Part shown: positions 1 to 64,000 of the stretch, piece after piece
How the letters are laid out: every line of letters starts with the position of its first letter
Position numbering within the stretch: the first letter of the stretch is position 1
DNA from: Janthinobacterium sp. PC23-8
GTDB lineage: Bacteria > Pseudomonadota > Gammaproteobacteria > Burkholderiales > Burkholderiaceae_D
Direction of reading: 5' to 3'
Length of the DNA stretch: 64,000 nt
Assembly (NCBI RefSeq): GCF_002250505.1
Contig: NZ_NJGY01000001.1
Span: 1,946,507-2,010,506 of the forward strand
The notes under the pieces: model-generated
What the model saw: only the letters and a program-made list of their open reading frames with translations
Databases searched by the model: none
Told to the model about the DNA's origin: nothing
Made by a program: the position numbers and the translations under genes

Positions 1-85
1 GCACCAGTCCAGAATATGGTAAATTGCGAAATAAGAAAATTTGTTTATTTTTATAAATCCATTACTTTTTCTGATAAACAAATCC

Positions 86-1003
86 ATGCATGAGCTGAAC
101 AAGAAAATTTCCTTACGTCATTTACAAGCTTTTGCCACGCTAGCCCGTGTCAACAGCTTCAGCAAGGCCGCACAGCAATTGTGCGTGACGCAACCGGCGT
201 TGAGCGCCTCGATCAAGCTGCTGGAAAATCAGCTGGGCAATAAGTTGTTTAATCGCACAACCCACCAGCTGGAACTGACGCGCGAAGGCAAGCTGGCGCT
301 CGATTACGCCATCCATTTATTGAATACCGCCAGCAATACCTTTGCCGATATCCAGCGCGCCATCGGCAGCGGACGGCACCGCATCCGCATCGGCGCCATC
401 CCTTCCGCGATGGCAATGACGGCGGTGGTGGTGGCGCGCTACAACGAACGGCACGGCGACGAGGTGGAAATCATGTTGTCGGATATGCCCAACGATGGAC
501 TGCTGCAGGCGCTGCACTCGGGTCAGCTCGATTTTTGCGTCGGCATCGAAGTGCCGGGCGCCGTGTCGCTGGAAACGGTGGGCCTGTTTGAAGACGAGCT
601 GGTATTGGTGACGGCGCGCAGCCATGCGCTGTCGGCCTTGCAGGAGGCGCGCTGGGATCAGCTGTCGGGCCAGGAAATCGTGGTGTTTACAAAAGGCAGC
701 ATCTGGGAGTTCGCCTCGAGCGCGCTGCGCCAGCATGGCTTGCAGCCGTCGTCGCTGTACCAGATGGTGCACAGCGAATCGCTGTATGGCGTGGTGCGGG
801 CCGGCATCGCGGTCGGCGTCATGCCCAGCCTGTACACGACTTTTCTGAACGACGACGACCTGCATGTGGCGCCGCTGCGCCAGCCTACCTGCAAGCGCAA
901 GATCGCGCTGATGCGGCGTAACGAGATCAGCCGCAACCACCATGTCGATCACTGCTTCCTGGCGTTGAAACAGGACTTGCAGCAGGTCGACCAGTGGTTC
1001 TGA
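86..1003 (+). CDS. LysR-family transcriptional regulator
   Basis: The protein (305 aa from ATG 86) has the LysR plan. An N-terminal winged helix-turn-helix lies at about residues 9-66, including the recognition stretch SKAAQQLCVTQPALSASIK, followed by a periplasmic-binding-like effector domain at about 95-295. An upstream in-frame ATG at 41 would add 15 hydrophobic residues not expected in this family, so 86 is preferred. The gene is convergent with rsmA, and their stop codons abut with no base between them. The ligand and target genes cannot be read from the sequence; a target may lie left of the window because LysR genes often stand divergent from their targets. The first 85 bases are AT-rich and may hold its promoter. 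Confidence 0.88.
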   Translation: MHELNKKISLRHLQAFATLARVNSFSKAAQQLCVTQPALSASIKLLENQLGNKLFNRTTHQLELTREGKLALDYAIHLLNTASNTFADIQRAIGSGRHRIRIGAIPSAMAMTAVVVARYNERHGDEVEIMLSDMPNDGLLQALHSGQLDFCVGIEVPGAVSLETVGLFEDELVLVTARSHALSALQEARWDQLSGQEIVVFTKGSIWEFASSALRQHGLQPSSLYQMVHSESLYGVVRAGIAVGVMPSLYTTFLNDDDLHVAPLRQPTCKRKIALMRRNEISRNHHVDHCFLALKQDLQQVDQWF

Positions 1004-1783
1004 TCAGGCCGGCGCTTTGAACAAATTGGCCAGCGCCACATACTGCTCCAGCCCCACGGTTTCCGGACGCTTGGTCGGATCGATGCCGGCGGCGATGATC
1101 TGCTGTTCCGTAAACATGCCGGCCAAACAGTTGCGGATCACCTTGCGGCGCTGCGAGAACGCCTTCATGACCACCGCTTCCAGGGTTTCCTGGTCGCATG
1201 GCAAACGTTGTTCGACGGGAATCATGCGCACGATGGCGGACTCGACTTTCGGTGGCGGATCGAAGGCCGTTGGCGGCACGATGAACAGCAGCGACATCTT
1301 GTAGCGCCATTGCAGCATCACCGACAGGCGGCCATAGGCCTTGCCGCCCGGTTCGGCCACCATGCGCTCGACCACTTCCTTTTGCAGCATGAAATGCTGG
1401 TCCAGCACCAGCGGCGCAAAGTCCGCCAGGTGGAACAGCAGCGGGCTGGAGATGTTGTACGGCAAATTGCCGACGATGCGCAGCTTTTGTCCTGCCGGCA
1501 CGGGAATCTGCGCGAAATCGAATTTCAGCGCATCGCCCGAGTGGATCGTCAGCTTGGCCGGGTTAAACGTTTTTTCCAGGCGCACGATCAGGTCGCGGTC
1601 CAGTTCCACCACATGCATCTGCTTGAGGTGGCGCAGCAGTTGTTCCGTCATCGCGCCCAGCCCGGGGCCGATCTCGACCATGGCGTCGTCCGGCTGCGGC
1701 GCGATGGCGGCCGTGATGTCGTCGAGGACGAAGCGGTCATGCAGGAAATTCTGGCCAAAGCGTTTACGGGCAACGTGTTTCAT
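1004..1783 (-). CDS. rsmA: 16S rRNA dimethyladenosine transferase RsmA (KsgA)
   Basis: RsmA dimethylates the two adjacent adenosines in the 3'-terminal hairpin of 16S rRNA, a late step of 30S maturation. The start at 1783 gives a 259-aa protein opening with the family signature [10 protein letters not shown]. The SAM-binding motif EIGPGLG lies near residue 37 and the catalytic NLPYN motif near 106. A start further upstream at 1822 would add 13 residues outside the family alignment. It is the last gene of the leftward lptD-surA-pdxA-rsmA operon and lies 48 bp after pdxA. The same gene order is known from E. coli and Pseudomonas. Confidence 0.96.
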
Positions 1784-1831
1784 ATGCGGTTTTCTATAGA
1801 TGCGGTCAAGCCGGTGGAACAAAAAGGGGGT

Positions 1832-2872
1832 TCAGGCGCTGGCCAGCAGCATCTCGCGCGCCGTGCGCAAGGCCTGCTCCATGCTGCCGCAGTCGGCCAG
1901 GCCCAGGCCCCTGGCCGCCACGTCGAGCGCCGTGCCATGGTCGACCGAGGTGCGGATCAGGGGCAGGCCCAGGGTGACGTTGATGCCGCGGCCAAAGGTG
2001 GCGTATTTCAGCACCGGCAGGCCCTGGTCGTGGTACATGGCCAGCACGCAATCGGCATCCTTCAGATATTTCTGCTGGAACAGGGTGTCGGCCGGATACG
2101 GACCGCGGGCGTCGATGCCGCGCGCCTGGGCGGCGGCGATGGCCGGCGCGATCACGTCGATTTCCTCGCGCCCCAGATAGCCGCCCTCGCCCGCATGCGG
2201 GTTCAGGCCGGTGACCAGGATGCGCGGCGCGGCGATGCCGAATTTGTTGCGCAAGTCGGCGTCGATGATGTCGAGCGTGGTGGCCAGGCTGTCCATCGTG
2301 ATGGCCCCCGGCACGTCTTTCAAGGGCAGATGGGTGGTGGCCAGCGCCACGCGCAGCATCGTCTGGCCGTGGCCAGGGTCGCCGGCCAGCATCATCACCA
2401 CCTGGCGCGTGCCGGTTTTGTTTGCCAGGTATTCGGTATGGCCGGAAAACGCGATGCCGGCGTCGTTGATGGTGCTTTTTTGCAGGGGCGCCGTGACCAT
2501 GGCGCCGAACCAGCCGGCCTGTATGCCTTCGATGGCGGCGTCCAGGGTGGCCAGCACGGAACGGCCATTGTCCTTGTCGAGCACGCCAGGAATCACATTG
2601 TTGACGGTGGGGATGTCGATCACGGCCAGGCGGCCGGCGCCAAACTGCGGCAAGCCGCTGTTGCGCACGGCTTGCAGCGACAGCGCCGCCAGGCGGATCT
2701 CGGGATCGATCAGGCTGGCCGTCAGGGCCAGGTAGGCCGCGTCGCCGAGCAGGATGCAGTTCGCTTCATGACGCATGGCCCAGGCCGCGCGGATCGAGAT
2801 TTCCGGACCGACGCCGGCCGGCTCGCCACAGGTGATGGCGATGGCCGGGCGCACAGGTTTGATTGTTGCCAT
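1832..2872 (-). CDS. pdxA: 4-hydroxythreonine-4-phosphate dehydrogenase PdxA
   Basis: PdxA oxidises 4-phosphohydroxy-L-threonine in the DXP-dependent route to pyridoxal 5'-phosphate; it is a cytosolic, metal-dependent NAD(P) enzyme. The 346-aa length is slightly above the roughly 330 usual for the family. The three metal-ligand His regions are visible as [16 protein letters not shown] and [11 protein letters not shown]. The N-terminal [13 protein letters not shown] is also typical. Its ATG overlaps the surA stop by one base (TAATG on the minus strand), so translation is probably coupled to surA. Confidence 0.96.
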
Positions 2873-4263
2873 TACTGGTCGTCGTTGCGGAATTCGACAT
2901 AGGCACGGTCGCGCACTTCGCGCGCCCAGCTTTCCGTCGCTTCTTCCAGCTTGCGTTCGCGCAAGGCATTGCGGGCGGCATTGCGCTGCTTCTCTTTCGA
3001 GACGTCGTCGCTCTTGCGTTCCAGCACTTCGATCAAATGGAAACCGAAGCTCGATTCGATCGGCTGGCTCACTTCGCCCGGTTTCAGGGCGTTCATTGCC
3101 GTTTCAAATTCCGGTACCGTGTCGCCAGGGTACAGCCAGCCCAGGTCGCCGCCCTTGGCAGCCGAGCCATCGTTGGAGAACAAACGGGCCAGGTCCTCGA
3201 ACTTGGCGGCCTTGTTGTCGAGGCGTTCCTTCAGTTCGGCCAGCTTGCGCTTGGCTTCGGCGGCCGACATGGTCGGCGTGACTTTCAGCAGGATATGGCG
3301 CGCGTGGGTTTGCTGCACGGCAGCCACGGCCTGCGCCTGGGCGGCGCTGCGGCGGTCCACCAGTTTCAGGATATGGAAACCGGTGTTGCTTTTGATAATA
3401 GGCGTGATCTGGCCCGCTTTCAGCTTGAGCAATTGCTCGGTGAACAGCGGCGGCAGGCGGTCGCTATTGCGCCAGCCGATCTCGCCGCCGCTCAGCGCAT
3501 CGCTGGCGTCGGAATAGGTGGCGGCCATCTTGGCGAAATCGGCGCCCGTGCGCAGCTGGCGGCTGACTTCTTCGGCGCGCGCGCGGCGCGCGGCGATCTG
3601 TTCCGGGCTGGAGTTTTCCGGGATGCGCACCAGGATCTGCGCCAGGTTCAGTTCGACCTGCTCGCTGGCGGCGGCTTTTTCCGCCGCCAGGAAGTTGTCC
3701 ACTTCGGAATCCGAAATCTGGATCTTGGCGTCGACTTCATGTTCGCGCAGGCGCTGCATGATGATCTCGTTGCGGATTTCCTCGCGGAAGGCGGCAAACG
3801 GCGTGCCTTCCTTTTCCATCTGGTTGCGCAAGTCCTGGATCGTCATTTTCTGCTGTTCGGCGATGCGGCCGATGGCGCGGTCCAGTGTCTGGTCATCGAC
3901 GCGCACGCCCATTTCCTTGGCCAGCTGCATCTGTGCGCGTTCGACAATCATGCGTTCCAGCAACTGACGGCGCAGGTCGGCAGGGTCGGGCAAGGGCACG
4001 TTCTGCGCCTTCATGCGCTGCTCCACACTCTTGATGCGCGCCGCGACTTCATTGCGGGTGATCACATCGTCATTGACGACGACGGCGATGGCATCGATGG
4101 TCTGGCCGCTGCTCGATGCCGGCGGTGTAAAACCCTTGACCGGCGCAGGCTTGGCGGCGGCAGGCTTGGGGGCGACAGGAGCGGCCTGTTGCGCCCAGAC
4201 ACTACTGGTCGTGGCGCCGGACAGGGCGCACAACAGAACCGCGGCAATTTTGAGTTGGTGCAT
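2872..4263 (-). CDS. surA: Periplasmic peptidyl-prolyl isomerase / chaperone SurA
   Basis: SurA escorts unfolded outer-membrane proteins, including LptD, across the periplasm to the BAM complex. From ATG 4263 the protein is 463 aa and starts with a Sec signal peptide ([16 protein letters not shown], with cleavage likely after VWA). This is followed by a SurA N-terminal chaperone region and two parvulin domains, starting near residues 195 ([11 protein letters not shown]) and 305 (ARHILLKV). An ATG at 4278 is an alternative. A longer extension to 4365 would put Ala-rich residues before the signal peptide and is unlikely. It lies directly downstream of lptD, matching its chaperone role. Confidence 0.95.
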
Positions 4264-4366
4264 ACTGGCATTACGCATAATGTGTAGAGCGCTCATGAGT
4301 TCAAGTGAATAAAAAAACCGGTTTGCGCCAGCGCCGGGGACGCCGGCGGCGGCAGCAGCGCCCATC

Positions 4367-6625
4367 TTAACGGATAGGCGGGTTCAATGCCTGATAGCCA
4401 GGGATCGTTTTTGTAAATGTTTCCAGGCCATTGGCGCCCAGGCCCAGGCCGTTCGACAGGCCCGTCAATTCCAGCTGGAAAAAGATCGGCGTCGACGATT
4501 TCAGGGCCGAGGTCACGAAGCGCTGCGCGCCCATGCGGAACACCCAGCAGTCACCCTTGTATTCGAGGCCAATCAGGCCCTCGAGCAGGCGGCGGTCGAG
4601 CAGCGAGTAGCTGACCCGGCCCACGCCGTACAGGCGGTCGCTCAGCGGCCATTGGGTCGACACTTCGACATTGCGGAAGCTGCCGCGCTGGAAACGGTTG
4701 CTGAGATTCAATACTTTCTTCGGACCTGGCTGGTATTGGACCGAATAGGTCGAACTGACCAGCTGGCTGTCGCTCGGGTTGTACTGTACCAGGCTGTCGA
4801 CGGTCCAGGTTTCCGACACGCGGCCGGTGGCGGCCAGCAGCATGTCCGAGCGCGACTGGTTGACCGGCGTGGTGGACGCGAGCTGCACGCGCTGGTCGGC
4901 AAAGTAGAAACGCTGGCCGAAGGTCAAACGCATGCGCTCGGCGCCATCGGCCTGCAGGAAGCGCGAGACTACCGCCGCCGTCACCTGGTTGGCGTCGCCG
5001 ATGCGGTCGCTGCCGACAAAGCGGTTTTCCGTGAAGATCTGCGTCAGGTTGAAGGTGCCGTCGGCCGTGTCGAAATTGGGGAACTGCGACTGGTCGCGGT
5101 ACGGCGTATAGACATAGAACAGGCGCGGCTCCAGCGTTTGCGTGCCGCCCTTGGCATCCTTGCCGCCGAACAGATTGCTGTCGCGCTCGAACACCAGGCC
5201 GCTGTCGACCGACACGGTGGGAACCGCGCGCGAAAACGAGGTATTCGGGAACTGCGCCTTGGTGGTGGCGTTGTTGTCGAGCTGATACGCGCTGGCGTTC
5301 AGCATCAGCTTGGGCGTGATGAAGTAGCCGGGGCGCACGACCGGGAAACTGATCTGCGGCACCACCACCATGCGCGAACCCTGCACCAGGGTCGGGTGCA
5401 CGAAACGCGTCACTTCGCTGTCGAGCGTCCAATCGAAACCGCCCCAGACATCATACTTACCAGCATGGAAGTTAATCGACGGCAAACGATCATACGGACG
5501 CGTCACGGTCAGGCTGGGATCGGTCGCGGCGGCCGGGTCCTGCAGCACCTGGTAATTCTGCACGCGCGCCGTCAGGCTCCAGTCCTCGGTGCGGTAATCG
5601 GTGCGCAGCTCGCGCAGCAGCTGGCGCTCGGTGGCGCCGGCCACGTTTTTCGAAAAGTCGCTCGGATAGTTATTGTCCGACGCGTCGCGCGCATCCCAGC
5701 CATAAGTCCAGCCCGACGCCAGCGCCTGCTCATGGCGCGTCTTGATCAGGTAGCGGTTGGTCTTGGTCTGCTTGTCGTTTGGCAAATACTCGATCGAGGT
5801 TTCGCCGCTGTACAGGCCCGCGTCGGTCTCGCCCAGGTAGCGTCCGACGCCGCCAAGCTGGATGCCGCGCCGTTGTATGTATCTGGGATACAGGGTCAGG
5901 TCGCGGTTCGGCGCGATATTGACGTAATACGGCACCAGCAGTTCGAAGCCGTTTTTCGAGTTGAAGCCCGGCGTCGGCGCCAGCCAGCCCGAGCGGCGCG
6001 CGCCCGACAGCGAGAACGAGATGCCGGGCGTACCCAGGATCGGCACGTCCTTGAAATAGATAATGGTCTTGCTGCCCGTGCCGACGTCGCGGCCCGTGTC
6101 CAGGTTCAGGGTGCTCGACTTGAGGTACCAGTCGGGGTTCGGGCCGGTGCAAGTACTGTAGGTGCCGTCGATGACCGTCGCTTCGTCCTGGTTGATGAAG
6201 TCGACGCGCTCGGCCTTGCCGCGCCCGCCGCCCACCTCAAACTGGTAGGTGGGGTTGAGCAGGAAACCCTTGCCGGTCTCCATGTTCAGCTTCATCACGT
6301 CGCCCGTGTAGTAATCGCCGAAGCGCCACATCTTGATACGGCCTTCGGCATCGAATTCATCTTCAACTTGTTTGTAACAAGCTGTATCGGCCGTCATTTT
6401 TGTGGTTTTCCCCCGCTCGATCACCACATTGCTGTTCAGATTGAGCTCGCGTTCCGGCCGTCCGCTCATGCTCTCCGCCGTCATGACGGTGGGCGCATCC
6501 ACATCTTCCACATGCGCCGGGCGGGGCGCTTTCTGGGCGTGGGCAGGCACCGCCGTGGCGGTGACGAGCGCGCTGATGGCAAAAGCCCAGCGCTGTGAAG
6601 GGGGGGAGGCCGAAAACCAGCTCAT
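4367..6625 (-). CDS. lptD: LPS-assembly protein LptD
   Basis: LptD is the outer-membrane beta-barrel that, with LptE, inserts lipopolysaccharide into the outer leaflet. The 752-aa protein begins with a signal peptide ending near VPAHA. An OstA/LptA-like beta-jellyroll follows (about residues 50-150), then a large barrel ending in NPPIR. Cysteines near the N-terminal domain (DTACYK, YSTCTG) and one near the C-terminus (KGDCWVF) could provide the interdomain disulphides known for LptD. It is the first gene of the lptD-surA-pdxA-rsmA operon. The stretch upstream holds a perfect TATAAT hexamer. Confidence 0.96.
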   Translation of the reverse strand: MSWFSASPPSQRWAFAISALVTATAVPAHAQKAPRPAHVEDVDAPTVMTAESMSGRPERELNLNSNVVIERGKTTKMTADTACYKQVEDEFDAEGRIKMWRFGDYYTGDVMKLNMETGKGFLLNPTYQFEVGGGRGKAERVDFINQDEATVIDGTYSTCTGPNPDWYLKSSTLNLDTGRDVGTGSKTIIYFKDVPILGTPGISFSLSGARRSGWLAPTPGFNSKNGFELLVPYYVNIAPNRDLTLYPRYIQRRGIQLGGVGRYLGETDAGLYSGETSIEYLPNDKQTKTNRYLIKTRHEQALASGWTYGWDARDASDNNYPSDFSKNVAGATERQLLRELRTDYRTEDWSLTARVQNYQVLQDPAAATDPSLTVTRPYDRLPSINFHAGKYDVWGGFDWTLDSEVTRFVHPTLVQGSRMVVVPQISFPVVRPGYFITPKLMLNASAYQLDNNATTKAQFPNTSFSRAVPTVSVDSGLVFERDSNLFGGKDAKGGTQTLEPRLFYVYTPYRDQSQFPNFDTADGTFNLTQIFTENRFVGSDRIGDANQVTAAVVSRFLQADGAERMRLTFGQRFYFADQRVQLASTTPVNQSRSDMLLAATGRVSETWTVDSLVQYNPSDSQLVSSTYSVQYQPGPKKVLNLSNRFQRGSFRNVEVSTQWPLSDRLYGVGRVSYSLLDRRLLEGLIGLEYKGDCWVFRMGAQRFVTSALKSSTPIFFQLELTGLSNGLGLGANGLETFTKTIPGYQALNPPIR

Positions 6626-6678
6626 GAATTCGAAGGGGCAAGCACCATTGAGAGGCGATTTTTTGATTTTAATCCCCT

Positions 6679-6684
6679 ATTATA
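6679..6684 (-). promoter_or_regulatory. Candidate -10 hexamer of the lptD operon
   Basis: A perfect TATAAT reads on the minus strand about 55 bp before the lptD start. No good -35 hexamer sits 16-18 bp upstream. A GAACTT at 6715-6710 resembles a sigma-E -35 element, but the matching sigma-E -10 is poor. Promoter assignment is an inference. Confidence 0.4.
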
Positions 6685-6903
6685 TGGGAATACGTGCGAC
6701 ACGCCTTTAAAGTTCAGCTAGCTGGACCCGACCGCAAAGCGGCAGCATCGGCGACGATGGATGGCGCAAGCCGCGCTTTGGCCATCTGTCTTGTCAATTC
6801 CACATTGCCCGTCAAGTGATAGACGATGAGCGGTCTCTTCAGCAGCACAATCACCGGAATACATACCACCATCATGCGGACGCCCATTTTTCAGCCACGG
6901 CAT

Positions 6904-6938
6904 CTGTATACATGGTACATGGCGCGATTTCTGTATAC
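6904..6938. promoter_or_regulatory. Paired CTGTATAC direct repeats upstream of hsdM
   Basis: CTGTATAC occurs at 6904-6911 and again at 6931-6938, 27 bp start to start; each contains the palindrome GTATAC. The first is embedded in TGTATACATGGTACA, an imperfect dyad. They lie just upstream of a TACAAT hexamer and about 85-115 bp before hsdM, a typical position for an operator. The bound protein is unknown. Confidence 0.35.
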
Positions 6939-7020
6939 GGTGATTTGTTACAATCATTGGCCAAGAAGAAACACTCACGGTTCAGCCGTCACGCAACAGC
7001 CTTCCAGAAATTGATACAAA

Positions 7021-8589
7021 ATGACAAGTTCAACCACGCTGCAAGATCTCGAAAACCGCTTGTGGGCCGCAGCCAACCAGCTATGGGCGATGACCGACCT
7101 GAAGCCGTCGGAGTTTTCCACCCCCGTACTGGGTCTGCTTTTCCTGCGCTACGCAGAAAAGAAATTTACCGATGCAGAAGCGCGCTTCGCTGCCGATGGC
7201 AAGGAAAAAGCCGATATCGACAAGACCGACTTCCAGGCCGAGGGCGTACTGTACCTGCCCGAGCCTGCGCGATTGAGCTACCTGCTTGATCTGGAGGAAG
7301 GCGAGAACTTGAGCAAGGCTGTCAACGACGCGATGGCAGCCATCGAGTGGGAAAACGAAGACTTGCGCGGCGTGCTGCCACGCGGCTACGCCAAGCTCGA
7401 CAATGCAGTCATACAACAACTGTTGCGCCTGCTGGCGCCGGTAAATGTCGAGGGTGACGCCTTTGGCAAGGTCTACGAATATTTTCTCGGCAAGTTTGCC
7501 ATGGCCGAAGGGCAAAAGGGCGGCGTGTTCTACACCCCGACCAGCATCGTCAAGCTGATAGTCGAGATTCTGGAACCCTACCATGGCAGGATTTTCGACC
7601 CTGCCTGCGGTTCCAGCGGCATGTTTGTTCAGAGCGCGGCGTTCGTCACGGCCCATCAACGGCGCGCAGTCGATGAGCTGGCCGTGTTCGGCACCGAAAA
7701 ATCGTCGGATACCGTCAAGCTCGGCAAGATGAATCTGGCAGTGCATGGCTTGTCGGGCGACGTGCGCGTGGCCAACAGTTTCTTTGAAGACCCGCACGAA
7801 AGCGTCGGCAAGAACGGCAAGGGCAAGTTCGATTTCGTGATGGCCAATCCGCCCTTCAACGTCAGCGGCATCGACAAGGAGCGCATCCAGGGCGACCCAC
7901 GCCTGCCATTCGGCGTGCCCAGCACCGACAATGCCAATTACCTGTGGATACAATATTTTTACAGCGCGCTGAACGACACCGGCCGCGCCGGCTTCGTGAT
8001 GGCCAACTCCGCCGGCGACGCGCGCGGCAGCGAACTGGAAATCCGCAAGCAAATCCTGCAGTCGGGCAGCGTCGATGCGGTAGTCAGCATCGGCAGCAAT
8101 TTTTTCTACACGGTGACGCTGCCTTGCACGCTGTGGTTCTTCGACAAGGGCAAGCGTACCAGTGAACGCAAGGACAAGGTGCTGTTCATCGACGCCCGCC
8201 ATATCTACCGGCAAGTCACCCGCTCGGTGCGCGACTTCACGCCAGCCCAGTGCGAATTGCTGTCCAATATCGCGCGCCTGTATCGCGGCGAGCAGCCTGA
8301 AACCATGCACGGCAGCGACGAACTGATGGCGCAGCATTTTCCTGCCGGCGTCTATGCCGATGTGGCAGGCTTGTGCAAGGTGGCGACCTTGGCCGAGATC
8401 GAGGCGCAGGGGTGGAGCTTGAATCCGGGGCGGTATGTTGGGGTGGCGGGAAAGGTTGCCGACGATTTTGTATTTACAGAGAGACTTGAAGAGTTGCATG
8501 AAGAACTTATCGCTCTGAATAGTGCTGCGGGCGATTTAGAAATAAAAATTTCGGAAGGAATCGATGCCCTTCTGCAGGAAAGAAACTGA
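7021..8589 (+). CDS. hsdM: Type I restriction-modification system, DNA methyltransferase subunit HsdM
   Basis: HsdM carries the N6-adenine methyltransferase activity of a type I restriction complex and binds HsdS for sequence recognition. The 522-aa protein has an N-terminal HsdM helical domain ([13 protein letters not shown]) and the SAM motif I as [10 protein letters not shown] near residue 195. The catalytic motif IV appears as NPPF near residue 276. hsdS starts inside its stop codon (TGATG), so the two are translationally coupled. It is the first gene of the rightward operon hsdM-hsdS-AlbA_2 gene, with hsdR following after a 200-bp gap. Confidence 0.97.
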
Positions 8590-9776
8590 TGAGTACTGTA
8601 CCGCTATCACTGGACTCCGTTTGTGATTTCATCGTCGATTGCGAGCATAAAACTGCGCCAATCCAGAAAGACGGTTACCCATCAATTAGGACTCCAAATA
8701 TCGGGCGAGGACGACTCAATCTTGAGGGGGTTAATCGTGTATCTGAGGAAACCTATATAAAATGGACAAGGCGTGGGGTGCCTAGATATCGGGATTTGAT
8801 TTTTTCCCGTGAAGCTCCTGTAGGGAACATCGCAATAATTCCTCGAGGTATAAAAGTTTGCTTAGGACAGCGAACTGTACACATACGGCCTAACGCCAGG
8901 AAAATTCATCCTGAATATCTTCTCTATTTATTGCTTGGAGATGAAATTCAGGGGCGATTTAAGTCTCAATCAAATGGTTCGACAGTACATCACTTGAATT
9001 TGAAGGATATTAGAGGATTAATCCTGCCAACTCTGCCTTCTTCGCAGGAACAATTCCGTATCGCTGAGATACTATCCACCTACGATGACCTGATTGAAAA
9101 TAACGCTCGACGTATTACAATTCTGAAAGAGATGGCACGGCGGATTTACGAGGAATGGTTTGTGAACTTCCAATTTCCGGGCCATAAAACCGTGCCGCTC
9201 GTCGAATCGGAACTTGGGCCTGTACCCGAGGGGTGGGACGTCGAAACGTTGGACAAAGCACTAGTATTGCAGCGTGGTTTTGATCTGCCAGCAGGCGATA
9301 GAAATCCGGGCCAATTTCCCATTATTGCCGCATCCGGTGTAATTGCTTACCACACGGAAAAACGGGCTGATGGTCCGGGTGTAGTCACAGGCCGCTCTGG
9401 CACAATTGGCAAGGTAATGTATGTTACTGAAGATTTTTGGCCTCTGAACACTGCTCTTTGGGTGAAAGAATTTGTACGGGTATCTCCTTTATATGGCTTT
9501 CATATGTTGTCGGGGATAGATTTCTCGGCAGTTGTGGGAGGTGCTGCAGTGCCTACGTTAAATCGTAATCATGTCCATGCGATGAAAATCGCAATACCGC
9601 CCGAAGAGATGGTTATCCGCTTTGACCAAGCGGTTGATCCACTCCAAAAACTTGCCCGCAATCTGGAGTTGAAGAATATCAATCTCCGCCAAACCCGCGA
9701 CCTGCTGTTGCCACGCCTGATTTCAGGCGAACTGGACGTTTCGACAATGCCGATGCCCGGGGACATGGCCGCATGA
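8589..9776 (+). CDS. hsdS: Type I restriction-modification system, specificity subunit HsdS
   Basis: HsdS determines which bipartite DNA sequence the complex methylates or cuts. The 395-aa protein shows two target-recognition domains separated by a central conserved helix (EQFRIAEILSTYDDLIENN, about residues 155-190). A second matching helix lies at the C-terminus (LRQTRDLLLPRLISGELDV). The first half, roughly 8600-9150, is visibly more AT-rich and uses rarer codons than hsdM or the downstream gene, as expected if recognition domains are exchanged between strains. It overlaps the next gene by ATGA. The target sequence cannot be predicted by eye. Confidence 0.95.
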   Translation: MSTVPLSLDSVCDFIVDCEHKTAPIQKDGYPSIRTPNIGRGRLNLEGVNRVSEETYIKWTRRGVPRYRDLIFSREAPVGNIAIIPRGIKVCLGQRTVHIRPNARKIHPEYLLYLLLGDEIQGRFKSQSNGSTVHHLNLKDIRGLILPTLPSSQEQFRIAEILSTYDDLIENNARRITILKEMARRIYEEWFVNFQFPGHKTVPLVESELGPVPEGWDVETLDKALVLQRGFDLPAGDRNPGQFPIIAASGVIAYHTEKRADGPGVVTGRSGTIGKVMYVTEDFWPLNTALWVKEFVRVSPLYGFHMLSGIDFSAVVGGAAVPTLNRNHVHAMKIAIPPEEMVIRFDQAVDPLQKLARNLELKNINLRQTRDLLLPRLISGELDVSTMPMPGDMAA

Positions 9777-11419
9777 GCGAAGAAAACCAGCTCTACGACA
9801 AGAAGTCGTTGAAGGTGCTCAAGGGCGGCGATGTGGGCTTGCGCGATTTGGCCGGCGATTGCGTGGCCTTTGCCAATGCCAGCGGCGGCCGTATCGACAT
9901 CGGCATCGAGGACGATGCCAGCGCGCCGGAGCCCGGGCAGCGCGTGAGCGATGCGCAGCTCGGCAAGCTGCAAAAAATGATTCCCAGCCTGACGGTGAAC
10001 GTGTCCATTTCGGTGACCCGGGAAGTCACGGAGAACGGCGGCGAAATCCTGTTGCTGCAAGTTTTTCCATCGCGGCAGAACATCGCCGCCACGTCGGACG
10101 GGCGCTATTTTTTGCGCGTGGCCGACGAGTCGCGCCGTCTGATGCCGGAAGACCTCGGGCGCCTGATGAACGACAAGTCGGCTTTCGTATGGGAAGCCCA
10201 GCCGATGCGGCAAGTGTCAACGCAGCAGATGGATACCGGCAAGGTGCGCGACTTCCTGCGCCTCATTCGCAGCTCCGACCGGGTCAGCGAACGCGTGAAG
10301 CAAAAGTCGGATCGCGAAATGCTGGAGCACTACCTGATGGTGCGCGATGATTGCCTGACCAATCTGGGGGTGCTGTGGCTGGGCTTGCGCAATGACCGCG
10401 CCGTGCTGCGCCATGCGCCGATTGTCCAGTTCATCCGTTACGACGAGCTGGGCAACAAGGTATTCAAACGCACGTGGGATGAATACAGCCTGAACCCGCA
10501 GGAACTGATCGAAGCCATCTGGCGCGACGTGCCGGATTGGCAGGACAGTTATGAATTCCCTGACGGCCTGTTCCGCAAGAACATTCCGCACTTCGACGAA
10601 GTGGTCGTGCGTGAACTGTTGGCCAATGCGCTGGTGCATCGGCCCTATACGCAGGGCGGCGATATTTTCATCTGTTTGTACCCGGACCGGCTGGAAGTGC
10701 ACAACCCGGGCTTGCTGCCGCTGGGTGTGACGGCGGCCAATATCTTGCATACGACGAAAAAACGCAATGACCATCTGGCGCAAGTCTTTTATGACCTGCG
10801 CCTGATGGAGCGCGAGGGGTCGGGTTTTGACAAGATGTATGAAGTGCTGCTGGCGAGTGGTCGGCCCGGTCCGGTGGTGGTGGAAGGCGATGATCGGGTG
10901 ACAGTGACGGTGGAACGCCGGGTGGCGCACCCTGCTGTCATTGACTTGATTGACAAGGCCGACCGCGCCTATCAGTTGCAGGCCCGCGAACGCATCATGC
11001 TGGGCTTGATTGCCCAGCATGAGTCGATGACGGCGACGCAGCTTTGCAAGGCGCTGGCGATCAAGGGCGCCGACTTGCTGAGGCCCTGGCTGGGGCGCCT
11101 GGAGCATTTCGGTATCGTGGTCACCAAAGGCCGGACCAAGGGCACCGCTTACTCGGTCAGCCCGGCCGTGCTGCGCGCACACGACTTCCGTGGCCGCACT
11201 TCGTTGAAAGGCATCGAGCGCCACCGGCTGCGCGAGCTGATCGTCAGTGACTTGCACATTTACGGCGTGGCAAAGCGCGGCGAGATTCATGACCGGATAG
11301 GCAGGGACGTGCCGGAGCGGCAGTTGCGCAGCGAGTTGATGAGCATGGTAGAGGACGGTATGCTGGAGGCGATGGGCGAGCGCGGCGGCCGGCGCTATGG
11401 ATTGACAAAAAAGACGTGA
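9773..11419 (+). CDS. AlbA_2 / HATPase domain protein inside the restriction operon
   Basis: The 548-aa protein has an N-terminal AlbA_2 (Schlafen-like, putative nucleic-acid-binding) domain marked by FANASGGRIDIGIEDD near residue 35. An HATPase_c_4-type segment lies near residue 280 (RELLANALVHRPYTQGGD, then HNPGLLPLGVT), and the C-terminal region looks like winged helices. This architecture is usually annotated as an ATP-binding transcriptional regulator or RecG-like helicase, although no helicase motifs are visible. Its ATG overlaps the hsdS stop, so it is made together with the methylase and specificity subunits. A regulatory or accessory defence role is inferred from context only. Confidence 0.85.
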   Translation: MSEENQLYDKKSLKVLKGGDVGLRDLAGDCVAFANASGGRIDIGIEDDASAPEPGQRVSDAQLGKLQKMIPSLTVNVSISVTREVTENGGEILLLQVFPSRQNIAATSDGRYFLRVADESRRLMPEDLGRLMNDKSAFVWEAQPMRQVSTQQMDTGKVRDFLRLIRSSDRVSERVKQKSDREMLEHYLMVRDDCLTNLGVLWLGLRNDRAVLRHAPIVQFIRYDELGNKVFKRTWDEYSLNPQELIEAIWRDVPDWQDSYEFPDGLFRKNIPHFDEVVVRELLANALVHRPYTQGGDIFICLYPDRLEVHNPGLLPLGVTAANILHTTKKRNDHLAQVFYDLRLMEREGSGFDKMYEVLLASGRPGPVVVEGDDRVTVTVERRVAHPAVIDLIDKADRAYQLQARERIMLGLIAQHESMTATQLCKALAIKGADLLRPWLGRLEHFGIVVTKGRTKGTAYSVSPAVLRAHDFRGRTSLKGIERHRLRELIVSDLHIYGVAKRGEIHDRIGRDVPERQLRSELMSMVEDGMLEAMGERGGRRYGLTKKT

Positions 11420-11621
11420 ATAACCGCTCAAGTGTCAAAGTTTTGTCAATCTGATTGACCAAGGATTTCGTAAGCCATTGTTAATCAAGGATAATTTCAT
11501 GGCGTCGATTGCCCGAATCCGTCAAATTTATCAGTAAAGACTGTCAATGCACGGCATCGATCAGGGATTGTTGTTGCGTTTTTCCTGAATGTGAACTTAC
11601 CTTTCGGAAGTGACCGGAACC
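11420..11621. other. Spacer between the AlbA_2 gene and hsdR
   Basis: About 200 bp that may hold a separate hsdR promoter. A 15-bp dyad GTCAATCTGATTGAC at 11445-11459 lies just after the AlbA_2 stop and could be an operator or a weak hairpin. It has no strong T-run. A 12-codon frame at 11499-11537 follows an AAGGATAATTTC but has no further support. Confidence 0.4.
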
Positions 11622-14600
11622 ATGCTCTACAACGCCGCACAAGCAGTTCCCCTTCATGCGCGCGAAGCGCCGGCCGCCTACGGCGAGATGCTGCTGGTGG
11701 AAGCACCGGCAATCGCGCTGCTGCAAACGCTGGGCTGGGCGCACGCCGACCTGTATCAGGAAAAAATAGGCAAGGCGGGCACGGAAGGGCGCGAAAGCGA
11801 GCATCAGGTGGTGCTGCCGCGCCGCTTGCGCGCTGCGCTTGAGCGGCTGAACCCCGGCTTGCCGGCGGCTGCCTACGAGCAAGCTGTCGAGCAACTGAGC
11901 GCCGACCGCAGCCGCGAGACGCCAGTCAATGCCAATCGCGCCATTTACAACTTGTTGCGCGATGGGGTCAAGGTTGCACTGCCCGATGACGAGGGCACGA
12001 TGAGTATCGAAACGCTCGCCGTCATCGACTGGCGGCAACCGGCGCGCAATGATTTTTTCGTCGCGACCCAGTTCTGGGTCAGGAGCGATATGTACCGGCG
12101 CCGTTGCGACGGCGTGGGCTTCATCAATGGATTGCCGCTGGTATTTCTGGAGTTCAAGGCACTGTCGGTCAATCTGAAGTCGGCGTTCGACGACAATTTG
12201 CGCGACTACCGTGGCCAGAGCATCCCTCAGCTATTCCATTACAACGCACTCATCATGCTGTCCAACGGGCGCGAGACGAAGATCGGCACGCTGACATCGA
12301 TGTGGGAACACTTCGCCGAATGGAAACGTATTTCCAGTGAAGAGGAATCGGCCAGGGTATCGCTGGAAACGGCGCTACGCGGCATCATGGACCATGCGCG
12401 CTTGCTGGATATGGTGGAAAATTTCACCTTGTTTGAAGAAGTGCGTGGCGGCCTCGTCAAAAAAATTGCCAAGAACCATCAGTTTTTGGGAGTAAACAAG
12501 GCCATCGTCGACATCGCCAGTCTGAAGGAAAACCAGGGGAAACTGGGGGTATTCTGGCACACGCAGGGCAGCGGCAAGAGCTTGTCGATGGTGTTCTTCA
12601 CGCAGAAAATCCTGCGTACCTTGCCGGGCGCGTGGACCTTCGTGGTGGTCACTGACCGCGATGAGCTCGATACCCAGATCTACAAGACGTTTGCCTGCAC
12701 TGGCGCGACCGGCGGCGCGAAAGCGCAAGCCGATAGCGCCGCACACTTGAAGGAACTGCTGGCAGGCAACCAGCGCCATGTATTCACACTGATTCAGAAA
12801 TTTCGCAGCGACCCGGATGCATCTTACCCGGTGCTGTCGATGCGCTCCGACATCATCGTGATGACCGATGAAGCTCATCGTAGCGAATACGGTACCTTTG
12901 CCATGAACATGCGCAAGGCATTGCCGAACGCCGCCTTTATCGGCTTTACCGGTACGCCGCTCATTAGCGGCGAAGACGAAAAAACCCGCGCGGTATTTGG
13001 CGACTATGTGTCGGTCTACAATTTCGCCCAGGCTGTCGCGGACGGTGCAACGGTGCCGCTGTATTACGAGAACCGCATTCCCGAACTGCAGCTCACGAAC
13101 GACGACCTGAACAGCGACCTTGAGGGTATTCTGGAAAGTGCGGCCCTCGACGATGAACAGGAAAAACGGTTGGAGCGCGAATTCGGGCGCCAGTATCACC
13201 TGATTACCCGCGACGGGCGCCTTGAGACCATCGCCGCCGATATCGTGCTGCATTTCACCGGGCGCGGCTATCGCGGCAAGGCGATGATGGTGTGCATCGA
13301 TAAAGTGACCGCCGTGCGCATGTACGACAAGGTGCAGGCGCATTGGCAAGCGACAATGACGCAATTGAAGGGCCAACTGGCCCAGGCCAGCGGCGACCAT
13401 GAAAATGCGCTGCGCGAACGCCTTGCCCTGATGGCCTCGACCGACATGGCCGTGGTCGTGTCGCAGAGCCAGAACGAGGTGGACGAGCTGAAAGCAAAGG
13501 GCGTGGATATCGAGCCGCACCGGCGCCTTATGTTGAACGGCAAGCTGGAAGACGATTTCAAAAACCCGGCATCGAACTTGCGCATGGTGTTCGTCTGCGC
13601 CATGTGGATGACCGGCTTCGACGTACCGACTTGCTCGACACTGTATCTGGACAAGCCGATGAAGGCCCACACACTGATGCAAGCCATCGCCCGCGCCAAC
13701 CGTGTGGCAGAGGGCAAGTCCAGCGGCCTGATTGTCGATTACATCGGCATCCTCCAGCGCCTGCAAGACGCTCTGGCAATCTACGCGCGCCCCGGTAAAG
13801 GCGGCACCGGCCCTGCCGACGTACCGGTCGAAGGCAAGGAGCAATTGCTTGCCTTGTTGGTGCAAGCGCTGGCCAGCGCCGAGGACTGGTGTACCGTGCG
13901 GGGCATCGGCCTGCCGGCCATTATCGCGGCGCAGGGCTTCGAGCGCATCGGCCTGATGATGGATGCGGTCGATGCCATTGTCACCACCGACGAGACCAGG
14001 GGACGCTTCCTGCAACTGGCCGGACAAGTGGCCAAGCGTTACAAGACCATCTTGCCGGACGCCAGCGCATCGCGGTACGCCGCAAAATCGATTGCGTTGT
14101 CTTTCCTCGCGCGTCAGGTCAAGGCATTGATGCCGCCGGTCGACATCGGCAACGTGATGAGCGACATCGAGGCATTGCTCGACGATTCGATTGCGACCGA
14201 AGGCTACCGCATTGATGCGATGGGCATGCCGACGGCGCTGATCAACCTGTCAGAAATCGATTTCGAGGCGCTCGACGCCGCTTTTCAAACCAGGAAGCGC
14301 CAACATGTCACTGCCGAGCAATTGAAGGCGGCGCTCGGGAAGAAACTGAAGGATTTGACGGACCAGAACCCGCAGCGCATCAATTTTGTCGAGCGCTTCC
14401 AGAAGCTGATCGATGAGTACAACACCGGCAGCAAAAATATCGACCAGTTTTTTAACGAGCTCAAGCGCTTTGCCCATACCTTAAGTGTCGAAGAGCAGCG
14501 CGGCGTGGCGCTGGGCTTGTCGGAAGAGGAACTGGTCATCTTCGATATTCTGACCCGCCCAGACCCGGTGCTGACCCGCGAACAGGAGCTTGCTGTGCGG

Positions 14601-14825
14601 CGCCTCGCAAAGGATTTGCTAGACAAGCTGAAATCTGAAAAACTGATACTGGACTGGCGTCTGAAGCAGCAAGCGCGCGCCGGCGTACAGAAAACCATAC
14701 GGGACCTTTTTCGCACATTGCCACAGCCCTACACCGTCGATCTGCGCCAGGAAAAGGCCGCTCGTGCTTATGGCTTCGTCTACGATACCTACCCTGGAGG
14801 AGCGAGGCCGGGCATGCATGCGTGA
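11622..14825 (+). CDS. hsdR: Type I restriction-modification system, endonuclease/translocase subunit HsdR
   Basis: HsdR is the ATP-driven DNA translocase and nuclease of the complex. The N-terminal HSDR_N nuclease domain contains a PD-(D/E)xK-like ending, FLEFK, near residue 175. The superfamily 2 motor has Walker A HTQGSGKS near 312, a DEAH box (MTDEAHRSEYG) near 415, TGTP in motif III, and IARANRVAEG in motif VI. The 1067-aa length is typical. GTG 11610 is an alternative start four codons upstream. The last residues (YDTYPGGARPGMHA) differ from the usual end as I recall it, and an intron remnant begins shortly after the stop, so the gene end may have been rebuilt. Confidence 0.95.
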   Translation: MLYNAAQAVPLHAREAPAAYGEMLLVEAPAIALLQTLGWAHADLYQEKIGKAGTEGRESEHQVVLPRRLRAALERLNPGLPAAAYEQAVEQLSADRSRETPVNANRAIYNLLRDGVKVALPDDEGTMSIETLAVIDWRQPARNDFFVATQFWVRSDMYRRRCDGVGFINGLPLVFLEFKALSVNLKSAFDDNLRDYRGQSIPQLFHYNALIMLSNGRETKIGTLTSMWEHFAEWKRISSEEESARVSLETALRGIMDHARLLDMVENFTLFEEVRGGLVKKIAKNHQFLGVNKAIVDIASLKENQGKLGVFWHTQGSGKSLSMVFFTQKILRTLPGAWTFVVVTDRDELDTQIYKTFACTGATGGAKAQADSAAHLKELLAGNQRHVFTLIQKFRSDPDASYPVLSMRSDIIVMTDEAHRSEYGTFAMNMRKALPNAAFIGFTGTPLISGEDEKTRAVFGDYVSVYNFAQAVADGATVPLYYENRIPELQLTNDDLNSDLEGILESAALDDEQEKRLEREFGRQYHLITRDGRLETIAADIVLHFTGRGYRGKAMMVCIDKVTAVRMYDKVQAHWQATMTQLKGQLAQASGDHENALRERLALMASTDMAVVVSQSQNEVDELKAKGVDIEPHRRLMLNGKLEDDFKNPASNLRMVFVCAMWMTGFDVPTCSTLYLDKPMKAHTLMQAIARANRVAEGKSSGLIVDYIGILQRLQDALAIYARPGKGGTGPADVPVEGKEQLLALLVQALASAEDWCTVRGIGLPAIIAAQGFERIGLMMDAVDAIVTTDETRGRFLQLAGQVAKRYKTILPDASASRYAAKSIALSFLARQVKALMPPVDIGNVMSDIEALLDDSIATEGYRIDAMGMPTALINLSEIDFEALDAAFQTRKRQHVTAEQLKAALGKKLKDLTDQNPQRINFVERFQKLIDEYNTGSKNIDQFFNELKRFAHTLSVEEQRGVALGLSEEELVIFDILTRPDPVLTREQELAVRRLAKDLLDKLKSEKLILDWRLKQQARAGVQKTIRDLFRTLPQPYTVDLRQEKAARAYGFVYDTYPGGARPGMHA

Positions 14826-15081
14826 TCGGTGCCTGCCCACGCCACACCGGGCCGTGTGCCAGGTGGTTCCGAGGCCCCTGGAAATGGCGTATTATTGCAC
14901 CCAAATTGCCATATACATGTGCACGCAAACGATTTACACGTTGCGAAGCCGGTTCCTGTACAGGGACCATGCTTGAGCCGTGTGCGCTGAAAGTCGCACG
15001 CACGGCTCCCGGGGAGGAGCGCTGCCAGCAATGGGGTTCTCCTGTCCTGCGCACCATCAACCCGATTCCACAGGCCGCTTA
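14826..15081. other. Right edge of the restriction island with group II intron remnant
   Basis: These 256 bp between hsdR and amgK contain no convincing gene. The second half holds a group II intron domain V and a domain VI-like hairpin, annotated separately. Just before them is a hairpin (14951-14968, GGTTCCTG-TA-CAGGGACC, one G-U pair) that could be a leftover of domain III or IV. No frame here resembles the end of an intron reverse transcriptase. The stretch also serves as the leader of amgK, which has only a weak ribosome-binding site. Confidence 0.55.
14975..15050 (+). mobile_element. Group II intron 3' remnant: domain V and decayed domain VI
   Basis: Bases 14975-15008 form a 34-nt hairpin with the features of group II intron domain V. 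It begins GAGCCG with the catalytic AGC triad, has a GAAA tetraloop at 14989-14992, a two-base AC bulge at 14998-14999, and ends CACGGCTC. Its length and layout match the yeast ai5-gamma domain V as I recall it; the one mismatch is C-U near the loop. After a short linker, 15011-15047 folds as a domain VI-like hairpin (GGGGAGGAG with CTCCTGTCC), but the position expected for the bulged branch-point A (15044) is G. No complete domains I-IV or reverse transcriptase gene lies upstream, so this is a non-functional fragment. Confidence 0.75.
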
Positions 15082-16149
15082 ATGTCATTGTCTTCCCATT
15101 CCCCCAACGCGCCGGCACCCGCCGACGCGCGCCTGACCCTGTTGAAAGCCTGGTTGAGCACGCTGAACCTCGTCGCGCCCGATTCCGCCCGCCCCGCGTC
15201 GAGCGACGCCAGCTTTCGCCGCTACTACCGGCTCGACGTCCTGCCGGGCGCCGCCAACGTGGCAGGCACCACCCTGATCGCCATGGATGCGCCGCCCGAA
15301 CGTGAAAACGTGCCCGCCTTTGTCAAGGTGGCGCACCTGCTGAAAAACGCCGGCGTGTCCGTGCCCGAGATCGTCGCGCAGGACCTGGATAACGGCTTTT
15401 TGCTGCTGTCCGACCTCGGCACCACCACCTACCTCGATGCGCTGAACCACGACAACGCGGCGGTGCTGTACGCCGAAGCGCTGGAGTCCTTGATGAAAAT
15501 CCAGCAGGCCAGCGCGCCGGGCGTGCTGCCTGAATTCGACCGCGCCTTCATTCTGCGCGAAATGAATCTGTTCCCGGAATGGTTTATCGGCAAGCACCTG
15601 GGCGCCACCCTGACCGACGTGCAGGAAACCCAGCTGAACAAAGTGTTCGAGGCGATCACGGCCAATATCCTGTCGCAGCAACAAGTGTTCATGCACCGCG
15701 ACTACCATTCGCGCAACCTGATGCATGTCAACGACGGCTCCCTGCCCAACCCCGGCATCCTCGACTTCCAGGACGCCGTGTTCGGCCCCATCACCTACGA
15801 TATCGCCTCGCTGCTGCGCGACGCCTATATCCAGTGGGATGAGGAACTGGTGCTCGACTGGGTGATCCGCTACTGGCAGCGCGCCAAGCAGCTGGGCCTG
15901 CCTGTCAATCCCGATATCGATGCGTTTTACCGCGACTTCGAATTCACGGCCCTGCAGCGCCACCTGAAAATCCTCGGCCTGTTCACGCGCCTGAACTACC
16001 GCGACGGCAAGCCGCTGTACATGGGCGACCTGCCCACCGTGCTCGACTACGTGCGCAAGACGGCCAACCGCTATACGGAACTCAAACCGCTGGTGCGCCT
16101 GCTCGACGCGCTCGAGAACAAGACCCCGCAGGTAGGCTATACCTTCTGA
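15082..16149 (+). CDS. amgK: N-acetylmuramate/N-acetylglucosamine kinase AmgK
   Basis: AmgK phosphorylates the anomeric carbon of MurNAc (and GlcNAc), the first step of the cell-wall recycling route that bypasses de novo UDP-MurNAc synthesis and gives intrinsic fosfomycin tolerance in Pseudomonas. The 355-aa protein has the aminoglycoside-phosphotransferase fold, with catalytic loop MHRDYHSRNL near residue 204 and the metal-binding DFQD near 227. ATG 15082 matches the family N-terminus; longer frames would run into the intron remnant. murU follows after 30 bp, as in Pseudomonas. Confidence 0.92.
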   Translation: MSLSSHSPNAPAPADARLTLLKAWLSTLNLVAPDSARPASSDASFRRYYRLDVLPGAANVAGTTLIAMDAPPERENVPAFVKVAHLLKNAGVSVPEIVAQDLDNGFLLLSDLGTTTYLDALNHDNAAVLYAEALESLMKIQQASAPGVLPEFDRAFILREMNLFPEWFIGKHLGATLTDVQETQLNKVFEAITANILSQQQVFMHRDYHSRNLMHVNDGSLPNPGILDFQDAVFGPITYDIASLLRDAYIQWDEELVLDWVIRYWQRAKQLGLPVNPDIDAFYRDFEFTALQRHLKILGLFTRLNYRDGKPLYMGDLPTVLDYVRKTANRYTELKPLVRLLDALENKTPQVGYTF

Positions 16150-16179
16150 GCCGAACACCGATACTGAAAAGACCGACCC

Positions 16180-16896
16180 ATGAAAGCCATGATCTTCGCC
16201 GCAGGCCGCGGTGAACGGATGCGTCCGCTCACCGATACCTGCCCCAAACCGCTGCTCAAAGTGCGCGGCCGTCCGCTGATCGTCTGGCACGTGCTGAACC
16301 TGGTGCGCGCCGGCATTACCGAGATCGTCATCAACCATTCCCACCTCGGCCACCTGATCGAAGCAACCCTGGGCGACGGCAGCCAGTACGGCGCGCGCAT
16401 TGCGTATTCACCGGAAACCACCCCGCTGGAGACGGCCGGCGGCATCGCCCAGGCCCGCCATCTGCTGGGCGAGGAGCCGTTCCTGGCCATTTCCGGCGAC
16501 ATCTATTGCCCCTACTTCGACTTCAGCCAGGTACGGGATGTGCTGGCCGACAAGGACGTGCTGGGCACGCCTTATCCACCAGACCAGCGCGATATCGCCT
16601 GGACCTACCTGGTGCCCAATCCCGATTTTCACCCGCACGGCGACTTCGGCCTGACCCTGTATGCGATCAACAATACGGGCGAGCCGAAATGGACGTTTGC
16701 CAATATCGGCGTGTATCGCCCTGAAATGTTCGACGGCATCGCCCCCGGCGAGCACGCGGGGCTGGGCGACCTGCTGCGCAAGTATGCGGACCTGGGCCGC
16801 ATCGGCGGCGAAATCTATCCGGGCGAGTGGACCAATGTCGGCACGCCGGCCCAGCTCGACATGCTGAACGGCGTCAAGGCGGGCACCCCGTCATGA
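16180..16896 (+). CDS. murU: N-acetylmuramate alpha-1-phosphate uridylyltransferase MurU
   Basis: MurU converts MurNAc-alpha-1-phosphate and UTP to UDP-MurNAc, the second step after AmgK. The 238-aa nucleotidyltransferase opens with the pyrophosphorylase signature AAGRGERMRPLTDTCPKPLL. It retains GDIYCPY (metal-binding Asp) near residue 107 and GEWTNVGTPAQL at the end. It lies directly behind amgK and overlaps the pepP start (ATGA). A related sugar-1-phosphate specificity cannot be excluded by eye, but the amgK neighbour makes MurU the best assignment. Confidence 0.92.
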   Translation: MKAMIFAAGRGERMRPLTDTCPKPLLKVRGRPLIVWHVLNLVRAGITEIVINHSHLGHLIEATLGDGSQYGARIAYSPETTPLETAGGIAQARHLLGEEPFLAISGDIYCPYFDFSQVRDVLADKDVLGTPYPPDQRDIAWTYLVPNPDFHPHGDFGLTLYAINNTGEPKWTFANIGVYRPEMFDGIAPGEHAGLGDLLRKYADLGRIGGEIYPGEWTNVGTPAQLDMLNGVKAGTPS

Positions 16897-18218
16897 TGGC
16901 CAATTACGCGGCGCGGCGCGCGGCCGTCATGGCGCACATGCCGCCCGGCAGCGTGGCCATTATCGCCACCGCGCCCGAGGTGGCGCGCAACAGCGATTGC
17001 GACTACCCGTATCGCCACGACAGCGCGTTTTACTATCTGAGCGGTTTTGCCGAACCGGACAGCGCGCTGGCGCTGGTGGCCGCCAGCAGCACCGCGCCGG
17101 CGCGCGCCGTGCTGTTTTGCCGCGCCAGGCATGCCGAGCGCGAAATCTGGGATGGCTTTCGCCACGGCCCGGAAGCGGCGCGCGCCGCCTTCGGCTTCGA
17201 TGCGGCGTTTGCGATCGAGGAACTGGACGTGGAAATGGCGCGCCTGCTGACCGACGCGCCGGCCATCTACTACCCCATGGGCGGCAGCCTCGACGCACAA
17301 GTCAAGCTGTGGCGCCAGACGGTGCGGCAAAAGGCGCGCAGCGGCGTGCTGCCGCCGGCCAGCGCCATCGATATCAGCCCCATGCTCGACGCCATGCGCC
17401 TGCTGAAAGACCCGCAAGAGCAGAACCTGATGCGGCGCGCCGCCGCCATTGCCAGCGCGGCCCATGTGCGCGCCATGCGCGCCACCCGCCCAAGCCTGCA
17501 TGAATACGCAATCGAAGCCGAACTGCTGTACGAGTTTCGCCGCAGCGGCGCGCAGTTCCCGGCCTATTCTTCCATCGTCGCCGGCGGCGCCAACGCCTGC
17601 GTGCTGCACTACTGCGCCAACGACGCGGTACTGAACGACGGCGAACTGCTGCTGGTCGACGCCGGCTGCGAGCTCGATGGCTACGCCTCGGACATCACCC
17701 GCACCTGGCCCGTCAATGGCCGCTTTTCCGCGCCGCAGCGCGACCTGTATGAACTGGTGCTGGCGGCGCAGCAGGCCGCGCTCGACATGGTGCGCCCCGG
17801 CCTGCGGCAAAGCCTGATCCACGAAGCGGCGCTCACCGTGCTGGCGCAGGGCATGCTGGACCTGAAACTGTTGGACCGGCAAACCAGCGGCGGCGTGCAG
17901 GACGTGATCGCCGACAAGGCCTATATGCCCTTCTACATGCACGGCACCAGCCACTGGCTGGGCATGGACGTGCACGACGTGGGCGCCTACCGCGACACGC
18001 AGGCCGAAGGCAAGCCGTGGCGGCTGCTCGAAGCGGGCATGGTGCTGACGGTGGAGCCGGGCATCTATGTGCGCCCTGCCGCCGGCGTGCCGGAGCACTT
18101 CTGGCACACCGGCATCCGCATCGAGGACGACGTGCTGGTCACGCCGCAAGGCCATGAAATCTTCAGCACGGCGCCGAAAAGCGTGGCTGAAATCGAACAA
18201 CTGATGTCACCGGATTGA
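16893..18218 (+). CDS. pepP: Xaa-Pro aminopeptidase P (PepP)
   Basis: PepP removes an N-terminal residue when proline is in the second position. The 441-aa protein has an N-terminal AMP_N domain (residues 1-140) and a C-terminal pita-bread metallopeptidase. The dinuclear metal ligands are visible as DAGCELDGYASDITRTWP (two Asp), HGTSHWLGMDVHDVG (His), VEPGIY (Glu) and IRIEDDV (Glu). The start at 16893 overlaps the murU stop by four bases. pepP next to ubiH is the same linkage as in E. coli. Confidence 0.94.
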   Translation: MMANYAARRAAVMAHMPPGSVAIIATAPEVARNSDCDYPYRHDSAFYYLSGFAEPDSALALVAASSTAPARAVLFCRARHAEREIWDGFRHGPEAARAAFGFDAAFAIEELDVEMARLLTDAPAIYYPMGGSLDAQVKLWRQTVRQKARSGVLPPASAIDISPMLDAMRLLKDPQEQNLMRRAAAIASAAHVRAMRATRPSLHEYAIEAELLYEFRRSGAQFPAYSSIVAGGANACVLHYCANDAVLNDGELLLVDAGCELDGYASDITRTWPVNGRFSAPQRDLYELVLAAQQAALDMVRPGLRQSLIHEAALTVLAQGMLDLKLLDRQTSGGVQDVIADKAYMPFYMHGTSHWLGMDVHDVGAYRDTQAEGKPWRLLEAGMVLTVEPGIYVRPAAGVPEHFWHTGIRIEDDVLVTPQGHEIFSTAPKSVAEIEQLMSPD

Positions 18219-18226
18219 ACCGCCGC

Positions 18227-19378
18227 ATGCCTACACCGTCTTCCTTCGATCTTGCCATCTGCGGCGCCGGCCCGGTCGGCATGGCGCTGGCCGCCCTGCT
18301 GGTACGGCGCGGCGCGAATCTGACCAACCCGGCCGGCATCGCCCTGATCGACGCCAAATCGATCGAGCAGGCCAGGCGCGACCCGCGCACCGTCGCCCTG
18401 TCCTACGGCAGCCGTCAGATCCTGGAAGAAGCGGGCGCCTGGCCGGTGGCGGCCACGGCTATCCATGAAATCCACGTATCGCGGCGCGGGCGCTTCGGGC
18501 GCAGCCTGATGGACCGCGCCGAACATGGCGTCGATGCGCTCGGCTATGTGGCGCGCTATGGCGACGTGGTGGCGCTGTTGTCCGGGGTGTGCGAGGATCT
18601 GGGCGTGACCACCTTGCGCCCGGCGCTGGTCACCTGCTGCACGGAAGATGGCAAGGGCGTGACCGTGACGCTGGAACAGGATGGCGTGGCGTCCGATATC
18701 CGTGCGCAGTTGCTGGCGCAGGCCGAAGGCGGCCTGTTTGGCCAGCAGGCCGAACGCGCCAATAGCCGCGACTATGGCCAGAGCGCCATCATCGCGTGGG
18801 TGAAGGCGGACGCGCCCGTCGCGCACCGCGCCTATGAACGCTTTACCGACGACGGTCCGCTGGCGCTGCTGCCGCAGGACGACGGCTATGCGCTGGTGTG
18901 GTGCGTGCCGCCGGCGCGCGCCGAACAGTTGCTGGCGCTCGACGAGGCCGCATTCCTGGCGCGCCTGGGCGATGCGTTCGGCGCTCGCCTGGGGCGTTTT
19001 ACGCACGCCACGGCGCGCCTGGCTTATCCGCTGGGCTTGAATGCGCAAGCGACCGGCACGGCGCGCACGGTGGCGATCGGCAATGCCGCGCAAACCCTGC
19101 ATCCTGTCGCCGGCCAGGGCTTGAACCTGGGCCTGCGCGACGCGGCCGTACTGGCCCGCGTGCTGGCGCAGGATCATGGCCCGGCAGGGCTGGCCAGGTA
19201 CACGACATTGCGCCAGGCCGACCGCGGCGCCACGGTGCGCGCGACCGACACCATGGCGCGCATCTTTACGGGTTCCAGCCCCGCGCAGGCCATGCTGGGA
19301 CTGTCGCTGGGTTTGCTCGATATCGTCAGTCCCGCGCGTAAAACGCTGGCGGAACTGATGATGTACGGCAAGCGCTGA
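18227..19378 (+). CDS. ubiH: UbiH-like FAD-dependent ubiquinone-biosynthesis hydroxylase
   Basis: This family hydroxylates the aromatic ring of ubiquinone precursors at the membrane. The 383-aa protein has an N-terminal FAD-binding motif AICGAGPVGMALA, the middle DPRTVALSYGS motif, and the signature GNAAQTLHPVAGQGLNLGLRDA near residue 285. In UbiH/UbiF relatives that signature is usually GDAAH, and here D is N. ATG 18227 is preferred over a TTG at 18215 that overlaps the pepP stop. Linkage to pepP favours UbiH over UbiF or UbiI, but the exact ring position is inferred. Confidence 0.88.
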   Translation: MPTPSSFDLAICGAGPVGMALAALLVRRGANLTNPAGIALIDAKSIEQARRDPRTVALSYGSRQILEEAGAWPVAATAIHEIHVSRRGRFGRSLMDRAEHGVDALGYVARYGDVVALLSGVCEDLGVTTLRPALVTCCTEDGKGVTVTLEQDGVASDIRAQLLAQAEGGLFGQQAERANSRDYGQSAIIAWVKADAPVAHRAYERFTDDGPLALLPQDDGYALVWCVPPARAEQLLALDEAAFLARLGDAFGARLGRFTHATARLAYPLGLNAQATGTARTVAIGNAAQTLHPVAGQGLNLGLRDAAVLARVLAQDHGPAGLARYTTLRQADRGATVRATDTMARIFTGSSPAQAMLGLSLGLLDIVSPARKTLAELMMYGKR

Positions 19379-19446
19379 GCACGGCACGGGCGAAAACGTC
19401 ACAGCCGGCCACGCCGGCATGGAGTAAACAGCGGGGCGATGCGACA

Positions 19447-20430
19447 ATGGGGATCAATCGGATACTGGCCAGCCCCATGACAGATGCACTGCCCGCGCTT
19501 CCCCAAGTCCTGTATTCCCGCCTGCTGGAAGACGCGCTCGACGCCGTCCTCATCATCGACGAGCAATGCCGCATCTGCTATATCAATGGCGCCATGCAGG
19601 CGCTGTCGGGCTATGCCAGCGGAGAGTTGCTGGGTCAGCCCCTGAACGGCCTGCTGCCCGACGCGCTGGCGGCCCAGCATGACGGCATGGTATTGGCCTA
19701 TATCCGCAGTTCGCGCACCTCCAAGGTGCTCGGCAAGATACGCGAATTTGCCATCCGCCACCGCGATGCGCGGATGATCCCGATCGAAATGAAAGCCATG
19801 GACCTGGGCGCGGTCGACGGCGTGCGCTACTTCGGCGCCTTTCTGATCGATGTGCGCGAACGGCGCGAGCTGGCGGCGAAAAACGCCAGCCTGCTGGCGC
19901 AACTGGAACAGCAGGCGCTGTGCGACACGCTCACATGCCTGCCGAACCGGCGCGCCTATGAAGCCCAGGCCGGGCAGGCGATGGCGCGCGCGATGCGTAT
20001 TGGCAGCGGCAGTCACAGCGGCAGCGACAGCCTGCTGGCGGTCGGCGTGGCCGACCTCGATCACTTCAAGACCATCAATGACCGCCATGGCCACGCCGTC
20101 GGTGACGCCGTGCTGCGCACGGTGGCGCAAGTGCTGCGCCAGGCCGGCCGCGTCACCGACATATGCGCGCGCCTGGGCGGCGAGGAATTCGGCCTGCTGT
20201 TCCCGGAGACGACGTTGGCCCAGGCCGTCAAGGTGGCCGAGCGCATCCGCGCTGCGGTCGCTTGCGCCCCCACCATGCTGCCCGACGGCACGGCGCTGCA
20301 TGTGACGATGAGCATCGGCGTGGCCAACCTGGCCTGTGGCGCCACCCTGGACGCGGCCATGTCGGACGCCGACCGCGCCTTGTACCAGGCCAAGCACCAG
20401 GGCCGCAACCAGGTGGTCGCGGCCGCGTGA
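19447..20430 (+). CDS. PAS-GGDEF diguanylate cyclase
   Basis: The protein (327 aa) makes the second messenger c-di-GMP from two GTP. A PAS sensor domain spans about residues 20-130, with a short linker coil (ERRELAAKNASLLAQLEQQ). The GGDEF domain follows, with active site GGEEF near residue 244 and a product-inhibition I-site RVTD five residues before it. Both sites are intact, so an active, feedback-inhibited enzyme is expected. No signal peptide or membrane segment is visible. ATG 19477 is an alternative start. The gene stops 7 bp from the convergent pntB. The PAS ligand is unknown. Confidence 0.93.
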   Translation: MGINRILASPMTDALPALPQVLYSRLLEDALDAVLIIDEQCRICYINGAMQALSGYASGELLGQPLNGLLPDALAAQHDGMVLAYIRSSRTSKVLGKIREFAIRHRDARMIPIEMKAMDLGAVDGVRYFGAFLIDVRERRELAAKNASLLAQLEQQALCDTLTCLPNRRAYEAQAGQAMARAMRIGSGSHSGSDSLLAVGVADLDHFKTINDRHGHAVGDAVLRTVAQVLRQAGRVTDICARLGGEEFGLLFPETTLAQAVKVAERIRAAVACAPTMLPDGTALHVTMSIGVANLACGATLDAAMSDADRALYQAKHQGRNQVVAAA

Positions 20431-20437
20431 ATCACCG

Positions 20438-21904
20438 TTACTCGACGGCCTTGAGCATGTCCTCGATGACCTTCTTGGCGTCGCCGAACACCATCATCGT
20501 ATTGGCCTGGTAGAACAGGTCATTGTCCAGGCCCGCATAACCGGAGGCCATCGAGCGCTTGTTGACGATAATGCTCTTGGCCTTGTAGGCTTCCAGGATG
20601 GGCATGCCGGCGATCGGCGACTTCGGATCTTTCGCCGCCGGGTTGACGACGTCGTTCGCGCCCAGCACCAGCACCACGTCGGTCTGGCCGAATTCGCCGT
20701 TGATGTCCTCCATCTCGAACACCTGGTCGTACGGCACTTCGGCTTCGGCCAGCAACACGTTCATATGGCCCGGCATGCGCCCGGCCACCGGATGGATCGC
20801 ATACTTGACGGTGACGCCCTTGTGGGTCAGCTTTTCCACCAGTTCTTTGAGGGAATGCTGGGCACGCGCCACGGCCAGGCCATAGCCGGGCACGATGATC
20901 ACGGTTTCCGCATTGCCCATGATAAAGGCGGCGTCGTCGGCCGAACCCGATTTCACGGGCCGCTGTTCCTGCGCGCCGGCCGCCCCCGCCGCCGGCGCAT
21001 CGCCGCCGAAGCCGCCCAAAATCACGTTGAAGAACGAGCGGTTCATCGCCTTGCACATGATGTAGGACAGGATCGCACCCGACGAACCCACCAGGGAGCC
21101 CGCGATGATCAGCATCGAGTTATTGAGCGAAAAACCGATACCGGCCGCCGCCCAGCCGGAATAGCTGTTGAGCATGGAGACCACCACCGGCATGTCGGCG
21201 CCGCCGATCGGAATAATGATCAGCACGCCCAGCGCAAAGGCGATGATGGCCATGATGACGAACGGCGTCCAGGCCGGCTCGACGCCGTCGGCAAAGCAGA
21301 ACGTCAGGCCCAGGCCGACCATCACCAGCGCCAGCACCAGGTTGAGCAGGTGCTGGCCCTTGAAGCTGACGGGCGCACCCTGGAACAGACGGAACTTGTA
21401 TTTGCCCGACAGCTTGCCAAAGGCGATCACCGAGCCGGAAAAGGTGATGGCGCCGACAAAGGTGCCGATAAACAGCTCGAAGCGGTTACCGATCGGCAGT
21501 GCCTGGCCCTGCTCGGCGATATTGAAGGCCCACGGTTCCGACACGGCCGCGACCGCGATGCACACGGCCGCCAGGCCTATCAGGGAATGCATGGCCGCCA
21601 CCAGTTCCGGCATCTTGGTCATTTCCACGGTTTTGGCCAGATAGGCGCCGATCGCGCCGCCGGTGACGATGCCGATGATGACCAGGGTCAAGCCCATGCC
21701 GCCGGTCTGCTGCTCCTTCAGTTTCAGGATCAGGGCCACCGTGGTGACGGCGGCGATCGCCATGCCGGAAATGCCGAAGGCATTGCCGCGGCGCGCCGTG
21801 GCCGGCGACGACAGCCCTTTCAGGGCCTGGATAAAGCACACCGAGGCGATCAGGTACATCATCGTCACCAGGTTCATGGTGACGAAACTCATGGCGTGGT
21901 TCAT
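20438..21904 (-). CDS. pntB: NAD(P) transhydrogenase subunit beta PntB
   Basis: PntB carries the NADP(H)-binding domain III and most of the proton-conducting membrane domain of the transhydrogenase, which makes NADPH from NADH using the proton gradient. The 488-aa protein has eight or nine hydrophobic helices in the first 280 residues. The soluble NADP domain includes [15 protein letters not shown] and [21 protein letters not shown]. Its ATG overlaps the pntAB stop by four bases. It is the last gene of the leftward three-gene operon. Confidence 0.96.
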
Positions 21905-22215
21905 GGCTTGTCTCCCTGCTTGGCCTTCGGTTCCTTTTTACGGAACATTTCGAGCATGCGCTGGGTGACCATGAAGCCGCCGAATACATTGACGGCCGCC
22001 AGCGCCACGGCCAGGGTGCCGGCCGCCTGGGCCAGCGGGCCTTGCGTGAGGCCGGCGGCCAGCATGGCGCCGACGATGATGATGGCCGAAATGGCGTTGG
22101 TGACGGCCATCAGCGGCGTATGCAGTGCCGGCGTGACGGTCCAGACCACGTGGTAGCCCACATAAATGGCCAGCACGAAGATGATAAGGTTGGTGATGGT
22201 GTGACTGATATCCAT
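21901..22215 (-). CDS. pntAB: NAD(P) transhydrogenase subunit alpha part 2 (PntAB)
   Basis: This small protein (104 aa from ATG 22215) supplies the membrane helices of the alpha subunit as a separate polypeptide. It has three or four hydrophobic segments, for example [18 protein letters not shown] and the typical [18 protein letters not shown]. In E. coli these residues are fused to the NAD-binding part; the three-gene form seen here is common in other proteobacteria. The frame is open further upstream, but those residues lack hydrophobic or conserved content, so the shorter start is used. Confidence 0.93.
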
Positions 22216-22265
22216 GGTGCCGCTCTCCCGATGTCGATGATTATTTTCTGACTTATTTGCGTAAC

Positions 22266-23378
22266 TCATTTGCGTAACACATCGCCGCCCGTGCACACCA
22301 GGCTGGCCTTGATGATTTCGTCCTCGCGGTCGATCAGGAGCATATCGTCCTTGTCGATGATGAGCTTCAGGAAATCGAGCACGTTGCGCGCATACAGGGC
22401 CGAGGCGTCGGCCGCCACCAGGGTTGCCAGGTTCGGCTCGCCGACGATATGGACGCCATGTTTCACCACCGTCTTGCCCAGTTCGGACAGCGGGCAGTTG
22501 CCGCCCTGCTCCACCGCCAGGTCGACGATCACGGAACCGGGCTTCATGGCTTTCACCGTCTCTTCGGAGATCAGCACCGGTGCGGCGCGGCCCGGGATCA
22601 GCGCGGTGGTGATGATGATGTCGGCCAGCTTCGCCCGTTCATGCACCAGTTCGGCCTGGCGCCGCATCCAGTCGGCAGGCATGGCGCGCGCATAACCGCC
22701 CGCGCCCTTGGCGATCTCCCTTTCCTCATCGGTCAGAAACGGCACGTCGAGGAACTTGGCGCCCAGCGACTCCACTTGTTCCTTGACGGGCGGGCGCACG
22801 TCGGATGCTTCAATCACGGCGCCGAGGCGCTTGGCGGTAGCGATCGCCTGCAGGCCGGCCACGCCCACGCCCATGATCAGCACGCGCGCGGCCTTGACGG
22901 TACCGGCGGCCGTCATCAGCATCGGCATGAAGCGCTGATAGGTGTTGGCCGCCACCAGCACTGCCTTGTAGCCGGCGATATTGGCTTGCGAGGACAGCAC
23001 GTCCATCGATTGCGCGCGCGTGATGCGCGGCACGGCCTCGAGCGCAAAGGCGGACAGGCCAGCGCCGGCCATGGCGGCAATATTGTCGGCGTCAAACGGA
23101 TTGAGCATGCCGATCAGCACCGTGCCAGCGGCCATCAAAGCGCGTTCGGCGGCATCGGGCGCACGCACCTTGAGCACGATGGCGCAGCCATAGGCTTCCT
23201 GGGCGCTGGCGATCTGCGCCCCGGCGGCGGCGTAAGCGTCGTCGGGAATCGAGGCATGCAGGCCGGCCCCGGCCTGCACGACGATCTGGTGCCTGGCCGC
23301 CAGCTTCTTGACGGTCTCGGGCGTGGCCGCGACCCGGGTTTCGCCGGGCCGCGTTTCGGCCGGTATGCCTATCCTCAT
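22266..23378 (-). CDS. pntAA: NAD(P) transhydrogenase subunit alpha part 1 (PntAA)
   Basis: PntAA is the soluble NAD(H)-binding domain I of the transhydrogenase, related to alanine dehydrogenase. The 370-aa protein starts [20 protein letters not shown]. It contains the Rossmann nucleotide motif [19 protein letters not shown] and the mobile-loop region [12 protein letters not shown] strong ribosome-binding site (CTGGAGGC) precedes ATG 23378. It is the first gene of the pntAA-pntAB-pntB operon, and the promoter must lie in the 396-bp divergent gap to the NUDIX gene. Confidence 0.95.
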
Positions 23379-23774
23379 GATGCCTCCAGAAATTATTAAA
23401 CTGACTAGAATCTAACACGTAAACCACAGCCGTAAACATTTGTGAAGCAGCAACTTCCAGGCGCCCGGTACACATTCCCGCAGAGCCGGTGCGTACCGCG
23501 CGCGCCGCGGCGATGCGCGCTTGTGACAATTTCGCCACATCACGGCATTCGTGCGCGCTTGTTTTGACCACGCAGAGCGCCTATATTGGCGGGCGCACCG
23601 GGCGCCTTGCCGTCAAACTCGTCCATGCTAGTGCGCGCCCCCGGCACGATGTAAGTGCCTTCCCCTGTTATTTGCAAAAACGTTGTCTTTTATCAATATG
23701 TCGGCGCAAAGCAAGCCGGGTTCAGACCGCGCGCGCAGAACAAGATAAAATGTCGGCTCTTTCAAGGATGGATC
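23379..23774. other. Divergent intergenic region pntAA / NUDIX gene
   Basis: 396 bp with no convincing gene. On the minus strand a TTTACG and a TAGATT with a 16-bp spacer (about 23430-23400) could serve pntAA. On the plus strand TAAAAT near 23747 with upstream TTGTCT-like sequence could serve the NUDIX-mnmA pair. The middle part, about 23450-23640, is GC-rich and I see no repeat or hairpin of note in it. Confidence 0.35.
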
Positions 23775-24254
23775 ATGCCGAGAATCTGGAAACCCTCTGT
23801 CACCGTTGCCGCCATCGTCGAGCGCGACGGCCTGTTTTTACTGATTGAAGAAGAGACCAGCGAGGGCGTCAAGATCAATCAACCGGCCGGCCATCTCGAC
23901 CCGTTCGAGTCGCTGGAACAGGCGGTGATCCGAGAAACGCTGGAAGAAGCGGCCTACGATTTCATCCCCACCGGCCTGGTCGGCATGTACATGTCGCGCT
24001 ACCAGTCGGTGCGCACGGGCGAAGACGTCACCTATTTGCGCTTCACCTTTTGCGGCACCGCCGGCGCCGAACATGACCGCCCGCTCGACGAAGGCATCCT
24101 GCGCACCATGTGGATGACGCGCGATGAACTGGCGGCCTGCCAGGACCGCCACCGCAGCCCGCTGGTGCTGCAATGCGTCGACGAATACCTGGAAGGCCGG
24201 CGCGCGCCGCTGGCGCTGCTGCACACGCATGCCTCTGTCTTTAACAGTGCATAG
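23775..24254 (+). CDS. NUDIX hydrolase (NudJ-like phosphatase)
   Basis: The 159-aa protein contains a complete NUDIX box, starting at GHLDPFESLEQAVIRETLEEA (residues about 38-60), that binds Mg2+ and hydrolyses a nucleoside diphosphate-linked substrate. ATG 23775 follows a good AAGGA ribosome-binding site. It precedes mnmA by 27 bp, the same order as E. coli nudJ-mnmA, where NudJ hydrolyses thiamine-pyrimidine pyrophosphates and nucleoside di- and triphosphates. The NudJ identity is inferred from length and synteny. Confidence 0.9.
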   Translation: MPRIWKPSVTVAAIVERDGLFLLIEEETSEGVKINQPAGHLDPFESLEQAVIRETLEEAAYDFIPTGLVGMYMSRYQSVRTGEDVTYLRFTFCGTAGAEHDRPLDEGILRTMWMTRDELAACQDRHRSPLVLQCVDEYLEGRRAPLALLHTHASVFNSA

Positions 24255-24281
24255 CGATTATTTAAATCATTGGAAAGCAAG

Positions 24282-25397
24282 ATGAGCAAGAAGAAAGTCG
24301 TGATCGGCATGTCCGGCGGAGTCGATTCCTCGGTCGCCGCGTGGATGCTGAAGGAACAAGGCTATGAAGTAGTCGGCCTGTTCATGAAAAACTGGGAAGA
24401 CGACGACGATTCGCAATACTGCTCGACGCGCCAGGACTGGATCGACGCGGCCAGCGTGGCCGACGTGATCGGCGTCGATATCGAGGCCGTCAATTTTGCC
24501 GCCGAATACAAGGACCGCGTGTTCGCCGATTTCCTGCGCGAGTACCAGGCCGGCCGCACGCCGAACCCGGACGTGCTGTGCAACGCCGAGATCAAGTTCA
24601 AGGCCTTTCTCGACCATGCGATGCTGCTCGGCGCCGACCTGATCGCCACCGGCCACTATGCGCGCGTGCGCCAGGCGCCGGCCGACGCGCATCGCTACGA
24701 GCTGATGAAAGCGGTCGACGCCAGCAAGGACCAGAGCTATTTCCTGCACCGCCTGAACCAGGCGCAGTTGTCAAAGACGCTGTTCCCGCTGGGCGAAATC
24801 CCGAAAACGGAAGTGCGCAAGATCGCCGAAAAACTGGCGCTGCCGAACGCGCAGAAGAAAGACTCGACCGGCATCTGCTTTATCGGCGAGCGACCGTTCC
24901 GCGAATTTTTGAACCGCTACCTGTCCTACCAGCCCGGCCCGATGAAGACGGCCGACGGCAAGACCGTGGGCGAACACGTGGGCCTGAGTTTTTATACCCT
25001 GGGCCAGCGCAAGGGCATCGGCATCGGCGGCGTGAAGTCGTACCAGCATGCCGACGGCAGCAGCGACGCCTGGTATGTGGCGCGCAAGGATATCGCCAGC
25101 AACACCCTGTATGTGGTGCAGGGCCATGACCATCCGTGGCTGCTGTCGCCCGCGCTCTCGGCCGACCAGGCCAGCTGGATCGCAGGCAGTGCGCCGCAGG
25201 CGGGCAGCTTGTCGGCAAAAACCCGCTACCGCCAGGCCGACGTGGCCTGCCAGCTGTTGCCGAGTGGTGATGAACTGTTCGGCCTGGCCTTCGACCAGGC
25301 CCAGTGGGCGGTCACGCCCGGCCAGTCGGCCGTGTTGTATGATGGCGATGTCTGCCTGGGCGGCGGCATTATCGCCAGTTCAACCGGGGTGCTGTAA
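24282..25397 (+). CDS. mnmA: tRNA-specific 2-thiouridylase MnmA
   Basis: MnmA adds sulphur to U34 of the tRNAs for Lys, Glu and Gln, using ATP and a persulfide relay. The 371-aa protein opens with the PP-loop [15 protein letters not shown]. It has the two catalytic cysteines, in [12 protein letters not shown] (near residue 103) and [11 protein letters not shown] (near 200). ATG 24282 is chosen over a TTG at 24270. A long dyad follows the stop and probably limits transcription into the convergent receiver gene. Confidence 0.96.
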
Positions 25398-25457
25398 CAA
25401 TTGTATGCGTCAAGTTCAGTATCAACGCCTGAGAAAATCGTAGCGAGCGGCAGTGAG

Positions 25458-25511
25458 TTGTGGCCGAGAAGCGCAACTGTACTTTAGTACAGTGAGCATC
25501 GCCGGCCGCAA
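25458..25511. repeat. 54-bp dyad between convergent mnmA and the receiver gene
   Basis: A two-tier inverted repeat shares one centre at 25484/25485. The inner arms ACTGTACT and AGTACAGT (25476-25493) pair perfectly around TT; the outer arms TTGTGGCCG (25458-25466) and CGGCCGCAA (25503-25511) pair with one wobble. A 9-nt internal loop separates the tiers. There is no T-run. It may be a repetitive extragenic hairpin or a bidirectional transcription barrier. I did not find a second copy in this window. Confidence 0.55.
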
Positions 25512-25534
25512 ATCGCGACGCGCAGTAGATTTAA

Positions 25535-25942
25535 TCAGGCGTCCTTCTGAGCAGCGGCCAAAGCCTGCTGCTTGCGCACCATCGCAATGACGGTATTGCG
25601 CACGGTTTTGAGCACCGTGTCGGCCATGAAGGGTTTCACGATAAAGCCCGACACGCCCATCGCGTGCGCCTGCTGCAGCGAGGCCGCGTCGATGCCGCCC
25701 GAGACCATGAAGATCAGGGTTTTCGGATATTGTTCGCGGATGGTTTGCACCACGTCGCTGCCGTCTTCCACCTGCTCGCGCGCGATGCACACGAAATGCG
25801 GACGGTGCTTGACCAGCAGCGCCAGGCCCAGCGCGCTGGTATGGCTCTGGCCGCACACATCGTAGCCGCCATCGGTCAGCACCGTATTGAGCAGGCCGCG
25901 CGCCACGGCGCTGCTATCGATCAGGACTGCCTTTAACATCAT
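25535..25942 (-). CDS. Stand-alone receiver-domain protein lacking the phospho-acceptor Asp
   Basis: The 135-aa protein consists only of a CheY-like receiver fold: IDSSAVARGLLNTVL at the N-terminus, the switch Ser in FMVSGG near residue 81, and the conserved Lys in GFIVKPF near 105. The usual phosphorylated Asp at the end of beta-3 appears to be Ala (HFVCIAREQVEDG). The acidic pocket has one Asp (LIDSS) instead of two. It is therefore probably a pseudo-receiver that works by protein contacts rather than phosphotransfer. No kinase or output domain is nearby. It lies 37 bp downstream of the exonuclease-like gene on the same strand. Confidence 0.85.
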   Translation of the reverse strand: MMLKAVLIDSSAVARGLLNTVLTDGGYDVCGQSHTSALGLALLVKHRPHFVCIAREQVEDGSDVVQTIREQYPKTLIFMVSGGIDAASLQQAHAMGVSGFIVKPFMADTVLKTVRNTVIAMVRKQQALAAAQKDA

Positions 25943-25979
25943 GATGACTTCCCTTGCTTGGTTGTTGCCTGGCGCACGG

Positions 25980-26753
25980 TTACTTCTCCCACGCCAGCAT
26001 GTTCCACGTCACGCCCAACTTCACATCGGTTTTCAGTTCGACGAGCTTTCTTGAAAGATACAGTATTTCGCGTTCTTTTCGCAGGCTTTCACCGAGCGCC
26101 CCGGGTAAAATGCCGGCGCCGGCCATCACGGCGTCGATATTGCCGTAAGCGCGCAACAGTTTGGCGCCGGTTTTCAGGCCGATTTTCGCCACGCCGGGGA
26201 TCGAGTCGGTGACGTCGCCCATCAGCGCCAGCAGGTCGGGCAACAGCTCGGGCGGCACGCCGAATTTTTTTTCGACCCAGGCATGGTCGTGCCAGGCGCA
26301 CTTGAAATGGTCCCAGACCAGCGCGCCATGCGCGATCAGGCCATGCAAATCCTTGTCGGTGGTGGCAATCACGGCCGCACCGCGCCCTTCCCTGAGCCAG
26401 CGCATGACGGCCGTGCCGATCACGTCGTCCGCTTCCACCTCGGGGATGCTGACCACGTGCAGGCCGAAGCCGGCCAGGGTGGCGTAAAAGCCGGGCAAGG
26501 CGTCGCGCAGCACCTGCGGCATCGGCTGGCGCCCTTCACGGTAACCGGCATACAGGGCGTGGCGCCAGGTCGGGCCGCCATAGTCGAAAGCGGGCAGCAC
26601 ATGCGTCGGCTGGTGGTCGTTGATCAAGGTGCGCAACGACGACAGCGCATGGCGCAGCGCGATCTGCGCCTTGAGGTCGGAATCGGGTTCAGGACTGGCT
26701 TCGTAGACGCGGCGTACGATATTCAAGCCGTCGATAGCGAGGAGTCGGGCCAT
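25980..26753 (-). CDS. 5'-3' exonuclease / flap endonuclease-like protein (Xni type)
   Basis: The 257-aa protein resembles the DNA polymerase I 5'-nuclease domain and the stand-alone E. coli Xni. It has LLAIDGLNIVRR at the N-terminus, the acidic metal cluster EVEADDVIGT near residue 109 and TTDKDLHGL near 131. The helix-hairpin-helix LMGDVTDSIPGVAKIGLKTG lies near 178. It probably processes 5' flaps during replication or repair. It is followed on the same strand by the receiver gene. Confidence 0.9.
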   Translation of the reverse strand: MARLLAIDGLNIVRRVYEASPEPDSDLKAQIALRHALSSLRTLINDHQPTHVLPAFDYGGPTWRHALYAGYREGRQPMPQVLRDALPGFYATLAGFGLHVVSIPEVEADDVIGTAVMRWLREGRGAAVIATTDKDLHGLIAHGALVWDHFKCAWHDHAWVEKKFGVPPELLPDLLALMGDVTDSIPGVAKIGLKTGAKLLRAYGNIDAVMAGAGILPGALGESLRKEREILYLSRKLVELKTDVKLGVTWNMLAWEK

Positions 26754-26814
26754 GCGGTAAGTTGATGCTGGTTGAATCGATCATTTTACCGTAGCGTGGC
26801 CCGGGCAACCGCGA

Positions 26815-27486
26815 TTACTTGGCGTAATCGTAGGGTCCGCCACGCTCCAATGCCCGTTGATAGGCCGGGCGCGCATGAATGCGCTGCAAGAACGCCGTCA
26901 GTTTCGGCAGGCGCGCGTCCAGTCCCGCGCGCGCGGCGGCCGCTTCGAGCGGAAAGCTCATCTGGATATCGGCGGCGGAGAACTCATTGCCGGCGAACCA
27001 TTTATTCTTGTCCAGTTCCGCTTCCATATAGGCCAGCTGGCTGTCGATATTGGGCTGCACGAAGGTGGTCTTCACTTTTTGCGCGATGCCGCGCGCGATC
27101 GGTTTCGCAAAGAACGGCATCGGGCTCGATTCGACCTTGTCGAACAGCAGCTTCATCAGCAGCGGCGACATGGCCGAGCCTTCGGCGAAGTGCAGCCAGT
27201 AGGTATAGCGCAGCTTTTCCGGCGTGCCTGCCGTCGGCACCAGACGGCCGTTGCCGTAGCGCTCGACCAGGTAGTCGATGACGGCGCCCGATTCGGCGAC
27301 CGTGTTGGCGCCGTCGGTGATCACGGGCGACTTGCCCAGCGGATGCACGGCTTTCAGGGCAGCCGGCGCCAGCATGGTTTCCGGGTCGCGCTGGTAGCGC
27401 CTGACCTCGTACTCGAGGCCCAGTTCTTCGAGCAGCCACAGCACGCGCTGCGAGCGCGAATTGTTGAGATGGTGGACAACGATCAT
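26815..27486 (-). CDS. Glutathione S-transferase family protein
   Basis: From ATG 27486 the protein is 223 aa. The N-terminal thioredoxin-like domain starts IVVHHLNNSRSQRVLWLLEE, where Ser or Asn near residue 8 is the likely glutathione-activating region, and includes GKSPVITDGANTVAESGA for the glutathione-binding turn. An alpha-helical C-terminal domain follows. The frame is open further upstream but those residues lack family similarity. The gene stands alone, divergent from the DUF898 gene. The substrate is unknown. Confidence 0.9.
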   Translation of the reverse strand: MIVVHHLNNSRSQRVLWLLEELGLEYEVRRYQRDPETMLAPAALKAVHPLGKSPVITDGANTVAESGAVIDYLVERYGNGRLVPTAGTPEKLRYTYWLHFAEGSAMSPLLMKLLFDKVESSPMPFFAKPIARGIAQKVKTTFVQPNIDSQLAYMEAELDKNKWFAGNEFSAADIQMSFPLEAAAARAGLDARLPKLTAFLQRIHARPAYQRALERGGPYDYAK

Positions 27487-27649
27487 GGTATTCCCGTCAG
27501 CGATAAAGTGACTGCCAGTATAGCGTGCACGCCCGTCGGCGCCGCGCACGCCGCCAGAAGCAAAAACATTGCGCACGATCAATATTTCAATTGACAACAT
27601 CTTGCCGATCCAGCATCTTGCTTATTCCTCAATTGCAAGGATCATCCGC

Positions 27650-28702
27650 GTGGATATCGACAACCAACAGCCAACCCTCAAGCGTGAAGCGATAACCTTC
27701 AGCGCCACCGGCAGCGAATACTTTCGCATCTGGATCGTCAACCTGCTGCTGAGCATCGTCACCCTGGGCATTTATTCGGCCTGGGCCAAAGTGCGCCGCA
27801 ACCGCTATTTCTATTCGAGCACCCATCTGGCCGGCAGCAGCTTCGAATACCATGGCAACGCGATTGCCATTCTCAAGGGCCGCATCGCCGCCGTGGTGCT
27901 GATCGCCGGCTACAATATCGCCTTCCAGGTCTCGCCTGTCATCGGCTTCATCATGTTCGTGCTGATGGCCGCCATCCTGCCCTGGCTGGTCTGGAAAAGC
28001 CTGCAGTTCAAGCTGTACAACACCAGCTACCGCGGCATCCGCTTCGGCTTTGGCGGCAGCGCCAAACAGGCGTATCTGTACTTCCTGCTGCTGCCGATCC
28101 TGAACGCGTTGACCCTGGGCCTGCTGACACCGCTGCTGCACCAGCGCATGAAGCGCTTCCAGCACACGGAAAGCCGCTTTGGCGCCAGCCATTTCAGCTT
28201 TGACGCCACCGTCGGCAGCTTTTACAAGACCTATCTGCTGTTCTTCGTGATCCTGATCGCCGGCCTGCTGGCGCTGATCTTCGTGGTGTTTGGCGGCGTA
28301 TTTACGGCCTTTGCCGCGAATGCCAACAACCCGGCCAAGGTCGGCAGCCTGCTGGTGGCCATCGGCGCGCTGTACCTGTGGGCGTTTACCGTGCTGCCAC
28401 TGTTCCTGACCATGATCCAGAACCTGATCTGGAACCATACGCGATTGCAGCAGCACCAGTTCGCCTCGCAGCTGACCTGGGGCCGCACCACCTTCATCAT
28501 GCTGACCAACCTGCTGGGCATCGTCATCACGCTGGGCCTGTTCACGCCGTTCGCCCATGTGCGCTGGCTGAAATACCGACTGGAAGCGACCGCGCTGCTG
28601 GCGCACGGCAGCCTCGATGAATTCGTCGCCGCCACCGGCCAGCAAGTATCGGCCACCGGCGAAGGCGTGGTCGACCTGCTGGACTTCGACCTGTCGATGT
28701 GA
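27650..28702 (+). CDS. DUF898 (YjgN-type) inner-membrane protein
   Basis: The 350-aa protein has at least six hydrophobic helices and the family's repeated short motif, GIYSAWAKVRRNRYFYSSTHL and a second copy ending TPFAHVRWLKYRLEATAL. I choose GTG 27650, which is preceded by AAGGATCATCCGC, because the upstream ATG lacks a ribosome-binding site. The function of DUF898 is unknown. It is followed after 4 bp by a membrane-anchored M48 peptidase, a pairing that suggests the two work together in membrane quality control (inference). Confidence 0.9.
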   Translation: MDIDNQQPTLKREAITFSATGSEYFRIWIVNLLLSIVTLGIYSAWAKVRRNRYFYSSTHLAGSSFEYHGNAIAILKGRIAAVVLIAGYNIAFQVSPVIGFIMFVLMAAILPWLVWKSLQFKLYNTSYRGIRFGFGGSAKQAYLYFLLLPILNALTLGLLTPLLHQRMKRFQHTESRFGASHFSFDATVGSFYKTYLLFFVILIAGLLALIFVVFGGVFTAFAANANNPAKVGSLLVAIGALYLWAFTVLPLFLTMIQNLIWNHTRLQQHQFASQLTWGRTTFIMLTNLLGIVITLGLFTPFAHVRWLKYRLEATALLAHGSLDEFVAATGQQVSATGEGVVDLLDFDLSM

Positions 28703-28706
28703 GGCG

Positions 28707-29693
28707 ATGAGCGCACCCATCCCCGCGCGCTACTTCGACGGCCAGACCTCGCGCCTGTACCACGTCACGCTCGGCGTGGACGAGGGCCAGGCCGTGCTGG
28801 CCGGCGACATCGAGCGACGCTGCCCGTTGGCGCAACTGCATGTCTCCGAGCGCACCAGCCACGCCGTGCGCAAGGTCAGCTTCCCCGACGGCGCCTACCT
28901 GGAAATCAGCGACCAGGCCGCCTTCAACGACCTGCTGCATGCCAGCGGCCATCGCGACAGCCTGGTCGTGCGGCTGCAGCAAAGCTGGCGCGCCACCGTG
29001 CTGGCGCTGCTGGCCACCGTGCTGGCGCTGTTTCTGTGCTACCAGTATCTGCTGCCGCTGGGGGCCAAGGCCCTGGCCTATGCGCTGCCGCCAGCGGTCG
29101 AGCGCCAGCTGGGCCAGGGCGTGCTGGACATGCTGGACCGCCATGTGTTCGCGCCGAGCGCGCTCGGGCAAGCGCGCCAGGACGGCTTGCGCGCGCAGTT
29201 CGCCCGCCTGGCAACACCGGATGGCAGCCGGCTCGAGCACCGCATCGTTTTCCGCAAAAGCAAAATCGGCCCGAACGCCTTCGCCCTGCCCTCGGGCGAC
29301 ATCGTGCTGACCGACGAGATGGTGGAACTGATGCCCAACGACCAGGCCATCATGGGCGTGCTGGCGCATGAGCTGGGCCACTTGCAGCGGCGCCACCTGA
29401 CGCGGCGCATCATCCAGACCTCGGCCGTCGGCGCCGGCGCGGCGCTGCTGTTCGGCGACGTCTCGGCGGTGGTGGCGACGCTGCCGCCACTGCTGCTGGA
29501 CATGAAATATTCGCGCGACGTCGAGCGCGAAGCGGACGACTACGCGATCGCCATGCTGCGCCGCAACGGCATCGCGCTCGAGCACCTGGCGCAGGTGTTT
29601 GAGGCGCTGGGCAAGTTTGACCACGGCACCCAATATCTGTCGAGCCATCCGGCCAGCGCGGAAAGAGTCGCGCGCATCCGCGCCGCGCAATAG
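28707..29693 (+). CDS. Membrane-anchored M48 family zinc metallopeptidase
   Basis: The 328-aa protein has an N-terminal soluble domain of about 90 residues (RYFDGQTSRLYHVTLGVDEG and on), one strong membrane helix near 95-115 (TVLALLATVLALFLCYQYLL), and a C-terminal M48 peptidase. The zinc motif HELGHLQRRH lies near residue 221 and the third-ligand Glu in EREADDYAIAML near 275. M48 proteins of this type degrade damaged membrane or periplasmic proteins. It starts 4 bp after the DUF898 gene behind a GAGG ribosome-binding site. A 10-bp hairpin follows its stop. Confidence 0.92.
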   Translation: MSAPIPARYFDGQTSRLYHVTLGVDEGQAVLAGDIERRCPLAQLHVSERTSHAVRKVSFPDGAYLEISDQAAFNDLLHASGHRDSLVVRLQQSWRATVLALLATVLALFLCYQYLLPLGAKALAYALPPAVERQLGQGVLDMLDRHVFAPSALGQARQDGLRAQFARLATPDGSRLEHRIVFRKSKIGPNAFALPSGDIVLTDEMVELMPNDQAIMGVLAHELGHLQRRHLTRRIIQTSAVGAGAALLFGDVSAVVATLPPLLLDMKYSRDVEREADDYAIAMLRRNGIALEHLAQVFEALGKFDHGTQYLSSHPASAERVARIRAAQ

Positions 29694-29701
29694 CCAGACC
29701 A

Positions 29702-29727
29702 GCCGTGGCGGCAGCGACCGCCACGGC
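29702..29727 (+). terminator. Hairpin after the M48 gene
   Basis: A perfect 10-bp stem, GCCGTGGCGG and CCGCCACGGC, closes a 6-nt loop just after the M48 stop. It is followed by only a short CTTTG, so termination may be weak. Confidence 0.45.
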
Positions 29728-29780
29728 CTTTGCAAATCACCGGTACACTCTGTGGCCAGAGCGACCTTACCGGAGTGTCC

Positions 29781-31391
29781 ATGCCCCTTTTTTCCATCCG
29801 CTACCTGACCCTGATCGCGTCGGCAGCCCTCTTTGTTCTCTCGCTGTTTTTCTACGACCATTACTGGCTGCCGCTGCTGGCCGGCACGCTGACCTTGCTG
29901 GGCATCAGCGACCTGCTGCAAACGAAGCACGCGCTGCGCCGCAACTATCCCATCCTCGCGCATTTCCGCTATACCTTTGAAAGCGTGCGCCCCGAGATCC
30001 GCCAGTATTTTCTGGAGAGCGACAGCGAGGCCACGCCGTTCTCGCGCAACCAGCGCAGCATCGTCTACCAGCGCGCCAAGCAGGAAACCGACAAGCGCCC
30101 CTTCGGCACCCAGCTCGACGTCTATGAAGCCGGCTATGAATGGATCAACCATTCGATCGCGCCGGCCGTCGTCAGCGGCTTTGACTTCCGCATCGAGATC
30201 GGCAACCATCCCGATTGCCCGCGCGCGCGGCCGTACTCGGCCAGCGTGTTCAATATCTCGGCGATGAGTTTTGGCGCGCTGTCGGCCAACGCCATCCTGG
30301 CGCTCAATGGCGGCGCGCGCCGCGGCGGCTTCATGCACGATACGGGCGAAGGCAGCATCAGCCCCCATCACCGCGCCAACGGCGGCGACCTGGTGTGGGA
30401 AATCGGCTCCGGCTACTTCGGCTGCCGCAACCCGGACGGCACGTTTTCGGAAGAGCGCTTTATCGCCAACGCCAGCTCCGAGCAGGTCAAAATGATCGAG
30501 CTGAAAATGTCGCAGGGCGCCAAGCCCGGGCACGGCGGCGTGCTGCCGGGGCCGAAAGTGACGATCGAGATCGCCGTCACGCGCGGCGTGGCCGTCGGCG
30601 AGGACTGCGTCTCGCCGGCTGCCCACAGCGCCTTTTCCACGCCGATCGAGATGCTGCACTTTATCGACCGGCTGCGCACGCTGTCGGGCGGCAAGCCGAC
30701 CGGCTTCAAGCTGGCCATCGGCCACCCGTGGGAATTTTTCGGCATCGTCAAGGCGATGCTGGCCACCGGCATCACGCCCGACTTCATCGTCGTCGACGGC
30801 AGCGAAGGCGGCACCGGCGCGGCACCGCTGGAATTTACCGACCATGTGGGCACGCCGCTGCAGGAAGCGCTGGTGCTGGTGCATAACACCCTGGTCGGCG
30901 CCAACCTGCGCGAGAGAATCAAGATCGGCTGCTCGGGCAAGATCATCACCGCCTTCGACATCGCGCGCTTGCTGGCGCTGGGCGCCGACTGGTGCAATTC
31001 GGCGCGCGGCTTCATGTTCGCGCTCGGCTGCATCCAGTCGCAAAGCTGCCATACCGACCGCTGCCCGACGGGCGTGGCCACCCAGGACCCGCAGCGCCAG
31101 CGCGCGCTGGTGGTGCACGACAAGATCGAACGGGTGGCCCACTTCCACCAGAACACCATGAAGGCGCTGGCCGAGCTGATCGCCGCCGCCGGCCTGAACC
31201 ATCCGCAGGAGCTGCGCCCGCACCATCTGGTGCGGCGCATCTCGCCGAACCAGGTTCGGCTGGCGTCGGCCCTGTTGCCCTTCCTGGAGACAGGCCAGCT
31301 GCTCGACCCGGACCAGTTGCCCAAGCTGCCGCCCGTGTTCAGCGTGTACTGGCCGAAGGCGCAGGCCGAGTCGTTCAAATCGCTCGATTAA
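29781..31391 (+). CDS. Membrane-anchored FMN-binding glutamate synthase-like protein
   Basis: The 536-aa protein begins with two membrane helices (about residues 5-50). It continues with the FMN-binding TIM barrel of the glutamate synthase large subunit, for example MSFGALSANAILALN, KPGHGGVLPG and VDGSEGGTGAAP. It keeps the cysteine spacing C-x5-C-x4-C (CIQSQSCHTDRCPTGVATQ) that binds the 3Fe-4S cluster in glutamate synthase. No amidotransferase domain is present, so it cannot use glutamine directly by itself. The electron donor and substrate are unknown. ATG 29781 follows a CCGGAG ribosome-binding site. Confidence 0.9.
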   Translation: MPLFSIRYLTLIASAALFVLSLFFYDHYWLPLLAGTLTLLGISDLLQTKHALRRNYPILAHFRYTFESVRPEIRQYFLESDSEATPFSRNQRSIVYQRAKQETDKRPFGTQLDVYEAGYEWINHSIAPAVVSGFDFRIEIGNHPDCPRARPYSASVFNISAMSFGALSANAILALNGGARRGGFMHDTGEGSISPHHRANGGDLVWEIGSGYFGCRNPDGTFSEERFIANASSEQVKMIELKMSQGAKPGHGGVLPGPKVTIEIAVTRGVAVGEDCVSPAAHSAFSTPIEMLHFIDRLRTLSGGKPTGFKLAIGHPWEFFGIVKAMLATGITPDFIVVDGSEGGTGAAPLEFTDHVGTPLQEALVLVHNTLVGANLRERIKIGCSGKIITAFDIARLLALGADWCNSARGFMFALGCIQSQSCHTDRCPTGVATQDPQRQRALVVHDKIERVAHFHQNTMKALAELIAAAGLNHPQELRPHHLVRRISPNQVRLASALLPFLETGQLLDPDQLPKLPPVFSVYWPKAQAESFKSLD

Positions 31392-31408
31392 TACCCGTTC
31401 AAAACCAC

Positions 31409-31436
31409 TTGCAGAGGATGTCGCATCCCCTACAAT
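31409..31436 (+). promoter_or_regulatory. Candidate sigma-70 promoter of the nagZ-like gene
   Basis: TTGCAG at 31409-31414 and TACAAT at 31431-31436 are separated by 16 bp, about 50 bp before ATG 31486. Both hexamers are close to consensus. Confidence 0.5.
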
Positions 31437-31485
31437 GTCGGGCACGATAGCGATCGTCACCCACAGGAACACCGGAGAAAAGGCA

Positions 31486-33027
31486 ATGGAGCAGGGCTTG
31501 CGCGAGAAAACAGGACAGCTGTTCATGGTGGGTTTCGATGGCCTGGCGGCCGACGACCATATCAGGACGCTGATCCGGCGGTACCAGATCGGCGGCGTGA
31601 TCCTGTTTCGCCGCAATGTGCAGTCGCCCCGGCAGGTCTCCGCCCTGTGCCGCGAACTGCAGGAGATCAACGCGGAAGTGTCCGACATCCCTTTATTGAT
31701 CGCGATCGACCAGGAAGGCGGCATGGTGATGCGCATCGAGCAGGGCGTCACGCCCATCCCTTCCGCGATGGCCTTCCAGGCGGCCGGCTCGGTGCCTGAC
31801 TGCGAACGGCTCAACCACGTCAGTGGCGACGAGATGCGCCAGGTCGGCGTCAACCTGATGCTGGCGCCCGTGCTGGACGTCAACAACAACCGCGACAACC
31901 CGGTCATTGGCGTGCGCGCCTATGGCGAAGACGCCGCCACCGTCATCGACTACGGCATGGCCGCCATGCGCGGCCAGCAATCGAGCGGCGTGGCCGTCAC
32001 CGCCAAGCATTTCCCCGGCCATGGCGACACGGCCACCGACACGCATCATGCGATGGCGAAGGTCGCCCACGATAAAGAACGATTGCAGGCGGTGGAACTG
32101 GCGCCGTTTCGCGCCGCGATCGCCTTGGGTGTCGACGCCATCATGACGGCGCACGTGGTGTTCCCGGCCTTCGAGCTGGACACCAGCGTGCCGGCCACCT
32201 TGTCGAAAGGCGTGCTGACGGACCTGCTGCGCGGCCAGATGGGGTATGAAGGCGTGGTGATTACCGACTGCCTGGAAATGGCGGCGATCGCCGACGGTAT
32301 CGGCGTCAGCGGCGGCGCCGTCGCCGCCTTGCAGGCCGGCGCCGATATCGTCCTGATCTCGCACAGCCAGGCGCGCCAGCAGGCGGCCATCGAGGCGGTG
32401 CTGGCGGCGGTGGACAGCGGTGCGCTCGCCATGGCGCGCATCGACGAGGCGGTGGCGCGCGTGGCGGCCCTCAAGCGCGTGCACGCGGTGCGCGACTGGC
32501 GGCAGCGCGCCGTCACGCCGCCGGCGCTGATGCGGCCAGAGGCACTGGCGCTGGCGCACAAGGTGCAGCAGGCCGCGCTGCGCGTGCCGGGACCCTATCG
32601 CCCGCTCGACGCCGGCCTGCCGGTGACCCTGATCACGGTGGAAGTGCGCGCGCGCAGCGAGATCGACGAGGTGGCGCTGGGCCGCCACCAGGACGCGCGC
32701 AGCTCGATGCTGCCCGCCCTGCTGGCGGCCGGCTTCGAGGTGCGCGAGTTTGCGCTGTCGACCCAGGCGCAGCCCGCAGAAGTGGACGCCGCCCTCGCCT
32801 TTGCGCAAGGCGCGCGGCAGATCGTGCTGCAGACCTATAACGCCGTGCTCGTCGACGGCCAGCGCCGCCTGTTGGGTGCCCTGCCGCATGACAGACTGTG
32901 GCTGGTGGCCGGCCGCCTGCCCTATGATCTGGATCTGGCGCCCGACGCGCAAGGCCGGCTGGCGGCGTTTGGCTGCCGCCCGGCTGCCTTGGTGCCGGTG
33001 GTGGACAAGCTGGCGGGCAAGGATTGA
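31486..33027 (+). CDS. nagZ: Glycoside hydrolase family 3 beta-N-acetylhexosaminidase, two-domain NagZ type
   Basis: NagZ removes GlcNAc from GlcNAc-anhydroMurNAc peptides during cell-wall recycling. The 513-aa protein has the family 3 barrel, with the signature AKHFPGHGDTATDTHH near residue 173 that supplies the His-Asp pair, and the nucleophile Asp in VVITDCLEMAAI near 259. Unlike the roughly 340-aa single-domain NagZ of E. coli, it has a C-terminal extension of about 160 residues, like the two-domain enzymes of Firmicutes. ATG 31486 follows GGAGAAAAGG. It fits with amgK-murU at 15-17 kb, although an exported role is not excluded. No signal peptide is visible. Confidence 0.88.
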   Translation: MEQGLREKTGQLFMVGFDGLAADDHIRTLIRRYQIGGVILFRRNVQSPRQVSALCRELQEINAEVSDIPLLIAIDQEGGMVMRIEQGVTPIPSAMAFQAAGSVPDCERLNHVSGDEMRQVGVNLMLAPVLDVNNNRDNPVIGVRAYGEDAATVIDYGMAAMRGQQSSGVAVTAKHFPGHGDTATDTHHAMAKVAHDKERLQAVELAPFRAAIALGVDAIMTAHVVFPAFELDTSVPATLSKGVLTDLLRGQMGYEGVVITDCLEMAAIADGIGVSGGAVAALQAGADIVLISHSQARQQAAIEAVLAAVDSGALAMARIDEAVARVAALKRVHAVRDWRQRAVTPPALMRPEALALAHKVQQAALRVPGPYRPLDAGLPVTLITVEVRARSEIDEVALGRHQDARSSMLPALLAAGFEVREFALSTQAQPAEVDAALAFAQGARQIVLQTYNAVLVDGQRRLLGALPHDRLWLVAGRLPYDLDLAPDAQGRLAAFGCRPAALVPVVDKLAGKD

Positions 33028-33042
33028 TTTTTCTCCCGGCGT

Positions 33043-33070
33043 AAAAAAACCCGCTTTTGCGGGTTTTTTT
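33043..33070. terminator. Bidirectional Rho-independent terminator after nagZ
   Basis: A7, then CCCGC-TTTT-GCGGG, then T7. It lies between the nagZ-like gene and the convergent small Cys-rich gene and can serve both strands. Confidence 0.9.
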
Positions 33071-33091
33071 ACATCCGGTCAGCGGCAAGAC

Positions 33092-33367
33092 TTAACGCCG
33101 CACCTGCATCAGGATCACTCTTTTCTTGCTGTCGCCGCCGCCAGCCGTGTCCGAGGGCGGCGCCGGCGTGTCGCAGGAGCCGCAGGAGCCGCAGCCGCTG
33201 CCGCAGCCGGGCGCGACCTTGAACACCTTGGCCATCTTCTCTTCATTCAAACCGCAGCGCACCAGGCCGCGCACGATGGCGCGCCGCGCGCCGGCCGGCA
33301 GATAGCGCGTCGAGAAATGCAGCAGCGCGGTGGCGACAATCAGGGCGACGATCAGGGTTTGCCACAT
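33092..33367 (-). CDS. Small Cys-rich membrane protein downstream of feoB (DUF6587-like)
   Basis: The 91-aa protein has one N-terminal membrane helix (QTLIVALIVATALLHF), a basic middle region, and a cysteine cluster GCGSGCGSCGSCDT near residues 54-67, plus one Cys at about 38. The C-terminal tail is polar. It begins 10 bp after feoB, the position occupied by feoC in enterobacteria, where FeoC also carries cysteines and tunes FeoB. A metal-binding or Fe-S accessory role in ferrous iron uptake is an inference from position and composition. Confidence 0.8.
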   Translation of the reverse strand: MWQTLIVALIVATALLHFSTRYLPAGARRAIVRGLVRCGLNEEKMAKVFKVAPGCGSGCGSCGSCDTPAPPSDTAGGGDSKKRVILMQVRR

Positions 33368-33377
33368 ACAGGTCTCC

Positions 33378-35279
33378 TCAGGCGCCCAGCAGCAGCGCGA
33401 CGCGATAGGTGATGAACGAGGCGCCGTAGGCCAGCGCGAACATATAGCCGGCCATCAGCAGCGGATAACGCCAGCCGCCCGTTTCACGCTTGACCACCGA
33501 CAGGGTCGACAGGCACTGCGGCGCGAACACATACCAGGCCAGCAGCGACAGGGCAGTGGCCATCGACCACGAATGGGCGATCAGCGGTTCGAGGGTGGAG
33601 GCGAGCGCATCGCCGCTTTGCGACAGCGCGTAGACGGTGCCCAGGGCGCCGACGGCCACTTCACGCGCGGCCATGCCCGGCACCAGCGCGATGCAGATCT
33701 GCCAGTTGAAGCCGATCGGCGCGAAGATCACTTCCAGGCCACGGCCCAGGATGCCGGCCAGGCTGTAGTAGATCGGCGGATGGATCGCGTTGTCCGGCGG
33801 GCCGGGGAAGGTGCTGAGGAACCACAGGATGATCATCAGGGTCAGGATGATGGTGCCGACGCGGGTGAGGAAGATCTTGGCGCGTTCCCACAGGCTGACG
33901 GCCAGGTTGCGCAGGTGCGGCCAGTGATAGCTGGGCAGCTCGAGCAGCAAGGCCTGCCTGGCCTTGCTGCCCATGCTGCGCTTCATCACCCAGGCCACGG
34001 CCATGGCCGAAATAATGCCGGCAAAGTACAGCGCAAACAACACCAGGCCCTGCAGGCTCAATAAACCCCACACCTGCTGCTCGGGGATAAAGGCGGCGAT
34101 GATCAGCGCATACACGGGCAGGCGCGCCGAACACGTCATCAAGGGCGCGATCATGATGGTGACCAGGCGGTCGCGCGGATTCTGGATGGTGCGCGCGGCC
34201 ATCACGCCGGGAATCGCGCAGGCAAAGCTGGACAACAGCGGAATGAAGGCGCGGCCCGACAGGCCCACGCCGCCCATCATGCGGTCGAGCAGGAAGGCCG
34301 CGCGCGGCAGGTAGCCGCAGTCTTCCAGGCTCAGGATAAAGAAGAACAAAATCAGAATTTGCGGCAAAAACACCAGCACGCTGCCGACGCCGCCGATCAC
34401 GCCTTCGACCAGCAGACTTTTCAGATGGCCATCGGGCATGTTCGCCGTCAGCACGGCGCCCAGGTGTTCGACGCCCTTGGTGATCATTTCCATCGGCGTG
34501 GCCGCCCAGGTAAATACGGCCTGGAAGATCAGGAACATCAGCACGGCCAGGATAATGGGGCCGAACACCGGGTGCAGCACCACGTTGTCGATTTTTTCCG
34601 TCAGGTTGCCGCTGTCGGCGGCGTCGTTGCTGACCAGGCCCAGGATGCGGCGCACTTCGCGCTGGGTCTCTTCCACCGACACGCTGTCGATGCTGGACAA
34701 GGGCTGCGGATCGGCCGGCGGCAGCGGCAGCATGGCGTCGATGGCGGCCAGCAGCGCTTTTTCGCCGTCGTGCTGCACGGCGATGGTCTCGACCACCGGC
34801 ATGCCCAGTTCCTGGGACAGCCTGGCCACGTCGATCAGCATGCCGCGCTTTTTCGCGATGTCGGTCATGTTCAGCGACAGCAGCATCGGCAGGCCCAGGC
34901 GCTTGACTTCCAGCACCAGGCGCAGGTTCAGGCGCAAATTGGTGGCGTCGACCACGCAGACGATGGCGTCCGGCCGCGGGTCGCCCGGGCGCAGGCCGCC
35001 GACCACGTCGCGCGTGATGGCTTCATCGGGGGTAGTCGGTTTCAGGCTGTAGGCGCCCGGCAAATCGAGCACGCGCACCGGCGTGCCGGCTGGCGACGTG
35101 AAATGGCCTTCCTTGCGTTCGATGGTCACGCCGGCGTAGTTCGCCACTTTCTGGCGCGAGCCGGTCAGACGGTTGAACAGGGCGGTCTTGCCACAATTCG
35201 GATTGCCCAGCAGGGCGATTTGTGGCTGGTGCGTCGGCTTGTGCAAGCCGGCGCCGGTGATGTTTTCTACGGCACCCAT
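33378..35279 (-). CDS. feoB: Ferrous iron transporter FeoB
   Basis: FeoB imports Fe2+ across the inner membrane. The 633-aa protein has an N-terminal G domain with G1 GNPNCGKT near residue 27, G2 AGVT, G3 DLPGAYSL, and G4 NMTD. A linker and a membrane domain with many helices and two Gate motifs follow (for example LSSFACAIPGVMAARTI). It is shorter than the roughly 770-aa E. coli FeoB, mainly at the C-terminus. It follows feoA by 11 bp and precedes the small Cys-rich gene. Confidence 0.95.
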   Translation of the reverse strand: MGAVENITGAGLHKPTHQPQIALLGNPNCGKTALFNRLTGSRQKVANYAGVTIERKEGHFTSPAGTPVRVLDLPGAYSLKPTTPDEAITRDVVGGLRPGDPRPDAIVCVVDATNLRLNLRLVLEVKRLGLPMLLSLNMTDIAKKRGMLIDVARLSQELGMPVVETIAVQHDGEKALLAAIDAMLPLPPADPQPLSSIDSVSVEETQREVRRILGLVSNDAADSGNLTEKIDNVVLHPVFGPIILAVLMFLIFQAVFTWAATPMEMITKGVEHLGAVLTANMPDGHLKSLLVEGVIGGVGSVLVFLPQILILFFFILSLEDCGYLPRAAFLLDRMMGGVGLSGRAFIPLLSSFACAIPGVMAARTIQNPRDRLVTIMIAPLMTCSARLPVYALIIAAFIPEQQVWGLLSLQGLVLFALYFAGIISAMAVAWVMKRSMGSKARQALLLELPSYHWPHLRNLAVSLWERAKIFLTRVGTIILTLMIILWFLSTFPGPPDNAIHPPIYYSLAGILGRGLEVIFAPIGFNWQICIALVPGMAAREVAVGALGTVYALSQSGDALASTLEPLIAHSWSMATALSLLAWYVFAPQCLSTLSVVKRETGGWRYPLLMAGYMFALAYGASFITYRVALLLGA

Positions 35280-35290
35280 GGTTGTTCCGG

Positions 35291-35566
35291 TCAGGTCAGC
35301 GGTTGAATCGTGATCAGCGCCGCTTCGAAGCGGCGCAGTGCGAACGTGGCATTGCCCACGCGGATGGCGAGCGGATCGCCACCGGGCAGGCCGCGCTTGA
35401 GCATGCGGATGCGTTCGCCGGGCACGAATCCCAGCTCCATCAGCCGGCGCGCAAGGTCAACGCCGTCCTCCATCTGGTCCGCCGGCAAGGGCGTGATATG
35501 CAACACCGTACCGCTCTGGCCGACTGCCAGCGCGTCGAGCGTCATCAAATTTGGAACTAGAGTCAT
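35291..35566 (-). CDS. feoA: Ferrous iron transport protein FeoA
   Basis: FeoA is a small SH3-like cytosolic partner needed for FeoB activity. From ATG 35566 it has 91 residues, with the family pattern LMELGFVPGERIRMLKRGLPGGDPLAIRVG. A TTG two codons upstream is possible but unlikely. It is the first gene of feoA-feoB-(Cys-rich protein). A TATAAT and an overlapping Fur-box-like sequence lie about 110-140 bp upstream. Confidence 0.93.
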   Translation of the reverse strand: MTLVPNLMTLDALAVGQSGTVLHITPLPADQMEDGVDLARRLMELGFVPGERIRMLKRGLPGGDPLAIRVGNATFALRRFEAALITIQPLT

Positions 35567-35675
35567 GAGCAATTCCGTTCAAGTAGTAAGGCATTCCACG
35601 CCTGTGTTGTGAAATGCCGACAACCGGGCCTGCAAAAAAGAATGGCAGGCGCCGACCGTCCGAGACAATACCAGT

Positions 35676-35706
35676 ATTATAAGCACGAATGCGAATTGTT
35701 TTTATT
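35676..35706 (-). promoter_or_regulatory. Candidate feoA promoter with Fur-box-like element
   Basis: A TATAAT reads on the minus strand at 35681-35676. Immediately upstream, 35688-35706 is AATGCGAATTGTTTTTATT, which matches a 7-1-7 Fur half-site pattern at about 10 of 14 positions and would cover the -35 region. Iron repression of feoAB is therefore likely but inferred. Confidence 0.45.
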
Positions 35707-35810
35707 TGGCTCCCTGGATGGCCCTGGATCAGGGGCGCGCATACCGCCACAATCAAGGCGGCACATCAAATCGCTTGCAAAGTCCGCGTCTTTGCGAGAC
35801 AATTGAAACG

Positions 35811-35830
35811 TAATGATAATGATTCTCATT
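35811..35830. promoter_or_regulatory. Fur box upstream of bfd
   Basis: TAATGATAATGATTCTCATT closely matches the 19-bp Fur consensus (GATAATGATAATCATTATC). It lies about 80 bp before bfd, predicting iron-repressed bfd-tonB transcription. Confidence 0.8.
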
Positions 35831-35907
35831 AAAACGATGACAACAGTATCGGATGAGACCAGTTTTTCTTCTTGTGTTTCGTGTGACTTTCTCCAGAGGG
35901 TGCATCA

Positions 35908-36132
35908 ATGATTGTATGTGTCTGCAACAACATATCTGATCGTGAAATCCGTCAAGCCGTCGACCTGGGTCTGTCCAGCATGGCCGAGCTGCGCCGTGAC
36001 CTGGGCGTGGCCACCTGCTGCGGCAAATGCCACAGCTGCGCGCGCGAAGTCTTGAGCACCCATCTCGATGCGACTGGCGCCCTGCGTGAAACCGTGCTCG
36101 CGCGTGCAGAGGTGCCGGTCTTTACCAATTAA
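35908..36132 (+). CDS. bfd: Bacterioferritin-associated ferredoxin Bfd
   Basis: Bfd is a [2Fe-2S] protein that reduces the iron core of bacterioferritin so Fe2+ can be released. The 74-aa protein has the cluster cysteines at positions 4, 6, 38 and 41 (VCVCNN and CCGKC), as in E. coli Bfd, and two extra Cys at 37 and 44. An AGAGGG ribosome-binding site precedes the start. It sits behind a Fur box and 11 bp before tonB. Its partner bfr is at 38.2 kb. Confidence 0.93.
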   Translation: MIVCVCNNISDREIRQAVDLGLSSMAELRRDLGVATCCGKCHSCAREVLSTHLDATGALRETVLARAEVPVFTN

Positions 36133-36143
36133 CAAAGAAAGCG

Positions 36144-36854
36144 ATGAACGCCATGACGATGATGCCCCCGCCCATTACGGTGCAGGCAGTGCAACCATTT
36201 GCCGTCTTCGAAAAGAAGCGTGGCAAGTTCGTGCCGCTGACGCTCATCCTGGTGCTGCACATCGCCGCTTTCTATGGCATCCAGAGTGGCTTGCTGAGCC
36301 GCGTGGTGAGCGCGGCCATGCCGGTGATCACCACCGTCAGCATCGTCGCCCCACCGGCGCCACCGAAGCCGCCCGCACCATCGATTCCCAGGACGGTGGA
36401 ACTGAGCGCACCGGTGCCGCGCGCCGAAATTCCGCCGCTGCCTTTGATCGCCGTGGCGCCCACCGAACCGACCATCACGCCGCCGCAACCGAGCCGCGCC
36501 GAAACGGCGCCGCCGGCCACCAGCGCGCCGGCCGCGCCGTCGTCACCTGCGCCGTCGCCACCGGCGCCGCCCACGCCGCGCACCGTCAGCAGCGTCGAAT
36601 ACATCAAGGCGCCGCAGCTGGTCTACCCGAACCTGTCGCGCCGCCTGGGCGAAAGCGGCACCGTGGTGCTGCGCATTTTGATCAATGAAAAAGGCTTGCC
36701 CGAGCAAATCCTGGTGCACAAGTCGACCGGCTACAACAACCTCGATGAAGCGGGCCGCCAGGCCGCCATGCGCGCCCTGTTCAAGCCGATGATCGAAAAC
36801 GGCAAGCCCGTGCCAGTCTATGTGCTGGTGCCGCTGACATTCCAACTGAGCTAG
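36144..36854 (+). CDS. tonB: Energy transducer TonB
   Basis: TonB couples the inner-membrane proton gradient to TonB-dependent outer-membrane receptors. The 236-aa protein has one membrane helix near residues 30-48 (FVPLTLILVLHIAAFYGI) with His in the helix, as in TonB. A long Pro/Ala-rich periplasm-spanning region covers about 68-145, followed by a C-terminal domain with YPNLSRRLGESGTVVLRILI. It is co-transcribed with bfd under a Fur box, so it probably serves iron receptors. The sucrose-type receptor at 42-44 kb may also use it. Confidence 0.93.
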   Translation: MNAMTMMPPPITVQAVQPFAVFEKKRGKFVPLTLILVLHIAAFYGIQSGLLSRVVSAAMPVITTVSIVAPPAPPKPPAPSIPRTVELSAPVPRAEIPPLPLIAVAPTEPTITPPQPSRAETAPPATSAPAAPSSPAPSPPAPPTPRTVSSVEYIKAPQLVYPNLSRRLGESGTVVLRILINEKGLPEQILVHKSTGYNNLDEAGRQAAMRALFKPMIENGKPVPVYVLVPLTFQLS

Positions 36855-36953
36855 CCTCCTGCGGCCCCGCGCCGCCGCCAGCCCGCAAGCATCGCACCAC
36901 GTGCCCTGCTTGCGTTTGCGCGCCCTTTTTTAGTCAAGCGATTTGCTTGTTGA

Positions 36954-36994
36954 GTCTGCCAGCCTACATCCCCGGGCCCGGCAGACTTTTTTTT
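36954..36994 (+). terminator. Rho-independent terminator after tonB
   Basis: The arms GTCTGCC (36954-36960) and GGCAGAC (36980-36986) are followed by eight T. Confidence 0.85.
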
Positions 36995-37118
36995 GGACCA
37001 GAACACCAGAACACCAGTAAAGCGTATTAAAACTCCAGTCCTCAGCACAGGCGTTACGGGCGCCTCCGGTCCGCCATTTTTACGCCTGGCGTCTTCAAGC
37101 TTGAATTAACGGCGAGCG

Positions 37119-37796
37119 TCAGATCTCGGCCCACATCCGCAACAAATTATGATAATGCCCCGTCAACCCCACGGTAGCCTCCGAATCGCCATGCGCGGCG
37201 CGCACTTGCTGGATATTCTGGTCCAGCTCGAACAGCATGCTGCGCTTCCAGTCGTCGCGCACCATGCTCTGGGTCCACAGGAAGGAACAGACGCGCTCGC
37301 CACTGGTGACGGGCAGCACGCGGTGCACGCTGGTCGACGGGTAGACGATGACGTCGCCGGCCGGCAGCTTGACCTCATGGGTGCCGTAGGAGTCGACCAC
37401 CACCAGCTCGCCGCCCTCGTAGTCTTCCGGTTCGCTCAGGAACACGGTCGACGAGACGTCGGCGCGCATCGACTGCAGGCCGCCTTTCGGCGTGCGGATG
37501 GCGCCGTCGACATGCAGGCCATAGTGCTCGCCGCCGGCATAGCTGTTGAAGAACGGCGGCAGGATGCGCAGCGGCAGCGCGGCGGCAAAGAACAGCGGAT
37601 TGGCCATCAGGGCGCGGCTGACGATCTCGCCCAGCTCGATGGCCAGCGGCGAGCCTTCGGCCAGCTGGCGGTTGCGCTTGACTTGGGCGCCCTGCTCGCC
37701 GACGCTGGCGCGGCCATCGATCCAGTCGGTCTGCGCCAGGCGCTGGCGAAAATACGTCACCTGCTCCGGCGTGAGCACGCCAGGTATATGCAGCAT
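37119..37796 (-). CDS. piuC: Fe(II)/2-oxoglutarate-dependent dioxygenase, PiuC/YbiX type
   Basis: The 225-226-aa protein belongs to the PiuC/YbiX group of PKHD-type hydroxylases that are induced under iron starvation next to siderophore receptors. The metal motif is YGLHVDGA (His and Asp near 94-96), with the second His in [10 protein letters not shown] near 158 and the 2-oxoglutarate Arg in TSGERVC. A good ribosome-binding site (AAAGGGAG) precedes two adjacent ATGs at 37799 and 37796. The upstream GAATAAAAATCATTC resembles a Fur half-site. The substrate is unknown. Confidence 0.9.
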
Positions 37797-37799
37797 CAT

Positions 37800-38181
37800 C
37801 TTGCACTCCCTTTTTGAATAAAAATCATTCCACGATTATCGCACCGGCGATTGCGCCAAAACAGGCTTGAGAGCAAGAACTACACAGCTTGAACGCGGCT
37901 GACGAAATACGAATGCGAATGGCCTCCATTTGCCTTGACGAATAAAAATTGGCCGAGCGTGGCAATCCATTTGAGAATGGGTTTTATTCGCGCGTTATTT
38001 ACGTTAAAAATACGGAAAAACCATGTTCCAGGTCAAAAATTGTCAATCTTTTGCGCTATCATGCGGGCATAGCGAGACCGGCAAAGCAGCATGCGTCACC
38101 AGGCAGCCCAGCGCCACCCGGCAGTGACCACCCCGACATCCGGTTTCATCATTGACCGCAACACAGAACAAAGGACATCCC
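37800..38181. other. Divergent intergenic region piuC / bfr
   Basis: 382 bp, AT-rich. It holds GAATAAAAATCATTC at 37816-37830 next to piuC (Fur-like), GAATGCGAATGG near 37910 and another GAATAAAAAT near 37940. One short frame on the plus strand (37949-38155) has no ribosome-binding site or family likeness, and I do not call it. Confidence 0.45.
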
Positions 38182-38658
38182 ATGAAGGGCGATAAAGAAG
38201 TCATCCGCATGCTCAACGCACAGCTCACCAACGAACTGTCGGCCATCAACCAGTACTTCCTGCATGCGCGCATGTACAAGCACTGGGGCCTGGAAAAGCT
38301 GGGCAAGAAGGAATACGAAGAATCGATCGGCGAAATGAAACACGCCGACAAGCTGATCGACCGCATCCTGATGCTCGACGGCCTGCCTAACCTGCAAGCG
38401 CTGCACAAGCTGCTGATCGGCGAGAACACGCCGGAAATGCTGGAATGCGATTTGAAACTGGAACGCGCCGCGCACGCCACCGTCAAGGAAGGCATCGCCA
38501 TCAGCGAAAAGGCCGGCGATTACGTCTCGCGCGACCTGTTCCTGATGATCCTGGATGACACCGAAGAGCATATCGACTGGCTGGAAACGCAGATCGACCT
38601 GATCGCCAAGGTCGGCCTGCAGAACTACCTGCAAAGTCAGATGGCAGTGGCCGAATAA
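38182..38658 (+). CDS. bfr: Bacterioferritin
   Basis: Bfr is the 24-subunit haem-containing iron store. The 158-aa protein has the ferroxidase ligands Glu18, Glu51, His54, Glu94, Glu127 and His130. Met52, the inter-subunit haem ligand that separates bacterioferritin from ferritin, is present in GEMKHAD. ATG 38182 is preceded by AAGGACATCCC and gives the canonical [12 protein letters not shown] start. A strong terminator follows. Its reductant Bfd is encoded 2 kb away. Confidence 0.96.
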
Positions 38659-38673
38659 TCTTCCTCGGCATCG

Positions 38674-38703
38674 AAAAAAACCGGCAAGCTTGCCGGTTTT
38701 TTT
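38674..38703. terminator. Bidirectional terminator between bfr and the MFS gene
   Basis: A7, CCGGCAAGCTTGCCGG, T7: a perfect palindromic stem with runs on both sides. It serves convergent bfr and suxC. Confidence 0.9.
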
Positions 38704-38713
38704 ACGCCTGTCG

Positions 38714-40060
38714 TCAATCCCTGGCAGTGGCTTGCGGCGGACGCAGCTTGACGAACAATACCGCCACCGCGCCGCACAGCAGCAGCGCGCCGGCCAGGCG
38801 GATGACGTTTTCCGGACGCCCGCCCAGCCAGCTGTGGTAGTACAGCGGCAGGGTGAAGATCTGGATGATCATCGGGATCACGATGAACATATTGAAGATG
38901 CCCATGTAGACGCCCGTGCGTTCGGGCGGAATGCAGCCGGCCAGCATGACATAGGGATTGCCCATGATGCTGGCCCAGGCCAGGCCTACGCCCAGCATCG
39001 GAATGAACAGCAGCGCCGGCGTGTGGATCAGCGGGATGCACAGCATGGCCACGCCGGCCGCGCACAGGCAGGCACTGTGCATGCGCTTCGGGCCGAAGCG
39101 CCGCGTGAACGGCACCAGCGCAAAGGCGGCGATAAAGGCGACGAAGTTATAAAACGCGCCCACTTGCCCATTCAACAGGCCGGCGTCGCGAAACCCTTGC
39201 GAGGCCGGGTCGGTGGTGTGGAACACGCTGGCGGCCAGGGACAGGGAAATGTACTGCCAATAGCAGAACATGGCGTACCACTGGAACAATTTGACGACGG
39301 CCAGCTGCTTCATCGTCGGCGGCATCTCGCGCAGCGCTGTGCCGATATCGCCCAGGGTATGGCGCCAGCCCGGCGCGCGGCTGCGGATCGCCGCCAGCTC
39401 GCTGGCCGTCAAGGGGTTTTCCGGCGTGGTTTTCAGGGTCCACAGCACGGACGCGAGCGAAAACACGGCGCCGATCAGAAAGGCGACGATGACGATATGC
39501 GGAATATGGCTGGCATTGACCGCATCCTTGTTCATGCCGAACATCACCAGCAGCGACGGCGTCAGATAGGCCAGCGTCTGCCCCAGCCCGGTAAACGCGC
39601 TTTGCGTAAGAAAGCCCAGCGAGTGCTGTTTCGGGTCGAGCTTGTCGCTGACAAAGGCGCGGTAGGGCTCCATCGTCACGTTGTTGGCCGCGTCGAGTAT
39701 CCACAGCAGGCCCGCCGCCATCCACAAGGTGGGGCTGAACGGCATGGCCAACAGGCCCAGGCTGCACAGGATGGCGCCGATCAGAAAGTACGGCGTGCGC
39801 CGGCCCCAGCGCGTGACGGTGCGGTCGCTCATGGCGCCGATCAGGGGCTGCACGATCAGGCCCGTCATCGGCCCGGCCAGCCACAGATAGGGCAGGCTCG
39901 CTTCGTCGGCACCCAGGTAGGTGTAGATCGGGCTCATGCTGCTTTGCTGCAGGCCAAAGCTGAACTGGATGCCGAAAAAACCCACGTTCATGTTGATGAT
40001 CTGCCAGAACGACAGACGCGGGCGGTACGTGGTGGCGTGCTCGGTGCTGGCGTGATTCAT
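38714..40060 (-). CDS. suxC: MFS sugar transporter (SuxC-like)
   Basis: The 448-aa protein has about twelve membrane helices and resembles the GPH/SLC45-type sucrose and maltose transporters. Visible motifs include GFFGIQFSFGLQQSS in helix 1 and the loop motif MSDRTVTRWGRRTPY between helices 2 and 3. It probably imports sucrose through the inner membrane. ATG 40060 overlaps the amylosucrase stop (ATGA). It is the last gene of the locus, arranged as in Xanthomonas sux. Confidence 0.88.
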   Translation of the reverse strand: MNHASTEHATTYRPRLSFWQIINMNVGFFGIQFSFGLQQSSMSPIYTYLGADEASLPYLWLAGPMTGLIVQPLIGAMSDRTVTRWGRRTPYFLIGAILCSLGLLAMPFSPTLWMAAGLLWILDAANNVTMEPYRAFVSDKLDPKQHSLGFLTQSAFTGLGQTLAYLTPSLLVMFGMNKDAVNASHIPHIVIVAFLIGAVFSLASVLWTLKTTPENPLTASELAAIRSRAPGWRHTLGDIGTALREMPPTMKQLAVVKLFQWYAMFCYWQYISLSLAASVFHTTDPASQGFRDAGLLNGQVGAFYNFVAFIAAFALVPFTRRFGPKRMHSACLCAAGVAMLCIPLIHTPALLFIPMLGVGLAWASIMGNPYVMLAGCIPPERTGVYMGIFNMFIVIPMIIQIFTLPLYYHSWLGGRPENVIRLAGALLLCGAVAVLFVKLRPPQATARD

Positions 40061-41925
40061 GTCGGTTCCCGTTCTTGTTCCAGCCACAGCATATGCCATG
40101 GCTGCAGGCCGATGCTGCCGGTCACGGTGCTGCCGTCGAGGCAGTTGCGCCAGACACCGGGCGGCAGCGCATAGGGATGGCCGGCGCCGCTGAAATTGCT
40201 GAGGTTCAAAAACCCCTCGCCGCGCAGCAGCGCCAGCACGGCCGGCGACTGCGCCGGCAGCAGCTGGCGTGGCGCGTCGGCCGCCAGCGCCGGCAGGCGC
40301 ACACGCAGCTCGACCAGCTGGCGCAGCGCCATGTACAGCCGGCCGCTGGCGCTCACGCCGTCGTGGCGCCAGTCCAGCAGGCTGTCGTCAAAGGCGGGGC
40401 GCTGCAGCCAGCGGCTGTCCATCGCGCGGTCGGCCCGCTGCGTGTAGCTGTAGTCGTTGGTCATGCCCAGCTCATCGCCCATGTACAGCACCGGCAAGGC
40501 GCCAAAGCTCAGCGCCAGGCCGTGCAGCAGCAGCAGGCGGCGCAACGCGTATTCATGTTCCACCACCGTCACCGCGCTTTCCAGGCCGGCCAGCGAAGCG
40601 GCCATGCCGTTGCTACCGTGGGCCTGGTCGGCGCTGCTGCTCTGGAAAGCGGCGCCGCGCGCATAGCTGCCCGGCGCGCCGGCAAAGAAGCGCGCGATGC
40701 GCGCCAGGCGCGCCGGGCCGTCAGGGCCGGCTTCGTTGAGCAGCACGTTCCAGCCGATATCGTCGTGGCAGCGTACATAGCTGAGCCAGCAGGCGGCAGG
40801 CGGCAGCGGCGGCGTGGCGGCGATCACCTGGCGCAGCAAATCGGTGTCCTGCTCGGCCAGCGCGCCCCAGCCGGCCGCCATCAGGCTGCTGTGATAGGCG
40901 ATATGGCATTCGGGTGCGGCATCGCTGCCGAAATAGGCGGGCAGCTTGGGCGTGGGCACGATGGCCTCGGCCTTGAGCAGCACGCCGGGCGCGGCGATGG
41001 CGGCGATTGCCCGCAGCGCCTGCAGCAGATGATGGGCCTCGGGCTGGTTCATGCAATCGGTGCCGTCGCGCTTCCATAAAAAGGCGGTGGAGTCGAGCCG
41101 GAACACTTCGACACCCTGGTTGGCCAGGCCTAGCATGGCGCCGGCCATGGCCGCGAACACGGCCGGATTGGCGTAGTTCAGGTCCCACTGATACGGATAA
41201 AACGTGGTCCAGACCCAGCGCTGCAGTTCCGGCACAAAGGTAAAATTGCCGGGCGCCGCCTGCGGGAAGACCTGGCCGACCGTGCGCTCGTAGCGGTCCG
41301 GCTGCGCCCGGTCGGGAAAGGTATGGAAAAACGCGCGCAGCCGCGCGTCGCCGGCCTTGGCGCCCAGCGCCCACGCATGGTCGTCGGCCACGTGGTTGAG
41401 GATCAAATCCGAACACAGGCTGATGCCGGCCGCGCGCAACTGCGCCGTCAGCTCCAGCAGGTCGGCATTGCTGCCCAGTTGCGGCTCGACCTGCTCGAAG
41501 CTGGCGACGGCAAAGCCGCCATCGCTTTCGCCGGCGCGCGCACGCAAAAACGGCAGCAGGTGCAGATAGGTCACGCCCAGTTCGCGCAGGTGGGCGATGC
41601 GCGCCGCGACGCCGCGCAAATTGCCGCCGAAGCGCTGCACATAGGTGCTGTAGCCAAGCATGGACTGGCTGGCAAACCAGTCCGGCCGCGCTTCGCGCGC
41701 CGCGTCCAGGTCCAGCAGTTCGGGCGAGCGCGCCGCATGCAGGCGTCCGATGCTTTCCATCAGTTCGCCCAGCCAGGCCGTGAAATCGGCGCGCTGGCCG
41801 TACAAAGCGCCCAGGCGCTCGAGCAGGACCGCTTCCTGCTGCGCATAGCGGCGCGCGGCATCGTCGCGCAGCGGCGCAGGCAGGGGCGCCAGCAGGCGCG
41901 ACAGGGGGCCAGGTGTGTTGCTCAT
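40057..41925 (-). CDS. suxA: Amylosucrase (GH13), SuxA-like
   Basis: Amylosucrase splits sucrose and can build an alpha-1,4-glucan from the glucose, releasing fructose. The 622-aa length matches Neisseria amylosucrase (636 aa). The helical N-terminal domain (YAQQEAVLLERL) precedes the barrel. The catalytic residues are visible: nucleophile Asp in VFRLDSTAFLWKR near 278, acid Glu in LLKAEAIVP near 320, and third Asp in RCHDDIGW near 384. Sucrose hydrolase activity without polymer formation, as described for Xanthomonas SuxA, is possible. It lies between the TonB receptor and the transporter. Confidence 0.92.
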   Translation of the reverse strand: MSNTPGPLSRLLAPLPAPLRDDAARRYAQQEAVLLERLGALYGQRADFTAWLGELMESIGRLHAARSPELLDLDAAREARPDWFASQSMLGYSTYVQRFGGNLRGVAARIAHLRELGVTYLHLLPFLRARAGESDGGFAVASFEQVEPQLGSNADLLELTAQLRAAGISLCSDLILNHVADDHAWALGAKAGDARLRAFFHTFPDRAQPDRYERTVGQVFPQAAPGNFTFVPELQRWVWTTFYPYQWDLNYANPAVFAAMAGAMLGLANQGVEVFRLDSTAFLWKRDGTDCMNQPEAHHLLQALRAIAAIAAPGVLLKAEAIVPTPKLPAYFGSDAAPECHIAYHSSLMAAGWGALAEQDTDLLRQVIAATPPLPPAACWLSYVRCHDDIGWNVLLNEAGPDGPARLARIARFFAGAPGSYARGAAFQSSSADQAHGSNGMAASLAGLESAVTVVEHEYALRRLLLLHGLALSFGALPVLYMGDELGMTNDYSYTQRADRAMDSRWLQRPAFDDSLLDWRHDGVSASGRLYMALRQLVELRVRLPALAADAPRQLLPAQSPAVLALLRGEGFLNLSNFSGAGHPYALPPGVWRNCLDGSTVTGSIGLQPWHMLWLEQEREPT

Positions 41926-41944
41926 GAATTGCTATCCTTGCTGA

Positions 41945-44251
41945 TTAAAAGGCGTATTTCAGGCTGGCCTTGACGGCGCGTCCCGTGATCGAGCGCGCGG
42001 CATGGCCGTCGCCTTCGACTTCGGTGTAGCCGATCTTGTTGAACAGGTTGTTGGCCGTCAGCGACAGCCGCACTTGCGCCGTGAGCTGGTAGTTCAGAAA
42101 GGCGTTGACCACGTGGTAGGCCGGCAAGGTGATGGTGTGCGCATCGTCGCCCCAGGACTTGCCGGTGCCGACCAGGCTGGCGCCGAAGCTGGCCGGGCCC
42201 CAGTCATAGGTGGGCGCCAGCTGGTAGACAAAGCGTGCCTGGCGCCGTGGCGTATTGCCGATCAGCGCCACGTCGGCGGCGGCCGTGCCGGTGATCTCGG
42301 CGTCGGTAAAGGTCAGGCCGCCATTGATGCGAAAGTCACCGGCGCTCCAGGCCGCTTCCAGTTCCACGCCCTTGGCTTCATAGTTGTTGGCCGTGCGCAG
42401 CTGGGTGGTCGCCTCGTAGTTGCTTTCTTTCGTCTTCGCCTGGAACACGGTGACGAAGGTGCTCAGCGGGCCCTGGCGCCATTTCACGCCGCCTTCGAGC
42501 TGGCGCACGGTGTTGATGGCCACAGGCACGCTGCCATCCAAGGGCGTGCCGAACAGGATGCGGTCGGCATTGAAGGCCACGCCTTCGCTGACGCGCGCAA
42601 ACACGGCCAGGTTCGCCTGCAGCTTGTAGTTCGCACCCAGCGAATACGAGGTGTGGCCCAGCGTATAGTCGACCTGCTGCACCGTCGACGGCAGATACCT
42701 TTGCGCGCCGGTGGCCTGGTTGGCCGTGCCGCTGGCGTGCTGGCGGTCGCGCCGCAAGCCGCCGTCGAGGTTCAGCGCGCCGCTTTCCCAGGCCAGGTTC
42801 AGATAGGGCGAGGTGGTGCGGTATTGCATGTCGACCAGGCGCGAGCAGCAGGCGCCGAACGCCGGGCCAATCAACCCCGGGGTGCTGCTGGCCGTTTGCA
42901 GCAGGGCCGGCTGGTCGCCCGTGGCCTGCATCAGGTATTCGTTGAAATTCCAGGTCAGGCCCAGCTTTTGCTGCGACAGGTACAGGCCGGCGGTGGTGGT
43001 CAGCTTGCCGCTGTCGAGCACGAAAGTCCTGGCCAGCTTGGTGTCGCTCAGGGTATTGCTGGCGTCATCAATCGCGGTGTTGAACACCACGGCGGAAAAC
43101 GCGCGCCCCACATACGGCTGGCCCTGCTTCGGTCCGGTAGCGAACACATAATTGCCGACGCTGCCGTTATTGGACGGGAACACGCCGGTAAAGCGGCCCG
43201 AATTGTCGGCGTAGCGGAAGTTTTCGCTCACGCTCCAGCCCTGGCCCAGCTTGAACGACGCCTCCAGGCCGACACTATCGCTTTTCACGTGCAGGCCGTC
43301 GTTGACGCGGGTGTCCACGCGCTGGTTGTTGCCGTTCAATACGGCGTCCGGCACCCAGTACGGCGAATAAAAACTGGCCTTGCGCGGATCGATGCCGGCG
43401 ATCGCCGAAATCGAACCATTGTTGACCTGCACCGGTACCGGCAAGGCCGTCGGCGACTGGTCGTCGAGGTGCTTGAACGACAGGCGCACGAAGCCGCTGT
43501 CGAATGCATGCGTGATATTGCCACGCAGTTGGCCGCCTTTTTCGCTGTTCACGCCACTGTGGCGGATGCCTTCGCCGCTGCGGTACGAGCCGCCGATAAA
43601 GAAGCGCGTGCGCTCGGAAATCGGCGCGCCGTAATCGAAATCGACGCGCGTCTGGTCGTAGCCCAGGCCACGGCTGAGCGCCACGCTGCCGCCCTGTTCC
43701 TGGCCGTTCTTGCTGATGAAATTGATGATGCCGCCCGGCGAGTTGGTGGCCAGGGTCGAGGCCGAACCGCCGCGCACCACCTCCAGGTGGTCGAGCGTGG
43801 AATCGATCTTGACGAAGCTGTCGGGGGTGGTGAAATTGAAGTCGCCGAACTGCAGCACCGGCAGGCCGTCTTCCTGGATCTGCACATAGCGCGCGCCGCC
43901 GGCCGAGATCGGCAAACCGCGCACGGTGATATTCGCATTGCCCTCGCCGCCCGAGGATTCGGCGCGCAGGCCGGGTACCGAACGCAACAGTTCGGCGGCG
44001 CTGGTCGGCGCGTTGTTGACGATGGTGTCGAGCTCCATGCTGCTGACCGAATTGCTCGATTTCATTTTCGAGGTGCCGCCGGTGGTGCCGGTGACGACGA
44101 TGCGTTCGAGTTTCAGGCCGTCGCTGGCGGCGGAGGCGTCGGCGGAAGGGGCGGCTGATACGTCCTGCTGCGCATGGGCGGCGCCCAGTTGCAACATCGC
44201 CAGGGTGACGGCTGCGGCCATGCGGCCACGTTGGGCAATACGTGTGCTCAT
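41945..44251 (-). CDS. suxB: TonB-dependent outer-membrane receptor, SuxB-like
   Basis: The 768-aa protein has a signal peptide (ending near GAAHAQ), a TonB-box-like stretch LERIVVTGT, a plug domain with NITVRGLPISAGGARYVQ and EVVRGGSASTLATNSPGGII, and a 22-strand barrel ending in aromatic Phe (KYAF). A GGAGACAAAG ribosome-binding site sets the start. By position in a LacI-receptor-amylosucrase-transporter cluster it should take up sucrose or a related glucoside. Specificity is inferred from context, since receptors of this family also carry siderophores. Confidence 0.9.
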   Translation of the reverse strand: MSTRIAQRGRMAAAVTLAMLQLGAAHAQQDVSAAPSADASAASDGLKLERIVVTGTTGGTSKMKSSNSVSSMELDTIVNNAPTSAAELLRSVPGLRAESSGGEGNANITVRGLPISAGGARYVQIQEDGLPVLQFGDFNFTTPDSFVKIDSTLDHLEVVRGGSASTLATNSPGGIINFISKNGQEQGGSVALSRGLGYDQTRVDFDYGAPISERTRFFIGGSYRSGEGIRHSGVNSEKGGQLRGNITHAFDSGFVRLSFKHLDDQSPTALPVPVQVNNGSISAIAGIDPRKASFYSPYWVPDAVLNGNNQRVDTRVNDGLHVKSDSVGLEASFKLGQGWSVSENFRYADNSGRFTGVFPSNNGSVGNYVFATGPKQGQPYVGRAFSAVVFNTAIDDASNTLSDTKLARTFVLDSGKLTTTAGLYLSQQKLGLTWNFNEYLMQATGDQPALLQTASSTPGLIGPAFGACCSRLVDMQYRTTSPYLNLAWESGALNLDGGLRRDRQHASGTANQATGAQRYLPSTVQQVDYTLGHTSYSLGANYKLQANLAVFARVSEGVAFNADRILFGTPLDGSVPVAINTVRQLEGGVKWRQGPLSTFVTVFQAKTKESNYEATTQLRTANNYEAKGVELEAAWSAGDFRINGGLTFTDAEITGTAAADVALIGNTPRRQARFVYQLAPTYDWGPASFGASLVGTGKSWGDDAHTITLPAYHVVNAFLNYQLTAQVRLSLTANNLFNKIGYTEVEGDGHAARSITGRAVKASLKYAF

Positions 44252-44300
44252 CTTTGTCTCCAATATTTTGATACCGCCACATCAAGGTGGCCGATACCTC

Positions 44301-44329
44301 ATTATTGAACGGATAAGAATTTATTGCAA
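44301..44329 (-). promoter_or_regulatory. Predicted promoter of the suxB-suxA-suxC operon
   Basis: On the minus strand TTGCAA (44329-44324) and AATAAT (44306-44301) are spaced by 17 bp, about 50 bp before the receptor ATG. The -35 hexamer lies inside the palindromic operator 44323-44340, so a bound LacI protein would block polymerase. Confidence 0.6.
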
Positions 44330-44340
44330 TCGATTGCAAT
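44323..44340. promoter_or_regulatory. LacI-type operator 1
   Basis: ATTGCAATCGATTGCAAT is a perfect 18-bp palindrome with the central CG typical of LacI/GalR-family operators, overlapping the predicted suxB -35. Confidence 0.75.
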
Positions 44341-44348
44341 CGAGCGCT

Positions 44349-44374
44349 GCAACATGGAAATTCTGTTGTTTTTC
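44349..44374. repeat. Regulatory repeat copy 1 (GCAACATG...TGTTGTTTTTC)
   Basis: A 26-bp element with internal dyad CAACA...TGTTG, nearly identical to 44450-44474 and in the same orientation. It lies 8 bp from operator 1. Confidence 0.6.
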
Positions 44375-44449
44375 AAGTGAAAATAAATGGGACTATAGAG
44401 AGGAAATGCGGATTTTGCGCCATGCACCGCCCATTTTTCATATTGCGCC

Positions 44450-44474
44450 GCAACATGAAAATATGTTGTTTTTC
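44450..44474. repeat. Regulatory repeat copy 2 (GCAACATG...TGTTGTTTTTC)
   Basis: A 25-bp element with the perfect internal dyad CAACAT-GAAAAT-ATGTTG, 101 bp from copy 1. It lies 8 bp from operator 2, so the two operators enclose the two copies. Confidence 0.6.
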
Positions 44475-44482
44475 GATTTTTT

Positions 44483-44498
44483 TTGCAATCGGTTGCAA
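44483..44498. promoter_or_regulatory. LacI-type operator 2
   Basis: TTGCAATCGGTTGCAA matches operator 1 except for one base in the right half. It is 159 bp from operator 1 and 18 bp beyond the suxR stop. Two sites at this distance could loop DNA. Confidence 0.65.
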
Positions 44499-44516
44499 TC
44501 GAACATGAAGCGCTGA

Positions 44517-45545
44517 TCAGGCGGCCGAGGCGCGCACCACCAGCTCGGTCGGCAGTTGCTGCGACGGCGCCGGCGCGCCATCGACCAGCGCCAGCAGGGA
44601 GGCCACCAGCGCGCGGCCGGCGGCGCGGATGGGCTGGCGCACGGTGGTCAGGGGTGGATGAAAATACGAGGCCAGTTCGATATCGTCGTAGCCGACCACG
44701 GCCACCTGTTCCGGCACGCCGATGCCGCGCGCGCGCAAGGCGCTGATGGCGCTCATGGCCAGCAGGTCGCTGCAGGCAAAGATGGCGTCGAAGGGCGTGT
44801 GGCGGCCCAGCAACTCCTCGACGTCGGCCGCGCCTACCTGCGGCAAAAACGAGCCGGCCACATATAGTTGCGGGTCCGGTTCAAGGCCGTGCGCGGCCAG
44901 CGCCTGGGCGTAGCCCTGCTGGCGCTGCGCCACTTCGGGCAGCCTGGCGTCGCCAAAAAAAGCGATGCGCCGGCGCCCCGCCGCCAGCAGGTGCTCGGTG
45001 GCCAGGCGGCCGCCGGCGATATTGTCGCCGCCGACGGTGCAATACAGCTGCTGCGGCAATTGCGCACCCCACACGACGATCGGCACCTGGCGCGCGGCCA
45101 GCTGGTTCAATTGTTCATGGTGGCGCCACTGGCCGATCAGGATAATGCCGATCACGCGGCCGCTGTCGAAGGGCTGCGCGGCGGCGTCCAGCGTTTCGGC
45201 GTCGACGCGCGACACAAGCATGTCAAAGCCCTGCTCCGTCAGTGCATCGGCCAGGCTGCCCAGCATGCCGAGAAAAAACGGGTCGGACAGGTGCTGGCGC
45301 GTGGCCGCGTCATACGGCACCACCACGCCCACCGTACGGTTCTGTTTCAGGCGCAGGTTTTGCGCGCCGATATTGATGGAATACTTGAGCGAGCGCGCCA
45401 GTTCGATCACGCGCGTGCGCGTTTCCTGGTTGACCAGCGGGCTGCCGCTCAGGGCGCGCGATACGGTCGAGGTCGAGACACCGGCCAGGCGTGCGATATC
45501 GGCCATTTGCAGCCGCTGCTGCGCCTTGGTGTCGCCGCCGCTCAT
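44517..45545 (-). CDS. suxR: LacI-family transcriptional regulator (SuxR-like)
   Basis: The 342-aa protein starts with a short tail and the LacI helix-turn-helix QMADIARLAGVSTSTVSRALSGSPLVN (about residues 13-40). The hinge helix follows, then a periplasmic-binding-protein-like sugar domain. It probably represses suxBAC until sucrose or a product is bound, acting at the two TTGCAATC palindromes downstream. ATG 45545 overlaps the stop of the upstream transferase gene (ATGA), so it seems to be expressed from that gene's promoter rather than its own. The inducer is inferred from the locus. Confidence 0.88.
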   Translation of the reverse strand: MSGGDTKAQQRLQMADIARLAGVSTSTVSRALSGSPLVNQETRTRVIELARSLKYSINIGAQNLRLKQNRTVGVVVPYDAATRQHLSDPFFLGMLGSLADALTEQGFDMLVSRVDAETLDAAAQPFDSGRVIGIILIGQWRHHEQLNQLAARQVPIVVWGAQLPQQLYCTVGGDNIAGGRLATEHLLAAGRRRIAFFGDARLPEVAQRQQGYAQALAAHGLEPDPQLYVAGSFLPQVGAADVEELLGRHTPFDAIFACSDLLAMSAISALRARGIGVPEQVAVVGYDDIELASYFHPPLTTVRQPIRAAGRALVASLLALVDGAPAPSQQLPTELVVRASAA

Positions 45546-46156
45546 TGCGGCGCGGTATCCTTGAACGAAGGGCGCTCGGACAGTTTGTCGAACAGGCGCG
45601 CCAGCGCCGGGTGTTCGCCGCGCCAGTCGATGTCGGGGAAGCGGAAGCTGAGCCAGCCCAGCGCGCAGCCGACCGCCACGTCGGCCAGCGTGTAGTTCTT
45701 GCCGGCGCAATAGACGCTCTCGCCCAGGCGCGCATCAAGGGCCGCCAGGCCGCGCGTGACCTTGTCGTGCTGGCGCGCGATCCACGCTTCGCTCTGCAGT
45801 TCAGGCGGGCGCTGGGCCCGCTCCAGGCGCATCAGCACGCCCGCGTCGAGGATGCCGTCGGCCAAGGCCTCCCAGTTCTTGATGTCGGCCCGCTCACGGC
45901 CGTTGCCACCGGCCGGCAGCAGCTTGCACACCGGCGTGAGGGTGTCGAGGTATTCGACGATCACGCGCGAATCGACCAGCGCGCTGCCGTCTTCCATCAC
46001 CAGGCAAGGCACCTTGCCCAGCGGATTGGCCTCGGCAATGCGTGTTTCGGGCGCCCACACGTTTTCCATCTCGAAAGCATAGTCGAGCTTTTTCTCGGCC
46101 AGCACAATGCGGACTTTGCGGACATACGGGCTGGCGAGGGAACCGATCAGTTTCAT
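45542..46156 (-). CDS. Glutathione S-transferase (YibF-like)
   Basis: The 204-aa protein has a thioredoxin-like half with GSLASPYVRKVRIVLAEK (Ser near residue 9 as likely catalytic) and GKVPCLVMEDGSALVDSRVI. The helical half includes YTLADVAVGCALGWL. It matches the length and pattern of the E. coli YibF group. It overlaps suxR by four bases and may simply share a transcript with it. The substrate is unknown. Confidence 0.9.
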   Translation of the reverse strand: MKLIGSLASPYVRKVRIVLAEKKLDYAFEMENVWAPETRIAEANPLGKVPCLVMEDGSALVDSRVIVEYLDTLTPVCKLLPAGGNGRERADIKNWEALADGILDAGVLMRLERAQRPPELQSEAWIARQHDKVTRGLAALDARLGESVYCAGKNYTLADVAVGCALGWLSFRFPDIDWRGEHPALARLFDKLSERPSFKDTAPQ

Positions 46157-46185
46157 GGATACGTTAAAGTAGACGAGTAGCTGTC

Positions 46186-46194
46186 AGTATAGCA
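46186..46194 (-). promoter_or_regulatory. Candidate extended -10 promoter of the GST-suxR unit
   Basis: On the minus strand TGC-TATACT lies about 30 bp before the transferase ATG. Confidence 0.4.
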
Positions 46195-46303
46195 TCGGTG
46201 CAGCCCGCATTTGGCAGCGCGCCGCATGCCGGTTGAGCAGTGTGGCGGACATGCCGCATTCAACCCGCCCGCCGGCCGCCGGCGGCAAAAGCGCGGCCAG
46301 CAG

Positions 46304-46312
46304 TGGTAAAAT
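46304..46312 (+). promoter_or_regulatory. Candidate extended -10 promoter of purB
   Basis: TGG-TAAAAT lies about 107 bp before the purB ATG. No clear -35 is visible. The leader between them is GC-rich with no obvious riboswitch. Confidence 0.35.
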
Positions 46313-46404
46313 CGCTGTTTTCCCGTGGCGCCCCCCTTTGCCTGCGCGTGACCCGCGTGCTGGCCCAAGCTTGCCTGCGCGCCACGCGCCCACCGTTTCA
46401 TTAA

Positions 46405-47799
<1,395 letters not shown>

Positions 47800-47809
47800 G
47801 CAAACACCA

Positions 47810-47827
47810 GCGCCTGCTTGCAGGCGC
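47810..47827 (+). terminator. Hairpin directly after purB
   Basis: GCGCCTGC-TT-GCAGGCGC is a perfect 8-bp stem with no T-run, 11 bp after the purB stop. Confidence 0.4.
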
Positions 47828-47837
47828 GTTGCACTCC

Positions 47838-47882
47838 CTGCGGGGCGGCCGGCAAACAAATGCCGCCCGCCCCGCGGTTTTG
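47838..47882 (+). terminator. Probable terminator after purB
   Basis: The GC-rich arms GCGGGGCG (47840-47847) and CGCCCCGC (47868-47875) extend inward with GGCA/TGCC pairing and are followed by GGTTTTG. The T-run is short but the stem is very strong. Confidence 0.6.
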
Positions 47883-47989
47883 ATGGCCGTCTTTCTTGTA
47901 GAATCTGCAGCGCCTCTGCGCACTTTGTTTTTCTTTGGTATATTAGGCCCGATTAGTCCTAACACGTACTACTTTCAAGAAAGTCATCG

Positions 47990-48514
47990 ATGCATCGCTA
48001 CACCACCACCGCCATTATCCTGCACTGGCTCACCGCCCTGCTCATCATCAGCGCCTTCATCATGGGTCTGGTCATGACCGATATCCCGGGCCTGACGCCC
48101 ACCAAGCTCAAATACTTTTCCTGGCATAAATGGCTGGGCGTGACGGTGCTGGCGATCGCCGCCATCCGCCTGCTGTGGCGCAAAGCGAATGTGCCACCAC
48201 CGCATCCAGCCAGCATGGTCGCCTGGCAGAAGAAGGCGGCCGACGCCATGCATGTGCTGCTGTATATCCTGATCTTCGCCGTGCCCGTTTCCGGCTATTT
48301 GTATACGCTGGCCGCCGGCGTGCCGGTGGTGTACCTGGGCCTGTTCCAGCTGCCCGTCATCATGGCGCCCAATCCCGAACTTAAGCCGCTCTTAAAAGAG
48401 ATTCACTATGTTTTGAACATGACAATGGCCGCAGCCGTTGCCGCCCACGTCCTGGCGGCGCTCAAGCACCAGTTCATCGACAAGGACGGCGTGCTCAAAC
48501 GCATGCTGCCTTGA
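47990..48514 (+). CDS. Cytochrome b561 family protein
   Basis: The 174-aa protein has four membrane helices and the haem-b histidines expected in bacterial cytochrome b561 (His12 in IILHWLTALL, His46 in FSWHKWLGV, His88 near ADAMHVLLYIL, and further His in EIHYVLNM and AAHVLAALKH). It probably moves electrons from quinol or another donor across the inner membrane. It is followed by two yceI-type genes, as E. coli yceJ is followed by yceI. Confidence 0.92.
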   Translation: MHRYTTTAIILHWLTALLIISAFIMGLVMTDIPGLTPTKLKYFSWHKWLGVTVLAIAAIRLLWRKANVPPPHPASMVAWQKKAADAMHVLLYILIFAVPVSGYLYTLAAGVPVVYLGLFQLPVIMAPNPELKPLLKEIHYVLNMTMAAAVAAHVLAALKHQFIDKDGVLKRMLP

Positions 48515-48553
48515 TCGCGCAACTCCCTTTACTGAACTACCAGGAAAAATAAA

Positions 48554-49108
48554 ATGAAAACTACCCAACGCATAGTCCTCGCTTCCCTGCTGGGCCTGTC
48601 CGTGGCCGCCACCGCCGCCACCCTGCTCAAAACCGACCCTGCCAAGTCGAGCGTAGCGGCCGTCTTCAAGCAGATGAATGTGCCGGTCGAAGCCAAATTC
48701 AAGAAATTCAATATCGTCATCGATTACAACCCGGCCACACCGGACGCCTCCAAGGCAACGGTGGAAATCGACACCGCCAGCATCGACATTGGCGACCCGG
48801 AATACAACAAGGAAGTGGCAAAAAAAGAATGGTTTAACGCGGCCCAGTTCCCGAAAGCGACTTTTGTGTCGAGCGGCATCAAGGCGGCCGGCGCTGGCAA
48901 GCTGACGGTGACCGGCAAGCTCAACATCAAGGGCAAGGCCACCGACGTGACCTTCCCCTTGACCGTGAAAGCGGAAGGCGGCAAATACACATTTGACGGC
49001 GCCCTGCCGATCAAGCGCCTGACCTACAACATCGGCGAAGGCGAGTGGAAAGACACCAGCATGGTCGCGGACGAAGTAACCATCAAATTCCACGTCGCTG
49101 CCCAGTAA
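48554..49108 (+). CDS. YceI family periplasmic protein (copy 1)
   Basis: The 184-aa protein has a signal peptide (MKTTQRIVLASLLGLSVAATA) and a YceI lipocalin-like beta-barrel, with TVEIDTASIDIGDPEYNKEVA, FPKATFVSSGI and the typical LTVTGKLNIKGKATDVTFPL. YceI proteins bind isoprenoid lipids such as polyprenyl quinones. It follows the cytochrome b561 gene by 39 bp and is transcribed with it. The sequence differs clearly from copy 2, so this is an old duplication. Confidence 0.92.
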   Translation: MKTTQRIVLASLLGLSVAATAATLLKTDPAKSSVAAVFKQMNVPVEAKFKKFNIVIDYNPATPDASKATVEIDTASIDIGDPEYNKEVAKKEWFNAAQFPKATFVSSGIKAAGAGKLTVTGKLNIKGKATDVTFPLTVKAEGGKYTFDGALPIKRLTYNIGEGEWKDTSMVADEVTIKFHVAAQ

Positions 49109-49145
49109 TTACTAACTTAGATCAACCTCAACCCCTAGGACCTCG

Positions 49146-49721
49146 ATGAAATTTTCGCACCTGATGATCGCCATGCTGGCCGTTGCCGGCGCTGGCTCGG
49201 CCATGGCCGCCGCCGATACTTACAATCTCGACCCGACCCACACCTTCCCCAGCTTTGAAGCCGATCACATGGGCATGTCCGTCTGGCGCGGCAAATTCAA
49301 CAAGACCAAGGGCACCGTTACCCTCGATCGCACCGCCAAAACCGGCACGCTGGACCTGGTGATCGAAGCTGATTCGATCGACTTCGGCCTGGACGCGATG
49401 AACACGCACGCCAAGAAAGCCGACATGTTCAACGTTGAAAAGTTCCCGCAGATCACTTACAAGAGCAACAACTTCAAATTCACCGGCGAGCAATTGACGC
49501 AAGTCGATGGCGAACTGACCCTGCTGGGCGTGACCAAGCCGGTGAAACTGACGGTAGGCAAGTTCAAGTGCATCATGCACCCGCGCTACAAGCGTGAAGT
49601 GTGCGGCGCCGACGCCACGGCCGAATTCAAGCGCAGCGACTTCGGCCTGAACTTCGGCTTGCCGGCCTTCTCGCCGGAAGTCAAGCTGGCGATCCAGGTC
49701 GAGGCCATCAAGGCAGACTGA
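49146..49721 (+). CDS. YceI family periplasmic protein (copy 2)
   Basis: The 191-aa protein has a signal peptide (MKFSHLMIAMLAVAGAGSAMA) and a complete YceI domain, with YNLDPTHTFPSFEADHMGMS, the KFNKTKGTVTLD strand, KFPQITYKSNNF, and a C-terminal pair of Cys (KCIMHPRYKREVCGA). It is closer to the E. coli YceI pattern than copy 1. It lies 37 bp after copy 1 and ends before a strong terminator. Lipid or quinone carriage in the periplasm is known for the family, but the ligand here is unknown. Confidence 0.93.
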   Translation: MKFSHLMIAMLAVAGAGSAMAAADTYNLDPTHTFPSFEADHMGMSVWRGKFNKTKGTVTLDRTAKTGTLDLVIEADSIDFGLDAMNTHAKKADMFNVEKFPQITYKSNNFKFTGEQLTQVDGELTLLGVTKPVKLTVGKFKCIMHPRYKREVCGADATAEFKRSDFGLNFGLPAFSPEVKLAIQVEAIKAD

Positions 49722-49738
49722 TCAGTCACGGCCAGGAC

Positions 49739-49778
49739 CAAAAAAAGGGGAAGCGCCATGGCGATTCCCCTTTTTTTC
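49739..49778. terminator. Bidirectional terminator after the YceI genes
   Basis: A-run, GGGGAA...TTCCCC around CGCCATGGCG, and T7. It separates the YceI operon from the convergent polysaccharide cluster. Confidence 0.9.
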
Positions 49779-49799
49779 ATACTGCAAGCCGAGGCAGTA

Positions 49800-50360
49800 T
49801 CAATGCACGATGCCGTCGCGCCGCACCACCTTGAGCGCCGTCAGCATGATGACCTTGATGTCAAAGGTAAACGACTGCAGCCGCAGATATTCCGCATCCA
49901 GCTTGACCTTCTCCGGTATCGGCAGTTCGTCGCGACCGTTGATCTGCGCCCAGCCGGTCAGGCCAGGGCGGATCAGATGAACATTTTGCTCAGTGCGCAG
50001 GTCGATCAGGTTTTGCTGATTGAACAGCGCCGGCCTCGGTCCCACCACGCTCATGTCACCGCAGATGATGCACCACAGTTGCGGGATTTCATCGAGGCTG
50101 GACTTGCGCAAAAAACCACCAACCGGCGTCAGAAAGGTTTTCGGATCGGCCAGCAAGTGCGTGGCCACCACCGGCGTATCGACGCGCATGGTGCGCAGCT
50201 TGGGCATGGAGAAAATGCGGTTGCCACGGCCGACGCGATCGGACCAGTACAGCACCGGCCCCTTCGAGGTCGCCTTGACCACGATGGCAAGCAGGCACAG
50301 CGGAATGAAAAAGATTACGGCGGCAATCAGGCTCATCAGTAAATCAAATACTCTCTTCAT
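49800..50360 (-). CDS. Initiating sugar-phosphate transferase (PglC/WbaP C-terminal type)
   Basis: The 186-aa monotopic phosphoglycosyl transferase starts the repeat unit by moving a sugar-1-phosphate from a UDP-sugar to undecaprenyl phosphate. It has one N-terminal hydrophobic reentrant helix (LLMSLIAAVIFFIPLCLLAIVV), RVGRGNRIFSMPKLRTM, the catalytic SLDEIPQLW (Asp-Glu) and DMSVVGPRP. The length is that of the minimal catalytic form without WbaP's extra helices. As the last gene of the leftward cluster, overlapping the epimerase-like gene by ATGA, its probable substrate is the 6-deoxy-HexNAc made by that neighbour (inference). Confidence 0.92.
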   Translation of the reverse strand: MKRVFDLLMSLIAAVIFFIPLCLLAIVVKATSKGPVLYWSDRVGRGNRIFSMPKLRTMRVDTPVVATHLLADPKTFLTPVGGFLRKSSLDEIPQLWCIICGDMSVVGPRPALFNQQNLIDLRTEQNVHLIRPGLTGWAQINGRDELPIPEKVKLDAEYLRLQSFTFDIKVIMLTALKVVRRDGIVH

Positions 50361-51304
50361 TTTTTGCTTTGACCATTCATCAGAAAAAACTGCTCGACTG
50401 TTTTGTCGATTGCCGCTTGCGGTGTCACCACCGGTCGCCAGCCCAACGTCGCTTGCGTACTTGCAATATCGACCTGTAGTGAGCCCACCAGACGATCCAC
50501 GACGCCCTGCTTGCCCAGCAATTTGGCGGCGCCCGCCATCAGCGCCACCGGCACCGGCACCAGCAACACGCGCTTGTGCATCGCCCTGGCGATTTTCGTC
50601 ACCAATTCCTTCACGCCCATGTCATCGCCATCGGACACCATGAACACATGGCCAGGCGCCGCAGGATGCTTGCTGCACACGATCAGCAGGTCGACCAGGT
50701 TATCGAGCGCCACCATGCTGCGGAAGTTGCGGATGCTGCCAAATGGCAGCGGCACGCCCTTTTGCACCAGCTTGATCAGATTCAGGAAATTCGCCTTCAC
50801 GCCAGGGCCATAGACCAGTGGCGGCCGGACGATCACCACCTCCAGCCCGGTATCGCGGCCCAACTGCTGCAAGGCCTGTTCCGCCTCCATTTTCGAGACC
50901 CCATAAGGATCGCAGGGCTGCGGCACGTCGGACGCCCTGAACGGCTGCGTGGTGGTCGCCTCGCCGTTGACCTTCACGCTGCTGACAAACACGAAGCGGC
51001 GCACGCCGGCAGCGACAGCCTGCCTTGCCAGGTTCAGCGTACCGTCGAGATTGACCTCGCGGTAAGCGCGCAGCGGATCTTCATCCGTGTCGGACATGAC
51101 ATGCACGCGCGCGGCGAGATGAAACACCACTTCGCATCCTGCCAACGCGGCGCGCCAGTCGGTGCTGCCGTTGAGATCGCCAACATTGACTTCTCCCTCG
51201 GTGGCCCCCCTCCTGACCGCAGCGCGCACGGTGGCGCCGCCTGCGCGCAAGGTGCCGCACAGCGCCTTGCCTACAAAACCACTACTTCCAGTGACCAGCA
51301 TCAT
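50357..51304 (-). CDS. NAD-dependent epimerase/reductase (WbpV-like, UDP-6-deoxy-HexNAc synthesis)
   Basis: The 315-aa short-chain dehydrogenase has the nucleotide motif MLVTGSSGFVGKAL, VFVSSVKVNGE for the catalytic Ser region, and YGVSKMEAE (Tyr-x3-Lys). It resembles WbpV-type reductases that, after a WbpM-type 4,6-dehydratase, give UDP-D-QuiNAc or UDP-D-FucNAc, often beside an initiating transferase, as here. No WbpM-like dehydratase lies in this window. UDP-GlcNAc 4-epimerase activity is another option. It overlaps both neighbours by four bases. Confidence 0.82.
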   Translation of the reverse strand: MMLVTGSSGFVGKALCGTLRAGGATVRAAVRRGATEGEVNVGDLNGSTDWRAALAGCEVVFHLAARVHVMSDTDEDPLRAYREVNLDGTLNLARQAVAAGVRRFVFVSSVKVNGEATTTQPFRASDVPQPCDPYGVSKMEAEQALQQLGRDTGLEVVIVRPPLVYGPGVKANFLNLIKLVQKGVPLPFGSIRNFRSMVALDNLVDLLIVCSKHPAAPGHVFMVSDGDDMGVKELVTKIARAMHKRVLLVPVPVALMAGAAKLLGKQGVVDRLVGSLQVDIASTQATLGWRPVVTPQAAIDKTVEQFFLMNGQSKK

Positions 51305-52551
51305 TGCGGGAGCCTCTGCGGGGATTTAATTTTCTTCAACTGCATATCGATAAGCCATTCTTCCAGTTGCGTGATCAAGCCAGCGCGATTGAATTGTGAC
51401 GCGCTGGTTTGCAGACCATTATTGCCCATGCTGGCCCGCTCGGCCTGCGTCATGGCCGCCATCGCCAGTACGGCGTTGGCCAGGCCCTCGGCATCACCCG
51501 CATCGCAGGTCAGACCGGCATTCGCCTGCCGTACCACATCGGCGCCTTCGCCATTGAGCATCGCCAGCAATGGAATGCCCGCCGCCAGGTAGGACTGCAA
51601 CTTGCCGGGGATCGTCATCGAGAAAATTGGCTGATCCTTGAGCGAAACCAGCAACGCGTCAGCGTGTTTGAAAAAGCTGGACATACGTTCGACGGGATAG
51701 CGCCCAAGCAGCATGAAACAGTCGGACAGGCCGCGCGCAGCAACCTGCTCGGCGAGCCAGCCGCTGAGCCGGCCATCGCCGACGATTACCCAGCGAATGG
51801 CGCGATTGTGCTTGAGCCTTTCGGCCGCAGCGAGTATCGCCGGAAAATCCTGTGCATCACCGACGTTACCGGCAAACATGACGGTAAATACCGACGAATC
51901 GCTTTCCATCTCGACCGCCGGCACGACTTCGGTCATGTCGAACACCGACTCCGCCCAACTGGGAAAATACTCTACCCGCGCCGACGGACCGGCATATTTC
52001 ACGATATTGGGCACGAACGCCCGCGACTGTGCGAGGATCACGTCACAGCGGTTGTAGACGAACGAGACCAGCTTGCCTACCGCGCGCAGCACCGCAGGCG
52101 ACTTGATCACGCCGATGGCATGCAGTGTCTCCGGCCACAGATCGAGTACCCAGAATGCCAATGGCGCCTTCTTCATCGCCCGCAAGGCTGCAGCGGGCAG
52201 GCCGACGGTAATCGGCGAAGGCTCGTAACAGAAAATAGCGTCAAAATCGCGCCCCCGTAATTTCCATAACCCACCGCAGGTAGCACTCAGCGCGAATGTG
52301 AAATAATTGAGCATCAGCCGCACGCCCCCCTTGCCACGCGCAGTATGGCGTACACGCACCACTTCCGCACCCGCATACTGGTTGAAATTTTCCGGCGCAG
52401 CCAGAAACTCGCTGAAAAATTCGCCTGCCGGATAATTCGGATGGCCGGTCAGGACCGTGACCTGGTGGCCACGGCCAACCAACTCGGCAACCAGGTCATT
52501 GATCCGGAAATTCTCCGGCCAAAAATACTGCGTGACAACAAGTAAACGCAC
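51301..52551 (-). CDS. wbuB: Glycosyltransferase family 4, WbuB-like (L-FucNAc transferase)
   Basis: The 416-aa GT-B enzyme opens LLVVTQYFWPENFRINDLVAEL and carries LTGHPNYPAGEF, WVLDLWPETLHAIG and the C-terminal donor-site region. This pattern is that of WbuB, which is regularly linked to fnlABC and thought to transfer L-FucNAc. Here it sits directly downstream of fnlC by 10 bp, which supports that assignment. If the wbuX-hisH-hisF genes modify the sugar first, the real donor may be the acetamidino form. Confidence 0.9.
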   Translation of the reverse strand: MRLLVVTQYFWPENFRINDLVAELVGRGHQVTVLTGHPNYPAGEFFSEFLAAPENFNQYAGAEVVRVRHTARGKGGVRLMLNYFTFALSATCGGLWKLRGRDFDAIFCYEPSPITVGLPAAALRAMKKAPLAFWVLDLWPETLHAIGVIKSPAVLRAVGKLVSFVYNRCDVILAQSRAFVPNIVKYAGPSARVEYFPSWAESVFDMTEVVPAVEMESDSSVFTVMFAGNVGDAQDFPAILAAAERLKHNRAIRWVIVGDGRLSGWLAEQVAARGLSDCFMLLGRYPVERMSSFFKHADALLVSLKDQPIFSMTIPGKLQSYLAAGIPLLAMLNGEGADVVRQANAGLTCDAGDAEGLANAVLAMAAMTQAERASMGNNGLQTSASQFNRAGLITQLEEWLIDMQLKKIKSPQRLPQ

Positions 52552-52561
52552 GTCAATACCC

Positions 52562-53692
52562 TTATTGTTTCTTCCAAACTACGCGATTGACGTAGTCGGT
52601 ATAGCTATGAATGATCCTGACAACCTTGTTCGACACATTGGGCATGCTGTAGTCGGCCACCAGGCGCAGGCTGCGCTGCTCGCCACGCGGCTGGTCCGCC
52701 AGGATGGCCAGGCCTTGCAGGATGCGATCGACTTCCAGGCCGGTCATCATTACGGCCGCCTCTTCCATGCCTTCAGGACGCTCATGTGCTTCGCGCAGGT
52801 TCAGGGCCGGGAAGTTCAGGATCGACGACTCTTCGTTGATGGTGCCGCTATCGGACAGCACCGCGCGCGCGCTCGCCTGCAGTTTCACGTAATCCCTGAA
52901 ACCGAGTGGCTTGAGCAGACGCACGAGAGGGTGGAACTTGGCGCCCAGCGCATCGACCTTTTTCTGCGTGCGCGGGTGGGTCGAAACGATCACCGGCAAC
53001 TTGTAGGTCTCGGCGACCTGGTTCAACGCCTCGACCAGTTTGGCAAAATTCGCTGGCGAATCGATATTCTCTTCGCGGTGGGCACTGACGACAAAATATT
53101 CGCCTTCGCTCAAGCCCAGTCGTTCGACCGCATCCGACGCATCAATCCGTGCCTTGTAGTGATGCAAGACTTCGTACATCGGGCTGCCCGTCTTGATGAT
53201 GCGGTCCGGCAGCAAGCCTTCACGCAACAGGTATTCCCGGGCGATATCGCTGTACGTCAGGTTGATGTCCGCCGTATGGTCGACGATCTTGCGATTCGTT
53301 TCTTCCGGGACGCGCTGGTCGAAACAACGATTGCCCGCCTCCATGTGGAAGATGGGGATCTTGCGGCGCTTCGCAGGAATCGCCGACAGGCAGCTGTTGG
53401 TGTCGCCAAGGATCAGTATCGCGTCAGGCTGTTCCTGTTCCAGCACCGCATCGACGGCAATGATGATCTTGCCGATCGTCTCGGCAGCGTTGCCGCCGGC
53501 GGCGTTGAGGAAATGATCGGGCTTGCGCACTTCCAGATCCTGGAAGAAAATTTCATTGAGCTCGTAATCATAGTTCTGCCCGGTGTGGACAATGATTTGC
53601 TCGCAATATTCGTCGAGCTTGGCCATCACGCGCGACAGACGGATGATTTCAGGCCGTGTTCCGACCACGGTCATGACTTTTAATTTTTTCAT
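52562..53692 (-). CDS. fnlC: UDP-N-acetyl sugar 2-epimerase FnlC (WecB family)
   Basis: FnlC performs the last step to UDP-L-FucNAc by C2 epimerisation of the UDP-6-deoxy-talose-type intermediate. The 376-aa protein belongs to the WecB fold, with TVVGTRPEIIRLSRVM, ILILGDTNSCLSAIPAKR, HMEAGNRCFDQRVPEETNR (catalytic Glu region) and SDSGTINEESSILNFPALNL. The HMEAGNRC variant is characteristic of FnlC/WbjD rather than WecB, where HVEAGLRT is usual. It follows fnlB with a 4-bp overlap. Confidence 0.9.
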   Translation of the reverse strand: MKKLKVMTVVGTRPEIIRLSRVMAKLDEYCEQIIVHTGQNYDYELNEIFFQDLEVRKPDHFLNAAGGNAAETIGKIIIAVDAVLEQEQPDAILILGDTNSCLSAIPAKRRKIPIFHMEAGNRCFDQRVPEETNRKIVDHTADINLTYSDIAREYLLREGLLPDRIIKTGSPMYEVLHHYKARIDASDAVERLGLSEGEYFVVSAHREENIDSPANFAKLVEALNQVAETYKLPVIVSTHPRTQKKVDALGAKFHPLVRLLKPLGFRDYVKLQASARAVLSDSGTINEESSILNFPALNLREAHERPEGMEEAAVMMTGLEVDRILQGLAILADQPRGEQRSLRLVADYSMPNVSNKVVRIIHSYTDYVNRVVWKKQ

Positions 53693-54798
53693 GCTGTTAC
53701 CTTGTATGCAACGGTATCTGGATGTTGACGATCAAAAATTTCATTCGCCCACAACATCACAATCATTTCTTCATCACCAATGTTGGTGATATCGTGCGAC
53801 CAGCCTGGAATCGTTTCCACCACTTCCGGCGCATCGGCACTGGTGCACAGCTCATGCGTGCGACCGCTCTCGATATGCAGGAAACAAAAACGCGCCGCAC
53901 CCTTGATCACCAGGAACTTTTCAGTCTTGGTATGGTGATAATGGCCGCCTCGCGTAATGCCGGGATGCGCAGTGAAGAACGAAAACTGGCCGGAATCGCG
54001 CGTCTTGAGCATTTCAACAAACATGCCGCGCGGGTCTTCGTGTTTGACAAGCGGGTAGGAAAACGTCTCCGGCTCAAAATACGTGATGTAGGTCGAGTAC
54101 AGCGCGCGGGTAAAGCCGCTACCGACACGCTCGGTAACGTGGTTCGTCCGGCTGTCCCTGAAGGCCTGCAGGAGTTCAGCCATCTCGCCGACGGTGGTCG
54201 CGTAGACTGGCTGCACTTCCACTGGGGTACCGGCCGCTGGCGCCGCGTCCATCACTTTCAGGAAGTCGGCAACCACATCATCGACATAGACCAGCCGCAG
54301 CTCGGATGCCGGATTATTGATCTGGATCGGCAAGCCATGGGCGATATTGTGGCAGAAGGTCGCCACCGCCGAGTTGTAGTTCGGCCGGCACCACTTGCCA
54401 AAGACGTTCGGCAAGCGGTAGATATACACCGGCAGGTCCATCTCGGATGCCAGGGCATGCAAGGCATCTTCGGCGGCGCGCTTGCTTGCGCCGTAGGCGT
54501 TGGGCAGCTCGGCTTGAACCGATGATGCATAAATGACCGGCACCTGGCGGCCACTGCGTTTTACCGCATCGCACAGCGCCTGCGTCAGGTTGGTGTTACC
54601 TTCCTCGAATTCCGACTCCGTCTTCGGACGATTCACACCGGCCAAATGAAAGATAAAGTCGGCTTGCGCAACTTTTGCATCCAGCTCATCAAGCGAATCG
54701 CCGCGCACGAACGTGAGGCTATCGACACCACGCTCCCGAAGGTGAATCAACAGATTCTTTCCGATAAAGCCGTTGGCGCCAGTGACAAGTACCTTCAT
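53689..54798 (-). CDS. fnlB: UDP-sugar C3-epimerase/C4-reductase FnlB (CapF/WbjC)
   Basis: FnlB acts between FnlA and FnlC on the way to UDP-L-FucNAc. The 369-aa protein has an N-terminal SDR reductase domain (VTGANGFIGKNLLIHL; catalytic YGASKRAAED), and a C-terminal cupin domain from about residue 245 with metal-type motif GGHYHHTKTEKFLVI. This is the two-domain plan of S. aureus CapF, where the cupin epimerises and the SDR part reduces. It is spaced 3 bp from fnlA and overlaps fnlC. Confidence 0.93.
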   Translation of the reverse strand: MKVLVTGANGFIGKNLLIHLRERGVDSLTFVRGDSLDELDAKVAQADFIFHLAGVNRPKTESEFEEGNTNLTQALCDAVKRSGRQVPVIYASSVQAELPNAYGASKRAAEDALHALASEMDLPVYIYRLPNVFGKWCRPNYNSAVATFCHNIAHGLPIQINNPASELRLVYVDDVVADFLKVMDAAPAAGTPVEVQPVYATTVGEMAELLQAFRDSRTNHVTERVGSGFTRALYSTYITYFEPETFSYPLVKHEDPRGMFVEMLKTRDSGQFSFFTAHPGITRGGHYHHTKTEKFLVIKGAARFCFLHIESGRTHELCTSADAPEVVETIPGWSHDITNIGDEEMIVMLWANEIFDRQHPDTVAYKVTA

Positions 54799-54801
54799 CG
54801 C

Positions 54802-55836
54802 TCAGCCTTCCTCGACCGGTGATTCACCGCGCGCGATTGCCTGGACAAAATCGAGCTTCATCAACAGCTGCTTCATGCCGGCGGTATCGAGACGGTCGGT
54901 ATTGTGCGAGTTGTAGTCGTCGTAGGTCGAAATCTTCGCCTCGCCCTCTTCGACAAACTTGCCGTAGTTCAGGTCGCGCAGATCAGGCGGAATACGGTAG
55001 TAACCGCCCAGGTCTTCGGCGGCAGCCATTTCTTCGCGGCTAAGCAAGGTTTCATACAGTTTTTCACCGTGGCGCGTGCCGATCACGTCGACCTTGTGCT
55101 CCGGCTTTTCCATGATCGACAACAACGCGGCAACCAGCGTTTCGACCGTCGCGGCCGGCGCTTTTTGAACGAACATATCACCGTTGGTGCCATGTTCGAA
55201 TGCGTACAGCACCAGGTCGACTGCATCTTCGAGCGTCATCATGAAGCGCGTCATGGCAGGGTCGGTGGTGGTGATGGGCTTACCCGACAATACCTGGTCC
55301 ACGAACAGCGGAATGACCGACCCGCGCGAGGCCATTACATTGCCATAGCGGGTACCGCAAATGACGGTCTTGGCATCATCGAGGCCGCGCGATTTGGCGA
55401 CCATGACTTTTTCCATCATCGCCTTCGAGATACCCATGGCATTGATCGGGTAGGCAGCCTTGTCGGTGCTCAGGCACACCACGCGACGCACGCTGTTCTG
55501 GATCGCCGCCTCGAGCAGATTATCGGTACCGATGATATTGGTCTTGACCGCTTCCATCGGATGGAATTCGCACGATGGAACCTGCTTCAGCGCTGCCGCA
55601 TGGAAAATGAAATCGACGCCGCGGGTGGCATTCAGGACGCTTGAAAAATCACGCACATCACCGATGTAGAACTTCAGCTTCGGATTGTTGTACTTCTTCC
55701 GCATGTCATCCTGCTTTTTTTCATCGCGGCTGAAAATGCGGATTTCTTTGATCTCGGTATCGAGAAAACGACGCAGAACGGCGTTTCCAAACGAACCCGT
55801 GCCCCCGGTAATGAGCAGTACTTTGCCTTCAAACAT
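54802..55836 (-). CDS. fnlA: UDP-GlcNAc 4,6-dehydratase/5-epimerase FnlA (CapE/WbjB)
   Basis: FnlA commits UDP-GlcNAc to the L-FucNAc route. The 344-aa extended SDR has LLITGGTGSFGNAVLRRF, the HAAALKQVPSCEFHPMEA segment and VCLSTDKAAYPINAMGISKAMMEK. The usual catalytic Tyr is replaced by Met (MGISK), as in CapE and other soluble inverting dehydratases. It is the first of the fnlA-fnlB-fnlC set and follows the hisF-like gene by 8 bp. Confidence 0.93.
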   Translation of the reverse strand: MFEGKVLLITGGTGSFGNAVLRRFLDTEIKEIRIFSRDEKKQDDMRKKYNNPKLKFYIGDVRDFSSVLNATRGVDFIFHAAALKQVPSCEFHPMEAVKTNIIGTDNLLEAAIQNSVRRVVCLSTDKAAYPINAMGISKAMMEKVMVAKSRGLDDAKTVICGTRYGNVMASRGSVIPLFVDQVLSGKPITTTDPAMTRFMMTLEDAVDLVLYAFEHGTNGDMFVQKAPAATVETLVAALLSIMEKPEHKVDVIGTRHGEKLYETLLSREEMAAAEDLGGYYRIPPDLRDLNYGKFVEEGEAKISTYDDYNSHNTDRLDTAGMKQLLMKLDFVQAIARGESPVEEG

Positions 55837-55844
55837 ACGATTCC

Positions 55845-56648
55845 TTATTTTTCGTTAACTGTTGCCAAGTTCAAACCTAGCGCACGCGCCACCAGTTCGT
55901 CGCGCTGGAGTACGCTCGGGTAATTGATCAGAACGGCTTTATAAACACCCTTGAAGACAAACAGGCTGCCCGCCGAAGCACCGACCACGCCACAGGCGCC
56001 AACCAGCTTCTCGATGTCTTGCAAAGATCCGGCGCCACCCAGGATCGTGATCGGGATACGCACCGCTTCGCGCAATTTCTGCGCCAATGCCAGGTCGTAA
56101 CCCTTCATCTGGCCATCCTGGTCGATCGAATTGAGCACGATTTCGCCCGCCCCCAGCAATTCCATCTGCTTGGCCAGTTCGATCGGATTACGTTTGGTGT
56201 TCTTGCGGCCGTTATGGATATACACGTCGTACTCTTTGCTCAGCATGCGCTTCTTGACGTCGATGACCACCACCACGCTCTGGCGGCCCACTTCGTCGGA
56301 AATCTGGGAAACGAGCTCCGGGTTTTCCACCGCCGCCGAACTGATCGCAATTTTTTCCACACCCAGGCTGATGATGTGTTTTGCCTGTGCCGCAGTGCGA
56401 ATTCCGCCGCCGTAGCACAAGGGCATGCGGCACTCCGCTGCCAGGTCGGAAATCAGTTTGTAGTCAGGTTCGACGCCATTGACCGAGGCATCGATGTCCA
56501 GCACGATCAGCTCGTCCGATTCCTTTTCATTGAAAATCTTGACCGCATTGATCGGGTCACCCACATATTTTGGCGACTTGAACGACACTGTCTTGACCAG
56601 ACCTTTTTCGTGCACCAACAGGCAAGGGATAATCCTTGGTCTGAGCAT
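55845..56648 (-). CDS. hisF2: HisF-like cyclase subunit of the acetamidino-sugar pathway (HisF2/WbuZ)
   Basis: The 267-aa TIM-barrel protein aligns with HisF through RIIPCLLV, GGGIRTAAQAKHIISLG, VVVVIDVKK and LNSIDQDGQMKGYD. The catalytic Asp11 of histidine-pathway HisF (motif CLDV) is Leu here, while the second Asp (equivalent to Asp130) is kept in VVIDVKK. The gene lies in a polysaccharide operon with a HisH partner and a WbuX amidotransferase, not near his genes. Together they are proposed, from P. aeruginosa O5 and E. coli O145, to supply ammonia for acetamidino formation on an N-acetyl sugar. Confidence 0.9.
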   Translation of the reverse strand: MLRPRIIPCLLVHEKGLVKTVSFKSPKYVGDPINAVKIFNEKESDELIVLDIDASVNGVEPDYKLISDLAAECRMPLCYGGGIRTAAQAKHIISLGVEKIAISSAAVENPELVSQISDEVGRQSVVVVIDVKKRMLSKEYDVYIHNGRKNTKRNPIELAKQMELLGAGEIVLNSIDQDGQMKGYDLALAQKLREAVRIPITILGGAGSLQDIEKLVGACGVVGASAGSLFVFKGVYKAVLINYPSVLQRDELVARALGLNLATVNEK

Positions 56649-56649
56649 C

Positions 56650-57264
56650 TTATAACTCCGCGAAATTTTTCAACAGCAAGGCACCATAATGGTGGCTTTT
56701 CTCTGGGTGAAACTGGACGCCATGGACGTTGCCCGAACTGACGGCGCACCCAAAGTTGAGGCCGTAGGTCGCGCGGGCCGACACATGTGCCGGATCACTG
56801 CTGTCGAAGAAAAACGAATGGAGAAAGTAAAAACGCGCGTCCGCCTCCAGGCCGGCAAACAACGCCGAACCCGGCCCTGGCGCCACGTCATTCCATCCCA
56901 TGTGCGGAAGCGGCAGTTTGGAAGATTCCTCTACCGAACCAAACGAACGAACCCGCCCTGGAATCCAGCCCAGGCCCGCCGAGGTTCCTTCGTCGCTGGC
57001 GCTTGCCAGTATCTGCATGCCGACGCAGATCCCCAGCACCGGTACCTTCTTCTCGACGACCAGGTCTTCCAGCACGGGCCGCATGCCCGACGCATCGAGC
57101 AATTCCATTGCCTTGTCGAACGCACCGACACCCGGTAGGATGATCTTGGTAGCGCCGGTCAGTTCGGCCGCTGTCTTGGCGCGCGTCGCATCGAAACCGA
57201 GGCGCTTGTACATATTGGCGAATGCCTGGACATTGCCCAGGCCATAATCAACGATATGGATCAT
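56650..57264 (-). CDS. hisH2: HisH-like glutamine amidotransferase of the acetamidino-sugar pathway (HisH2/WbuY)
   Basis: The 204-aa class I glutamine amidotransferase releases ammonia from glutamine and passes it to the HisF-like barrel. The nucleophile is Cys in LGICVGMQ near residue 82, and the His-Glu pair is in GVQFHPEKSHH near 185. The oxyanion region LPGVGAF is intact. It overlaps the wbuX gene by 4 bp and is 1 bp from the hisF-like gene, so the trio is translated as a unit. A role in histidine synthesis is unlikely given this setting. Confidence 0.92.
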   Translation of the reverse strand: MIHIVDYGLGNVQAFANMYKRLGFDATRAKTAAELTGATKIILPGVGAFDKAMELLDASGMRPVLEDLVVEKKVPVLGICVGMQILASASDEGTSAGLGWIPGRVRSFGSVEESSKLPLPHMGWNDVAPGPGSALFAGLEADARFYFLHSFFFDSSDPAHVSARATYGLNFGCAVSSGNVHGVQFHPEKSHHYGALLLKNFAEL

Positions 57265-58418
57265 CGGAAGAACCTCTTTTCCGTACCCAGCAGGCGCATC
57301 GCACTGGCGCCCGCGCCAATCAGCCAGCGCTTGTTGCGGTAGTCACGATAAGTCTTGTTTTCTCCGTCAAAAATGGCTTGCAACTCGTCCACGGAAAGGT
57401 CGAGCTTGCTGGCCACGTATTCGAATTCCTGCTTGAGAAAATGTTCATCCATCTCAGGACGCGAGATACGGTCCAGTGCGGCTTCGCGCGTCATTTGGCC
57501 GGTCATGATCAAGCTGGAGAAATGCGCTCGACGCTTCTGAAAGCCGAACTTGCGCGGCAGCCAGTAGTCCTCGTAGAAGCGGGTAAAACGCGACTCATGG
57601 TGCTTGTGCTGAAAACGCTTCCAGCCAAAGCGGCGTTCGAGTTCATCCTCGGCGTCTTTTTTCAGGAATGGCACCATGTTCAGCGGCTTGGCCACCTGCA
57701 TGCCCAGCACATGCTGGTAATAGCCTTTGTAGACAAGAATGTCGAGCAAGGGGAACGTCTTCAGCGGACGCTTGCCGAATTTGCCGTGGATGTCGCCAAA
57801 CAAGGTCTTGTCGATACCCAGATAACCACCCCACGCCTCCGGCTCACGGCAGCATTCGGTCGAATAGTTCGATCCGGTAACCACATACTTGATCTTGTTC
57901 TTGCGCGCGAATTTGTACAGCGACGAGAAGAACGAGGCATCCTGCGGCAAATCCTGATCGGGAATCTGCGACTTCAGGAAAGCCACCTGCAAGTCCTTCA
58001 TTTCCTGCCAGTTCACCACTTCGGTGAACAGGTCCAGGCCAAGGCCATCGACGAGTTTTTCGATGTTGCCGACTGCCTGGTCGGTATTCCAGCCAGCATC
58101 GACGTGATACAGCAGCGGGCGCAGGCCCATCTTCTCTTTCGCCACGTAAACAGCATAGGAACTGTCCAGCCCGCCACTCAGGCCGATAATGCAATCGAAG
58201 TCCTTGCCCTTGCCATTTTCGCGAATCTTCTCTGCTACTTGCATTAACTCGCGCTCACCACGCTCATCATCATGCCAATTCGGGCGAATATTTTGATGGA
58301 AACTATTGCAATAATAACACCACCCTTTGTCGTCAAATGTAATATTGGGGTCAGAAGTATCCATGATGCAATTATTGCAAATGGCATAATCACGTCGGGG
58401 ATGCGTTAGTTGGTCCAT
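57261..58418 (-). CDS. wbuX: N-acetyl sugar amidotransferase (WbuX/WbpG/PseA family)
   Basis: The 385-aa protein has an N-terminal zinc-type Cys set (CNNC and CYYC near residues 14-37), and an ATP-using PP-loop IGLSGGLDSSYAVYV near 80. This family converts a sugar N-acetyl group to an acetamidino (amidine) group using ammonia from HisH/HisF; WbpG in P. aeruginosa O5 and PseA in Campylobacter are relatives. ATG 58418 is chosen over a TTG at 58436. It heads the fnl part of the cluster. The modified sugar is inferred to be L-FucNAc from the neighbours. Confidence 0.9.
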   Translation of the reverse strand: MDQLTHPRRDYAICNNCIMDTSDPNITFDDKGWCYYCNSFHQNIRPNWHDDERGERELMQVAEKIRENGKGKDFDCIIGLSGGLDSSYAVYVAKEKMGLRPLLYHVDAGWNTDQAVGNIEKLVDGLGLDLFTEVVNWQEMKDLQVAFLKSQIPDQDLPQDASFFSSLYKFARKNKIKYVVTGSNYSTECCREPEAWGGYLGIDKTLFGDIHGKFGKRPLKTFPLLDILVYKGYYQHVLGMQVAKPLNMVPFLKKDAEDELERRFGWKRFQHKHHESRFTRFYEDYWLPRKFGFQKRRAHFSSLIMTGQMTREAALDRISRPEMDEHFLKQEFEYVASKLDLSVDELQAIFDGENKTYRDYRNKRWLIGAGASAMRLLGTEKRFFR

Positions 58419-58714
58419 GATTGAGGTACTTGTCAAAAAATTTTAAATAGGAGTGAGCGCAGGGGGCGCAGCACGAGATGGCGTGGCGGATTTGGTCTGA
58501 TAAGTCTTGCGAGCAAAACAAGTTCCCATTATATAATGAAACGATATTAGGATACGACAATGTGACCCCAAAAGAACAGGAATAGAGTCTAACGCAGAGC
58601 TCAGATTAGCTTTCGTAGACCCCTTTTGCCCCAAGTGAGCTGCATTCTGCGGCACTTCAGGGCAGCATCGCCTTGCTCACCGCGCGGCATGCGCGCAACG
58701 AACCGCAGACCATC
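58419..58714. other. Intergenic region between the wbuX operon and the distal polysaccharide genes
   Basis: 296 bp, AT-rich in the middle. CATTATATAATG at 58527-58538 is a perfect 12-bp palindrome containing TATAAT on both strands; on the minus strand it could be the -10 of a wbuX promoter about 110 bp upstream, though no good -35 is placed. A short minus-strand frame here (58443-58655) has no family likeness and is not called. Confidence 0.45.
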
Positions 58715-59863
58715 TCAGGTTTGCCCCATGAAATCGACGATGGCGTTCGCAGTTTGCGCGGCGCCACCTTGCGCGACGATCGAGAAAACCTGGGTATTCA
58801 TGGCACGGTAATCGTACTCCATGAACGAGCCGTAGCTGACAAACACCTTGCAAGCCGGGTATTCAGTTGTATCACAAACATACGAAGCCATGGAAGACAA
58901 TACCAATTTTTTTTCATCGTACGAATGCGAGGGGTGAAATTTTATAATGATCGGAACATCCACCCTCTTTTTAATGGATGTTATAAGATCAATTTCCTCT
59001 TGAATCGATGGAAACGATGAAGCGAGAAAAATAGCTGTGCCTGAGAGTGGATTATCAGTCAATGAAACAGGTGGCGAAAAAATCTGAAATTTTCGAGCCG
59101 TATAATATTTTTCAAAATAAGGAACGAATGAGGCATCGCGCACACAAATACATGCAGCTTCACCAAACGGATGGGAAAACACAATAGCCGGATCAAGAAA
59201 TCCATGCTGGGCAATCAAAAGATTGCTATTGCTGTGAGAAAGCAAATAGGCCCACCGCTGATAGTGATCATCGGTTGCGAACGTGTGCTCCGGATGCGTT
59301 TCAGCATAATGTGCCAACATGATCAGCCTGAATGCATCACGCGTGTGCAGTATCATGTCTCGACGCTGTCCTGCCGGGAGCCGTAAAGCGTACCAAAGCA
59401 GACGCGTGTGCGCCACGACGCAGCGCAATACGCCTGCAAAGCCGACTTCACTCACCAAGCGAGACAAACGCATCAGATCTGAATCACATGCATCCATACC
59501 CTTAGTGTTTACGCTTTTCAAAGCAGCGTCGACCAGAAAAATATTGCCCGGCGTCGTAGGAATCACGTGCACGGCGACTTGGGATGGCCTGCGCTTACGC
59601 GGACGACACAGCAGCAAAAAAGAATATACCCATTCAAAGCAGGATAGCACTGGCGTCAACATAACAGCGAGAGCAATAAAGACACCGTACAAGGCGCCAA
59701 AACGATTACGCAAGGCCAACTGCTTCATTACTTTGTAATTCGGTACCTGCGCATCTGACACCAGGTTTGTATGCATGCGCCGATACTGCAGATCAAGACA
59801 GCGCTCATTTTCCAACGCCATGCGTATACGCTGCCAAAGCGGTGCTTTTGCTCTCATCGACAT
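58715..59863 (-). CDS. Unrecognised polysaccharide-cluster protein, possible GT-B glycosyltransferase
   Basis: I do not recognise this 382-aa protein. It has an N-terminal region with a hydrophobic stretch near residues 50-80 (FGALYGVFIALAVMLTPVLSCFEWVYSFLLL). A soluble part follows with FATDDHYQRWAYLLSHS, LLIAQHGFLDPAIVFSHPFGE, IIIKFHPSHSYDEKK and VFVSYGSFMEYDYRAM. The QHG and KFHPSHS segments recall nucleotide-sugar or CDP-polyol transferases of the capsule (KpsC/S or TagF type), but this is a weak likeness. ATG 59863 avoids overlap with the polymerase gene. By position it is probably one of the repeat-unit transferases. Confidence 0.75.
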   Translation of the reverse strand: MSMRAKAPLWQRIRMALENERCLDLQYRRMHTNLVSDAQVPNYKVMKQLALRNRFGALYGVFIALAVMLTPVLSCFEWVYSFLLLCRPRKRRPSQVAVHVIPTTPGNIFLVDAALKSVNTKGMDACDSDLMRLSRLVSEVGFAGVLRCVVAHTRLLWYALRLPAGQRRDMILHTRDAFRLIMLAHYAETHPEHTFATDDHYQRWAYLLSHSNSNLLIAQHGFLDPAIVFSHPFGEAACICVRDASFVPYFEKYYTARKFQIFSPPVSLTDNPLSGTAIFLASSFPSIQEEIDLITSIKKRVDVPIIIKFHPSHSYDEKKLVLSSMASYVCDTTEYPACKVFVSYGSFMEYDYRAMNTQVFSIVAQGGAAQTANAIVDFMGQT

Positions 59864-59879
59864 AGCCGTAACGCGGCTT

Positions 59880-61229
59880 TCAACTGACTTTAACTTCTGC
59901 ATTCTGCACCTTTGCCGCGACAGGGCCGACTTTAATCGCCAACCTACAAAAAACATATATCAATAAATACTGAACGACATAAATAAAAACTTCCCAAGGA
60001 ACCAACGTTCCGCGCATAGTACTAAAAATTCTTTGAAATTCCATAACAAAAATAGGAACCAGATTGTAGTTGCGCTTCAGTACGGCATGACGATACAACA
60101 TCGAAACGCAGTAGGTATAAACAAGCAATGGAAGCCAGGATAAATAAATCCCATAGTAATTCAAATAAAGTTCAGTATCCAATGGCCATTGCTGCGTCGC
60201 ATGTTCAAGGTACCATTGGTCCGGAAAAAATTCCTTGGTCAGCATGACACTTATATCGAAATTCGCATCCAAATCAGTTATAAAACCCAGAGTCTGCAAA
60301 GGCTTGGTGAAAATCTGAAACACGGTTTGAAGAAGACCTGGGTCACGACTGATCACGATACTGTCATGCAACTGAAACGAATTAAAATAACCAATCAACA
60401 TTTCAAGAAAAAAGGGGGCTGACGCGTAAAATCCTTCTGTACGAATCAATGTTCCAAGATAGAGCAAGATGAAAAAAGAGAATGAGAATATCGCCAGGTA
60501 TTTTATACTGAACACCATTCGCATGAAATATGGAGAAAGAAAAATCACCAACAAGAAAATGAAGCGGCTCTTGATACCGGCAATGAATGAAAGCGGCATC
60601 ATGACCAACAAAGCAGCCACAATTATCCAGCGCTTATTTTTTGAATAATATGTCTTCAAGCCCAGCAAAAACACGGTAATATTGCCAAATACAATCGTTA
60701 TGACATTCAGCAGTCCATGGCCTTCACGCATCGACAGATAAGTGGCGCTGTAATCATTGATCCATGCAGGAAACCCTGCTGTCACTTGAATGAACCATAG
60801 GGCCAAAACCCAAGTCCAGATATAAAGGAGGGTAAGAATGAGTGGCTTGATCACGACCGACCGCGGCGGCGCGCTCACTATGCTCTGAGGTACCTTTGTA
60901 AATTGATAAAACGAAAAATATAAAATCAGAAAAGTGAATTCAGCCTGAAATAAAGTCTTTTTTGAAATCAAATCCCAAAAAATCAGTTGCCCCCATGGCA
61001 AAACGTATTCCCAATGAATAGCATAGAGAATCAAATTCAAGGTACTGGACAAAATAACGTACAGGCCATAGAATGCAAAAATCATATTATTCGGGTGCAG
61101 CACGTGTTGCGGCCTGTACATCATATAGGTGATAGCAATGATGAGAGACAAATATATACTACCCCATGGCATCGTTAGCATCAAGGCATTGAGCAACAGC
61201 AACATCATGCAATAATAAGGAAATTTCAC
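59880..61229 (-). CDS. wzy: O-antigen/capsule polymerase-like membrane protein (Wzy type)
   Basis: The 449-aa protein has ten or more hydrophobic helices and a large loop between late helices (SRDPGLLQTVFQIFTKPLQTLGF), which is the usual look of Wzy polymerases that join repeat units in the periplasm. Wzy proteins share little sequence, so the assignment rests on topology, length and location beside a flippase. The gene is AT-rich compared with the fnl genes. It starts 24 bp after the flippase gene. Confidence 0.75.
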   Translation of the reverse strand: MKFPYYCMMLLLLNALMLTMPWGSIYLSLIIAITYMMYRPQHVLHPNNMIFAFYGLYVILSSTLNLILYAIHWEYVLPWGQLIFWDLISKKTLFQAEFTFLILYFSFYQFTKVPQSIVSAPPRSVVIKPLILTLLYIWTWVLALWFIQVTAGFPAWINDYSATYLSMREGHGLLNVITIVFGNITVFLLGLKTYYSKNKRWIIVAALLVMMPLSFIAGIKSRFIFLLVIFLSPYFMRMVFSIKYLAIFSFSFFILLYLGTLIRTEGFYASAPFFLEMLIGYFNSFQLHDSIVISRDPGLLQTVFQIFTKPLQTLGFITDLDANFDISVMLTKEFFPDQWYLEHATQQWPLDTELYLNYYGIYLSWLPLLVYTYCVSMLYRHAVLKRNYNLVPIFVMEFQRIFSTMRGTLVPWEVFIYVVQYLLIYVFCRLAIKVGPVAAKVQNAEVKVS

Positions 61230-61253
61230 GTTATGTTCTTTTCTTCTACAGAA

Positions 61254-62738
61254 TTAATTATGACGCGCGACATCTCGGAGCGACAAAAGGCCAAGAATTT
61301 TATCCTTCAGGTGCACGGCAATGAAGATGATGAGAACCACTTTCAAAACATTTTGAAAGACAAGAGGCATAGGCACATAAGTAAAGAATAGCGCAATCAA
61401 TGAAAATGACAAAATATAAAGCAATTTATCGGCGATTTTAACTGGAAACAAATTGACAACCGAATTCACGACCCAGACACAAAGCAGGCTCATGGTTAAA
61501 TATGCAATTACGGTCGTTATTGCTGCAACCTTATAACCGAATAACGGCAATAACAGCGCATTTAAGCCGATCTTCAAGGCAGTTGCAAAGATGGCGACGA
61601 AGGAAAGAAAGTATGTCTTGTTGACATAAGCAATTAATCTGGCCCATAACTGAAAAATTACGAAGCACAGACCACCAATCGCCACGACAGGAATAATATT
61701 CAAGGCAGGTGCATACTTTTCAGGAACCAGGAGAGCAAAAATATTTTCACCAAACAACACCAGTACTGCCGTGGTAAGCAAACCAAGGGCAAAAATCGAG
61801 TCTGAATCCCTGATGACTCGCGCATAGTCTTTCTTGTTAATCCCGTCGAAAAATGCGGTATTGAACACATTTAACAACGCCGTCACAATCATGAGCATCA
61901 GGATGCCGACATTATAAACGAGACTATACAGACCCGTTTCTTGCTTCCCGAAATAACGATCAATCATCACCCTGTCAAATTGTGAGAGGAGGGTCAAACA
62001 TAACATGTATGGAATTAAAGGTAGCGAATAATGCATCATGTATTTCACATGACTCATTGAAATCACTAGCCGAATTCGCTCCCTCAATGAGTACATTACT
62101 GCAATCAGGAAAACAAGGCTGATCGCGGCATCTGCGTAAAGAACGGCAAAGTATTTATCCTTTTCCATGTAAAATAACAATACAATACTGAGCAAGAGCG
62201 TGCCGATCGCTTTGGCCGCGACACCAATGAGCAACGCCCTGCTCGACTGTAAATAAATTGCAATTTGGCTGAATATTGACTCCGCTATCGAACCGAGTAC
62301 GATGAACAACATCAGAAAAATGATATTTCGATGCAGCGACATCAACTCCTCGAATCTAGCCAGATTGGTGAGTATAATAATGACGAAAACTGAAAATATG
62401 CCCCCAATCAATAAAAGCGTAGAGCCAAAAAACTGATCAAAATCTTTTGACTCGGTATAAATATATCGTCCGACGGCAGTGTGCAGATTCAAGGTCATCA
62501 CGATTCCGAGTATCCACAAGTAGGATGCGGACAGATTCAGAATACCGTAGTCATACACCGACATGTAATGGCTATAGATGAAGATTGAAGCGACCGGAAC
62601 CAGTTTGCTGGCGACGGCGACACCTATATGATTGATGATATGTTGCAGCGCACGAAAACGATGACGCACGACTACTTTTTTATCTTCAGTGGCGCTTGCA
62701 GCGGCAGGGTTAGCACCATGTGACTGTTCAGCTGACAT
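61254..62738 (-). CDS. wzx: Polysaccharide flippase (Wzx type, MATE-like)
   Basis: Wzx moves the lipid-linked repeat unit to the periplasmic face of the inner membrane. From ATG 62738 the protein has 494 aa with about twelve to fourteen membrane helices and typical segments near the start (VASKLVPVASIFIYSHYMSVYDYGILNLS). The first 45 residues are polar and may be cytoplasmic. The start overlaps the SGNH gene by 11 bp. It is AT-rich like the other distal genes. Confidence 0.87.
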   Translation of the reverse strand: MSAEQSHGANPAAASATEDKKVVVRHRFRALQHIINHIGVAVASKLVPVASIFIYSHYMSVYDYGILNLSASYLWILGIVMTLNLHTAVGRYIYTESKDFDQFFGSTLLLIGGIFSVFVIIILTNLARFEELMSLHRNIIFLMLFIVLGSIAESIFSQIAIYLQSSRALLIGVAAKAIGTLLLSIVLLFYMEKDKYFAVLYADAAISLVFLIAVMYSLRERIRLVISMSHVKYMMHYSLPLIPYMLCLTLLSQFDRVMIDRYFGKQETGLYSLVYNVGILMLMIVTALLNVFNTAFFDGINKKDYARVIRDSDSIFALGLLTTAVLVLFGENIFALLVPEKYAPALNIIPVVAIGGLCFVIFQLWARLIAYVNKTYFLSFVAIFATALKIGLNALLLPLFGYKVAAITTVIAYLTMSLLCVWVVNSVVNLFPVKIADKLLYILSFSLIALFFTYVPMPLVFQNVLKVVLIIFIAVHLKDKILGLLSLRDVARHN

Positions 62739-63465
62739 CTGAACTCGCTGCCGGGTGAATTGCCGGGATGTATGTTGATGCTGGACGCTTGTCCACATCA
62801 TTTGGTTCTTTTAAGGACAACTCCTTGCGGATAATTGCTGCGAGGGATGCGTACATCTTGCGGTGGCCCGCAGCATTCAGGTGATGGTGATCCGACATGA
62901 TATCGATCGATTTGAACATGGTGGTCTCGATCATTTGCGTTTTACGCAGAACATTGTTATATATCTCAACATTCTGTTGAATTCCCTCAATCTTTGCTTC
63001 GTAATCTCCAGTGGCCGGCAAAATACCTATCCAATAAACATTGGGAAAAAGTGATTCGAATTTCTTGATATAGGCAGAGAATCGGTCAACCGAGGTATAC
63101 GTAATTTTCCGATTCTTGCGTAGCCAGCGGCTATATTTTTTAACCAAGCTCGTCAACAGTCTACCAAGCACTGGCAGACGCGAAACAACATGTTGCTCCA
63201 TTACCGTCAATGCACGCGGCGCGCAGTCAACGATACCTGACTGAATAAAAACCAAGTCAGCGCGCAAAGTTTCATGAAAATATGCGGTGTGCGTGAAAAG
63301 ATCGACAATTGTCGCACCACCGCGGCCTTGATGAATAAAATCGCAATCCGGAAATTCATGCTTGAGGTACGCAATATAAGTTTCCTCGTACGATACGAAT
63401 TCTGGCTCCGCGCGCGGGAATGCCAGGGAATCCGTGATAAACAAAATTTTGTATCTCAAACTCAT
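62728..63465 (-). CDS. SGNH/GDSL hydrolase-like protein
   Basis: The 245-aa protein shows SGNH-fold blocks: the nucleophile Ser in ITDSLAFPR near residue 12, GRGG near 45, the QSGIVDCAPR block III region near 73, and the Asp-x2-His block in MSDHHHLNAAGH near 190. No signal peptide is obvious, so it is probably cytosolic. Such proteins add or remove acetyl groups on polysaccharides. Its role in this cluster is inferred. It lies 42 bp after the oxidoreductase gene. Confidence 0.8.
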   Translation of the reverse strand: MSLRYKILFITDSLAFPRAEPEFVSYEETYIAYLKHEFPDCDFIHQGRGGATIVDLFTHTAYFHETLRADLVFIQSGIVDCAPRALTVMEQHVVSRLPVLGRLLTSLVKKYSRWLRKNRKITYTSVDRFSAYIKKFESLFPNVYWIGILPATGDYEAKIEGIQQNVEIYNNVLRKTQMIETTMFKSIDIMSDHHHLNAAGHRKMYASLAAIIRKELSLKEPNDVDKRPASTYIPAIHPAASSDVS

Positions 63466-63507
63466 CAAAAATACTCACAAAACAAAAAAGCCATCGGGGA
63501 GTCGTGC

Positions 63508-64000
63508 TCAGGTCGGAGGGTAACCTGCGATTTTTGTATAAATTTCCCATTTCTCCACCTGCTCCGCGAGCGTGCAGAAACTGGCCAAGTCGTTCACAAG
63601 GAATCTGCGCACCTGTTCGTGCAGACCCGGTTTGAATTCCTGATCCAGTGCGTTGTCGATGGGAACCGATTCGATCGCTACCGATCCCTTGCGCATGATT
63701 TGCAAGCTTTCCATTGGCCTGAAGATCAGTCGAGAGTTGGCGGTAATGACTTCAACACCCCATCTGCCGGGCGCATCCCAATTGGCTTGATATGAAAACA
63801 GAACGCCACAGTCGGTTCTTCCCGCTCCGGAGAAAATCGAGGCCGCCGGATGCCAGTCTAGCCCGCCGCCGGTAAATGCCTGCCATTCAATTGGCGTGCC
63901 ACCCAGATAAAATGCCAGGTCGATTACATGGGTGGAGTTACCAAGCAACCAGGCCTCTTTCACGCCGTCGGCCTTCGGCAGATTGCGGATAACGTGATTC
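63508..64000 (-). CDS. Gfo/Idh/MocA family oxidoreductase, C-terminal part (cut by window end)
   Basis: The frame is open to the right edge, so only the last 164 or so residues are visible. The segment GNSTHVIDLAFYLGGTP fits the substrate-domain His and Asp region of Gfo/Idh/MocA oxidoreductases, followed by a beta-sheet half (VLFSYQANWDAPGRWGVEV). In this setting it probably oxidises or reduces a nucleotide sugar. The N-terminal NAD-binding half lies outside the window, so the reaction cannot be named. Confidence 0.8.
   Translation of the reverse strand, partial: NHVIRNLPKADGVKEAWLLGNSTHVIDLAFYLGGTPIEWQAFTGGGLDWHPAASIFSGAGRTDCGVLFSYQANWDAPGRWGVEVITANSRLIFRPMESLQIMRKGSVAIESVPIDNALDQEFKPGLHEQVRRFLVNDLASFCTLAEQVEKWEIYTKIAGYPPT

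Follow-up and report, generated by a model that had tools for sequence, protein, structure and literature searches.

Introns of the Ll.LtrB type retrohome to a fixed homing site, and truncated bacterial group II introns are met as dead copies in which domain V (DV) is kept. The 5′ end of a group II intron follows the consensus GUGYG. In the sigma70 -10 box, the positions most conserved are T1, A2 and T6. The available part of a 2015 review distinguishes three target specificities of bacterial introns, namely homing sites, terminators and attC (PMC4424553). According to the same part of that text, class C introns insert at terminators or attC (Robart 2007 and Quiroga 2008, as cited in PMC4424553) and their protein is devoid of an endonuclease domain. 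Thermosynechococcus introns are described, in the portion of the paper available, as having relaxed targets with a protein that reads at most 1-2 exon bases; the insertions listed there lie in intergenic regions, an IS and genes, and no promoter rule is named (Mohr 2010, PMC2882425). In the literature searched, a partial set of titles and abstract openings, no report of insertion at -10 boxes or promoters was found, and "promoter" occurs 0 times in the main text of PMC8919778, as far as the available text goes.

Here we analyse a hairpin upstream of amgK in a Janthinobacterium genome, within a 64-kb stretch of DNA hereafter called the window. We read it, with a probability of roughly 0.87, as the 3′ end of a group II intron, now dead, that came from a promoter-inserting Burkholderiales clade with a -10-recognising ribonucleoprotein (RNP), and that was later split by an island.

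The tail of a dead group II intron upstream of amgK

A sequence-only reading of the window had proposed a 34-nt domain V hairpin at 14975-15008 and suggested a covariance-model search as a check. This search (cmscan, whole window) supports it: RF00029 (DV-DVI) matches at 14973-15071 on the forward strand with 43.1 bits, above the gathering score of 40 (E = 3.9e-5 for 64 kb; 3e-7 for 500 bases), and is the only Rfam match at gathering score in the 64 kb. The bulge described earlier as AC is present but has 3 nt (ACG) in the Rfam structure line. The outer stem of DV is well paired in a single-sequence fold, and the stem below the GAAA loop is weak, with one non-standard pair in Rfam and an 8-nt loop in that fold. 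The domain VI (DVI)-like hairpin with a G at the branch, also noticed earlier, was recovered as a fold at about 15011-15047; position 15044 is G against A in 17 aligned relatives, except L028, which also has G. Judging from its bases the window copy is dead, because the core is gone and because DVI has G15044 where a bulged branch A is required.

The idea of a decayed group II intron tail held, relatives having the same sequence as the end of a whole intron. Chance or a covariance-model artefact was ruled out, the intron being present at the same place in congeners. RF02012 (D1-D4) has no match in the window and is found in relatives. A full intron, which the first reading had proposed to look for in the same genome, was not found there, and it is congeners that carry one. 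In the window's own genome no further RF00029 match appeared among the 150 of 258 first-look candidates scored, and no copy of the intron protein matched at E<=1e-100. A PLSDB search for plasmid copies of the 259-bp tail (14826-15084) returned none with E<=1e-5 as the cut-off.

A type I restriction island between the two intron ends

On the far side of the island, 6694-6752 aligns with the intron 5′ end GTGCGACACGCC: 46 of 59 aligned positions are the same as in the congeneric intron L022, with an alignment score of 31 where the best among 500 shuffles reached 5, and GTGCG at 6694 fits the group II 5′ end GUGYG. Adjoining DV, about 36 codons of the HNH end of the intron protein are still readable at 14852-14960. 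The match between the window and the intron-bearing loci breaks off at 6752 on the lptD flank and resumes at 14852 towards amgK, the island falling in the gap; joining 6693 to 15051 gives GGGAATAC^GCACCATCAACCC, as in the intron-free sites of L042-L045. The reverse transcriptase (RT) domain is absent, as had been stated earlier; the accompanying claim that domains I-IV are also absent needs a small correction, since the first 59 nt survive at 6694-6752 together with the end of the ORF-bearing region, and these are all that the window keeps of them. The tail had likewise been placed at the junction of a restriction island. It does adjoin the island, but the other end of the intron lies beyond, so that the intron encloses the island and does not only border it with its tail. 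The insertion target, 10 nt after the amgK -10 box, is absent from the earlier reading. By these alignments, a type I restriction island is inside a dead intron inserted between the amgK promoter and amgK (Table 1).

Table 1. Features of the lptD/amgK region, in window coordinates.
Feature	Position	Strand	Basis
lptD, divergent neighbour	4367-6625	-	Pfam LptD
TATTAT, -10-like box facing amgK	6678-6683	+	sequence; kept in intron-free relatives
TATAAT, -10-like box facing lptD	6679-6684	-	sequence; conserved in relatives
Dead group II intron 5′ end (GTGCGAC...)	6694-6752	+	alignment to L022
Type I restriction island, inside intron	6870-14826	+	homology to G007:C34 (L230) except 8491-9671
hsdM	7021-8589	+	Pfam N6_Mtase, HsdM_N
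hsdS	8589-9776	+	Pfam Methylase_S
AlbA_2/HATPase_c_4 protein	9773-11419	+	Pfam
hsdR	11610-14825	+	Pfam; TIGR00348
Remnant of intron protein gene 3′ end (HNH end)	14852-14960	+	alignment, frame
Domain V	14975-15008	+	RF00029
Domain VI with the intron 3′ end; G15044 at the branch position	15009-15050	+	RF00029, alignment with relatives, fold
3′ exon, the amgK leader, joining to 6693 as in empty sites	15051-15081	+	alignment
amgK	15082-16149	+	Pfam APH

The type I restriction-modification gene set is complete by Pfam (hsdM, hsdS, hsdR), with hsdM scoring below the TIGR00497 cut-off; the protein encoded between hsdS and hsdR (9773-11419) has no NCBIfam match at E 0.001. For the amgK orthologue in L132 the best NCBIfam match is AmgK, below cut-off. 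An hsdR query matched 9 of 40 genus genomes at E<=0.001 (own included), near full length only in the own genome and in G007 (92%). The G007 copy of the island (L230, G007:C34:86000-104000) lies elsewhere in that congener and differs mainly in hsdS: it is 91-92% identical over 6870-8490 and 9672-14826, and between 8490 and 9672 only 9069-9241 matches, at 76%. An Rfam scan found no intron parts near it at gathering score, so a close, intron-free copy of the island is present at another location.

Intact introns in congeners and the lptD/amgK promoter

The 259-bp query 14826-15084 was run against 61 genomes (own included), 35 of which match. In seven congeners the match begins at 14852 or 14853 and runs through the rest of the query at 86-90% identity; many other genomes match only the last ~35 bases, that is, the amgK leader. 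A group II intron of ~2.9 kb that encodes an RT-maturase-HNH protein occupies the position of the window's amgK junction in congeners. Both RF02012 and RF00029 are present in six of the seven (L022-L027); in L028 neither model reaches the gathering score. L022, L023, L025 and L026 retain a reading frame that is open for 624-676 codons from stop to stop; L024, L027 and L028 have shorter frames and represent shortened or decayed introns. Intermediate decay is seen at lptD/amgK in L027 and L028, which keep both ends, have lost most of the protein gene and contain no island. The L022 intron protein has RVT_1, GIIM and HNH domains, as do the intron proteins P0001 and P0002, and P0001 passes TIGR04416. 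Their best solved relative is T.el4h (PDB 6me0; 548 bits), which we take to belong to class CL1/IIB.

The divergent lptD/amgK promoter (window 6669-6694) has overlapping -10-like boxes on opposite strands and has been invaded by introns in both directions (L024, L039, L138). In the window, TATTAT at 6678-6683 stands 10 nt before the intron 5′ end; in relatives the amgK-facing intron follows TATTATATGGGAATCT, and in L039 and L024 an lptD-facing intron comes after TATAATAAGGGATTCA. G007 has two intron 5′ ends at this place, head to head. Across the genus, 31 loci were read, of which L040 (G001) gave no pattern match. An amgK-facing 5′ end is found in G007, G009, G013, G014, G018, G019, G028, G029 and G240, and the window has one as a fossil; 5′ ends facing lptD, judged from their first bases, occur in G010, G007 and G017. 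No amgK-side intron occurs in 20 congeneric loci (L042-L061), and the genomes with the best amgK matches to the window, G012 and G010 (91-92%), are both without an amgK-directed intron, so that the amgK-side introns may go back either to one old insertion or to repeated entry. Occupation of lptD/amgK is not limited to this genus: within the best 80 of at least 569 matches, introns are also there in Massilia (L136), Duganella (L138) and Noviherbaspirillum (L144).

A -10-like hexamer precedes the insertion sites

A search of 392 genomes from the bacterial family for relatives of the protein P0001 gave matches at E<=1e-100 in 46, sister introns included. In named genomes, the best 80 of at least 569 confirmed matches were kept as loci; three (L158, L195, L208) gave no 5′ end, and additional GTGCGAC matches in L135, L150, L166 and L196 were set aside by distance. 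With 20 sites of our own choosing added, 97 insertion sites were obtained, some duplicating other loci before clustering, and these reduce to 57 non-redundant ones.

In the 57 unselected rows, the start of TA...T falls at -16 in 43 cases and at -17 in 12, and any other start between -60 and -6 is found in fewer than 7. TANNNT, mostly TATAAT or TACAAT, is at -16 or -17 (10-11 nt before the intron) in 92/95 scored sites, the three exceptions being CATAAT at -16, TATTAT at -15 and CATAAT at -18. Among 55 non-redundant sites the hexamer is TATAAT in 19 and TACAAT in 14. In the 2038 TANNNT words that form the background in the same loci, positions 3-5 hold more C and G; that these positions, left free by the guide, are nevertheless biased towards TATAAT/TACAAT relative to the background points to real -10 boxes.

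Intron-free alleles were queried for eight sites, and 13 matches for seven of them, all other than amgK, were read. All 13 keep the hexamer, with altered hexamer-to-junction spacing in two (L251, L253), and the eighth site, rimO, had no intron-free allele among the matches listed.

Sister introns, with proteins 47-56% identical, have TANNNT at -16 to -18 in 0/12 sites. For this count 19 loci were scanned for a 5′ end, which L127, L236, L239 and L240 did not give; the near-duplicates L131, L232 and L235 were left uncounted, and one of several GTGCGAC matches was picked by eye where a locus had more. A midpoint-rooted FastTree tree divides the 55 proteins of promoter-site introns from 17 sister proteins with support 0.973. 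In L130, L131, L234 and L235, sister introns (about 50% identical proteins) lie inside a putative gene, presumably for tRNA-Gly, near the anticodon loop.

The gene downstream of the promoter-site introns is co-oriented in 63/65 scored loci, mostly within about 100 nt; this scoring omitted 14/80 loci without DV by pattern, and one of the remaining 66 gave no gene. The two opposite-oriented cases, L204 and L206, share their site with L209, whose gene is co-oriented. Of 36 listed products, 30 were scanned against NCBIfam and 22 pass the cut-off: nucleoside bisphosphate phosphatase, SerS, ArgH, AcuI, UbiE, DapA, RimO, LipB, ornithine carbamoyltransferase, HisZ, phosphatidylserine decarboxylase, SecA, RibF, UvrC, PyrG, IMP dehydrogenase, ZapD, phosphoenolpyruvate synthase, ErpA, SecB, nucleoside-diphosphate kinase and HflK. 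AmgK, LptD, octaprenyl diphosphate synthase and MepK fall below it, and the products at L157, L168, L192 and L152 have no NCBIfam match.

A search for -35 enrichment upstream of the site hexamers returned none (mean best match 2.71/6 vs 2.68 shuffled; a match of 4 or more at 8/55 sites), but the same comparison for 52 control hexamers that precede genes in these loci shows no enrichment either (2.48 vs 2.67 shuffled), so the test is of little weight in either direction. Promoter function at the sites is supported by the letters of the putative -10, its place and the direction of the gene.

At psd (L160, L162, L165, L182) a terminator-like hairpin can be seen by eye just upstream of the -10-like target. 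Burkholderia, Paraburkholderia and Caballeronia share occupied promoters, in the sets L149, L150, L172, L176; L151, L163, L188, L197; and L152-L154, L156, L159. Occupancy of one promoter in several genomes with differing intron heads could mean either repeated entry or long residence.

Intron RNA stretches that covary with the target

Covariation in the 97-intron alignment picks out two stretches of the intron RNA, which we read as EBS1 and EBS2. Positions -6 to -1 are Watson-Crick with EBS1 in 41-54 of 54 introns, depending on position, and -7 is without EBS1 pairing (11/54, equal to shuffled). Against shuffles that overstate independence because the introns are related, hexamer position 3 is Watson-Crick with alignment column 1445 in 55/55, with all four letters represented (shuffle mean 22.4, max 33), position 4 with EBS2 in 52/55 (mean 36.7, max 43) and position 5 in 54/55 (mean 36.7, max 45). 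T6 stands opposite an invariant A of EBS2, and the two bases after the hexamer pair with EBS2 in 53/55 (+1) and 47/55 (+2); T1 and A2 have no pairing partner in the register tested. The counts omit L027 and L028, in which domain I is deleted, and three sites without TANNNT at -16/-17, and T1, A2 and T6 are fixed in them because of this choice of rows. The next EBS2 base (column 1453) was rejected as the reader of position 3, with 17/55 Watson-Crick pairs against a shuffle mean of 18.1 and 28 more wobble pairs; position 3 would rather be read by a separate base of the EBS2 loop.

A proposed promoter-reading retroelement and the alternatives

Quite probably, the clade as a whole is a promoter-reading retroelement: its RNP would decode the sigma70 -10 element, with T1/A2/T6 hard-wired and 3-5 guide-coded, settle at ~+4/+5 of housekeeping genes throughout Burkholderiales and live off the host promoter. 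What can be read directly from the sequences compared is the pair of intron ends, the island nested between them, the motif, the pairing and the empty alleles; the steps that connect them are proposed as follows. The RNP would recognise a -10 element in which T1, A2 and T6 are nearly fixed, T1 and A2 presumably through the protein, with positions 3-5 and the next two bases pairing with the EBS2 loop and -6 to -1 with EBS1. Insertion, by a route that we infer to be retrohoming, would place the intron in the coding strand at a distance of 10-11 nt downstream of the hexamer, which corresponds to roughly +4/+5 of the transcript expected there, and the host promoter would then transcribe the intron together with the gene behind it. 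In the window genome, the intron would have inserted into the divergent lptD/amgK promoter on its amgK side and lost its core, and its two ends came to flank the type I restriction island, presumably in that order.

Among other accounts of the -10 preference, entry into promoters melted by RNA polymerase, with the open complex and not the protein of the intron providing the choice, is unlikely but deserves the most attention. The fixed T1, A2 and T6 coincide with the most conserved -10 positions and the insertion point lies close to the leading edge of the bubble, as that account would have it, yet the intron RNA pairs with positions 3-6 and the bases that follow, which is enough for part of the choice. 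It is improbable that the introns land widely without special targeting and that the promoter link is selection, survivors being left only in leaders of important genes; the sites are indeed close before housekeeping genes, where insertion is least harmful, but selection would allow any place in the leader, whereas the spacing is 10 or 11 nt in 92/95, the RNA pairs with the hexamer, and no comparable rule is seen at the 12 sites of sister introns from the same bacterial family. We find it slightly harder still to believe that the hexamer is a target word of the intron and nothing more, met in AT-rich leaders and not in promoters. The missing -35 signal agrees with this, but the guide-free positions 3-5 are -10-like, unlike the 2038 background words, and gene position, gene orientation and the hexamers of the intron-free alleles also speak against it.

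Two further alternatives concern the window alone. Unrelated 5′ and 3′ scraps might flank the island by chance, so that the island never entered an intron, and its edges, 6753-6869 (117 nt) and 14827-14851 (25 nt), match neither the intron nor the G007 island; the scraps, however, are the true ends of an intron of the same site, correctly ordered and on the correct strand, and the sequences outside them, when joined, restore an empty site, which makes chance very improbable. Least credible of all is a DV-DVI tail kept as a working leader RNA of amgK. The outer stem of DV is well paired, but the branch base is lost and the 20 congeneric loci L042-L061 have amgK without the intron on its side. 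A conserved leader, which the first reading had named as the finding that would overturn it, was looked for in relatives and rejected: their sequence is the end of the intron and is absent from empty-site congeners.

If promoter reading by this clade is true, -10 decoding would be a fourth target specificity of bacterial group II introns, would explain introns beside secA, serS, guaB and pyrG that do not break those genes, and would make retargeting testable because the guide letters are readable from the intron. As for the window, its restriction system occupies a position that an intron had opened beforehand, with the amgK promoter on one side and amgK on the other.

Comparison with described introns

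Choice of a -10 box looks like a fourth specificity beside the three described; its novelty is not proven. The likeness to class C (IIC) introns, as far as the available accounts of these go, is that a regulatory or structural DNA motif is the target and coding sequence is spared; unlike them, the Burkholderiales introns appear to target the -10 hexamer at the start of transcription, with letters paired by RNA, and their protein has an HNH domain. With Thermosynechococcus introns such as T.el4h they share the EBS1/EBS2 pairing to the 5′ exon. Ll.LtrB-type introns also have a site defined by RNA pairing plus protein contacts, but theirs is one fixed homing site, as opposed to many promoters in the Burkholderiales clade. 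Truncated bacterial introns, finally, share with the window a dead copy that keeps DV; the window differs in that both ends are kept, around a restriction island. Taken alone, the window copy is an ordinary fossil in an unusual setting.
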